Of a DNA stretch of 34,538 nucleotides, positions 1 to 34,538 are shown in pieces. The notes below the pieces were generated by a model. The model saw nothing but the letters and a program-made list of their open reading frames with translations. It did no database searches and was not told the origin of the DNA. Numbering within the stretch: the stretch's first letter is position 1; every line of letters begins with the position of its first letter. Made by a program: the position numbers and the translations under genes. The DNA is from a virus, in IMG/VR virus record IMGVR_UViG_3300021519_000033, positions 1 through 34,538 of that record; one strand, given 5' to 3'.

Positions 1-21
1 GCGTTGGTATATTTGTGACAT
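1..21 (-). CDS. 5' end of the wrap-around early gene (continues at 34302-34538)
   Basis: If the window is circular, the reading frame cut at 34538 continues here. On the minus strand an ATG at 21-19 is followed by six more codons (Ser-Gln-Ile-Tyr-Gln-Arg) that join in frame to the codons ending the window. The resulting protein is 85 residues and begins Met-Ser-Gln, the start used by several neighbouring early genes. This assignment depends on circular closure, which is inferred. Confidence 0.6.
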
Positions 22-61
22 ACATCTATCCCTTCATATGGTTTCTCAGGTATCCGAACAT

Positions 62-98
62 AATCTTATATAAGTCTAACGACTTATAATGTAAGATT
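62..98. repeat. imperfect inverted repeat (candidate operator)
   Basis: Inner arms 69-76 and 81-88 (TATAAGTC / GACTTATA) are perfect 8-base complements around a TAAC loop. The pairing continues outwards for 7 more bases (62-68 AATCTTA with 92-98 TAAGATT) after a 3-base bulge (89-91). The left arm is thus 15 contiguous paired bases. There is no T-run, so it is not an intrinsic terminator. Its place in the divergent region suggests an operator or origin-associated dyad. Confidence 0.75.
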
Positions 99-160
99 GA
101 ATGGTTAAGCACCCTTCGCTTACGCCTGCCTTCGGCGGCTTACGAAGGTACTACCATTCT

Positions 161-181
161 CACCCCCTCCACCCCCAAACA
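161..181 (+). promoter_or_regulatory. AC-rich leader before the first rightward gene
   Basis: The bases before ATG 182 are C- and A-rich (CCACCCCCAAACA then ATG) and match the leader found before many leftward genes. This is the main reason for preferring ATG 182 over the in-frame ATG at 101. There is no Shine-Dalgarno sequence. Confidence 0.5.
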
Positions 182-538
182 ATGAAAAACTACAACAACG
201 ACAAGAACCGCCGCCCTCACTTCTCTGGCTTCTGGAGGAAAATCTGGGCCGAGAAGCGTCCGCAGATGCAGGCACACCTGGACGCCCTCAACTCCAAGAA
301 GATGCTCAAGGCTGATGAGAGGGTGAAACAGGTGAAGGCCATCGCCCATCTTCTTCCGACCGAGCCAATGTCCGCCACCCGCCTCCGTGACCAGGTAGCC
401 GAGAACTGGAACGAGGTCTATGGGGAGGACTTCACCTCCAAGCAGGCTTGGTGTCTGGTTCGCCTGTGCATCAAGCGAGGTCTTTTCACCAAGGGGGCAG
501 ACGGCCTCTACTCAACTTCCGACTTGCCATCAGTCTAG
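182..538 (+). CDS. hypothetical protein, possible winged-helix
   Basis: 118 residues, not recognised by family. The N-terminal third is basic (many Asn, Lys, Arg, Trp). The second half has an alternating helix pattern followed by a short Gly-containing turn and Leu-Tyr-Ser, which resembles the recognition helix and wing of a winged-helix fold; this is inference only. I start it at ATG 182 because the preceding AC-rich leader matches those of the early genes, although the frame stays open to an ATG at 101 that would add 27 residues. It is the first gene of the rightward unit, upstream of terminase, a usual place for small DNA-binding or regulatory proteins. It ends in TAG, 26 bases before the next gene. 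Confidence 0.65.
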   Translation: MKNYNNDKNRRPHFSGFWRKIWAEKRPQMQAHLDALNSKKMLKADERVKQVKAIAHLLPTEPMSATRLRDQVAENWNEVYGEDFTSKQAWCLVRLCIKRGLFTKGADGLYSTSDLPSV

Positions 539-564
539 ACCTGGCCCACATTGTCCTGGCATTG

Positions 565-774
565 ATGTTATCCGAAGTAGATAAAGACCAGATTGATGCC
601 TCGATAGAGAGCGTCAGCGACGTGGCGTCTCATCTCATCCAGGGCTATCTATTCGTCATTATGTCCGATGACTCGACGAAAGAACAGAAGGCTCACGCCG
701 AATGGCTGATGAAAGATGCGAGAGCGTTGACCAATGCACTGGCTACTCTACGGAGGATTGGCGGGGATGAGTAA
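565..774 (+). CDS. small acidic helical hypothetical protein
   Basis: 69 residues, acidic, predicted mostly helical (Leu-Ser-Glu-Val-Asp-Lys-Asp start, then repeated Asp/Glu/Ala heptads). I choose ATG 565; the frame is open further upstream to a TTG at 448, but that would overlap the previous gene by about 90 bases. Its last 8 bases overlap the start of the HTH gene at 767, suggesting coupled translation. No family is recognised. Small acidic proteins at this position in phage genomes are often regulators or inhibitors of host proteins, but nothing in the sequence shows that here. Confidence 0.6.
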   Translation: MLSEVDKDQIDASIESVSDVASHLIQGYLFVIMSDDSTKEQKAHAEWLMKDARALTNALATLRRIGGDE

Positions 775-1258
775 GCAGGCCATCAACAAGATTTGGCAGG
801 ACTGGGTGGCAACCCTCCCCCAAGAAGAAGTCAACCGCCTGGCTTCTTTCAACATCGACCCAGCCGATATCCACAAGGCCGACGTTGCCGAGCCCTCCCG
901 ATACATCCACGATGACTCGTTCCTGGATGGCCGTTCCATCAAGTTGTGGCGGGATGGTCAGAACGAAGGGTTGGACGCTTTCCCATACCTTACCTCCATC
1001 ATCGCTAAGGTCATAGATGCCCTTGATTGCACTTCCAGCCGTGAAGTCCAGATGCACAACGATTGCATCCGTATCGCCCTCGGCTACCGCAACTACAAGT
1101 CTATGTCCGATGTAGCCAAGCAATACGGGGTCGGACGAGCCGCTATTTCCCTGCGAGTGAAGAACATCCAACGCCGCCTCAAGTTGGCTCCCAGCATTTA
1201 TATGCGGAGCGAACAGGTATGCGTCAAAATCAAGCAGGGGATAAACAAGAAGAAATGA
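767..1258 (+). CDS. helix-turn-helix protein upstream of terminase
   Basis: 163 residues. The C-terminal third carries a clear helix-turn-helix pattern (a helix, then Asp-Val-Ala-Lys-Gln-Tyr-Gly-Val, then a recognition helix Ala-Ala-Ile-Ser-Leu-Arg-Val-Lys), similar to sigma region 4-type HTH units. It is followed by a basic tail ending in Lys-Lys-Lys. ATG 767 is preceded by GGAGG and a G-rich stretch, one of the few Shine-Dalgarno-like contexts here. It overlaps the previous gene by 8 bases and the next by 4 (ATGA). It may be an accessory terminase or packaging-site binding protein, or a late transcription regulator; the sequence does not decide between these. Confidence 0.75.
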   Translation: MSKQAINKIWQDWVATLPQEEVNRLASFNIDPADIHKADVAEPSRYIHDDSFLDGRSIKLWRDGQNEGLDAFPYLTSIIAKVIDALDCTSSREVQMHNDCIRIALGYRNYKSMSDVAKQYGVGRAAISLRVKNIQRRLKLAPSIYMRSEQVCVKIKQGINKKK

Positions 1259-1911
1259 GCGTCCGCCCTATTGACATCGCAGAACGGCTTGGCCTATCCA
1301 GGCAGACCATCAACGGCTTCATCCGTCAAGGGATGCCCATCTCAAGCATTGAAGATGCAGAGGCGTGGTATCACTCACGGGGAGTCCGTCGTGGGGCGGA
1401 CGCTTCGGAGGCTGAGGTGGTCGAGGACGAGGCCACCGATAAGAACTTTGCCGATATCGTAGAACGCCACCGCCAACTGAAGGCCAGGGCTTACGACCAA
1501 TACCTTCGTGACCTCCGCAACGAGGACGCCAACCAATCCAAGTCCTACTCGACCTACGACAAGTTGGTTAAGACGCTAGTGGCCCTTGAACGGGAACTCC
1601 ACGCCCGTAACATCGCCGCCAAGGAATACATCAAGACCCAGACGGCCATCGAACGCTTTGGGAAGGTCATCCTGTCCATCCGTAACGAACTTACCCAGTT
1701 ATCTATGAAGTTGGCTACCAAGGCCAACCCAGACTCGCCTGGGACGGCTATGAAGGCCATAGACGCAGAGATTAACAAGATACTCCTACGCCTTTCCACC
1801 CAGGTTGAGGAAGCCGAGGAAAGCGTGGTTGAGACTCCCATCATCATCACGGACGAAAACAAGGAGTCAGACCAACCCGATGAGGTCGCCCAAGATGGAG
1901 ACGAGGTTTGA
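1255..1911 (+). CDS. terminase small subunit (putative)
   Basis: 218 residues. The first 45 residues are an HTH of the MerR/excisionase or Nu1 type (Asp-Ile-Ala-Glu-Arg-Leu-Gly-Leu-Ser-Arg-Gln-Thr-Ile), followed by an Asp/Glu linker. A long charged helical region at roughly 60-185 fits oligomerisation, and the tail is very acidic. Established layout: lambda Nu1 has an N-terminal winged HTH that binds cos and a C-terminal part that contacts the large subunit. Start ATG 1255 forms an ATGA overlap with the preceding gene. The last 17 bases overlap the large-subunit gene, supporting the pairing. The assignment rests on domain pattern and position, since small subunits diverge quickly. Confidence 0.75.
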   Translation: MSVRPIDIAERLGLSRQTINGFIRQGMPISSIEDAEAWYHSRGVRRGADASEAEVVEDEATDKNFADIVERHRQLKARAYDQYLRDLRNEDANQSKSYSTYDKLVKTLVALERELHARNIAAKEYIKTQTAIERFGKVILSIRNELTQLSMKLATKANPDSPGTAMKAIDAEINKILLRLSTQVEEAEESVVETPIIITDENKESDQPDEVAQDGDEV

Positions 1912-3736
1912 GAACATCCTCCGTGGACTGCTCGCTCCAGACCAAGACACGGATATTATTGACTGGCTTGAAAAGAACGTAAAGAACGTACCATATTCTC
2001 CGCAACCTGGCCCATTTCGGGTCGAGTCAACTCCATACCTAATCCCTATACTTCGTGCCATCCAAGACCCCGAAATCAAAACGATTGTCGTCCAAGGCAA
2101 CGTCCAGTCTGGTAAATCTATGGTGCTGGAACTGTGGTCGGCATTTGTCCCAGCACGCACCCCTGGCCCGATGCTCTTGCTACAAGACATCGACCTCAAC
2201 GCCCAAGACTGGCAACAAACGAGGCTCCGCCCTCTATGGGACAATACGCCAGCAACTAGGGACAGAATATCTGAAATCGACCGTAATAAGTGGCACACAA
2301 CGCAGTTTGAGCGAAATATTACCTGGGTGCTTGGTGCTAATAACGAACGAAATCTCCAACGACGTTCAATTCGCTTTCTTGGAGGTGACGAATGTTGGCA
2401 GTGGCCGAAGGGCCACCTCAAGCAAGCGTTAGCCCGTCGTACCGCTTTTGAGTGGCAGGGTAAGTCCGTGTTCGTCTCGCAGGGCGGCGTCGAAGGCGAT
2501 GAGTTCACCGAACTTTTTAACTCAACCGACCGAGGCGAATGGAACTTCAAGTGCGTGGCCTGCAAAGCACGTCAGCCCTTTGAATGGGTGCATATCAAGT
2601 ATCCAGACGCCGCCAAGACCGCTACGGGTTGGAACTTGGATATGGTTCGCTCCAATACGACCTACGAGTGCAAGTTCTGTAAGCACCAACATCTAGACCG
2701 TAACAGCGTGAGGGCAGAGATGCTTAGTGAGCCAGAGTATGTACCGCTTAACCCCTCCGCACCCAAGGACAGGAAAGGTTTTCATTTTAACGCCCTGTCT
2801 ATGCTCTGGGGGCTATCCTGGGGCGACCTTGCCGTAGAGTGCATTGAAGCGGCCCAGTCTTTTGATAGCGGAGGTGATGAGTCCAAGCGTAGGGATTTTA
2901 AGCAAAAGCGTCTTGCGATGCCCTGGAGCGACGAACCAGATGACGGTGGTGGCGAGGTCTTGCCAAGCGGGTATATGATGCAGGAAGAATGGCTGGACGA
3001 AGCCGCAAACATTCACGGCAAGGTTCAGCCTCCGCCGTTCACCAAAGAACAGATGGATAACGTCAACTTTGCCAGACTTCGGTTTATGGCTGTGGACGTC
3101 CAGCGTAAGGGTTTCTACTGCCTTATCCGTTCTTGGAGCGTGGATGGCAAGTCACGCCTCATCTGGTGGGGGTATGTTGATACTTGGGATGAAGTGCGGG
3201 CAGAACAGGTTAAGCACAAGGTCGCCCCAGTCTTTACTTTTGTGGACTCTGGTGACGGCCCGAATATGGAAGAAGTCTATCGTAATTGTGCCATCTATGG
3301 TTGGAACGCCACAAAGGGGTCTGGTAACACCGACTTCCCTTGGAAGGTTCAGACTCCTTTTGGGATTAAGATGGCCTATCGTCCCTACGCACCAGCCAAG
3401 GTCGTACAGGTCGGTAAGCAGTCCTGCCGTATGTTTATGTTCTCCAATCTTATCCTCAAGGATACGATGACCCGCCTTCGCAGGGCTGGACACCATACCT
3501 ACGCCCAGGATGCAGGCGACGAGTACCGCAAACAGATGCAGTCCGAACACCGCACCCGCACCGAAGCAGGCAAACCTATCTGGGTACAGGTAGGCGACCG
3601 ACCCAATCACCTGTGGGACTGTGAGACTATCGGCATCCTGCCAGCACTGATGGCCCGTCTTGTCGGCAAAGGTAAGAACAAGAACGCCGTGGACGAAAAG
3701 ACTGTTGACAAGCCTGCCGAACCTCCAACTGTATGA
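1895..3736 (+). CDS. terL: terminase large subunit, GpA family
   Basis: 613 residues, the packaging motor ATPase and nuclease, close to the usual GpA length. Visible elements in order: a Walker A-like Gly-Asn-Val-Gln-Ser-Gly-Lys-Ser at about 68-75; an acidic Gly-Gly-Asp-Glu-Cys segment near 170; a zinc-ribbon pair (Cys-X2-Cys near 219 and near 259) that is typical of GpA terminases; and nuclease acidic residues in Ala-Val-Asp-Val-Gln (about 400), Val-Asp-Ser-Gly (about 449) and His-Leu-Trp-Asp-Cys-Glu (about 571). I start it at ATG 1895, which overlaps the small subunit by 17 bases. An ATG at 1880 is possible. GpA terminases usually cut at cos sites; a cos site was not found by eye. Confidence 0.95.
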   Translation: METRFENILRGLLAPDQDTDIIDWLEKNVKNVPYSPQPGPFRVESTPYLIPILRAIQDPEIKTIVVQGNVQSGKSMVLELWSAFVPARTPGPMLLLQDIDLNAQDWQQTRLRPLWDNTPATRDRISEIDRNKWHTTQFERNITWVLGANNERNLQRRSIRFLGGDECWQWPKGHLKQALARRTAFEWQGKSVFVSQGGVEGDEFTELFNSTDRGEWNFKCVACKARQPFEWVHIKYPDAAKTATGWNLDMVRSNTTYECKFCKHQHLDRNSVRAEMLSEPEYVPLNPSAPKDRKGFHFNALSMLWGLSWGDLAVECIEAAQSFDSGGDESKRRDFKQKRLAMPWSDEPDDGGGEVLPSGYMMQEEWLDEAANIHGKVQPPPFTKEQMDNVNFARLRFMAVDVQRKGFYCLIRSWSVDGKSRLIWWGYVDTWDEVRAEQVKHKVAPVFTFVDSGDGPNMEEVYRNCAIYGWNATKGSGNTDFPWKVQTPFGIKMAYRPYAPAKVVQVGKQSCRMFMFSNLILKDTMTRLRRAGHHTYAQDAGDEYRKQMQSEHRTRTEAGKPIWVQVGDRPNHLWDCETIGILPALMARLVGKGKNKNAVDEKTVDKPAEPPTV

Positions 3737-3819
3737 ACAAGCCTGTATCTCTCTGTTTGTTCGCTGGGTGGCTCTTGGCGTTGTTGTTGGCAGGGGGATA
3801 CAGGCCCATTCTTGACTAA
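3733..3819 (+). CDS. 28-residue hydrophobic micropeptide
   Basis: A reading frame of 28 codons starts at ATG 3733, giving an ATGA overlap with the terL stop exactly like the other coupled genes, and ends at TAA 3817-3819. The peptide has a basic N-terminus (Met-Asn-Lys) and an uninterrupted hydrophobic stretch (Leu, Ala, Trp, Gly) of about 17 residues at 5-22, then a polar tail (Tyr-Arg-Pro-Ile-Leu-Asp). This fits a single membrane span or a very short signal peptide. The frame fills the otherwise non-coding gap between terL and the gpW-like gene. No family is recognised. It may be a real coupled membrane peptide or a chance frame. Confidence 0.45.
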   Translation: MNKPVSLCLFAGWLLALLLAGGYRPILD

Positions 3820-3831
3820 CGGCCAAAGGCA
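3812..3831 (+). promoter_or_regulatory. late-gene intergenic motif, copy 1
   Basis: TTGACTAACGGCCAAAGGCA lies just before ATG 3834. It is one of five related sequences (also at 6545, 8063, 9822 and 16359), all located in the few non-coding gaps of the rightward unit. TTGAC looks like a -35 hexamer, but no matching -10 lies at 16-18 bases. Confidence 0.5.
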
Positions 3832-3833
3832 AT

Positions 3834-4124
3834 ATGGCTTTCGTGCATTACAGAGGCTCGACCTCGCCCAAGGGTATCTTTATGACCCTTACTGTGCTAG
3901 AGATTGAAGCCATCCGAGCAAAAGCCATCGCTCTAGTCACTGAAGGTAAGACGATTATGGAATACCGTGATAGCGGAACGGACATTCGCAAAGACTGGCC
4001 TATTGACCCTCCGACTATCCTGCTTGAGTGCCGATACGCACTCCAGATTAAGTTGCCCCTAGTCTATGGGGCCATCGACCGAGTTCGTGTTGGCAATATG
4101 CTCAACAACTTCCGAGGTCTTTAA
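3834..4124 (+). CDS. gpW-like head completion (head-tail joining) protein
   Basis: 96 residues. The segment after Met17 (Thr-Val-Leu-Glu-Ile-Glu-Ala-Ile-Arg-Ala-Lys) has the helix-hairpin-helix layout of lambda gpW, with a central hairpin rich in Lys-Thr and Tyr-Arg-Asp, then Asp-Pro-Pro-Thr-Ile starting the second helix. Position strongly supports this: lambda order is A (large terminase), W, B (portal). gpW plugs the filled head and supports tail joining. ATG 3834 follows motif copy 1; an alternative in-frame ATG at 3882 would remove the first 16 residues, giving a length closer to lambda gpW (68). Similarity is judged by eye, so this is probable rather than certain. Confidence 0.65.
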   Translation: MAFVHYRGSTSPKGIFMTLTVLEIEAIRAKAIALVTEGKTIMEYRDSGTDIRKDWPIDPPTILLECRYALQIKLPLVYGAIDRVRVGNMLNNFRGL

Positions 4125-4130
4125 TTGCAT

Positions 4131-5723
4131 ATGGCGTCTAAAAAAATCCCTGGAAAGTCCAAAGCCTCCAAGGGCGTTGGGCCTAAACTGAAGAAACAGG
4201 CCACTGGAGGCCCAGGTATCTTCTCTAATTTCGAGTCTGCAAAGTTCTCGAATAAGCGTTCTTGGATTTGGTCGTCTTGGCCGACTGACTTCAAGAAAAC
4301 GATGACGGTTTTCGACCGTCTCGAAACTACCCGCAAGATGCGGTGGATGGAATTGAACGCAGGCGTCGTTCGTGAAATCCTGGCTAATATGGCTATGTAT
4401 GCCGTCGGTTCTGGCATTAAGCCGACCGCCCGTACTGGCGACACGATGCTCGACAAGAAGTACGAGGAAGCCTTTGAGGAGTGGGCTTCTATCCCTTGCG
4501 ATATCACTGGCCGTTTTAACTTTTACGAACTCCAGCACATCATCGCCCGCCTTATTTACCGAGATGGCGAGTGCTTCCCGATTAAGACCAAGAATGGTGC
4601 TGGCGAACCCTGCATCCAGTTGCTTGAGTCCCACCGTGTAGGTAGCAATCAGAGTGGGGCTCCGCCACCCAACGAGGTGGACGGCATCCACTTCGGCCCG
4701 TATGGTAAGCCAGATTGGTACAACATCATCCGTTCCGACGGCTCCAGCCGACGTGTTCCCGCTACTGCCGTGATGCACGTCTATCAGCCAGAAGTCGCTT
4801 CTGGTGCTAGGGCATACAGCCCTCTCCAACACGCTATCAATAACATCGTTGATATGCTGGAAATCGTCTCGCTTGAGAAGTTCGCAGTCAAGATGAACAG
4901 CGACGTTACCCGCACGATTACCCGTGAAACGGCACAATTTGATGGGGCTCAGTCTGACTTTGAAGCGTTTGGTATGCGTCCCCAGGACGTGACTGGGAAC
5001 GGCCTTACCAACCCAGATGAGGCTTCTACTTTTATCGGTGGTAAAATCCTAGCCCTAGCCCCAGGTGAACGAATGGAGTCTTTCGTGTCTAATCGTCCTA
5101 ACCAGACGTTCAATGGCTTCATTGAATACCTTGTCCGTGACTCTGTTGCTGGTGTTCTTCCTTACGAGTTTATCTACGACCCGTCTGCCGCCTCTGGAGC
5201 GTCTATGCGACTCATCACCGCCAAGGCAGACCGAGTGTTCCAGCACCTCCAGCAAGTCCTCATCAACCGCTTCCTTACGCCTGTATGGGGCTATGTTATC
5301 GGCTCCAAGATTGCCTCTGGCGAACTGCCTTCCTGCGAATACTGGAACAAGGTTCTCTGGACTACCCCGAAGCGTGTAACAGTCGATGCTGGCCGTGATG
5401 CGGCCCAGAACCGAGCCGACATTGAACTTGGTATCAAGACCATCGGTGAGAATTGCCTGGAAGAAGGCGAACACTTCTCTCAACTAGTTCGTCGTCGTGC
5501 TATCGAAGCCAAGATGATGAAGGATGCCGCCAAGGAACACGATGTTCCTCTTTGGATGATTTACAAGCCTACCAATGTAGCCCTACCCGATATTATCGGC
5601 GAGGAACCGCAGGAAGAAGGCGAAAATGACGAGGACGTTGACCTTGACGAAAAGGAAGGCAAAAAGGACTTTGAAGAAGATGATGCCGAGTCCGACGTCG
5701 TTGAGGAAGATGTTACCGACTAA
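4131..5723 (+). CDS. portal protein, lambda family
   Basis: 530 residues. It forms the dodecameric channel at the head vertex through which DNA enters and to which the tail attaches. The N-terminal basic region is followed by the lambda-portal pattern (Ser-Trp-Pro near 45, then Arg-Lys-Met-Arg-Trp and a conserved helix), Tyr-Arg-Asp-Gly-Glu-Cys-Phe near 145, and a long C-terminal acidic tail (after about 490, mostly Glu and Asp). That acidic tail is unusual in strength and may contact the scaffold. I use ATG 4131 rather than the TTG at 4125. The gene follows the gpW-like gene by 6 bases and precedes the protease, as in lambda (W, B, C). Confidence 0.9.
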   Translation: MASKKIPGKSKASKGVGPKLKKQATGGPGIFSNFESAKFSNKRSWIWSSWPTDFKKTMTVFDRLETTRKMRWMELNAGVVREILANMAMYAVGSGIKPTARTGDTMLDKKYEEAFEEWASIPCDITGRFNFYELQHIIARLIYRDGECFPIKTKNGAGEPCIQLLESHRVGSNQSGAPPPNEVDGIHFGPYGKPDWYNIIRSDGSSRRVPATAVMHVYQPEVASGARAYSPLQHAINNIVDMLEIVSLEKFAVKMNSDVTRTITRETAQFDGAQSDFEAFGMRPQDVTGNGLTNPDEASTFIGGKILALAPGERMESFVSNRPNQTFNGFIEYLVRDSVAGVLPYEFIYDPSAASGASMRLITAKADRVFQHLQQVLINRFLTPVWGYVIGSKIASGELPSCEYWNKVLWTTPKRVTVDAGRDAAQNRADIELGIKTIGENCLEEGEHFSQLVRRRAIEAKMMKDAAKEHDVPLWMIYKPTNVALPDIIGEEPQEEGENDEDVDLDEKEGKKDFEEDDAESDVVEEDVTD

Positions 5724-5729
5724 TTTACT

Positions 5730-6548
5730 ATGCGAAACCTTATCCACGCCCTAAAGACCAGCAAGCGATTGATGATTAACCCTTCGATTGCGAAGGCTTA
5801 CGTCGAAAGCGTTGAAGAAATCAAGATTACCGCAGAAACTAATGCGGCTGACGTCAAAGAAATCCTCAAGATGATGTTTGGCGAACAGCCAGAGATGGAG
5901 ATTGTCGGCAAGACGGCTATCATCCCTATCAAGGGCGTAATCGGGCGTGGCCTGTCTGACATTGAGAAGATGTGCAACGCCGTTGATGTGAACGACATTA
6001 CTCAAAATCTTCACGATGCCGTCCACAATCCACAGGTCGAAAAGATTGTCTTTGACGTGGATAGCCCTGGCGGTAACACCGACGGACTTGAAGAACTTGC
6101 CGAGAAAATCTACAACTGCCCTAAGTTCACCGAGTCTTTCAGTGAAAATGGCGTTCATTCAGCGGCCTATTACCTTGCATCCCAAGCCAAGCGTTTTTCA
6201 ATCACGAAGTCTGCCGAGGTAGGCTCAGTCGGTGTGTTTATGGCCTTCCCAGACGTCTCCGAGGCTTACGCTATGGAAGGTGTAAAAATGGAAGTTATCC
6301 AGTCTGGAAAATACAAGGCTATGGGCATCGAAGGCACTAGCCTTTCAGATGAACAGCGTGCATACCTTCAAGACGATGTGAATGAAGGTCACTCCGAGTT
6401 CAAGTCAGCCGTCAAACGCCGCCGTACCTTCGTCAAGGATGAGGATATGGAAGGCCAGTCTTTTGGGGCCAAGAAAGCCGCCGAAAAGGGCTTCGTTACG
6501 GGTATTGTGAACAGCATTGGTGATGTGGTCATTTCTGACTACGCTTGA
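5730..6548 (+). CDS. S49-family prohead protease (lambda C-like)
   Basis: 272 residues. S49 (SppA-like) serine peptidase features: Asp-Ser-Pro-Gly-Gly at 111-115, the nucleophile Ser144 in Val-His-Ser-Ala-Ala-Tyr-Tyr-Leu-Ala-Ser, and the general-base lysine region Ser-Gly-Lys-Tyr-Lys at 192-196. In lambda-type phages the C protein cleaves scaffold and portal during head maturation. Unlike lambda C it ends right after the peptidase fold, and the scaffold is a separate downstream gene. It begins 6 bases after the portal stop, without a Shine-Dalgarno sequence. Its TGA stop lies inside the late motif at 6545. Confidence 0.92.
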   Translation: MRNLIHALKTSKRLMINPSIAKAYVESVEEIKITAETNAADVKEILKMMFGEQPEMEIVGKTAIIPIKGVIGRGLSDIEKMCNAVDVNDITQNLHDAVHNPQVEKIVFDVDSPGGNTDGLEELAEKIYNCPKFTESFSENGVHSAAYYLASQAKRFSITKSAEVGSVGVFMAFPDVSEAYAMEGVKMEVIQSGKYKAMGIEGTSLSDEQRAYLQDDVNEGHSEFKSAVKRRRTFVKDEDMEGQSFGAKKAAEKGFVTGIVNSIGDVVISDYA

Positions 6549-6564
6549 CATAAGGCCATTGGCA
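6545..6564 (+). promoter_or_regulatory. late-gene intergenic motif, copy 2
   Basis: TTGACATAAGGCCATTGGCA is identical over 20 bases to copy 4 at 9822, though the surrounding genes are unrelated. It contains the stop codon of the protease gene (6546-6548) and ends 10 bases before ATG 6575. Confidence 0.65.
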
Positions 6565-6574
6565 ATAATCCGCT

Positions 6575-7039
6575 ATGTCGTCCATCGAAGAACGCCTCAA
6601 CTCCCTCAAGGAAGCATTTACTGGTAAATCGGCGGAAGCCGAATCCAAGGCTCTTGAGATTTCCACCCTTAATGCAAAGGTCGAAGAACTGACCTCCGAG
6701 GTCGCCGCAAAGGAACTCTTTGCCGTCGAAATCGCTGGCAAGGTTGCTTCCCTTGAAGCGTCCCTCAAGGACGCCGTGGCTAAGGCCGAGGCTCTGATGA
6801 AGGAAAAGGCCGCTATCGAGGCCACCTTTGAAACCGCTGGTAAGCGTGCCGCCAAGATTGCCGCTTCCGTAGGTGTTGAGCCTGTTGAAGTTTCCCCTGG
6901 CTCGGTTGTTGCCGAAGCCAAGACTGACGACGAAGTTGCCCAGGAATGGGCCGCTATCAAGCAGAAAGACCCCAAGGCCGCTTCCGAGTTCTACACCAAG
7001 AACCGTTCGGCCATCCTGCGTGCCTCTGGCCTCCGCTAA
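6575..7039 (+). CDS. capsid scaffold protein (putative)
   Basis: 154 residues, dominated by long helices with heptad-like Ala/Leu/Glu/Lys spacing (residues about 1-95), as in scaffolding proteins. The C-terminus is basic with a short aromatic stretch (Phe-Tyr-Thr-Lys-Asn-Arg). The position between the S49 protease and the major capsid protein is the standard place for a scaffold (lambda Nu3 lies within C). A second possibility is a capsid decoration protein, but the coiled-coil character argues against it. It is preceded by motif copy 2 and begins at ATG 6575. The function is inferred from position and composition. Confidence 0.7.
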   Translation: MSSIEERLNSLKEAFTGKSAEAESKALEISTLNAKVEELTSEVAAKELFAVEIAGKVASLEASLKDAVAKAEALMKEKAAIEATFETAGKRAAKIAASVGVEPVEVSPGSVVAEAKTDDEVAQEWAAIKQKDPKAASEFYTKNRSAILRASGLR

Positions 7040-7049
7040 TCCATTTCAC

Positions 7050-7071
7050 CCTAAACTAATCCTAAACTAAT
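7050..7071 (+). repeat. 11-base tandem duplication before the capsid gene
   Basis: CCTAAACTAAT is repeated exactly twice (7050-7060 and 7061-7071) and the second copy touches the capsid ATG. It replaces the motif seen in other late gaps and has no Shine-Dalgarno sequence. It may be a translation enhancer or a promoter element for the most abundant protein. Confidence 0.8.
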
Positions 7072-7971
7072 ATGTCCAACGCAATCGGGGGCCTAACCCT
7101 GCAACTCGTGGCCGAGGAGTCCCTGCGGACGCTCGTTCCTCAACTCCAGCCTCTCACGAAAATCGCCGTCACCGACTTTGGTGCTTACGTCGCTGAACGT
7201 GGCACGACTGTCCATACCCGCTACGCTGGTAAGTTCACGGCCTCCAACTACGACCGAGCCACTGGCTTCGTCTCGTCCGACGCCATCTCCACGGACGTCC
7301 CTGTGACCCTTGCTGAACAGAAGCACGTCACCATCGCCTTCACCGACTACGAAGTCGCCACGCTCTCGCTGGAACGCCTCCGTCGCCTCTTTATGGCTCC
7401 GATGGCAAACGCCGTCGTCAAGTCCCTGTATGACCAGGTTCTGCTCAAGGTCGATGGCGACTTCGCTGATGGCTACTCTGGTTCCCAGGCTGGCTTCAAC
7501 CGTATCGCTGTTTCCAACATCGCCAAAAGTCTTACCAAGGCTAATCTTCCCCAGGAAGGTCGCTCTGCTCTTATTAGCCCCGATGCTTACCAGCAGTTGA
7601 TTTCCGACCCCGTTATCGCCCAGGCGTTCTCTATCGGTACGACTGACGTTATCCGTGGCAACCGCCTCGGTATGATTCACGGCGTTGACTTCTACGAATA
7701 CAATGGTTTCGACGTCGATGGTATCGAAGAAGGACTCAATGGTGTCGTCTCCTGCAAGGAAGGTCTTGTGGTTGTCACCCGTGTTCCTGCCTCGCCCACC
7801 ACTGGTGGTGGCGAACAGACCATCGTGACCGACCCCGACAGCCAGTTCTCGTACGCTCTCCGCTACTGGTACGATTGGTCTGCTGGTCTGCACAAACTGT
7901 CGGCCAACTGGCTCGTCGGTTCGTCCAAGGGCAATCCCGACGCCCTCCAGAAGATTTCCTTCACCTCGTAA
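7072..7971 (+). CDS. major capsid protein (HK97 fold, putative)
   Basis: 299 residues. It forms the icosahedral shell. The sequence begins with a short helical segment and moves into a beta-rich region (Gly-Thr-Thr-Val-His-Thr-Arg-Tyr), a long central helix (about 105-125: Glu-Arg-Leu-Arg-Arg-Leu-Phe-Met-Ala-Pro), an A-domain style region with Ser-Pro-Asp-Ala-Tyr-Gln-Gln-Leu, and a C-terminal Tyr-Ala-Leu-Arg-Tyr-Trp-Tyr-Asp. This is typical of P22/HK97-like coat proteins. Support also comes from its place after protease and scaffold and from highly biased codons (few AAA, many AAG, GCC, GTC), as expected of a very highly expressed gene. It is followed directly by a strong terminator. Confidence 0.88.
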   Translation: MSNAIGGLTLQLVAEESLRTLVPQLQPLTKIAVTDFGAYVAERGTTVHTRYAGKFTASNYDRATGFVSSDAISTDVPVTLAEQKHVTIAFTDYEVATLSLERLRRLFMAPMANAVVKSLYDQVLLKVDGDFADGYSGSQAGFNRIAVSNIAKSLTKANLPQEGRSALISPDAYQQLISDPVIAQAFSIGTTDVIRGNRLGMIHGVDFYEYNGFDVDGIEEGLNGVVSCKEGLVVVTRVPASPTTGGGEQTIVTDPDSQFSYALRYWYDWSAGLHKLSANWLVGSSKGNPDALQKISFTS

Positions 7972-7979
7972 GGTTTCTA

Positions 7980-8000
7980 GGGGAGGCAAGTGTCCTCTCC
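7980..8000 (+). promoter_or_regulatory. hairpin downstream of the capsid gene
   Basis: GGGGAGG (7980-7986) pairs with CCTCTCC (7994-8000) with one G-T wobble around a 7-base loop. It lies 8 bases after the capsid stop and 19 bases before the terminator hairpin. A stabilising 3' structure for the capsid message is plausible. Confidence 0.55.
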
Positions 8001-8018
8001 GACGCACAATGCAGAGAG

Positions 8019-8052
8019 GCCCATCCCATACGGGGTGGGCTTCTTCTTTTTT
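8019..8052 (+). terminator. intrinsic terminator after the major capsid gene
   Basis: GCCCATCCC (8019-8027) and GGGGTGGGC (8032-8040) form a 9-base-pair stem with one wobble pair and an ATAC loop, followed at once by a T-rich tract (8041-8052, TTCTTC then six T). It would reduce transcription into the connector and tail genes and so raise the ratio of capsid message. Confidence 0.85.
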
Positions 8053-8062
8053 ATACGGTTCC

Positions 8063-8076
8063 TTGACCACGGGCAA
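8063..8076 (+). promoter_or_regulatory. late-gene intergenic motif, copy 3 (diverged)
   Basis: TTGACCACGGGCAA sits between the terminator and ATG 8082. It is the shortest and least conserved member of the motif family. Its place just after a terminator would suit a promoter restarting transcription, but no -10 hexamer is visible. Confidence 0.35.
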
Positions 8077-8081
8077 ATAGT

Positions 8082-8420
8082 ATGGCCGATATCTGGGCAG
8101 AGTTCTCCGCTGATGCGGCCTCAATCCTTACCGAGATTGGCAAGGACGTGACCATCAAGATTGTCCCAGGGGGGTCGCCAGTGGCCGTCAAAGCGATGAT
8201 TACTCAGCCGATGGTATTGCAGGATATGGAGACGGGCGGCTTTCTTAACCAGACTACTTTTGAAGTTAAGGTTCTCAAGACATTCGCAGACGCTAATCCT
8301 GGCCTTATTGTTTATGGCAACATTGTTCATTATGACGGACAGGACTACCGCATCGTAGCCATCGCTAATCGCCCCCCTGCGGCCTGGGTTATCGCCCGAG
8401 TCCAGACGAAGGAACAATGA
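8082..8420 (+). CDS. head-tail connector protein (putative, gpFII-like position)
   Basis: 112 residues. A short N-terminal helix (Asp-Ala-Ala-Ser-Ile-Leu-Thr-Glu-Ile-Gly) precedes a beta-rich region with Val-Thr-Ile-Lys-Ile-Val, and a late strand pair (His-Tyr-Asp-Gly-Gln-Asp-Tyr-Arg-Ile-Val) typical of small connector or tail-joining proteins (lambda FII / HK97 gp7-type). The gene order capsid, connector, gpZ-like, terminator fits. It overlaps the next gene by 4 bases (ATGA) and ends in a local AAGGA that can serve as that gene's ribosome binding site. Confidence 0.6.
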   Translation: MADIWAEFSADAASILTEIGKDVTIKIVPGGSPVAVKAMITQPMVLQDMETGGFLNQTTFEVKVLKTFADANPGLIVYGNIVHYDGQDYRIVAIANRPPAAWVIARVQTKEQ

Positions 8421-9400
8421 GCAACGTAGTCGTCCTAAAGGGCGTAATCGTCAACGAACAGGAGTTTCGACAGCATCTTGCGGCCTATTGCCGTATTATG
8501 GGCGGAAGTGCCGCTAAACTGCTCCAAAAGCAGGCACGACTGTTCTGCGAGGATATGGCCGCTTATGTCTATCCTTTGGAACCAGATGGCGTTATGGGAC
8601 AGGACGGTATTTCACAGGCCGCAAGACTTAATGGAACGAACCGTGTTCGTGGTCAGATTGAAGGTATCTTTATGCCTCTTGCTTACGTCGGTGCTGGAGA
8701 GATTTGGGCATACGGAAACGAAGGCATATTCTCCGCTTGGCTTGGTGCTAAAAAGAAAATCCCAGAACCTAAAATCCCTAATTGGCTTCTTAATGGTAGC
8801 CAACTTGGTAAAGGAAAGAGCCTTTGGACTAAGTTTCAAGAATGGGAGTATGCCAAAAAACAATCATCAAAGGCAGGGAAAGTTGACCTTTCTACTTATT
8901 ACACTGGTAATATCCAAGGCATCCACGAACGCACCCGTGGAGGAAACAAAAAAGCATCATACTTTTCTTATATGAAAAAGGCTGGTGAAAGCGGGAAACC
9001 AAGCGTCATTGGTGACACTGGAGCCGAAATCCTGGCCTACTCAAAACGTGTTGAAAAGCGTGTCGGTGAACTAAAATCTGCTTGGTATTCGGCATCGGTT
9101 GGGCTTGGCTCAATCAAGTCTGCCGCCTGGATTAAAGGAAACCAATGGGGTACTGGCATCCAAGTAAATGAACTCCAGAACCCCACCGAACCTTCTGTAA
9201 CCGTAGGAAACTCGAAACAGGGACTTCACGGGCAATATAACCCGAATACTTTTAACTGGTACAAATATTGTATGCACCATCGTGCCTACGCTATGCGGGT
9301 CGAGATGGTTAATAAACTTGTCAAAGGCGGAAACGCCAACACACTTTTCCATCTAGCCGCCACCTCTGGTGTAGGCAAAGGACTACAATACACACCGTGA
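8417..9400 (+). CDS. minor tail/connector protein in gpZ position
   Basis: 327 residues. It has an N-terminal helix with Ala-Lys-Leu-Leu-Gln-Lys-Gln-Ala-Arg-Leu-Phe, then mixed sequence with many Gly, Trp and Tyr. Gene position (after the FII-like connector, before the tail terminator) matches lambda Z or HK97 gp10-type proteins, but at 327 residues it is clearly longer than those (about 150-190). The extra part seems to be the middle, Lys- and Ser-rich and aromatic. The central part (about 8700-9000) uses AAA, ATT and CTT codons far more than its neighbours, suggesting an inserted or recently acquired segment. The function is inferred from order only. Confidence 0.5.
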   Translation: MSNVVVLKGVIVNEQEFRQHLAAYCRIMGGSAAKLLQKQARLFCEDMAAYVYPLEPDGVMGQDGISQAARLNGTNRVRGQIEGIFMPLAYVGAGEIWAYGNEGIFSAWLGAKKKIPEPKIPNWLLNGSQLGKGKSLWTKFQEWEYAKKQSSKAGKVDLSTYYTGNIQGIHERTRGGNKKASYFSYMKKAGESGKPSVIGDTGAEILAYSKRVEKRVGELKSAWYSASVGLGSIKSAAWIKGNQWGTGIQVNELQNPTEPSVTVGNSKQGLHGQYNPNTFNWYKYCMHHRAYAMRVEMVNKLVKGGNANTLFHLAATSGVGKGLQYTP

Positions 9401-9825
9401 GTTACCTAATGCGTTCAATCATCGAGGACAAGGTTTCGGCCTACCTCGCCGCCAACATCACCGATACGACGGTGGTAAAGGGCATCACGGACTCGCTCCG
9501 TAGCCTGCCCACGGTTGTTGTCTATTCGACCAATGCGATGGCTCCAAAGGAACTTGGGGCCAACCCCCTTGGCAACTACAACGTCAGCCTGGACATTTAT
9601 GTCTATTCCTCGGCAGACGACGATACCCTTGCTTCCCACAGGGAACGGGTCGCCAAGGTTCACGGGCTGATGGCCGACGTGCCAGCCCTTAAAGCCCTCT
9701 GGGGCGAGAATGAAGGCGTCCTCTATGCCGCTTGGATTGAGTCTGATGAGGAAGGTATGCAGAGCCGAAACTTCGGAAACAAGGTCTGCTACACCCTTAT
9801 CGCCTGCCTGCCTCCAGCCCCTTGA
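9397..9825 (+). CDS. tail terminator protein (putative, gpU-like)
   Basis: 142 residues. An alpha/beta pattern (an N-terminal helix, then Thr-Val-Val-Val-Tyr-Ser and a strand Asn-Val-Ser-Leu-Asp-Ile-Tyr-Val-Tyr, then a helix Ser-His-Arg-Glu-Arg-Val-Ala-Lys-Val) resembles tail terminator proteins, which cap the tail tube and bind the connector. The start is GTG 9397 (a GTGA overlap with the previous stop); an in-frame ATG at 9409 is the alternative. Its TGA stop lies within motif copy 4. The assignment rests on fold pattern and order. Confidence 0.6.
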   Translation: MSYLMRSIIEDKVSAYLAANITDTTVVKGITDSLRSLPTVVVYSTNAMAPKELGANPLGNYNVSLDIYVYSSADDDTLASHRERVAKVHGLMADVPALKALWGENEGVLYAAWIESDEEGMQSRNFGNKVCYTLIACLPPAP

Positions 9826-9841
9826 CATAAGGCCATTGGCA
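9822..9841 (+). promoter_or_regulatory. late-gene intergenic motif, copy 4
   Basis: TTGACATAAGGCCATTGGCA is identical over 20 bases to copy 2 at 6545. It includes the stop codon of the upstream gene (9823-9825) and lies 13 bases before ATG 9855. Both copies are followed by a short AT-rich stretch and CCGCTATG. Confidence 0.65.
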
Positions 9842-9854
9842 TACTACTACCGCT

Positions 9855-10187
9855 ATGGCACTACACGAGTTTGGAGAAGCACTAGTTTTCGGCCCTTATG
9901 ATACCGTTGTCGGCCTTGTCGTCCAGTCCGACTCTTGGACTGTTCGCTACGCTCTTGACGTCGAAGTTATGGACGAACAGGGCCGTGTCATTACTGACCG
10001 CCTTGACGACCAGCGTAATGAAATCACCATCGAAGGCGTGATTAAGACCGAAGATGCCGTCCTCCCTGGCAATACGCTGACCTACTCTGGTATGACCTTC
10101 ATTGTCAAGGAAGTGACTGACCGAGGCTCCAACCAGGAGTACCGTAAGTTGTCTGTCCGAGCGATTAAGTACCAGGAAATCGCCTAA
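9855..10187 (+). CDS. beta-rich tail protein, candidate tail tube
   Basis: 110 residues, almost entirely alternating beta pattern (Trp-Thr-Val-Arg-Tyr-Ala-Leu-Asp-Val-Glu-Val; Glu-Ile-Thr-Ile-Glu-Gly-Val-Ile; Leu-Thr-Tyr-Ser-Gly-Met-Thr-Phe-Ile-Val). It sits after the terminator and before the chaperone-like and tape-measure genes, where the major tail protein normally lies. It is short for a siphovirus tube protein (usually 130-250 residues), so a reduced tube or a small accessory protein both remain possible. It is preceded by motif copy 4 and separated from the next gene by 1 base. Confidence 0.45.
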   Translation: MALHEFGEALVFGPYDTVVGLVVQSDSWTVRYALDVEVMDEQGRVITDRLDDQRNEITIEGVIKTEDAVLPGNTLTYSGMTFIVKEVTDRGSNQEYRKLSVRAIKYQEIA

Positions 10188-10188
10188 T

Positions 10189-10794
10189 ATGGACGGCGGC
10201 ATCGACAGCCGCTTTAGCCACGCCGTAAAGACCTCAACCTTAGAGTATGAGGTCTGCGGTCGTGTTCTAAAGCCTATGTGCCTGCGGCATAGGCTTCTAT
10301 TGCAGGAAATCGAGTCGCCACTTCTTGTCCCAGACAAGATTGTTTCGCCTCAAGACCTCATCATCGCATCCCGCATCCTATCAACCTACAACTTAAAGGA
10401 GATGCTTCAAATTGCCGCTTCCAAGGCTGATAAGGATTTGTTTGTTAAGATTTTCTTGGACAATTCTGAGTACCAAAAAGAAATGGCTAAGATGTCCGAG
10501 TATATGGTTATGCAGGACAATATGCCTGTAATCTGGGATAAGAAGAATACTTCCGCCAGTAAGGGCATCCCGATTGTATTGGCCTGTGTTACCAACTTGA
10601 CCCGTAATGGCATCGGATACGAGCAAGCCTGGACTATGCCAGAAGCCGAAGCGATGTGGATGTACCTTGCCAATGTGATTTCCGATGGAGGAGATATTCA
10701 CATCCTAAACCAAGACGATATCGACTCTATGAAACACCTTGAGGTTATGGAAGAAAAGGTCAAAGCCGCTAAGGAGAAGCGTAACCGCCGATGA
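10189..10794 (+). CDS. tail assembly chaperone-like protein
   Basis: 201 residues, mostly helical, with a charged C-terminus ending in Lys-Arg-Asn-Arg-Arg. The gene immediately before a tape measure gene is usually the tail assembly chaperone pair (lambda G/GT), often made by a -1 frameshift. Here there is a single frame, and no slippery heptamer is seen near the end, so either the system is frameshift-free or this is another tail protein. It overlaps the tape-measure start by 4 bases (ATGA). The internal segment with Trp-Thr-Met-Pro-Glu-Ala-Glu-Ala-Met-Trp resembles chaperone families. Moderate confidence. Confidence 0.5.
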   Translation: MDGGIDSRFSHAVKTSTLEYEVCGRVLKPMCLRHRLLLQEIESPLLVPDKIVSPQDLIIASRILSTYNLKEMLQIAASKADKDLFVKIFLDNSEYQKEMAKMSEYMVMQDNMPVIWDKKNTSASKGIPIVLACVTNLTRNGIGYEQAWTMPEAEAMWMYLANVISDGGDIHILNQDDIDSMKHLEVMEEKVKAAKEKRNRR

Positions 10795-12338
10795 GTTCTG
10801 ACGAAGTAAAAATCAAGTTCGTGGCTGATACCACTGGCCTTGATAATGTCCCGCTTCCTACCCCGAAGCCACAGCCTGTACCTACTCCACAGCCAGGCCC
10901 TCAGCCAACCCCTCCACAGCCTCAACCGACGCCTCCAAAGCCGCCGACGCCTCCGCCCATTCCGCCGACGCCTCCGCCCATTCCGCCAGGCCCAAACCCA
11001 TCTCCTAATCCGTCTCCAAATCCAAGACCCCCTAATCCAAATCCTACGAGTGGTAATGGTCTTGGTCGCAAATCACTTCCTTGGGAAGCAGGATGGGCTA
11101 AAGAAGCCAAGTTTGACATTACTGCTGGCCTTGCAGAGTCTTTAAGCGGAGTTAATCTTATCGCAACTGCTTGGGCTGGGGCTCAGAAGGCCGCAGAGAT
11201 GTATGTCGAAGCCATCAAAGGTGGTATCGAATACGCCCAGAAGATTGAGAAGGTTTCACGCATCAGTGGCCTTACTGTCGAGGAAGTCCAGAAGTATGGT
11301 TATGCCGCCCAGATGTCTGGCGTCGATTTCGATACATTTGCCAACTCAATGTCCAATGCCAATAAGGAACTTGGCAAGTTGGCTATGTATGGAGGAACTA
11401 GCATCGTCGCTCTCTCCAGGCTTGGTATCAATGTCGATAACGTAAAGAACCATAGTATTGGGGCCATCGAAGTCCTCAAGAAGATGGCCGATGCTTACAA
11501 GAAGCACGCCGAAACCGCTGAAATGGCGGCTCTTGGAAACCAGTTGTTTGGTGGTTCGTTCAAGGATATGATACCTATGCTTCGTAACGGAAGTGCTGAA
11601 ATTGAACGCCTTGCCGAACAAGCACCAAAGGTTGACGCACAAACTATCTCTGCATCAGCGGCTTTTGGTCGTGCTACAACTGGAATTAAAGAAACAGTCC
11701 AGGCTAAAATGGCTGAGGATTTATCTGGTTATACTAAGTCTGAGGAATATTCAGCGGGTAAAACTTCATCCAATGTTGAGTCTGGAAACCTGTCAGCAAA
11801 AGACGCTGTTGAGAAATTATTAAAACCAGCAAACAGAAGTGCTACTGCAACGATGGTAAATGTTGGTGCAGGACTTGTTGATGTTGGATATGGTGTGATG
11901 AACCCAGCAGACGCTATGGCAGCCGAAGCAACTGGCACAAATCTTAGAAGTAAATCGGCACGATACTTTGCGTCAGAAGGCATCCGAGGTGCTGGAGAAG
12001 ATACCAAGACTGTCCGTGAACGCTTTATCAATATGCGTGGCGGGAAATTGGAAAGTATGTCAGAAACTGATAAGAAAATTGTAGCCGCTTTTGACGACAA
12101 GATTAAGGAAGAAGGTAAGATGAACCTTCAAAGCGGAGTGTTCCAGGCCGCTTCAAAGATGCAACAGATGGGCGGCGGTGACGTTCTTTCCGCTATCTCC
12201 CGTGTTGACTTCGCCCAGCAGACTGCTGACAATACCGCCCGTACAGCCGCCGCAGTCGAACAGATTGCCAACCAGCAACCTGGTGGTTCAACTAATACCC
12301 CTCCCCCACCCGATACTAACGGCCCCGTAGCCAAATAA
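10791..12338 (+). CDS. tape measure protein with N-terminal polyproline segment
   Basis: 515 residues. It sets tail length and travels with the DNA. The region at about 140-300 has the tape-measure core pattern: Ser-Gly-Leu-Thr-Val-Glu-Glu-Val-Gln-Lys-Tyr-Gly-Tyr-Ala-Ala-Gln, then Ser-Arg-Leu-Gly-Ile, and Gly-Asn-Gln-Leu-Phe-Gly-Gly-Ser with Met-Ile-Pro-Met-Leu. Odd points: residues about 20-85 are mostly Pro alternating with Gln, Thr, Lys and Asn, including a directly repeated DNA unit (Pro-Thr-Pro-Pro-Pro-Ile-Pro twice). The protein is short; at the usual 0.15 nm per residue this predicts a tail of roughly 60-80 nm. The segment 11650-12000 is AT-richer than its surroundings. Confidence 0.82.
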   Translation: MSSDEVKIKFVADTTGLDNVPLPTPKPQPVPTPQPGPQPTPPQPQPTPPKPPTPPPIPPTPPPIPPGPNPSPNPSPNPRPPNPNPTSGNGLGRKSLPWEAGWAKEAKFDITAGLAESLSGVNLIATAWAGAQKAAEMYVEAIKGGIEYAQKIEKVSRISGLTVEEVQKYGYAAQMSGVDFDTFANSMSNANKELGKLAMYGGTSIVALSRLGINVDNVKNHSIGAIEVLKKMADAYKKHAETAEMAALGNQLFGGSFKDMIPMLRNGSAEIERLAEQAPKVDAQTISASAAFGRATTGIKETVQAKMAEDLSGYTKSEEYSAGKTSSNVESGNLSAKDAVEKLLKPANRSATATMVNVGAGLVDVGYGVMNPADAMAAEATGTNLRSKSARYFASEGIRGAGEDTKTVRERFINMRGGKLESMSETDKKIVAAFDDKIKEEGKMNLQSGVFQAASKMQQMGGGDVLSAISRVDFAQQTADNTARTAAAVEQIANQQPGGSTNTPPPPDTNGPVAK

Positions 12339-12339
12339 A

Positions 12340-13266
12340 ATGAGCATCCCAATCTATCAGCCATCTGCTACTACTTACAAGGAGTTTGGACAAAGCCTTA
12401 CCGAGACGTGGGTGATGGAGAAGAACTGGACTATCCAGCACGACGGATTTGGTCTAGTGACGATGCAGTTGAAGTTCACCGCTGACTCGGACAAATCATA
12501 CGATATTGCTACTGATTTCAAACGAGGCGATGCCCCTCCTATTGAGGGTATGGAGAATATGACGCTTCATAAGGCCGTTGCTTCCTCTAATGACGGCATT
12601 TGCACAGTAACGGCTGACTATTGTGGCATATCTGGCGGGCAGGACGTAACCATCACCCAGGTTCAAGTTTCAAGTGCCACGGCCCAAGAAGCGATTGAGA
12701 CGCACCCTAATTTTAGCAAAATCCAATGTAAAGGCATCAGTGAAAACATCTTGGCTGGCCCTGCCGCTTACATTTTTGCAAACGAAGGCGACCCAGACAT
12801 CAACCCAAACAAAGCCCATTTTGCACAGGTCACTACAAACGGAACTCAACTTACACAATATCAGTTTGTAGGCTTCTTGCCTTCTCGTAATCCAGAAGAT
12901 AATGTTAATTTGAAGGCTGGAATTAAATCTTATTTTAAGCCTAGCGTAACCCTTCGTTGTCTTGTTTATACCAACAATGCTGACCTTGCAAAAACCACCA
13001 TCGGTCGTGTAGGTTGGGCTAATTTTGGTCAAATTGGTGCTGTTAAACTTCCACCGCCATATGATACGTTGTTGGCTGAGTTTGATACGGATTTGCCGCT
13101 TACACTCCCAGACGGAATTATCAGAAATCGAAACTTCCTATGCACAAATTGTTCCGTGGAAGTTTATGGTGGTCTTTATAAAGTGCAGGCCGACCTTATG
13201 ATGAGTGGCGTCATTGGTTGGGATAATGACATTTACCCGACCGACTATTCTGGAAACGGTGCATAA
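12340..13266 (+). CDS. tail-associated protein, unrecognised
   Basis: 308 residues, beta-rich with many Thr, Asn, Ser and Gly. It has no recognised family. The first 90 residues (Trp-Val-Met-Glu-Lys-Asn-Trp-Thr-Ile-Gln, then strands) look like a compact beta domain, followed by a longer beta region with several Cys. It is the first gene after the tape measure, where the distal tail protein normally lies, so a tail-tip or baseplate role is likely. The start overlaps neither neighbour (1-base gap), and it shares a single base with the next gene (TAATG). Confidence 0.5.
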   Translation: MSIPIYQPSATTYKEFGQSLTETWVMEKNWTIQHDGFGLVTMQLKFTADSDKSYDIATDFKRGDAPPIEGMENMTLHKAVASSNDGICTVTADYCGISGGQDVTITQVQVSSATAQEAIETHPNFSKIQCKGISENILAGPAAYIFANEGDPDINPNKAHFAQVTTNGTQLTQYQFVGFLPSRNPEDNVNLKAGIKSYFKPSVTLRCLVYTNNADLAKTTIGRVGWANFGQIGAVKLPPPYDTLLAEFDTDLPLTLPDGIIRNRNFLCTNCSVEVYGGLYKVQADLMMSGVIGWDNDIYPTDYSGNGA

Positions 13267-15656
13267 TGGGACTAGAAGGCTTTTCTAACAACGCCTCTGG
13301 GGGTATGTCCCCTGGCGACCACCTGTATGCTAAGACTTTCAATAAGTTGGCTACGTTCGCAGACAAAGCCCAAGTTGGCCCTTCTGATGGAGTTATTTTT
13401 ACAGCCACTAACGGGGGTATTGGAATGTATATCCCACAGCAAGGAATGGAGTCTGCTTATTCATTACTCCAGCAATTCCAAATTGTAGTCGAAGGTTATG
13501 AAGTTGCTGGAAATACGACTGACTTTTCAATCATTCGTGTCGTCAAAGGTGAGGTCGTATGGAGTCCTAAAATCCCACAACTTCCTCCGCCAGCACCACC
13601 AGTAGTCTCTTGCACCACTCAGACCACTATTGAAAATTGGTACGCATTACCTACGTTTCCAATTATTGACGACGATAATGCCATATTCATTGGAGATGGT
13701 GGCATCCGTGTTCCAAAGGTCGATGGCGTACCGATTGGCATTTTCATTTTTAAGGCTACTAATCTGCCGTTTGACGTTGACCCGATTATCGTAGCCACAC
13801 CAGACTTTACTCCTACTTGTCCAGTTGCGTTTCCAGGAACGCCGCCTGTTGCTGGTGCTTTCTGGGAAATGGTTAAAATTGGTAGTGTTGTTTATACTGC
13901 ACCAGACCCAGAGGCTGACCCACCCATCGAAGGTGGTTGGGAGATTACCCAGAACTTCATCGGGTCAATGACCCTACCTGGAGATGGAGGACAGGGAGTT
14001 CAAACAAACCTTCCAGCACAGTTACAGCAAGGGCCAGGTGGAGGTAATGCTGTTGGTTCTCCTTTTGAGTGTTGGATTACTACGGTCAACGGACAGCGTT
14101 ATCTTCAAATTGCTACTGGAACTGTGACTTATAGTTCAAGCAATATGCCCACCATCAAGGAAGGGGCTTTCACGCATACCAAACAGGCTTGGTTCACGAA
14201 AGTTCAGATTTGCCCAAGCGGTATGCGGACTAACTACAACGAGATGTGGCCTAATCCTAGTTTTGACCCAAATCCTTCTTTTTCAAATACCATTATGGAA
14301 GGTGGAGGCGGATACCTACTTTCAGACACTCAAGACCCAATCGCCATCTATGCTTTTAAATGGGATGCTGACTCTGGACTCGGTGATGGTGGGCAGTTTT
14401 TAACTGGGGGGCTTCCTACGCTTGCAATTCTAGCAGATAGCAATTCTGGAGACATTAACAAGGTAACTAAAGATTGCGGCCCATCGGTCTATCAGCAGGC
14501 TATGAACATCCAGTCTATGACTGGTTATAAGGCTTCCGATACGGAACTTGCTGGAGATTGGGGCCATTGTCATACTACCTGGCTTAACCCTCGAAAGGTG
14601 GGATATAATTACAAGTTAATTGCCGCCGTAATTCCCCAGGGTGCTGGTTCATCTAGTTTCTATATTTCGTATGAACAAGTTGGGGTTTCCAGCGTATGCA
14701 ATACCATCCAAAGACTTACAGTTGGTGGAGAGCCATCTGGCGGTTCTGTAATCCTTTCATACCTTGGAGTTGCTTCTTCAATCCCGTTCCCTGTCACAAC
14801 TATATATACTCCTTTTACAATCATCAGTTCAGACTCATTGGCTCTATTTAGGACTCTCAACGCAATTCCACTGTTGACTGGTAATGTTCAAGTGTCTGGT
14901 GCTAATGGAACTTACTATGTCACTTTTATAAATAATATGCAGGGTCAATCAGTTGAACTTATCACAGCCAATACAAGCGGAATGACCAGTTTCCAAAATA
15001 GGTTCCAGGTTGTCCAGTACCATACTGGGAACCTTGATATCACTACTCCGATGCAGATGGGTATGACCCAACTGATGAATGAGCCAAACAAGACCGAGGC
15101 AGACGACCCGTATAATGCCAACAAGGACTCTAGTCCTGCTTGGAATAGCATCATCAATAGGGACGACTGCTTGGCCTGTAAGGACTTCTCTGGGGACGTT
15201 ACGACCGATGGAGTGTTTAGCGTATCTCAGTTTGAGAATAGCAATCCAGACTTTACGATTGCCAATGGATGCACTGGTGATGCTTGTGAATATCCTTTCC
15301 AGGTTCACTCTGCTCCAGCCGAAGGAGATACCGAGTCCGTCTGGACTGTGTGTTACGGTATGGTCAACAATCAAGTACCTACGAACATTGGAGATACGTT
15401 TGTTGGCGATGATATGTTCATCTACCTTGCGGTTTCTTACGACAGTGCAACAAAGAGTTTCCCAGAGGCAGATGGAGTTACTATTTCATCTGGGGCAAGC
15501 GTCCCCGCATCTACTAACGCTATCTCCTACATAGCCATCGCACAGATTGTCGGAGGTGGCGTCAATCAACTAGTTAGCGGTTCCCTGTGGGGCGACCGCA
15601 TCCAGATTGGTCACGGCGGAACCGAGACTTCTCAATACTACTACTCAAAGGTCTAA
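13266..15656 (+). CDS. large tail-tip protein, unrecognised
   Basis: 796 residues, beta-rich, low in charged residues and high in Gly, Thr, Asn, Pro and Ile, like phage tail-tip and adsorption proteins. A proline linker (Pro-Gln-Leu-Pro-Pro-Pro-Ala-Pro-Pro) near 110 separates an N-terminal domain from a longer C-terminal part. No known tail-tip (gpJ) motif is visible. Its N-terminus (Asn-Asn-Ala-Ser-Gly-Gly-Met-Ser-Pro-Gly-Asp-His-Leu) suggests a structural mount. It overlaps both neighbours by one base (TAATG), a tight arrangement shared with 12340 and 15656, so these three likely form one complex. Host recognition is possible but not shown. Confidence 0.5.
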   Translation: MGLEGFSNNASGGMSPGDHLYAKTFNKLATFADKAQVGPSDGVIFTATNGGIGMYIPQQGMESAYSLLQQFQIVVEGYEVAGNTTDFSIIRVVKGEVVWSPKIPQLPPPAPPVVSCTTQTTIENWYALPTFPIIDDDNAIFIGDGGIRVPKVDGVPIGIFIFKATNLPFDVDPIIVATPDFTPTCPVAFPGTPPVAGAFWEMVKIGSVVYTAPDPEADPPIEGGWEITQNFIGSMTLPGDGGQGVQTNLPAQLQQGPGGGNAVGSPFECWITTVNGQRYLQIATGTVTYSSSNMPTIKEGAFTHTKQAWFTKVQICPSGMRTNYNEMWPNPSFDPNPSFSNTIMEGGGGYLLSDTQDPIAIYAFKWDADSGLGDGGQFLTGGLPTLAILADSNSGDINKVTKDCGPSVYQQAMNIQSMTGYKASDTELAGDWGHCHTTWLNPRKVGYNYKLIAAVIPQGAGSSSFYISYEQVGVSSVCNTIQRLTVGGEPSGGSVILSYLGVASSIPFPVTTIYTPFTIISSDSLALFRTLNAIPLLTGNVQVSGANGTYYVTFINNMQGQSVELITANTSGMTSFQNRFQVVQYHTGNLDITTPMQMGMTQLMNEPNKTEADDPYNANKDSSPAWNSIINRDDCLACKDFSGDVTTDGVFSVSQFENSNPDFTIANGCTGDACEYPFQVHSAPAEGDTESVWTVCYGMVNNQVPTNIGDTFVGDDMFIYLAVSYDSATKSFPEADGVTISSGASVPASTNAISYIAIAQIVGGGVNQLVSGSLWGDRIQIGHGGTETSQYYYSKV

Positions 15657-16351
15657 TGGGAGATACCGTCAACATCGGCGGCCCAACTACCTCTGGCCCT
15701 AATCAGTTAGGCACAACCTGGGCGACTATCCGAGCCCCTGCGTTCAAGAACGATGGGGTGTTATCGTTTGGTCAGCCATTTAACTTTTTTGAAGATAACG
15801 AGAATTGGGGATTTGGTAAGCCTCCAGACAACGCTGGCATCCCAAGGCATCCGTGGTACACAAATTATCCAAAGTATATCTCATCTTGTGGATACCCTCA
15901 AGGGCTGGATTTCTTGCTTCGTGCCAAGCCATTCTCTCGTCCCGCAGAGGCTGGTGCGTATAGCACTTGTATTGGCGTAAAGGCTATTCAACAAGAATAC
16001 CCATCAGAGTTCTCTGACTGCTATTTGACACTTGGAGGAAGCAATCTTTACTATACTGGTAACACGGCAATTTACGCATATTATGACCCAGTAACCGAAC
16101 AGTGGTATTATATTGAATACTCCGTTCAAGCCATCCAGGGGGTGCAGACCAACATTGGGTACGACTACAACAATGCCAAGGCCAGCCTCTTGGGGGCTAC
16201 CGTGACCGTTACAATCAATGGAGATGAGTTTTCCGTGGATATTACCAATGACCTGTTTGACGAACCAAATGGGGTGTTGATTGATGCCGTTTCTGGTATC
16301 CCTAAAGATGGTAGCAAATGGTGGGAAGTCGTTGATGTAACCTTTCCTTGA
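15656..16351 (+). CDS. tail-tip protein, unrecognised
   Basis: 231 residues, beta-rich and aromatic (many Tyr, Trp and Phe), with Trp-Tyr-Thr-Asn-Tyr and repeated Tyr-Tyr patterns in the middle. The frame is open upstream to 15587, but ATG 15656 forms the TAATG overlap seen in the neighbouring genes and is preferred. It is flanked by the large tail-tip gene and the fibre, so it probably belongs to the adsorption apparatus. No enzyme motif or family is recognised. The stop is followed by motif copy 5. Confidence 0.5.
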   Translation: MGDTVNIGGPTTSGPNQLGTTWATIRAPAFKNDGVLSFGQPFNFFEDNENWGFGKPPDNAGIPRHPWYTNYPKYISSCGYPQGLDFLLRAKPFSRPAEAGAYSTCIGVKAIQQEYPSEFSDCYLTLGGSNLYYTGNTAIYAYYDPVTEQWYYIEYSVQAIQGVQTNIGYDYNNAKASLLGATVTVTINGDEFSVDITNDLFDEPNGVLIDAVSGIPKDGSKWWEVVDVTFP

Positions 16352-16358
16352 CGGCTTC

Positions 16359-16373
16359 TTGACTAAAGGCCAA
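16359..16373 (+). promoter_or_regulatory. late-gene intergenic motif, copy 5
   Basis: TTGACTAAAGGCCAA lies 10 bases before ATG 16384, following an earlier TTGAC at 16348-16352 that contains the previous gene's stop. It matches the first 15 positions of copy 1 with one change. Confidence 0.5.
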
Positions 16374-16383
16374 GATAGGGACT

Positions 16384-19014
16384 ATGGCTATCAATACATA
16401 CCGTTTTTGGATGGCGACCGACGCCAACCGCCTTCTTGCGAACCAAAATGCCTTTATCCAGGCGGGGGCTCCCTCCTTCTACCAAGGCAACGTAGCCCAA
16501 CTTGAACTTCATATTGTAGCATCCGCTGGGGTCGGCACGTCCCCTGTCGAAGTCCCATTCCCAGCGGGTGCGGCCATCTCTGTTGCAGTAGGTGACACCA
16601 ACACCTATCCTACTGGTGGCACTTGGGGTTTGTTGGTAGGAACGTCCGAAACTCAGCCTGTACCGTACAACGCTACGACCACTCAAGTAGCCGCCGCACT
16701 TAACGCTCTTACCGAAGTTTCCACGGAAGGTGGCGTAACCGTAACCAAGACTGGAGATGGCTACTCAATCACCTGGAACACGCTTGGCCTTAAACCCACC
16801 ATCGGCATCGGTTCAGACACCCTTACCCCATCCTCCTACGAGTCCATCAGTCTTGTCCAAGAGGGTGGTGCCGAAATTAGGCAGATTGTTTTTGTTGAAT
16901 TACGTCAAAATCCGATTGCTCTAGGCACGACTTGGACTGCCCTTCCGACCCCATCCGTAACGGCATCTGAAATCCAGGCTTGGAATGGGACTAACCGCAT
17001 CTGGCGTGTAGGCATCGACCCTCAACCAAGGGCTGGGACTATCACTATTTCCTATGGTAGCAAGACGGCGACTATGGCCTACAATGCCTCGGCTTCCTCT
17101 ATTGCCGCCGCACTGTCCCCCGCACAAGTGTTTGCCACAGGTCAGTACCAGTGGGACATTGTTATCGCAGAGGACAGTATCCTTACGGCCTCTGGAAGCC
17201 TAGTTGGTTATAACGGCTACTCTGGCTCTATTAACTTTGCTACTGCCGAGTGCCATCAATTCCTTGCTGGTGCTGAACGCAGGGCCACAGTTCTTGAAGT
17301 CTCCGTCAGCGTAGATAGCAAGCGTTACACCCTAATCCAGACTGTCTGTAACGTATTTGCCGATGTTGTTTCAGATGGGGTTCTTGTTCCGCTTGTGCTT
17401 GGAACGGCCATCTCTGAACAAGTAGCAAACGCACGCTTTGTCCGTCGTGACATTGGCCAGAACCCCAACTCTGCGACCCAGAATGTAATCTGGCAGAACC
17501 TTGGAGTTAATACGCTCGGCTCCGATGTGGTTGGAGCCATTGACGGCTCCGACTCACCTTCTGCGGCTAATCCGTTTGCCACAATCAGCGATATTCCTAC
17601 TGTCACCCCTTTAATTTGGGGTAACATTACTGGAACGCTATCAAACCAGACCGACCTTCAGTTGGCTTTGGATGATAAATACGATGCGTCCAACCCAGAC
17701 GGCTATCTCAACGCAACCACTGGCCTGTCCTATTTCTACCCTGCTACTGGCAACCCAGATAGTTTTGCAACACAGGCTTGGGTCATCGGTCAGAACTATC
17801 TTACGATTGGGTCGCTGGCTGGATACGCTACGGAGTCTTGGGTCAATAACGAACTTACCATTTACGCCACCCAGTCTTGGGTTACTGGACAGGGATATAT
17901 CACGGCCTCGGCTCTTTCGCCTTATCTGACCTCCGCTACGGCGGCTTCAACCTATACGACTTTCGGTTATACGGCCTCAACTTATTTCCCGATTGCTGGA
18001 GGTGCTATCACGGCAGGTGGTCACATCACGGTAAATGATTACGGAATTGATTCTGACTCGGAGATGGCTGGCTTCGGCTTCGGGGTGCAAAAGTCCTCCA
18101 ATAATACCAAGGGAACAACGGTTGAGTTTGACGGCCTCGACACCTACGACGGTGCAAGCCATATGCAGGTCAACCCTAACGGGCTAGTATTCCCAGACGC
18201 AACGGTGCAGACTACGGCGGCTTTGCCGCTGACTGGAGGGACTGTCACAAATGCAATTACCGTTAATACAGGAGGTATTAATAACACATATCTTGGAGAT
18301 GACTACATCGGCGTTTCTGAAAGTTCAGTTGGTGCAGTTACAAACGTAAACGCTGGCTATATTTACTTGCGAGATAACTTCACACCAGACAATGAGTTTC
18401 AGATTTCAGCCACAGGCATCACTTTCCCAGACGCAACGACGCAGACGACCTCGGCTACGAACCTCGGCTACATCTCACAGGGTACGGCTGACGGTCTTTA
18501 TTACAGCATCAGCAATCCGAACGGGTTCACCTCAAACTACTTTGACTCAACGGCCGCAATTCAAGCAGTCTCGAATAGTTATGCCTCGTCAGTAAGCAAC
18601 AACCCATCGTCCGGAAATTATTTAAAATACAACGGTATGACCCTCGAATGGGATACCCCAGGTGGTGGTGGTGGCGTGGCTTGGGGTGCAATCACGGGAA
18701 CACTTTCTGACCAGACAGATTTGCAGGGCCAACTCGATGGCAAATATTCCACTAGCAACCCATCGGGCTTCACCAACTTTTCTGGATATGATGCCATTTC
18801 TGCCATTACGGGAGGAAGCACCAACAGCATTTCTGGGTCAGCATTTGGCGGGCAAGTGCTTTCCTACAACGGTTCGCAAATCTATTGGAACACTCCCTTT
18901 TCTGCCCCTTCCTATTCCGAGTCTGTTTGGATTTACAATAGTTGGCAGTCCGCTACCATAAAGAATGTCCTCGATATGAGTTCCTATACTTATTACAATG
19001 TCCTCACCTTCTAA
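16384..19014 (+). CDS. tail fibre protein
   Basis: 876 residues, low in charge and rich in Thr, Ser, Gly, Ala and Asn. Two related beta modules occur in the first 300 residues, each with a Tyr-Asn-Ala-(Thr/Ser) and Ala-Ala-Ala-Leu pattern. From about 410 onwards there are typical fibre repeats: Ile-Thr-Gly-Thr-Leu-Ser-X-Gln-Thr-Asp-Leu-Gln near 413 and again near 768; repeated Gln-Ser-Trp-Val or Gln-Ala-Trp-Val blocks near 460-510; and two copies of Phe-Pro-Asp-Ala-Thr-X-Gln-Thr-Thr. These are features of trimeric host-binding fibres. No intramolecular chaperone peptidase is recognised at the C-terminus. It is preceded by motif copy 5. Confidence 0.85.
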   Translation: MAINTYRFWMATDANRLLANQNAFIQAGAPSFYQGNVAQLELHIVASAGVGTSPVEVPFPAGAAISVAVGDTNTYPTGGTWGLLVGTSETQPVPYNATTTQVAAALNALTEVSTEGGVTVTKTGDGYSITWNTLGLKPTIGIGSDTLTPSSYESISLVQEGGAEIRQIVFVELRQNPIALGTTWTALPTPSVTASEIQAWNGTNRIWRVGIDPQPRAGTITISYGSKTATMAYNASASSIAAALSPAQVFATGQYQWDIVIAEDSILTASGSLVGYNGYSGSINFATAECHQFLAGAERRATVLEVSVSVDSKRYTLIQTVCNVFADVVSDGVLVPLVLGTAISEQVANARFVRRDIGQNPNSATQNVIWQNLGVNTLGSDVVGAIDGSDSPSAANPFATISDIPTVTPLIWGNITGTLSNQTDLQLALDDKYDASNPDGYLNATTGLSYFYPATGNPDSFATQAWVIGQNYLTIGSLAGYATESWVNNELTIYATQSWVTGQGYITASALSPYLTSATAASTYTTFGYTASTYFPIAGGAITAGGHITVNDYGIDSDSEMAGFGFGVQKSSNNTKGTTVEFDGLDTYDGASHMQVNPNGLVFPDATVQTTAALPLTGGTVTNAITVNTGGINNTYLGDDYIGVSESSVGAVTNVNAGYIYLRDNFTPDNEFQISATGITFPDATTQTTSATNLGYISQGTADGLYYSISNPNGFTSNYFDSTAAIQAVSNSYASSVSNNPSSGNYLKYNGMTLEWDTPGGGGGVAWGAITGTLSDQTDLQGQLDGKYSTSNPSGFTNFSGYDAISAITGGSTNSISGSAFGGQVLSYNGSQIYWNTPFSAPSYSESVWIYNSWQSATIKNVLDMSSYTYYNVLTF

Positions 19015-19201
19015 AACCATTACCCCTGTCGAGGCTGGCAAGGTCGGCGTTTTCTACATCGCCGCAACCAAGGTCATCTCGCATTACGCTACCTTCCCGC
19101 ACAAGGGAAACATCGTCACCTCGATGCCCGTCCTCATCGCTGACGATGACGCCGCACTAAAGGTGGCTATCGCCGCCGCTGGCCTTACCGAACGCAAATG
19201 A
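18998..19201 (+). CDS. small hypothetical protein
   Basis: 67 residues, rich in Ala, Val, Ile and Lys, with alternating strands (Val-Gly-Val-Phe-Tyr-Ile-Ala-Ala-Thr-Lys-Val) and a final helix Ala-Ala-Leu-Lys-Val-Ala-Ile-Ala-Ala-Ala-Gly-Leu. Start ATG 18998 overlaps the fibre gene by 17 bases, and its stop is ATGA-coupled to the next small gene. Its place between fibre and lysis genes suggests a fibre accessory protein or part of the lysis block. No family is recognised. Confidence 0.55.
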   Translation: MSSPSKTITPVEAGKVGVFYIAATKVISHYATFPHKGNIVTSMPVLIADDDAALKVAIAAAGLTERK

Positions 19202-19326
19202 TTATCGCTATCCTATCTCTCATCCTCGGCTTTGCTGGGGGCTTCTACGCTGGCGTGAAAAACGCCTCCTCCAAGAAGGTTTCCAAGGGACTAGACATTC
19301 TCGCCGCCCTCAAGGGTAAGAAGTAA
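19198..19326 (+). CDS. 42-residue membrane peptide
   Basis: A frame of 42 codons begins at ATG 19198 (ATGA overlap with the previous stop) and ends at TAA 19324-19326. The first 19 residues are hydrophobic with Gly-rich spacing (Ile-Ile-Ala-Ile-Leu-Ser-Leu-Ile-Leu-Gly-Phe-Ala-Gly-Gly), then a basic amphipathic tail with Lys-Lys pairs. This is one membrane span with a positively charged cytoplasmic end, as seen in small holin-accessory proteins. It sits 4 bases before the lipoprotein gene, inside the lysis block. The function is inferred from topology and neighbours. Confidence 0.6.
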   Translation: MIIAILSLILGFAGGFYAGVKNASSKKVSKGLDILAALKGKK

Positions 19327-19330
19327 TCCG

Positions 19331-20023
19331 ATGCGGTATCTGGCCTTGATTTTACTCCTGGCTGGATGCTCGTCCACAAAGGAACTTCCCAAGCAACCAG
19401 ACGCCCCTACCAATGGGTCGGTGGTTGAGTCTCTTGGAAAAGAACTAGACAAGACCGACAGCCGTGTAGGTGCGGCCATCGTGGTAGCCGTCGAGAACCT
19501 TGATAAGCCTGCTGTCGCAAAGGCCGAACTTGGGGTAGCATCGTCCTATCTACCAATCCCGTCAGAAGGAGACGTGGCCTTTGCCAGACAGCGTGCGGCT
19601 AAAGCGGACGCAAAAGCGTACGTTGATGCTATGGACTTTGGGAAGAAACTGCTCGCCAAGATTGACTCAAATTGGGTCGAGATGGAGGCAGACCAGAAGG
19701 AAGCCAAGCGTGTGTCCGAATTAAAGGACAAGCGTATTGCCGACCTTGAGAAAGAAGTCATCCAGGTTAAGAGGGACGCCTCCCAGCACATCTGGACTAT
19801 CACAGGGGCTGGCTTGGTAGTCATTGGTGGCCTTGCCTGTGCCTTTGCTTCCGTCCGTATCGGCATCCCCATTCTTCTGGCTGGAGCCTTTGCAGGGGCT
19901 ATCCCCTTCATCATAGACTCTCCCTATTTTAATTACATCGTAGCCGCTACCCTCCTACCCTGTGCTGGCCTTGGCATCTGGTGGCTTTGGGATAAAGTCA
20001 GAGATGATGTCGAAAAGAAATGA
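19331..20023 (+). CDS. lipoprotein with C-terminal membrane segments (spanin-like)
   Basis: 230 residues. A lipoprotein signal is clear: basic start, hydrophobic run, then lipobox Leu-Leu-Ala-Gly-Cys with Cys13, followed by Ser-Ser-Thr. Residues about 30-150 are hydrophilic and helical with coiled-coil character (many Lys, Glu and Ala). The end holds two or three hydrophobic segments (about 155-220). A protein with an outer-membrane lipid anchor and a C-terminal inner-membrane anchor matches the unimolecular spanin layout that fuses the two membranes at lysis. The multiple C-terminal spans are unusual for that class, so another envelope role is possible. It overlaps the holin-like gene by 4 bases. 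Confidence 0.65.
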   Translation: MRYLALILLLAGCSSTKELPKQPDAPTNGSVVESLGKELDKTDSRVGAAIVVAVENLDKPAVAKAELGVASSYLPIPSEGDVAFARQRAAKADAKAYVDAMDFGKKLLAKIDSNWVEMEADQKEAKRVSELKDKRIADLEKEVIQVKRDASQHIWTITGAGLVVIGGLACAFASVRIGIPILLAGAFAGAIPFIIDSPYFNYIVAATLLPCAGLGIWWLWDKVRDDVEKK

Positions 20024-20331
20024 GTCCCGCACCCGTACCCGTACCCCCAGAAATCCCGCCAGAGTTAAGAGATGGTGCTATCGCCGCAACGATGGGAGTC
20101 TGCTCCTTTCTTATTAGGGCTATCTGCTCTGACAGGAGAGAAAGTTGGACTGCCTTAGCCGTCCAGACCTTGATGGCTGGGCTGGTAGCAGTTCTTGTCG
20201 GGCTTGCGTCGAAGGGATGGTTCACGGATGCTCTTGGGACGTTCCACTTGGCTGTGGCTGGCTTCGCTGGCTTCGCCTCCCCCGAACTGATTGCCAGGGC
20301 TATCAAAAGCATCAAGGGTTTTAGGATGTAA
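20020..20331 (+). CDS. holin-like membrane protein
   Basis: 103 residues. A Pro-rich hydrophilic start (about 1-18) is followed by a first hydrophobic segment (Ala-Ala-Thr-Met-Gly-Val-Cys-Ser-Phe-Leu), an Asp-Arg-Arg loop, a second span (Leu-Met-Ala-Gly-Leu-Val-Ala-Val-Leu-Val-Gly-Leu) and a third amphipathic segment. The end is basic with Lys-Ser-Ile-Lys. Two to three spans with a charged tail is the usual holin layout, and the preceding lysis genes support it. The predicted job is to form membrane lesions that trigger lysis. The start is ATGA-coupled to the lipoprotein. It is the last rightward gene. Confidence 0.65.
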   Translation: MSPAPVPVPPEIPPELRDGAIAATMGVCSFLIRAICSDRRESWTALAVQTLMAGLVAVLVGLASKGWFTDALGTFHLAVAGFAGFASPELIARAIKSIKGFRM

Positions 20332-20339
20332 CCGCTTAA

Positions 20340-20401
20340 CCCCAAACGGGGTATAGCAGGATACCAACCACTCCACCCAAACGCCTTGGCGGTCGGTTTT
20401 T
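20340..20401 (+). terminator. convergent-junction terminator region
   Basis: CCCC-AAAC-GGGG (20340-20351) forms one hairpin. A second structure has ACCAACC pairing imperfectly with GGTCGGT around the inner CGCCTTGGCG (20382-20391), followed by TTTTT at 20397-20401. It lies between the last rightward and last leftward genes, where both transcription units must stop. The T-run serves rightward transcripts; the leftward direction has only a short T-run. Confidence 0.7.
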
Positions 20402-20402
20402 G

Positions 20403-22391
20403 TCATTCTGAAGGGGTAGTTCCTTCGTAAAACAGGGCCGCACCTATCTTTTTAGGGCTAATGATGCCATTTGTGACCATCGCCTTGACCACCGCCTCGG
20501 CTTGGTCTTTGTTCAACCCGTAGTCCGACTCCAGTTCCTTAATCAAGGCTCCACGGCTAGTCATAGGCTTTGTAGAGAAATGAGCATACTGCTGGCCGAC
20601 CTCCAACAAGGCGAACTTGGAACCTGGAGGGGCGACCTCCCAGAGAACCTTACCCTCGGCGTGGCGGAGTTTAATGGACAGGGTAGGCTTACCATCGGGC
20701 ATCCTCATCCCCGCCAACTTGCCACGCTTAGTAAGGTTAAACGAGAAGATGGGGAAATCCTTGGACTCACGGCGGACAGTCACAATGGCTCTCGCCCAGT
20801 TCGTGAGTTCCGAACTTCCAAGGCCGCTGTATGCCATATCACTGATAGTCTGGCCGTCCGTGACCTCCTTGGGCTTGGGCTTACCTTCGTGGTGGGTAAA
20901 GACGATGATGCACCCAGTGTCCTTGAGGATGGGCTGGATAAGGTTACGAAGAAAGTGAGAGGCCACCTCCTGCTTGGAAAGGTCGCCACCGACATAGGAT
21001 AGCAGGGGGTCGCAGAAGATTACGTCTAGTTGCATCCTAACCACAATCTTGCGAACAAGGTCAGCGAAGTCCTTGCCCGTCTTGGTCGTCTCAGTGTAGA
21101 AGCGAAGGTTCTCCTTGAGGACTTGCTTATCAGCCGCCGACAGGCTCATAGATGAGGTCACGCCTTGGTAGGACTCAGCCAAGTCTCCGACGTCACACTC
21201 AGCCTGGATGACGCCCACCCGAAGCGGCTTCTTGACGGGGATGCCAAATAGTTCTCGACCCAAGGCCCAAGAGCAAGCCGTCTGCATCGTGAAAGAGGAC
21301 TTACCGATGCCAGACTGTCCCGTGATAAGAAGGCTGGCTCCACGGCACAGCCAGCGTCCGTGACCGATAACGTGGTTAGGGTCGTTCTGGGTATCGTAGG
21401 TTTCAAGAAAGTCCGTCCTCAGTTCGTCGGGGAGGTCTTGGCCGTCACGCCAGATAACCCAATCCTCCCAATTCTCAGCCCCCACCTTGAGGGCGATTAC
21501 CTTCTGCTCCTTGTCTCCACGGAACACACCGCCAAGGCGTGACCACCTGGACGGGTTCTTGTTCTGCGGGTCGGGTTCGTGGTCGGTAAGGAAGTCATAC
21601 ACCGTATTACGGCGTTCCTCCCACTGCTCCTTCGTCTCAGCATCTACCCGCACCCAAGCGTGGACGGACTTGCCTCCAGAGTCGATGAGGGCAGTGATGG
21701 GTAGGTTAGACTGATGGAAAATGGAAATCTGTTCCTCACGCTTCTTCTTGTCAAACTCGACGAGGACGTGGCGGTAGGCAGATACCGACTGGTCTGTGCC
21801 AGAGAAGTCGTCAGCCTTGAAGGGATTGATGCGGAGCCAAGCACCCTGCTCGGTAGCGTCGTAATGCTTCTTGCTCTTGGCATCTGGCCCAAAGAAGCGG
21901 GTAATCCATTCAGCCCGTGTAAGGAAGTTACCCTTAGATGCAGGAAAGTATTTACCGTCCTCGTTCTGGCCTGCCTCGTTGGTGATGCAGACAATCTCGT
22001 CGTCTTTGAACGCCGCCATAAGGAGGTCAGCCGTTGATAGGGCAAGGAAAGGCTGAGATGCTTCAAAGACACGCTTCGGGTCGAACATCATTCGCCCATT
22101 TGAGCCTACCGAACGCTCAGTCTTGCCCAACCATCCCTTCGGACGTTCGTGCGGTTTGACGTAGGCATCGTTCAACTTGTGACGAAGTTCCTTCTCCCCC
22201 CAGGGGGGTGAGCAGTGGGACATATTCCATTCTTGGAGCAGTATCCACGAGTCGTCCCACCCAAGTTCAAATCCGTGTGCCAGAATACTGGCGGCACGAT
22301 AAGTGGCTGGGTGTCCACCCTGTCCAGAAACAGCGTGAGGTAGTTTGGCAAGGTAGGCTCTCGCCCCCTTGATGCGGTCGGTTGTGGTCAT
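20403..22391 (-). CDS. primase-helicase fusion (AEP-like primase plus RecA-fold helicase)
   Basis: 662 residues. Region 20-90 is a helical domain with Trp-Asp-Asp-Ser-Trp resembling a primase C-terminal domain. The middle (about 200-300) has archaeo-eukaryotic primase-like motifs: Val-Glu-Phe-Asp at 211-214, Ser-Gly-Gly-Lys-Ser-Val-His-Ala-Trp at 238-246 and a Leu-Gly-Gly-Val-Phe-Arg segment near 286. From about 350 a RecA-fold helicase follows: Walker A Gly-Gln-Ser-Gly-Ile-Gly-Lys-Ser-Ser (358-366), Walker B ending Ile-Phe-Cys-Asp (458-461), and Thr-His-His-Glu-Gly-Lys later. This is a RepA-type replicative helicase joined to a primase. It is preceded by an AC-rich leader. No DNA polymerase gene is visible in the window. 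Confidence 0.88.
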   Translation of the reverse strand: MTTTDRIKGARAYLAKLPHAVSGQGGHPATYRAASILAHGFELGWDDSWILLQEWNMSHCSPPWGEKELRHKLNDAYVKPHERPKGWLGKTERSVGSNGRMMFDPKRVFEASQPFLALSTADLLMAAFKDDEIVCITNEAGQNEDGKYFPASKGNFLTRAEWITRFFGPDAKSKKHYDATEQGAWLRINPFKADDFSGTDQSVSAYRHVLVEFDKKKREEQISIFHQSNLPITALIDSGGKSVHAWVRVDAETKEQWEERRNTVYDFLTDHEPDPQNKNPSRWSRLGGVFRGDKEQKVIALKVGAENWEDWVIWRDGQDLPDELRTDFLETYDTQNDPNHVIGHGRWLCRGASLLITGQSGIGKSSFTMQTACSWALGRELFGIPVKKPLRVGVIQAECDVGDLAESYQGVTSSMSLSAADKQVLKENLRFYTETTKTGKDFADLVRKIVVRMQLDVIFCDPLLSYVGGDLSKQEVASHFLRNLIQPILKDTGCIIVFTHHEGKPKPKEVTDGQTISDMAYSGLGSSELTNWARAIVTVRRESKDFPIFSFNLTKRGKLAGMRMPDGKPTLSIKLRHAEGKVLWEVAPPGSKFALLEVGQQYAHFSTKPMTSRGALIKELESDYGLNKDQAEAVVKAMVTNGIISPKKIGAALFYEGTTPSE

Positions 22392-22401
22392 TGTTGGGTG
22401 G
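22392..22401 (-). promoter_or_regulatory. AC-rich leader before the primase-helicase
   Basis: On the minus strand the bases between the previous stop (TAG) and ATG are CCACCCAACA, the shortest clear form of the early leader. There is no Shine-Dalgarno sequence. Confidence 0.6.
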
Positions 22402-22617
22402 CTAGTCTCTGACTACGAAATGGAACTGAGGAGACTTCAAGCCCATAATATTGAACTCAATATAATCAATGGCTTCTTGCTCAGACTCTAGTCCTTGGCC
22501 CATCAATACGGCGATGAGCATTTCGTATGAATAAACCAGCGTGCCGTTTTTATACTGCTTCACGATGGCTTTGTCAAAATCTTCCCGTGGTTCTAAACGG
22601 ATGGGTTGATACTTCAT
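22402..22617 (-). CDS. small hypothetical protein
   Basis: 71 residues, start ATG 22617 (ATGA overlap with the upstream gene; an earlier in-frame codon at 22641 is not needed). Acidic helical N-terminal half, then Tyr-Ser-Tyr-Glu-Met-Leu-Ile-Ala-Val-Leu-Met-Gly-Gln-Gly and a Glu-Gln-Glu-Ala-Ile-Asp-Tyr-Ile segment resembling small phage proteins of unknown function. It ends in TAG directly before the primase-helicase leader, so it is probably co-transcribed with it. No family is recognised. Confidence 0.65.
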   Translation of the reverse strand: MKYQPIRLEPREDFDKAIVKQYKNGTLVYSYEMLIAVLMGQGLESEQEAIDYIEFNIMGLKSPQFHFVVRD

Positions 22618-22868
22618 TTGATTAGTTTGAAGTAAGCACACTTACGGGCCGTCTTGCCTTCGGCAACTATGAAGTATCTCGGCTCCATCAATTTATTCTT
22701 CACGGCAATTTTAAGGTAATCACGGGTGCGTGAAATGGACTTCTTCCATTCCTTTGCCCAATGACGGGTGTTGTAAAAATTGGGTGGAACTTTCTCACGG
22801 GTATCCTGCTGTATCTGGTAAAGTTTGTCCAGGAGACGCTGGGCCTCTGATTTTACGGGAGATGCCAT
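22614..22868 (-). CDS. small basic hypothetical protein
   Basis: 84 residues, strongly basic (many Lys and Arg), with an N-terminal helix (Glu-Ala-Gln-Arg-Leu-Leu-Asp-Lys-Leu-Tyr-Gln-Ile), a Trp-Ala-Lys-Glu-Trp-Lys-Lys-Ser segment and a beta-like end (Tyr-Phe-Ile-Val-Ala-Glu-Gly). A nucleic-acid binding role is plausible from charge. It overlaps the metallophosphoesterase gene by 16 bases and the next gene by 4. No family is recognised. Confidence 0.65.
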   Translation of the reverse strand: MASPVKSEAQRLLDKLYQIQQDTREKVPPNFYNTRHWAKEWKKSISRTRDYLKIAVKNKLMEPRYFIVAEGKTARKCAYFKLIK

Positions 22869-23578
22869 TGGTCAGCGTTATCGTGGATGTGGAGGGTCGG
22901 GTAAAGCGAATTGTCATTGTATTCGCCATAGATGAAGCCCTGGCCCCAACCGAGTGTAGAACGCCGTGTGTTAGCGTAATCCATAGCACCACGTCTAGTG
23001 AGAGTCCCGACGGACATACCGATAGGAGAGTCGATGCGGCGTCCAATCTGTTGCATAGGCTTGTGGGTATGTGCGAATATGACGTTGCCATACATCTCAG
23101 CCATATCCCTGGCAGAGTTCTCATTGTAGATTGTCCCGTGGGTAAAGATGAAGTTGCCCAACTTGTAGCACTGCCAGACACCCGTGTAGGGTAGGTAGAG
23201 GGCGTTCTGTTTCTGGCAAGTCGTGTTGATTGCATCAAGGGAAGTCTCAGCGGCCATCACTCGGAGTTGGTTGCTGGAACGTAGGTCACGGCGTAGGCGT
23301 GCTTCGTGGTTGCCTTCAAGGATTACGCTACATCCCAACTTGCGGATGAAATCAAGGCCACCATCAAGGTCGGGACGGATGGCATCGCCCTCACCGCTTG
23401 ACGACCCCATATGGGCGGACATATCCGTAAAGTCCCCCAGGTGAATAACAGTATGGGGCTTGTATTCTTTCTTAAACTTTAGAACCGCCTGCATCGCAAG
23501 GGGGTCTGCGTAGATGCCGTGGGAACAACCAACAGCCATAAATCGCCTAAGACCAGTGCCTTGCGTGATGCGTTTCAT
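22853..23578 (-). CDS. metallophosphoesterase
   Basis: 241 residues. Calcineurin-type motifs in order: Gly-Cys-Ser-His-Gly at 17-21 (usual form Asp-X-His, here Cys-Ser-His), Gly-Asp-Phe-Thr-Asp at 48-52, Gly-Asn-His-Glu at 89-92, a Thr-His-Gly near 170 and Ala-His-Thr-His near 190. These residues bind the two metal ions in phosphodiesterases and protein phosphatases. The first Asp is replaced by Cys, a variation that may change metal choice. Substrate unknown; nucleotide or DNA-repair roles are common for phage members. The start is ATGA-coupled to the upstream gene. Confidence 0.88.
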   Translation of the reverse strand: MKRITQGTGLRRFMAVGCSHGIYADPLAMQAVLKFKKEYKPHTVIHLGDFTDMSAHMGSSSGEGDAIRPDLDGGLDFIRKLGCSVILEGNHEARLRRDLRSSNQLRVMAAETSLDAINTTCQKQNALYLPYTGVWQCYKLGNFIFTHGTIYNENSARDMAEMYGNVIFAHTHKPMQQIGRRIDSPIGMSVGTLTRRGAMDYANTRRSTLGWGQGFIYGEYNDNSLYPTLHIHDNADQWHLP

Positions 23579-23823
23579 TTAGTATTGGCCTTGAGTCGTG
23601 AAGCCTTGAACGCCCGATAGCGTTTTTGGTATTCCCGTTGTCTCGTTTTAGTGTGAATAACCTTGGTAATAGCGTGAATATCTAGGGCGGCTTTTAAAGA
23701 TAACATCACAAAAGCGTGGTTTCCCCTTTTAGATGCTCCGATTGCTAGGCCGAGGGCGGCTAGGCCGTTGACCTTTCTTTCGTTTAGGACGTCCGACCTT
23801 GTTGGTGGGCTTTTTAGTTCCAT
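23575..23823 (-). CDS. small hypothetical protein (start uncertain)
   Basis: 82 residues from ATG 23823, or 43 from the internal ATG at 23706. The longer form overlaps the AT-hook-like gene by 95 bases in another frame. The middle is hydrophobic-helical (Gly-Leu-Ala-Ala-Leu-Gly-Leu-Ala-Ile-Gly-Ala-Ser) and the end strongly basic (Arg-Gln-Arg-Glu-Tyr-Gln-Lys-Arg-Tyr-Arg). Codons in the overlapped part (GTC AAC GGC CTA GCC GCC CTC) fit the phage's usual choice, which favours the long form. It is ATGA-coupled to the metallophosphoesterase. No family is recognised. Confidence 0.5.
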   Translation of the reverse strand: MELKSPPTRSDVLNERKVNGLAALGLAIGASKRGNHAFVMLSLKAALDIHAITKVIHTKTRQREYQKRYRAFKASRLKANTK

Positions 23824-23956
23824 TGTTGTCTGCGATAAATTGTTTTACGTTGATAAGTTCAAGGGCTTTTTCCAAAGATATGCCAAGTGATTTGGCACGT
23901 TCTTCCAGGTCTGGGAGGTTATCTTTGGTTAGTTTTTTACCTCTGTTGCCTTTCAT
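23729..23956 (-). CDS. small AT-hook-like protein
   Basis: 75 residues from ATG 23956 (ATGA overlap with the upstream gene; an ATG at 23962 is also in frame). A helical middle (Leu-Glu-Glu-Arg-Ala-Lys-Ser-Leu-Gly-Ile-Ser-Leu-Glu-Lys) is followed by a basic, proline-rich tail containing Val-Gly-Arg-Pro-Lys-Arg-Lys-Lys and then Arg-Pro-Ser-Arg-Pro-Arg-Pro. The first matches the AT-hook core (Gly-Arg-Pro flanked by basic residues), which binds the minor groove of AT-rich DNA. The role is inferred. The C-terminal 95 bases overlap the next gene. Confidence 0.6.
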   Translation of the reverse strand: MKGNRGKKLTKDNLPDLEERAKSLGISLEKALELINVKQFIADNNGTKKPTNKVGRPKRKKGQRPSRPRPSNRSI

Positions 23957-24552
23957 CCCCATTGAGACGCCATAGCGTCAGCGATACCTTGGTAAGTCTT
24001 AGAGCGTTCCTTCCAGCGGTCGTCAGAAGGGCCAAGCCTGTTCTGTCCGCTATCAGTTTGATTGGCCCATCTTGATTTCCCATCTATAATCCGTGGTGGA
24101 ATATTTTTAGTAGGAATAAGTAAGGGTAGGTTCTTTAACCAAAGACAAGTGGACTTGCTTGCATCGTCGCCAAATTGATGCGGCTGAATAATCTGTTCTG
24201 GCTTTCTGATGAGCCTGGATATGCAACCAATAGGGTTCTCCAATGCGATGCGAGGTATATTAGCATCAAGTAGGCGTCTAACAAACTCGACAGCCTCATC
24301 CGTTTTTTCCTGCCGACCCGCAACACGTCCGTTCCAGTGAAGGCCAGACGAGCAGAGGTAAGTGCAGGGAGGGTGAGCAATCATCAAATCCCATTCTTGA
24401 TGAATTTGATTAATAAGTTCAAAGACGTCTCCTTGATAGTGAGGCCCAGGCACGTCCGTAGGCAACAGGTCGCAAGACATAGCGAAATGACCACGCTTGA
24501 TAAAGGCATCACGAACAATGCCAGAATACTCACAGGCTACTAAGATTTTCAT
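23953..24552 (-). CDS. cytosine-methylase-like protein (PPC/ENP motifs)
   Basis: 199 residues from ATG 24552 (ATGA overlap with the PP-loop gene; the GTG at 24561 is less likely). The N-terminus Ile-Leu-Val-Ala-Cys-Glu-Tyr-Ser-Gly with Val-Arg-Asp-Ala-Phe and Ser-Cys-Asp-Leu-Leu resembles the AdoMet-binding start of C5-cytosine methylases. Then come His-Pro-Pro-Cys at 60-63 (the catalytic cysteine context) and Glu-Asn-Pro at 105-107 (motif VI-like). It lacks a recognisable target-recognition domain and is much shorter than typical enzymes (over 300). Such small proteins are common in phages, and activity is usually unproven. AT-richer codons than the structural genes. Confidence 0.65.
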   Translation of the reverse strand: MKILVACEYSGIVRDAFIKRGHFAMSCDLLPTDVPGPHYQGDVFELINQIHQEWDLMIAHPPCTYLCSSGLHWNGRVAGRQEKTDEAVEFVRRLLDANIPRIALENPIGCISRLIRKPEQIIQPHQFGDDASKSTCLWLKNLPLLIPTKNIPPRIIDGKSRWANQTDSGQNRLGPSDDRWKERSKTYQGIADAMASQWG

Positions 24553-25409
24553 ATTCCGCACATACCCTCACATTCGGAGTTGAAATCCCATTCTTGCTGG
24601 CCCTTATCTTTATCGTTAGAAAAGTCGATTTGGTCAAGAGGGATGCAGTTCTGGTGAAGATAGACTTCCATACGGAAATTAGGTTCTCCGTCTTTAAACG
24701 TCTGTCTTAATTCTTTATCAAACTCTACCGCCTTAACGAAGTAATCTGGGTCGTCATTCTTTAGACGACGCCATTCTTCGTTAGAATGGAACGGGCAATA
24801 GTAGCAAGCGGACCTGGGTGGTTCGGGGTAGCCATTGGCCTTCATCCAATCCTTACAGTGCGAACGGGTCATACGTTTCTCAACAAGAGGCCAGCGGTGT
24901 TGAGTCAATAAGTCTTTTGGCAATCTCATCCGTTGCATTTCATCATATGAAATACCAATCCACTGCGTAACAGATGGAGTTTTTTGACCCCACTTTACCT
25001 TGCACGCTTTACGGATATGCTTTAAAATTGGCTTAACCTTGTAGTCGGCTGTGCATTTACGTCCGATGGCGGCGGTCTTTTCTCCATTAGGAAGGATGCC
25101 AAACACAGGGATAAGTCTTTTCATATACGGCCCCCCATTTGGTCTTGTCCTTTTCTTTAGGCTCTCGACCGTAAGATTGCCATTGGTCACACGGACGACG
25201 GGGAATGGCAACTGCGTCTCAAGCCAATCAAGCCACTTATAAACGCTGGCTGGCTCGGCCTGGGTGTCGGCAAACACAGCATAGTCTGGCATTGGGCCAA
25301 TCTCGCCTTTAGCGGCCATAAGAGCCAAACAAGATGATTGAACCCCTGCCCCAAGATTAAGGACGTTCCACTCCGTCTTTGGCGGTTCGTCAAAGTATGA
25401 ATTAGCCAT
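24549..25409 (-). CDS. PP-loop / PAPS-reductase-family protein
   Basis: 286 residues from ATG 25409 (ATG 25421 is an in-frame alternative; the chosen start overlaps the upstream gene by 8 bases). A PP-loop is present at 18-27 (Asn-Leu-Gly-Ala-Gly-Val-Gln-Ser-Ser-Cys), followed by Phe-Ala-Asp-Thr-Gln. Later come Arg-Lys-Cys-Thr near 120, Cys-Tyr-Tyr-Cys-Pro-Phe-His (Cys-X2-Cys) and a final Cys-Glu-Gly-Met-Cys. The cysteines could hold a metal or iron-sulfur centre. Family members activate substrates by adenylation (sulfate reduction, tRNA thiolation, DNA phosphorothioation); the exact reaction here is unknown. It is coupled to the cytosine-methylase-like gene, suggesting a shared pathway. Confidence 0.8.
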   Translation of the reverse strand: MANSYFDEPPKTEWNVLNLGAGVQSSCLALMAAKGEIGPMPDYAVFADTQAEPASVYKWLDWLETQLPFPVVRVTNGNLTVESLKKRTRPNGGPYMKRLIPVFGILPNGEKTAAIGRKCTADYKVKPILKHIRKACKVKWGQKTPSVTQWIGISYDEMQRMRLPKDLLTQHRWPLVEKRMTRSHCKDWMKANGYPEPPRSACYYCPFHSNEEWRRLKNDDPDYFVKAVEFDKELRQTFKDGEPNFRMEVYLHQNCIPLDQIDFSNDKDKGQQEWDFNSECEGMCGI

Positions 25410-25638
25410 TGTAGTTGCCATCTCTGGCGGTGGCCCATTCTTCAAAGGCTTCGGCAAGCGGTTCACGATGGCGGTAGCAATACCAGGCTTCATCGCCAGC
25501 CTCACGCAAGGCCGCAAAATCTCGCTTTGCTTGGGCAAGTTGGGCGGTCAATTCACGCACCTCGTTGCCAAGGTTTAACACGCTTTTGGAAAGGCTTGTC
25601 GTCACCGAGTCGTTGATGTTTGGAGGGTAGGTGTCCAT
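25402..25638 (-). CDS. small coiled-coil protein
   Basis: 78 residues. Heptad-like region at about 14-48 (Val-Leu-Asn-Leu-Gly-Asn-Glu-Val-Arg-Glu-Leu-Thr-Ala-Gln-Leu), then a Trp-Tyr-Cys-Tyr-Arg-His-Arg-Glu segment and an acidic end. Start ATG 25638. It overlaps the upstream gene by 37 bases and the PP-loop gene by 8. It is the first of three small coiled-coil genes in a 1.1 kb block. No family is recognised. Confidence 0.65.
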   Translation of the reverse strand: MDTYPPNINDSVTTSLSKSVLNLGNEVRELTAQLAQAKRDFAALREAGDEAWYCYRHREPLAEAFEEWATARDGNYNG

Positions 25639-25847
25639 TTATTTAGAGGTTTAGAAAAAAGTTCATTCCAGCGTTTTTTGTGAAAATTAAAATTAATTAA
25701 TGTTTGATTGGCTTCCCGAATTGTCTGCTTCTTTTCAATCAAAACACTAATTGTTCTTAATTTTTTGCGACCAGAAGGTTTTTTTGCCGTTCCTGGTGGG
25801 AGTTTTGGATTGTTGCGTTTGGGTAAGTGTTTTGCATAATCATTCAT
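25602..25847 (-). CDS. small basic hypothetical protein
   Basis: 81 residues from ATG 25847 (8-base overlap with the upstream gene; the longer frame to 25955 lies wholly inside that gene). Very basic, with Lys-Arg-Asn-Asn-Pro, Lys-Lys-Pro-Ser-Gly-Arg-Lys-Lys and Asn/Phe/His/Lys-rich stretches. The coding DNA is markedly AT-rich (AAA, AAT, ATT codons), unlike the surrounding genes. DNA binding is plausible from charge only. Confidence 0.55.
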   Translation of the reverse strand: MNDYAKHLPKRNNPKLPPGTAKKPSGRKKLRTISVLIEKKQTIREANQTLINFNFHKKRWNELFSKPLNKWTPTLQTSTTR

Positions 25848-26199
25848 AGGACGGTTTATCTTCCAAGAAGTTGCATCGGGCTTGGAGTTGCTGATTATCC
25901 CCCTCCAGCCTCTCGACCTCGGCCTTGAGGCGTTTAACTTGTTCGCTTTCTTCATATAGCAATCCGTCCCTGTCTTGCTTCAAGACTTGGATGCAATCTT
26001 CCAAACTAATAACACGCTCGATTTGGTATTTTTCCGTAATAAGCATCTGCTCGACCTGTGCTTGCAGTTCCTCGTTCGGGATGATGGTGCGGGTGGTGAA
26101 GGCGGTCAGCCTCTCGACCTCGTCTTTGAGGCGGGCGTTCTCGGCTTTGAGTTCACCGATGATTTTCATCATCGTTACTTCAAGATGAACCTTGCTCAC
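25840..26199 (-). CDS. coiled-coil protein
   Basis: 119 residues with two long heptad regions (about 10-33 and 84-110), each containing Arg-Leu-Lys-(Asp/Ala)-Glu-Val-Glu-Arg-Leu. The DNA under these two segments is also repeated, indicating internal duplication. The start is GTG 26199 in a GTGA overlap; the first ATG is at 26172. No enzymatic motif. It probably forms oligomers with itself or with the related proteins next to it. Confidence 0.7.
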   Translation of the reverse strand: MSKVHLEVTMMKIIGELKAENARLKDEVERLTAFTTRTIIPNEELQAQVEQMLITEKYQIERVISLEDCIQVLKQDRDGLLYEESEQVKRLKAEVERLEGDNQQLQARCNFLEDKPSYE

Positions 26200-26510
26200 G
26201 ACCGTCCTCCCTTGTCGAGTTCTTCGTCAAGTTTCTTGTCAAGGTAGGCGGCGTTGTTCTTCAAACGCTCAACTTCCAATTTGAGGAAGGTGTTTTCCTC
26301 CGTCAGCCTTTCGCACTTGGCTTTGAGGGCCATTAGTTCGTTGGACGTTTGGAGTTGGTTGAATAACTGATTTACTAGGTCGTTGGTCATTGTTGGTTGG
26401 GTGGCTTGTGAAAGTTGTTTATCCAAGGCTTCGATACGTCGCTCTTGGTGATAGATGGTTAATCGTTGCTTGGTTATAATGTCCAGCAAATCTTCATCAT
26501 TACAGTTCAT
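26196..26510 (-). CDS. coiled-coil protein with possible internal start
   Basis: 104 residues from ATG 26510 (ATGA overlap with the helicase gene). Heptads at about 60-100 (Leu-Lys-Ala-Lys-Cys-Glu-Arg-Leu, then Leu-Glu-Val-Glu-Arg-Leu-Lys) resemble those of the next gene. An in-frame ATG at 26390 is preceded by the early AC-rich leader (GCCACCCAACCAACA), so a 64-residue form may be made too, or may be the main product. The function is unknown. Confidence 0.7.
   Translation of the reverse strand: MNCNDEDLLDIITKQRLTIYHQERRIEALDKQLSQATQPTMTNDLVNQLFNQLQTSNELMALKAKCERLTEENTFLKLEVERLKNNAAYLDKKLDEELDKGGRS
26391..26405 (-). promoter_or_regulatory. AC-rich leader inside a coiled-coil gene
   Basis: GCCACCCAACCAACA precedes the in-frame ATG at 26390. 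It matches the leaders of intergenic early genes but lies within a reading frame, suggesting an internal translation start. Confidence 0.4.
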
Positions 26511-27958
26511 TTGTTAAAAACTCTGACGGCCTTTGTCCGTCCTGCGACCCGCCAATCAGTCCCAATGGCCTTGCTTGCCATCTCAAAAGTGTATCGGTGG
26601 GCGTTCTTGTGTCCAAACTGACGGAGACGCTTAACCTGGCGGACTGTGGCAAGTTGAAGCCGCTGGCGTTCCTGCATCTTCTGGATGATGTAGGCGGCGT
26701 GTTCGGCTGGAAGGGTGGCAGAGGCAAAAATCTGGAAGCGTTCCAAGGTATTCTTCTGGGAGTCCGTCATAGGGTCGCTGGAAGCCTCTGGTGGCGGAAC
26801 GAAGCCGAACAGGGGTGTCACTATGGAAAGGTCGATAAGCCCCCTCTGGTGGGCATCCTTGGCCTCCTGCGTGGCCTGTGCCTTCTTCAACTGACGCAAC
26901 AGGCGTTCCTCGGCGGCATCATCCTCTTGGATAGACTCAGCAAGGGGGTCTGACTGACCAAGGATTTCACGACATACGGCGTCTGGGTGGCTGGTAAAGG
27001 CGTCCCCTGGCTGAAGCATATGTATCCCAGATACCCACATAGGGTCGAGAATTAGGCAGTCTTTTTTTCCTTCGGAGGAACGTAGCCCTCGGCCAATCAT
27101 CTGCGACCACAAGGCCCGTGACTTGGTTTCACGAAGGAGGACGATGCAATCTACCTCTGGACAGTCGAAGCCCTCGGTGAACAGACCGACGTTACATAGG
27201 AACTGCGTATGGCCTGCTTTAAAAGCATCCACGGCAATCTTGCGGAGTTTGCCCGAAGTCCCGTCAAGGTGAGAGGACTCCATCCCAAGGCTACGGAGTT
27301 CGTTGCTAAACCGCCTGGATGAGTCCACGGTCGGCAAGAAGGCCATCCCACGCTTTCGTCCGTAGCGATAAAACTCATCTACGACATTCTTGGCAACCTG
27401 GCTAATGGCCTCGTCGTAACTGTCCATAATGTTGTCGCATACGGCAACGTGGAGTTTTTGGGCCATAGGGCGGACAAGGTATCCCTGCTCGATGAGTTCA
27501 CGGATAGGGATTTGGTGAACCTCCATAAACCCTGCGGTGCTTAATTTCTGCTTATCTAACCTATCTGGGGTAGCCGTGATTGCCACGGACGGCCCTCGGA
27601 AATTGGCACGCACGTTTGCCCAAGAGGACGCAACGGCGTGGTGTGCCTCATCGAACACGCAGAGTGCCACATCCATCTGCGGGGCCGAAAAGGACTTTTG
27701 AAAGACGCTAAAAACATCCCCCCGTATGCCAAAGCGTTCCATAGAAACCTTGGCTTGGGATAGGAGTTCCTGGCGGTGGGCGAACAAGTAGCAAGGGAGG
27801 TCGTGCTTCGCCTGCCAGCGACGCATAATCTCACAAGCCATCACAGTCTTGCCAGCCCCCGTGGGGGCGACAAGAAGCGGGTTCACGTCTTTAACCAACG
27901 CATCAATGCAGGCACTGATGGCCTGCTCTTGATACGGGCGGAGGGAAGGTTGTGACAT
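26507..27958 (-). CDS. superfamily 2 DEAH-box helicase
   Basis: 483 residues. N-terminal Leu-Arg-Pro-Tyr-Gln (Q-motif-like) is followed by Walker A Ala-Pro-Thr-Gly-Ala-Gly-Lys-Thr at 31-38, Asp-Glu-Ala-His at 103-106, Thr-Ala-Thr-Pro at 128-131, and motif VI Gln-Met-Ile-Gly-Arg-Gly-Leu-Arg near 285-295. After about 310 an acidic/helical C-terminal extension of unknown role follows. Family members (SSL2/RecG-like SF2) unwind or remodel DNA in replication and repair. The start is ATG 27958, directly after the tRNA CCA with no spacer and no Shine-Dalgarno sequence outside the tRNA. This start fits the family, whose members begin within a few residues of Leu-Arg-Pro-Tyr-Gln. Confidence 0.93.
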   Translation of the reverse strand: MSQPSLRPYQEQAISACIDALVKDVNPLLVAPTGAGKTVMACEIMRRWQAKHDLPCYLFAHRQELLSQAKVSMERFGIRGDVFSVFQKSFSAPQMDVALCVFDEAHHAVASSWANVRANFRGPSVAITATPDRLDKQKLSTAGFMEVHQIPIRELIEQGYLVRPMAQKLHVAVCDNIMDSYDEAISQVAKNVVDEFYRYGRKRGMAFLPTVDSSRRFSNELRSLGMESSHLDGTSGKLRKIAVDAFKAGHTQFLCNVGLFTEGFDCPEVDCIVLLRETKSRALWSQMIGRGLRSSEGKKDCLILDPMWVSGIHMLQPGDAFTSHPDAVCREILGQSDPLAESIQEDDAAEERLLRQLKKAQATQEAKDAHQRGLIDLSIVTPLFGFVPPPEASSDPMTDSQKNTLERFQIFASATLPAEHAAYIIQKMQERQRLQLATVRQVKRLRQFGHKNAHRYTFEMASKAIGTDWRVAGRTKAVRVFNK

Positions 27959-28048
27959 TGGAGGAGAGGGAGGGATTTGAACCCTCGGTAGTTTTTAGGC
28001 TACGGAGGTGTAGCACACCTCTGCAATAAGCCGCTCTGCCACCTCTCC
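27959..28048 (-). tRNA. tRNA-Ser (anticodon GCU), encoded CCA
   Basis: Acceptor GGAGAGG (28048-28042) pairs with CCTCTCC (27969-27963). The D arm keeps A14, G18G19 and A21. The anticodon stem GAGGT/ACCTC has loop GTGCTAC, giving GCU (reads AGC/AGU). The long variable arm (GTAG/CTAC) and T arm GAGGG-TTCAAAT-CCCTC complete a class II serine tRNA. CCA is encoded (27961-27959). Odd points: discriminator U73 instead of the usual G, and G32-C38 closing the anticodon loop. There are 5 bases to the upstream stop and none to the helicase ATG. Confidence 0.93.
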
Positions 28049-28053
28049 AAACA

Positions 28054-28503
28054 TCAGAACGGGCCGACCATCGGGCCGTCGGAGTGCTTACGGAAGTAAG
28101 AACCAGAGTAGGCCACGCCTTCCGTCCCGTCACGCTTCGTGTATTTGCGTTCGGTGACGACGACCTTCAAGCGGCGACCGATGGAACGCTCGGCAACGGA
28201 TTTGATGAAATCCTCGTCAATCTCGAACTCGCCACGGGAGATGTATCCCTGCTTTTCCTCGTCGCTTGCGGTAGCGGCCAAGAACTCGTTGAGGCGGGTG
28301 TATTCACCAGACTTGTCGGGCTTGTTGAAGATTTCGGAATAGACAGTCTCACCATCGGTGTTTTCGAGAGCGAACTTCACATAGAAGTCTGCTCGTGGTG
28401 GGAGGTAGTCAGTCTTGAAAGACTTGACGACGACCTCGTAAGTGCCTGGCTTCGTAATGTATTTACGTTCCTCGGCGGCATTTGGGTTGAACTTGAACGA
28501 CAT
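28054..28503 (-). CDS. DUF669-like protein (putative ssDNA-binding)
   Basis: 149 residues. Beta-rich with conserved Lys-Pro-Gly-Thr-Tyr-Glu-Val-Val near 18-25, a Leu-Asn-Glu-Phe-Leu region near 90, and a C-terminal Tyr-Ser-Gly-Ser-Tyr-Phe-Arg. This resembles DUF669 proteins, which in phages lie next to RecT/exonuclease genes and are proposed to bind single-stranded DNA. Here it is downstream of the nuclease gene in the same operon. The start ATG 28503 has an A/C-rich leader (AACCAACCCAACCCA). It ends 5 bases before the tRNA. Confidence 0.65.
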   Translation of the reverse strand: MSFKFNPNAAEERKYITKPGTYEVVVKSFKTDYLPPRADFYVKFALENTDGETVYSEIFNKPDKSGEYTRLNEFLAATASDEEKQGYISRGEFEIDEDFIKSVAERSIGRRLKVVVTERKYTKRDGTEGVAYSGSYFRKHSDGPMVGPF

Positions 28504-28535
28504 ATTATTGTATGGTTTCTGGGTTGGGTTGGTTG
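28504..28535 (-). promoter_or_regulatory. AC-rich leader before the DUF669-like gene
   Basis: The gap between the exonuclease stop and this start is AACAACCAACCCAACCCAG-rich, then AT-rich up to ATG. It is a longer version of the early leader (CCACCC to ATG). Confidence 0.5.
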
Positions 28536-29291
28536 TTAGGAAATATCAGTAAAGGCCCACTTGGGGATGGTGATGGAACGAACTCCGTCAGAGTATCCAG
28601 GCCAATTCCCGAAGGTCGAACACATCTTGTAGATGTTCACGGCCTTATCCATCAAGCGATTACCCTCTTGGATGCTGTCGTCAGATAGGGCGTAGGTGGC
28701 ACTCGCATAGGGAGGTTCTTTTTCTACGGCGACCAGATAGAACTTCGTAGCACCCGTTAGCGTCATATAGAAAGCCGCTTGGACGTGATACTTGTAAGAA
28801 GCGATGTCACGGGAGAAATGCTCGATGCTGGCATCCGTCGTGGTCTTGACGTCCACGACTACGATGTTGCCTTCGGAGTCCTTCGCAACAAGGTCGGGAC
28901 GGCCCTTGATTTTGATGCCGTTGTAATCGGCTTCGTAAGTCTGCTCGTAAGTAGGCTCGGTGATTTTGAGGTCGGTAAGGCATCCGTGGACGGACTTCGC
29001 CATAGCCGTAATCTCGGCGTTCTCGTCAGCGGTGATAATGTCCACCCCGTCTGCGATGGTAGCCTTAAAGTCCTTCCACTCCTTGCTTCGCTTATCCACA
29101 TCGGGGCCGACGTGAACTTCCGATTGGAACACATCGAACTGCAAAGAGGCGAGGTGAACAAGACGCCCCATACGGAGTGCAGGGGTATCCTTTTTTTCTT
29201 CGTTGAGGAACGCCTGGTAATGCAGGGGCGACCGCAGGATTTGTTTAGCACCCGAATAGTTGAGTGCTTTGATTTCGTTGTATTGGCTCAT
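28536..29291 (-). CDS. PD-(D/E)XK exonuclease (RecE/YqaJ-like)
   Basis: 251 residues. N-terminal Ser-Gly-Ala-Lys-Gln-Ile-Leu-Arg-Ser-Pro-Leu-His-Tyr and the following Gly-Arg-Leu-Val-His match RecE-type nucleases. The catalytic core shows Gly-Arg-Pro-Asp-Leu then Val-Val-Val-Asp-Val-Lys-Thr-Thr (the Asp...Asp-X-Lys motif). Role: resects double-stranded ends to give 3' single strands for the annealing protein next door. The start (Met-Ser-Gln-Tyr) is ATGA-coupled to the RecT-like gene, the usual nuclease and annealing pairing. Confidence 0.88.
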   Translation of the reverse strand: MSQYNEIKALNYSGAKQILRSPLHYQAFLNEEKKDTPALRMGRLVHLASLQFDVFQSEVHVGPDVDKRSKEWKDFKATIADGVDIITADENAEITAMAKSVHGCLTDLKITEPTYEQTYEADYNGIKIKGRPDLVAKDSEGNIVVVDVKTTTDASIEHFSRDIASYKYHVQAAFYMTLTGATKFYLVAVEKEPPYASATYALSDDSIQEGNRLMDKAVNIYKMCSTFGNWPGYSDGVRSITIPKWAFTDIS

Positions 29292-30031
29292 AGATTTAGA
29301 GTATTGATTTCGACAGCGTTAAGGAAAGGTTGAGGGTTCTTCAAGATTGATTGCTCTGTGTCGGAGGTAATGTCATCAAGCCCCTGGCCGTCAAGCAAAT
29401 GTCCCGTCTTTTTTAAGACAGACACGGCTGACTCAATTCGGTCAAGAGGGATAATCTCTTTCAACGAAGTCGGGCGTGCGGGTTTCTGCGGGATGTTGGC
29501 ATCCATAATTTCCTCTGCCACATAGACTCCAAAGCAACACTCTGGGGCGATAAGGCGGACACCTTCGCTGACGGCTCTTGCGGTAAGCATACGGCGGGGC
29601 CACTTCTTCCAATTATCTTTGAGGGTCTTTCCGTCGGCTTTGGTAGCCGTTCCGTTCTCAATGTATTCCCTCATAGAAGCCGTAATCACAGCCTCCCCCT
29701 TGCCCTTACGGAAGGTCGCAATAACACACAGGTCGCTTCGGTTAGTCCATTCAACAGTCCCCCCCGCTTGGTGAAACTTGGCAAGAAGGGCGTCCGAACG
29801 GATAGCCAACTGTCCCTGGATGAAGTGATAGGTGCGTGCAAGTTCCAGCGGAGACTTACGCTCGGCAAGACATTGTAGGGCCAAGATTTCTCCTTGCTCT
29901 GGCTTGTCCAAGCCGAAGATACCAGACTTAAAAATAGCCCCCCCTAGGGTCTTGATAGCGGCCAGAGGGTCGCTCATCCTGTCATACACCTGGGTTTCTC
30001 CAAGCGGGACAGGGATAAGTTCGTCAGACAT
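29288..30031 (-). CDS. recT: RecT-family single-strand annealing protein
   Basis: 247 residues. The RecT/Bet core is visible: Trp-Lys-Lys-Trp-Pro-Arg-Arg-Met-Leu-Thr-Ala-Arg-Ala-Val-Ser (about 142-156), followed by a Gly-Val-Arg-Leu-Ile-Ala-Pro-Glu segment and Gly-Val-Tyr-Val-Ala-Glu-Glu. The N-terminal half has mixed beta and alpha. It anneals complementary single strands in recombination and replication restart, together with the exonuclease encoded downstream. Overlaps: 8 bases with the upstream small gene, 4 with the nuclease gene. Confidence 0.88.
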   Translation of the reverse strand: MSDELIPVPLGETQVYDRMSDPLAAIKTLGGAIFKSGIFGLDKPEQGEILALQCLAERKSPLELARTYHFIQGQLAIRSDALLAKFHQAGGTVEWTNRSDLCVIATFRKGKGEAVITASMREYIENGTATKADGKTLKDNWKKWPRRMLTARAVSEGVRLIAPECCFGVYVAEEIMDANIPQKPARPTSLKEIIPLDRIESAVSVLKKTGHLLDGQGLDDITSDTEQSILKNPQPFLNAVEINTLNL

Positions 30032-30227
30032 TGGCGGCGTCAGCGATGAGTTGGTTCTTGGGGATGCGACGAAGCACGCCTTCGATTACCACGTTGTAGT
30101 AGTGGCGTTCTTGGATAACAGTCGGCTTCAATTCACGGAACACTCGTCCGTCCTTGGAGACAACGTAAGGCGTGTCCTTGATTGTAGCCACAATGCTGGC
30201 CTTGTCTTTGTTGAGTTTCTTAATCAT
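30024..30227 (-). CDS. small DNA-binding-like protein
   Basis: 67 residues, basic. Contains Tyr-Val-Val-Ser-Lys-Asp-Gly-Arg-Val-Phe-Arg and Tyr-Tyr-Asn-Val-Val-Ile with an Arg-Arg-Ile-Pro-Lys-Asn-Gln-Leu end. This resembles the N-terminal NUMOD4-like DNA-recognition part of phage HNH homing nucleases without the catalytic domain. It could be a stand-alone DNA binder or a remnant. The leader is A/C-rich and ends CCCATACCCGT before ATG. It overlaps recT by 8 bases. Confidence 0.6.
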   Translation of the reverse strand: MIKKLNKDKASIVATIKDTPYVVSKDGRVFRELKPTVIQERHYYNVVIEGVLRRIPKNQLIADAANV

Positions 30228-30260
30228 ACGGGTATGGGTATCTGTTGGTTGGTTTTGTTT

Positions 30261-30707
30261 TTAAAGGTTATGTTGGATGGCGTGGTCAAGAAGGAGAAGT
30301 GCGTCAGCATTTGCAAGCGTTACTTTCAATCCTGGATGGCGGCGTTGGGCTTCGTCACGGAGTTTCCGCTTCCATTGGGCAGATGACATCTCCTTGCCCT
30401 TCGTCCCGATGCCTATGGTCTTTTGCCACTCTTGGGGTCGCACCTTAATTACACGCATAAGACGGGCCTCAAAGTGTCCGCAGAGATAGCCGAAGCCAAA
30501 GTGCAAGGTGGCGGTAGCGGAGGAAGGTATCATACGTCCTACGAACTTTGGCACGTCCTCAATTACTACTGTGTAGTCTCCAAAGGTTGCGGCCTGCAAT
30601 TCAGCGTAGGTCAAAGAAGGGATGGGGTAGGCTTCAAAATCCCCATTTTCTTTTAATAGGGCATAGCCTCCGCTGGCACCTGGGTCAATGGCAAGATAGG
30701 TTTTCAT
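30261..30707 (-). CDS. RuvC-like Holliday junction resolvase
   Basis: 148 residues. RNase H-fold signatures: Ala-Ile-Asp-Pro-Gly-Ala-Ser-Gly-Gly (Asp8), Val-Val-Ile-Glu-Asp-Val (Glu50), and a C-terminal Ala-Asn-Ala-Asp-Ala-Leu-Leu-Leu-Leu-Asp-His-Ala. Compared with the bacterial enzyme, the C-terminal Asp-X-X-Asp pair is not intact (Asp135 and Asp141 instead). It would resolve recombination junctions or branched DNA before packaging. ATG 30707 is preceded by GCCACCCG, the early leader, inside the 4-base overlap with the next upstream gene. Confidence 0.82.
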   Translation of the reverse strand: MKTYLAIDPGASGGYALLKENGDFEAYPIPSLTYAELQAATFGDYTVVIEDVPKFVGRMIPSSATATLHFGFGYLCGHFEARLMRVIKVRPQEWQKTIGIGTKGKEMSSAQWKRKLRDEAQRRHPGLKVTLANADALLLLDHAIQHNL

Positions 30708-31186
30708 CGGGTGGCTTGGTCAAACAGATTGCGGACACGAACAGCGGCGTCAATCTTTTTGGGTGGGCAATTTAAAGATTTAAATCCAGCATCTTTGTAT
30801 GCCTTAAACCCAATAGAATAGCATAGATAAATCTGTTCTGGGGTAGGGTCTTTAATGCCTGCCGAGGTAAGGCGTAGCACGCACAGGCGGAGGAAGGCGG
30901 ACGCAACGGCATAGGCAATCCTTGGGTTAGACAAGTCCGTGTAGGGGTAGGTCATTCTCCCCTCTTTTTTAAGTTGGGTATTGCCGTCTATGAAAGCGGC
31001 CTCGTGAAGTTGCCAAGCGGAATACGCCTTTCCATTATCCCCTACGGCCTGGTTGTCGTTGCCTGTCTCGACCATAGCGACAGCCCATACCAACTTATCG
31101 TGAGCCATAGCCGCCCGATACACGTCCGCCCGTCCTGGGCAAAACGTAATGGCAACGTAGGATAAGAGTGCGTAGGTGGGACTCAT
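30704..31186 (-). CDS. lytic transglycosylase / lysozyme-like protein
   Basis: 160 residues from ATG 31186 (ATGA overlap; the longer frame to 31366 is not needed). Central Ala-Met-Val-Glu-Thr-Gly-Asn-Asp-Asn-Gln-Ala-Val-Gly-Asp-Asn-Gly-Lys-Ala-Tyr-Ser matches the soluble-lytic-transglycosylase active-site region, with Glu as the catalytic acid, followed by Ala-Trp-Gln-Leu. A hydrophobic N-terminal stretch could be a weak signal. It may be the endolysin, but it lies among early replication genes, far from the holin-like gene, so a virion or early role is also possible. Confidence 0.6.
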   Translation of the reverse strand: MSPTYALLSYVAITFCPGRADVYRAAMAHDKLVWAVAMVETGNDNQAVGDNGKAYSAWQLHEAAFIDGNTQLKKEGRMTYPYTDLSNPRIAYAVASAFLRLCVLRLTSAGIKDPTPEQIYLCYSIGFKAYKDAGFKSLNCPPKKIDAAVRVRNLFDQATR

Positions 31187-31428
31187 CGGTATTGATTGTA
31201 GAGGAAAGGGTTGTCCCCGACTATCTCCCTGGCTTGCTCCAAGAGATGCTCGTCGGTCGTCGGCCCCCATTTGTTGAGTTCCTTGGCGGCTTCTCGATAC
31301 TGCTCCAAAGCCTGCCTGCGACGTTTGTTCGTGTAGTTCGCAATAGCCCCTGGGGGGGGCGGACATTCATTGTCCCACACTTGCACGAAATGATAGGCCA
31401 GCGAAAGAAGGTCTGGTTTTGGGTTCAT
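31183..31428 (-). CDS. small hypothetical protein
   Basis: 81 residues from ATG 31428 (ATGA overlap with the upstream gene). Contains Tyr-His-Phe-Val-Gln-Val-Trp-Asp-Asn-Glu-Cys-Pro-Pro-Pro-Pro-Gly near the start and a long helical acidic/basic end (Arg-Arg-Arg-Gln-Ala-Leu-Glu-Gln-Tyr). No family is recognised. The second half looks like a short alpha-helical binder. It is part of the coupled early operon. Confidence 0.6.
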   Translation of the reverse strand: MNPKPDLLSLAYHFVQVWDNECPPPPGAIANYTNKRRRQALEQYREAAKELNKWGPTTDEHLLEQAREIVGDNPFLYNQYR

Positions 31429-31643
31429 AGACAATGATGATACTTGACAGCGGCATCCTCGCCAACCTCCGCCCATAGGCTGATGAAGTAGTCGGCTTGT
31501 TTCTGGGTCTTGAACTCAAAGGACTCGTAAAGGTTGCCTGTCTCTTGCTCGGTTTCATCGACAAACCACGTTACCTTGTCGGTGAGTGGGTCAACGAGCC
31601 GTTGCGGGATAAGGTCGATACAGGTTTGCGGGTCCTGGCTCAT
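31425..31643 (-). CDS. small hypothetical protein
   Basis: 72 residues, start Met-Ser-Gln-Asp. Acidic with several Cys, His and Trp (Thr-Trp-Phe-Val-Asp-Glu-Thr) and a final Lys-Tyr-His-His-Cys. Alternating strands followed by a helix (Gln-Ala-Asp-Tyr-Phe-Ile-Ser-Leu-Trp) give a compact alpha/beta domain. ATGA-coupled on both sides. No family is recognised. Confidence 0.6.
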   Translation of the reverse strand: MSQDPQTCIDLIPQRLVDPLTDKVTWFVDETEQETGNLYESFEFKTQKQADYFISLWAEVGEDAAVKYHHCL

Positions 31644-32497
31644 TTGCGGTATTCCTCCGTGGGGGTGTCCACCTGGGCGGCTTCTTTTTCAATCGGCTCT
31701 GGCACTTCGCATTGAGTCATCTTAATTCCGTATGCCTTCATCTCGGCTTCAAAGATGTGCCACATAATGTTTTGGTAGTCTCGGTAGGAGTTTAGTTTGT
31801 TGTGTTCCGCTACGTCCTTGCAGAGATAGGCGACGGCCTCAATAAGCCAAGCCATCTCAACGAAACTGTCGGCATCCTCGCATCGGCTAAGGTGGCAACT
31901 ACCAATCTGAGTGCTACTTTCCTTTGTGCTGTATTGCGAATGGCTGATGTCGATGACGCTGTGATGCCTGGGGCTTCCATAGACCTCAACTCTTTTAATG
32001 AGCGTGTCATCAATCGTGAAGTTGAACTTAAACGGATTGCCACGCTTGCTGGTAAGGGTAATTACAGGGTCGCCACGTTCGTTAAACATTTTGTGCGAGA
32101 CGTTCGGCACGCCTTCATTGACGCTCAGAGCCTCGGCAAGATTGGAGGAAGATTGGAGGACGTTATGGGCGTTGCGGACAAATTCCTCAAAGGTGGCACG
32201 CTTGGCACGCAAGATGTAGTTCTCACGCTCCGCCTCCATCGACTCACGGACGATTGGAGCGTGAGTGCGGAATACTTCATCACACTTCGCCTGGGCGTCA
32301 TTGAAAGCGACTTCCTCGCCCTTCTTTAAAGCCCCCTTGGGGGTTCGCTTACAGGCGGACTGCTTACTCTGCTTTTCTGCAAGAGCGATGCGGAGTTCTG
32401 CGGCGTGCAAAACCACGTCCGTATTAGGCGTGAACCTGGGAAGCGGAAACCAAGACGGAGGCGTTTCGGGGGCGGTGGGGGTATCTTCGATGCTCAT
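31640..32497 (-). CDS. hypothetical protein, 285 residues
   Basis: A Pro/Thr-rich N-terminal stretch (about 5-25) precedes a Lys/Glu helical region and a central beta part with Val-Ile-Thr-Leu-Thr-Ser-Lys-Arg. The C-terminal half has Cys-His-Leu-Ser-Arg-Cys-Glu-Asp-Ala and helical segments. It is the largest of the unrecognised early genes. The AC-rich leader occurs twice (CCACCCAGCCACCCACCC then A-rich). It starts with Met-Ser-Ile-Glu, similar to the Met-Ser-Gln-Glu start next to it. The function is unknown; nothing suggests an enzyme. Confidence 0.65.
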   Translation of the reverse strand: MSIEDTPTAPETPPSWFPLPRFTPNTDVVLHAAELRIALAEKQSKQSACKRTPKGALKKGEEVAFNDAQAKCDEVFRTHAPIVRESMEAERENYILRAKRATFEEFVRNAHNVLQSSSNLAEALSVNEGVPNVSHKMFNERGDPVITLTSKRGNPFKFNFTIDDTLIKRVEVYGSPRHHSVIDISHSQYSTKESSTQIGSCHLSRCEDADSFVEMAWLIEAVAYLCKDVAEHNKLNSYRDYQNIMWHIFEAEMKAYGIKMTQCEVPEPIEKEAAQVDTPTEEYRK

Positions 32498-32526
32498 TTG
32501 TTTTTTATGGGTGGGTGGCTGGGTGG
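32498..32526 (-). promoter_or_regulatory. double AC-rich leader
   Basis: Three GGTGG-type units on the plus strand give CCACCC repeats, then ATAAAAAACAA and ATG on the minus strand. The 17 bases ACCCATAAAAAACAAAT are identical to those before ATG 32925. Confidence 0.7.
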
Positions 32527-32535
32527 ATAAAAAGG

Positions 32536-32925
32536 TTATTCATTAACCCCGCTATTACGCAAGGTTTCAATTTCGTTTTTTACGGCCTCGGAAATGTCCG
32601 AGTAGATGTGTTCATATCCTTCAAGGTTTCTACAAATGTCCTTCGCCTGGTCAATCGTAGGCGTAAAGGCTAACCGACTGCTTTCAGAGTATTCAATCAC
32701 GTCCTGTGGAGTCCACATCGAATACCAGCATCCCATCTTGTATCGGAGGACGTAGTGGAGGTGGTTCATAATTTCATTAACCTCGGCTTCGGTTGCTTCC
32801 CTTTCTTCGGCAAACGCAATCTCACAAAGTAGTTTGTAAGCCCTGGCCTTGCGTGGCTCGTTAGTGGTAATGTTAAAGTCAAAAATGACTTCGTTTTCCC
32901 CCGTGGGTGTGTTTTCTTGGCTCAT
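32536..32925 (-). CDS. hypothetical protein (Met-Ser-Gln-Glu start)
   Basis: 129 residues, acidic and helical. Contains Arg-Tyr-Lys-Met-Gly-Cys-Trp-Tyr-Ser-Met-Trp near 65 and a C-terminal helix rich in Glu/Asp. No family is recognised. The leader CCACCCATAAAAAACAA is identical to that of the gene at 31640, and the first codons (ATG AGC CAA GAA AA) nearly match those of the gene at 32922, suggesting duplicated start cassettes. Confidence 0.65.
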   Translation of the reverse strand: MSQENTPTGENEVIFDFNITTNEPRKARAYKLLCEIAFAEEREATEAEVNEIMNHLHYVLRYKMGCWYSMWTPQDVIEYSESSRLAFTPTIDQAKDICRNLEGYEHIYSDISEAVKNEIETLRNSGVNE

Positions 32926-33092
32926 TTGTTTTTTATGGGTGGGATGTTAGAAAGTTTGGAGTCGCAGAGTTGGCAAACGCAACCGCTTTCTCCCTTTGAG
33001 GCAGATGCGGTATCGTAAGGTAGCACAGGAAACCAAAAGAGGATTTCAAATGCCTCACCACACTCCACGCAATAAGTTTTTTCTTGGCTCAT
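32922..33092 (-). CDS. small zinc-ribbon-like protein
   Basis: 56 residues, missed by usual size cut-offs. Starts Met-Ser-Gln-Glu-Lys-Thr-Tyr. Cys8-X2-Cys11, then Cys38-X-Cys40-X2-Cys43, gives enough ligands for a zinc ribbon. A hydrophobic middle (Ile-Leu-Phe-Trp-Phe-Pro-Val-Leu) may pack against it. The stop TGA forms the ATGA overlap with the next gene, and its last codons (Pro-Pro-Ile-Lys-Asn-Lys) are the leader of that gene read in frame. A small regulatory or nucleic-acid binding role is plausible. Confidence 0.6.
   Translation of the reverse strand: MSQEKTYCVECGEAFEILFWFPVLPYDTASASKGESGCVCQLCDSKLSNIPPIKNK
32926..32943 (-). promoter_or_regulatory. AC-rich leader (also coding for the upstream gene's end)
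   Basis: CCACCCATAAAAAACAA precedes ATG 32925 and matches the leader at 32498-32526. It is also translated as the C-terminus of the zinc-ribbon-like protein, so it is under two constraints. Confidence 0.65.
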
Positions 33093-33101
33093 AGTCGTAG
33101 G

Positions 33102-33347
33102 TTAGGATTTAGAGAGATTGTTTTTAATGTCCTTAAAGTTAGAAGGAGTCCAAGCGAAACCCTTGGCAGGGTAGTCTGCGTAGCACTCATAGATGCCGCC
33201 TGCGAAGGACACTTCTACATCCTGGGGGCAGTTGTCGAAGATGATAAACCAGAGGCCGTCAAAATAGGCACACCGTTTCACGGCTTCGCAAATACCCCTA
33301 TTGCCGAGGTATTGTTGGCAGTTCTTTTTATTTGTTGCGGGTATCAT
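33102..33347 (-). CDS. small hypothetical protein with several cysteines
   Basis: 81 residues from ATG 33347 (the frame is open to 33386, but the first codons overlap the previous gene and lack a leader). Contains Asn-Cys-Gln-Gln-Tyr-Leu-Gly-Asn-Arg-Gly-Ile-Cys, then Cys-Ala-Tyr-Phe-Asp-Gly-Leu-Trp-Phe-Ile-Ile-Phe-Asp-Asn-Cys and Tyr-Glu-Cys-Tyr-Ala. Many aromatic residues. A compact alpha/beta fold, perhaps metal-bound, is possible. No family is recognised. Confidence 0.6.
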   Translation of the reverse strand: MIPATNKKNCQQYLGNRGICEAVKRCAYFDGLWFIIFDNCPQDVEVSFAGGIYECYADYPAKGFAWTPSNFKDIKNNLSKS

Positions 33348-33366
33348 TGGATTTATGGATTTGTTT

Positions 33367-33657
33367 TTACTTGGCAAGTGCGGCAAGGACTTCCTCTAAC
33401 GTTCCATCGACTTCGGTAGATTGCCAGCCGTCAGTCGTGCAAATGCCGACACGATTGTAAGAGGACGTGCGGTATTTTTCTTCGAGCGAGTCCTTGAAAT
33501 CGTGCATACTGAAAACCTTTGAAACAGTTTCTGGGTTGATTGCGACCCTGTTTTCATTGAGTAGTTTTTCCCAATCGGCTTCGGTTTTAAACCGATAACT
33601 TTCGCAAGTCATATGCTTTTGGAAGATGACGAACCTGGGCGTGGATTGTTTTTTCAT
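33367..33657 (-). CDS. small hypothetical protein
   Basis: 96 residues with a basic start (Met-Lys-Lys-Gln) and Arg-Phe-Val-Ile-Phe-Gln-Lys-His, a central helix, Cys-Thr-Thr-Asp-Gly-Trp, and an acidic end. The leader GCCACCCACCGCACT before ATG 33657 matches the early motif. No family is recognised. Confidence 0.6.
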   Translation of the reverse strand: MKKQSTPRFVIFQKHMTCESYRFKTEADWEKLLNENRVAINPETVSKVFSMHDFKDSLEEKYRTSSYNRVGICTTDGWQSTEVDGTLEEVLAALAK

Positions 33658-33672
33658 AGTGCGGTGGGTGGC
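33658..33672 (-). promoter_or_regulatory. AC-rich leader
   Basis: GCCACCCACC followed by GCACT and ATG; the A-rich part seen in other copies is reduced. Confidence 0.55.
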
Positions 33673-33709
33673 TTGTGTGGATAGAATTGTTTTTAATAGG
33701 GGGTGGGGT

Positions 33710-33931
33710 TCAAGAAAAATCTTTTTCTTTTTTCACGGACGTTTTGGCGGCTTTGATTTCCTTGCGGATGCGGGTAAGTTCACGCTTCGCCTTGTTAAGC
33801 CGCTTGCAAGCGGCTACGAGGTTGTCCCTGGCTGACGGGGAAGGCCATAGGTCAAACTTGGCAAAGGCCACGTTAACGTTTTCCTCGTGGGCGAGAATTA
33901 CCTGCCGCTGGGTGATTTCTTGTGGGTGCAT
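33710..33931 (-). CDS. small basic helical protein
   Basis: 73 residues from ATG 33931 (chosen because of the leader; the frame is open to 33997). Lys/Arg-rich helical C-terminal half (Lys-Arg-Glu-Leu-Thr-Arg-Ile-Arg-Lys-Glu-Ile-Lys-Ala-Ala-Lys) suggests a helix that contacts nucleic acid or a partner protein. No family is recognised. Confidence 0.6.
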   Translation of the reverse strand: MHPQEITQRQVILAHEENVNVAFAKFDLWPSPSARDNLVAACKRLNKAKRELTRIRKEIKAAKTSVKKEKDFS

Positions 33932-33950
33932 TTTTTTATTGGGTGGGGGT
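33932..33950 (-). promoter_or_regulatory. AC-rich leader
   Basis: CCCCCACCCAATAAAAAA precedes ATG 33931. This is one of the best-conserved copies of the CCACCC plus A-run element. Confidence 0.65.
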
Positions 33951-33971
33951 AAAGTTGTGGGCCTTGTTTTT

Positions 33972-34247
33972 TTACATCCCCTTTGAGTCGGTGGCAAAAT
34001 CCTGTCTCAAAATTTCGTAGCACTCTTGAACGGATGAGGGTTCGTCCTCTAATTCAAGGCACTTTGGGTTGTAATCAATTTCGCAGATAGCGGCATAGAG
34101 ATTAGAGCCCTGCCCTTGGTAATGATGTGCGGCAAAGTAGTAGGCGGCAATTAGGCAATCTTGCTCCCATCCCTCGTAGCGGAGGGAGGGCGTCAAAGCC
34201 CCCGCAAGGGAGGCTTTCATTTCTGACAGCGTTGGGTCTTTGGACAT
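33972..34247 (-). CDS. small hypothetical protein
   Basis: 91 residues. An acidic helical protein with a central Ala-Ala-Tyr-Tyr-Phe-Ala-Ala-His-His-Tyr segment and several Cys (Cys-Leu, Cys-Glu-Ile, Cys-Leu-Glu, Cys-Tyr-Glu). Start ATG 34247 follows a leader made of CCCCCCACCCCATAAAAAAACT. No family is recognised. Confidence 0.6.
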   Translation of the reverse strand: MSKDPTLSEMKASLAGALTPSLRYEGWEQDCLIAAYYFAAHHYQGQGSNLYAAICEIDYNPKCLELEDEPSSVQECYEILRQDFATDSKGM

Positions 34248-34270
34248 AGTTTTTTTATGGGGTGGGGGGT
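34248..34270 (-). promoter_or_regulatory. AC-rich leader
   Basis: ACCCCCCACCCC then ATAAAAAAACT and ATG. The TAA in this leader is also the stop of the 16-codon frame upstream. Confidence 0.65.
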
Positions 34271-34305
34271 AGTTGGAATTTAGTTTTTTTTTTTTCCTGG
34301 CTCAT
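34255..34305 (-). CDS. 16-residue micro-ORF (Met-Ser-Gln-Glu cassette)
   Basis: ATG at 34305-34303 overlaps the previous stop (ATGA) and encodes MSQEKKKTKFQLPPTP before TAA at 34257-34255. The first four codons match the starts of the genes at 32925 and 33092. A 12-base T-run (34284-34295) creates the Lys-Lys-Lys stretch and looks like a slippage site. It may be a leader peptide, or a decayed copy of a Met-Ser-Gln-Glu gene. Confidence 0.3.
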   Translation of the reverse strand: MSQEKKKTKFQLPPTP

Positions 34306-34538
34306 CCCTCGCCATAGGCGGATTGGATTGAGACGTTGCTGTGGCAACAGCGGAGGTCGGAGTTCTCCCAATTCACGTCAACCCCTACGACTCGCCATCC
34401 GCAAGAGGACTTGTCCTCGATTGCCTCGGAGATAAGCCGAGCGTTTGCCTTTGCCGCATCGAAGGACAGCGAGTCGCCATCCGAGGTAATAAAATAAAGG
34501 GGGTAGCCACCTGGCCACGCCCACGCCCCATTTGCAAG
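34302..34538 (-). CDS. early gene cut by the window end (joins 1-21)
   Basis: 78 codons are visible before the stop TGA at 34304-34302, and the frame is open to the last base. The visible part starts Leu-Ala-Asn-Gly-Ala-Trp-Ala-Trp-Pro-Gly-Gly-Tyr-Pro-Leu-Tyr-Phe-Ile-Thr-Ser-Asp-Gly, a pattern I recall from small phage proteins of unknown function (Pro-Leu/Ile-Tyr then Thr-X-Asp-Gly). With circular closure it gains seven residues and an ATG. Two Cys in a row late (Cys-Cys-His) are notable. It would be the first gene of the leftward unit, and so the earliest expressed. Confidence 0.7.
   Translation of the reverse strand, partial: LANGAWAWPGGYPLYFITSDGDSLSFDAAKANARLISEAIEDKSSCGWRVVGVDVNWENSDLRCCHSNVSIQSAYGEG

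Follow-up and report, generated by a model that had tools for sequence, protein, structure and literature searches.

A tRNA lies upstream of a protein gene in the E. coli thrU-tufB operon, a bacterial example of tRNA and mRNA on one transcript. Mitochondrial genomes have tRNAs whose CCA is not encoded. These tRNAs punctuate mitochondrial transcripts (Ojala 1981, reviewed in PMC4394434). Phage genomes also encode tRNAs, which have been linked to codon supply or to evasion of tRNA-cutting defences (PMC10264068, PMC11555353); phage tRNAs with altered anticodon loops have been proposed to resist host nucleases, and a phage tRNA-Ser(gct) has been described as a serine tRNA that escapes targeting (PMC10264068). 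In some bacteria, the 3' cut in tRNAs with an encoded CCA falls a few bases beyond it and is followed by trimming back, and RNA-seq of Propionibacterium acnes places the cuts a few bases 3' of the CCA or within it (PMC3848588). Thermotoga RNase Z cuts directly after the CCA, and so does RNase E at some of its sites (PMC7479834).

In the phage locus described here, a tRNA-Ser(GCU) abuts the start codon of a helicase gene with no base between, as in mitochondria, and its excision would likewise give a leaderless mRNA. The locus differs from mitochondrial punctuation in that a single gene has a tRNA next to it, on one side, rather than tRNAs standing at most gene boundaries, and in that the CCA is encoded. 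tRNA and helicase mRNA would share one transcript, as in thrU-tufB, but that operon has a leader carrying a ribosome-binding site between tRNA and gene, and the phage locus has none. It shares with tRNAs described from other phages a canonical structure (here type II, tRNA-Ser(GCU)), a setting in a cluster of phage genes and an anomalous anticodon loop; those, however, lie in a tRNA cluster, whereas here a single tRNA in a 34.5-kb record is set into a replication operon at zero gap.

Results

The window, the whole stretch of DNA analysed, is one virus record of 34,538 bases. Its rightward genes encode terminase, portal, protease, capsid, tape measure and tail proteins, and its leftward genes a primase/helicase, a PAPS-reductase-like protein, the helicase, an SSB-like protein, exonuclease VIII, RecT and a Holliday-junction resolvase. 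On the minus strand, the SSB-like gene (28503..28054, stop codon 28056-28054), which encodes 149 aa ending in ..GPF and matches PHROG 378 (single strand DNA binding protein, E 5.6e-7), is followed by the five-base spacer TGTTT (28049..28053), by the tRNA (28048..27959) and by the helicase gene (26507..27958). Homologues of the SSB-like protein, 40-61% identical, are encoded 5' of the helicase in relatives too. The helicase, a DEAD/ResIII superfamily 2 protein of 483 aa, matches PHROG 16 (DNA helicase, E 9e-65) as well as PF04851 (ResIII, E 4.9e-19) and PF00271 (Helicase_C). An earlier note on this DNA had placed the tRNA-Ser in the leftward operon behind a five-base leader, with its encoded CCA running straight into the helicase ATG; ARAGORN, Rfam RF00005 and the sequence bear out both points, with CCA at 27961-27959 and ATG at 27958-27956. 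Junctions of the operon other than that of tRNA and helicase are mostly ordinary close or overlapping stop-start pairs.

The presence of the tRNA is certainly beyond chance. It spans 90 bases including the CCA, and its region, searched alone, scores 47.6 bits against RF00005 (gathering score 29); that a fast-filter Rfam scan of the whole window missed it is a matter of sensitivity. ARAGORN finds no other tRNA in the whole window. The cloverleaf has a 7-bp acceptor stem (GGAGAGG/CCTCTCC), the T-loop TTCAAAT, U73 and the long variable arm of a type II tRNA, with 4 bp. A possible mini-ORF of 19 codons on the same strand, MFGEVAERLIAEVCYTSVA (27996..28055), has an ATG that overlaps the SSB stop codon (TGATG), ends in the variable arm and is read in a frame other than that of the helicase; a family search with it gave no match.

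We next considered where helicase translation starts. In the helicase frame, the codon just 5' of the ATG is the CCA itself, and reading further back meets a TAA in the variable arm before any ATG, GTG or TTG; moreover, the alignment of helicase relatives begins at residue 2, so the ATG at 27958 is the helicase start. The earlier note had named two findings that would count against its reading, a start further downstream and a separate promoter in the tRNA region. In the sequence, the CCA-adjacent ATG is the sole usable start, and a search near the tRNA found no promoter-like site.

The anticodon loop of the tRNA, GUGCUAC (28010..28016, minus strand), carries the rare combination G32-C38. Among 2424 other tRNAs of the fetched loci, G32 occurs in 15 and G32-C38 in three, none of them a serine tRNA. 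The tRNA thereby departs from the usual Y32 and the mostly found A38, and also from G73, all of which are typical rather than strictly defining features; among 146 fetched serine tRNAs with CCA, G73 is present in 121 and U73 in 18, making U73 a minority form but not a rare one. G32 and C38 could pair, which would make the loop smaller. AGC and AGU codons are not enriched in the phage (~25% of serine codons), so codon supply by this tRNA is unproven. The odd loop hints at a role in decoding or against nucleases, of which the anti-nuclease role is a lead and not a result. A search for the origin of the tRNA returned phage and plasmid matches that are at best 71-76% identical over most of the gene and uninformative on origin; an exact match to the anticodon arm, in contig L376, proved not to be a tRNA.

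We compared the junction in 42 viral contigs that carry both SSB and helicase genes and that, sharing ancestry, do not represent 42 independent events. Their helicases were retrieved with an alignment query; a single-sequence query of viral and genome contigs retrieved none. ARAGORN found no tRNA in the SSB-helicase junction of any of the 42. Across 50 terminase-related contigs, a single one has an RF00005 match, about 4 kb from its helicase. In the nearest helicase relatives (67-70% identical), the SSB stop codon is mostly followed by 4 or 5 bases and the ATG (L296-L298, L300, L302). L299, L338 and L339 have a TAATG stop-start overlap. Several relatives at ~50% identity have either GC-rich hairpins followed by T runs, resembling terminators, or about 150-650 extra bases. 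The hairpin and T run lie between SSB and helicase in L306, L316, L325, L331 and L337, where the helicase may consequently be a separate transcription unit; the extra bases, partly open, make the junction a variable slot in many relatives within L311-L347. A degenerate tRNA suspected in the junction of L301 was rejected, and no helicase was found in L203-L206, viral contigs with a 93-94% identical terminase.

With a tRNA in no junction of the 42, the most likely history, judged from these comparisons, is that this lineage gained it by insertion at a site that differs between members of the group; its loss by every relative also fits the distribution, less economically. The spacers of some relatives read UCCAG-AUG, with a CCA already near the AUG, and part of the encoded CCA may thus derive from an old spacer.

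A gap of exactly zero is no more than mildly unusual, since the spacers of close relatives have 4-5 bases and zero-gap cases recur elsewhere. Given such an ancestral spacer, the 3' end of an insert that spares both SSB and helicase can lie no more than a few bases from the ATG, and we put the odds of exact abutment at about one in five or six. A scan of IMG/VR for a T-arm followed by CCAATG returned at least 120 contigs. Among the matches listed, the CCA-adjacent ATG opens an ORF in 7 of 98 confirmed unique tRNAs of viral contigs, compared with 8 of 94 where the ATG overlaps the last A of the CCA (gap -1) and 5 of 86 where it lies at +3; ORFs of at least 60 aa with no tRNA inside were counted by the same filter in all three classes, and some are probably spurious. 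Clean CCA processing at a -1 overlap would destroy the AUG, yet such overlaps are as frequent as zero gaps, which argues that these contacts reflect general packing. Zero-gap ORFs include one in L108 with, by eye, a plausible RusA-like N-terminus, and small ORFs in L065 and L053. In the fetched loci, starts are commonest about 10-24 bases after the CCA, in a tally that is biased at gap 0 and informative for its general shape only.

To place the helicase start among those of the phage, we calculated anti-Shine-Dalgarno (SD) pairing at 31 starts, which averages -1.86 kcal/mol against -1.89 kcal/mol in shuffled sequence and reaches -4.4 kcal/mol or better at 2 of 31, where 16% is expected from shuffled sequence. 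At the helicase start the pairing energy is 0; as most starts here have weak sites or none, a helicase without an SD site is the norm for this phage and not diagnostic of a leaderless mRNA. The leftward genes at 31640-32497, 32536-32925 and 33972-34247 have in common a stretch like CACCCATAAAAAACA 5' of the ATG. The closest named terminase relative is Verrucomicrobia phage P8625 (TerL, 25%), which has no annotated tRNA, and SD sites are scarce in Akkermansia and in another verrucomicrobial genome (PMC10783764). The TerL resemblance and the scarcity of SD sites only suggest a verrucomicrobial host; no prophage or phage contig was found in GTDB genomes.

Folding models show what the tRNA would do to the start region of uncut RNA. 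Opening positions -15 to +18 costs 14.6 kcal/mol, the fourth highest value of 31 genes, and the upstream 15 bases account for 9.7 kcal/mol, the highest of the 31. The helicase AUG itself costs 4.24 kcal/mol to open, against a mean of 1.62 with shuffled leaders, and the native leader hides it more strongly than 96% of these (21 of 500 hide it as well). In the minimum free energy fold, a predicted helix between leader and trailer (27953..28056, minus strand) joins UGAUGUU (28056-28050) to AAUGUCA (27959-27953), pairing the helicase AUG with the leader around the SSB stop. Removal of the leader, as by RNase P, lowers the modelled cost of the AUG to 0.36 kcal/mol, and the first 18 bases of a leaderless RNA cost 0.04 kcal/mol. 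In relatives without the tRNA, positions -15 to +18 cost 12-15 kcal/mol and the upstream parts 4.3-5.6 kcal/mol; whole-region costs are thus alike, so the folding model does not discriminate, and the tRNA chiefly adds upstream structure.

In these models the AUG footprint is buried to an unusual degree in uncut RNA, so that making the helicase efficiently may require some processing; cleavage could thus benefit the helicase, with the universal RNase P already relieving the AUG. The earlier note had gone further, proposing that processing gates helicase translation. Its physical premise agrees with the modelling, in which the AUG is buried in uncut RNA (4.2 kcal/mol) and open in leaderless RNA (0.04 kcal/mol), but the gating itself found no support: the tRNA is absent from the junctions of relatives, starts without SD sites are general, and the zero gap is not favoured over -1. 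In such a gate, folding and cleavage of the tRNA would time helicase synthesis, for example by tying output to the tRNA-processing capacity of the host. A gate is possible on thermodynamic grounds, the one kind of evidence in its favour, namely the costly upstream footprint and the strength of the leader pairing. That pairing, however, is borderline against the 500 shuffles and comes from a single sequence with no covariation, RNase P is always present and relieves the AUG by itself, and nothing points to the zero gap having been selected. The arrangement is also absent from all 42 relatives with both genes, so the conservation expected of a selected regulatory gate is not seen. We consider a gate very unlikely.

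What processing would leave of the helicase mRNA depends on the 3' cut. A cut right after the CCA would yield a leaderless mRNA, whereas one further downstream would cut into the helicase gene, leave no AUG at the 5' end and make tRNA and mRNA mutually exclusive products. In the former case, RNase P and a 3' endonuclease might excise the tRNA routinely, so that the helicase mRNA is leaderless or, trimmed by RNase P, headed by the tRNA, and processing is needed but unregulated. Such constitutive excision would suit the zero gap at the sole start codon, the fall in AUG cost from 4.2 to 0.36 kcal/mol after RNase P alone and to 0.04 when leaderless, the known direct cuts after CCA (PMC7479834), and the SD scarcity of Akkermansia and another verrucomicrobial genome (PMC10783764) taken with the TerL resemblance to phage P8625. 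We nevertheless regard it as unlikely, given that zero gaps are not enriched over -1 in viral contigs and that another bacterium cuts a few bases 3' of the CCA or inside it (PMC3848588). This same cut-then-trim route, described for tRNAs with an encoded CCA, would favour the latter case, in which host endonucleases cut in the helicase start and trim back to the CCA, so that each transcript yields either tRNA or helicase mRNA and helicase dosage is lowered. At some viral tRNA/gene junctions with a one-base overlap (CCATG), clean maturation must indeed destroy the AUG; we judge mutually exclusive products highly improbable here. Taken more broadly, the idea that tRNA maturation creates or limits a leaderless helicase mRNA, as a mitochondria-like punctuation switch possibly tied to a nuclease-resistant anticodon loop, appears quite unlikely.

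Discussion

Our comparisons indicate that an ordinary phage tRNA was probably gained at a variable site of the operon, with its contact to the ATG arising from packing rather than from selection as a switch. One lineage of an SD-poor siphophage group would have gained tRNA-Ser(GCU) as cargo between SSB and helicase. As no promoter of its own was found, the tRNA would be transcribed with the leftward replication operon, and host RNase P at the 5' end and host 3' nucleases at the CCA would mature it. Infected cells would then receive from the phage a serine tRNA that its altered loop perhaps protects from host anticodon nucleases. Contact with the ATG would follow from packing into the ancestral 4-5 base spacer, which in some relatives already has CCAG before the ATG, and the helicase, like most genes here, would be started without an SD site, from a mixture of uncut and cut RNAs.

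If packing alone accounts for the junction, the locus illustrates clearly how a compact phage operon can take up a lone tRNA at a variable site, and assays of the odd-loop tRNA with host anticodon nucleases would be worthwhile. Were punctuation demonstrated, the mitochondrial route to leaderless mRNAs would extend to phages, and it would account for the tolerance, in SD-poor phages, of tRNAs joined directly to start codons, an arrangement found repeatedly in viral contigs.

In one tRNA array of the viral contig L065, a tRNA-Gly(gcc) and a tRNA-Asp(gtc) are each followed at zero gap by a small ORF (117 and 115 aa), the 117-aa one HNH-like by eye. In L076 (IMGVR_UViG_3300017963_000316), 22 tRNA genes alternate with small protein genes at about 3.8-13.4 kb of the reverse complement, in a layout that looks mitochondria-like. 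Several of its ORFs extend about 9-15 bases into the next tRNA, and six of its tRNAs end in CCATG, the A of the CCA being the A of the ATG of the next ORF (45-166 aa), such that these start codons would be lost if the tRNAs matured cleanly.
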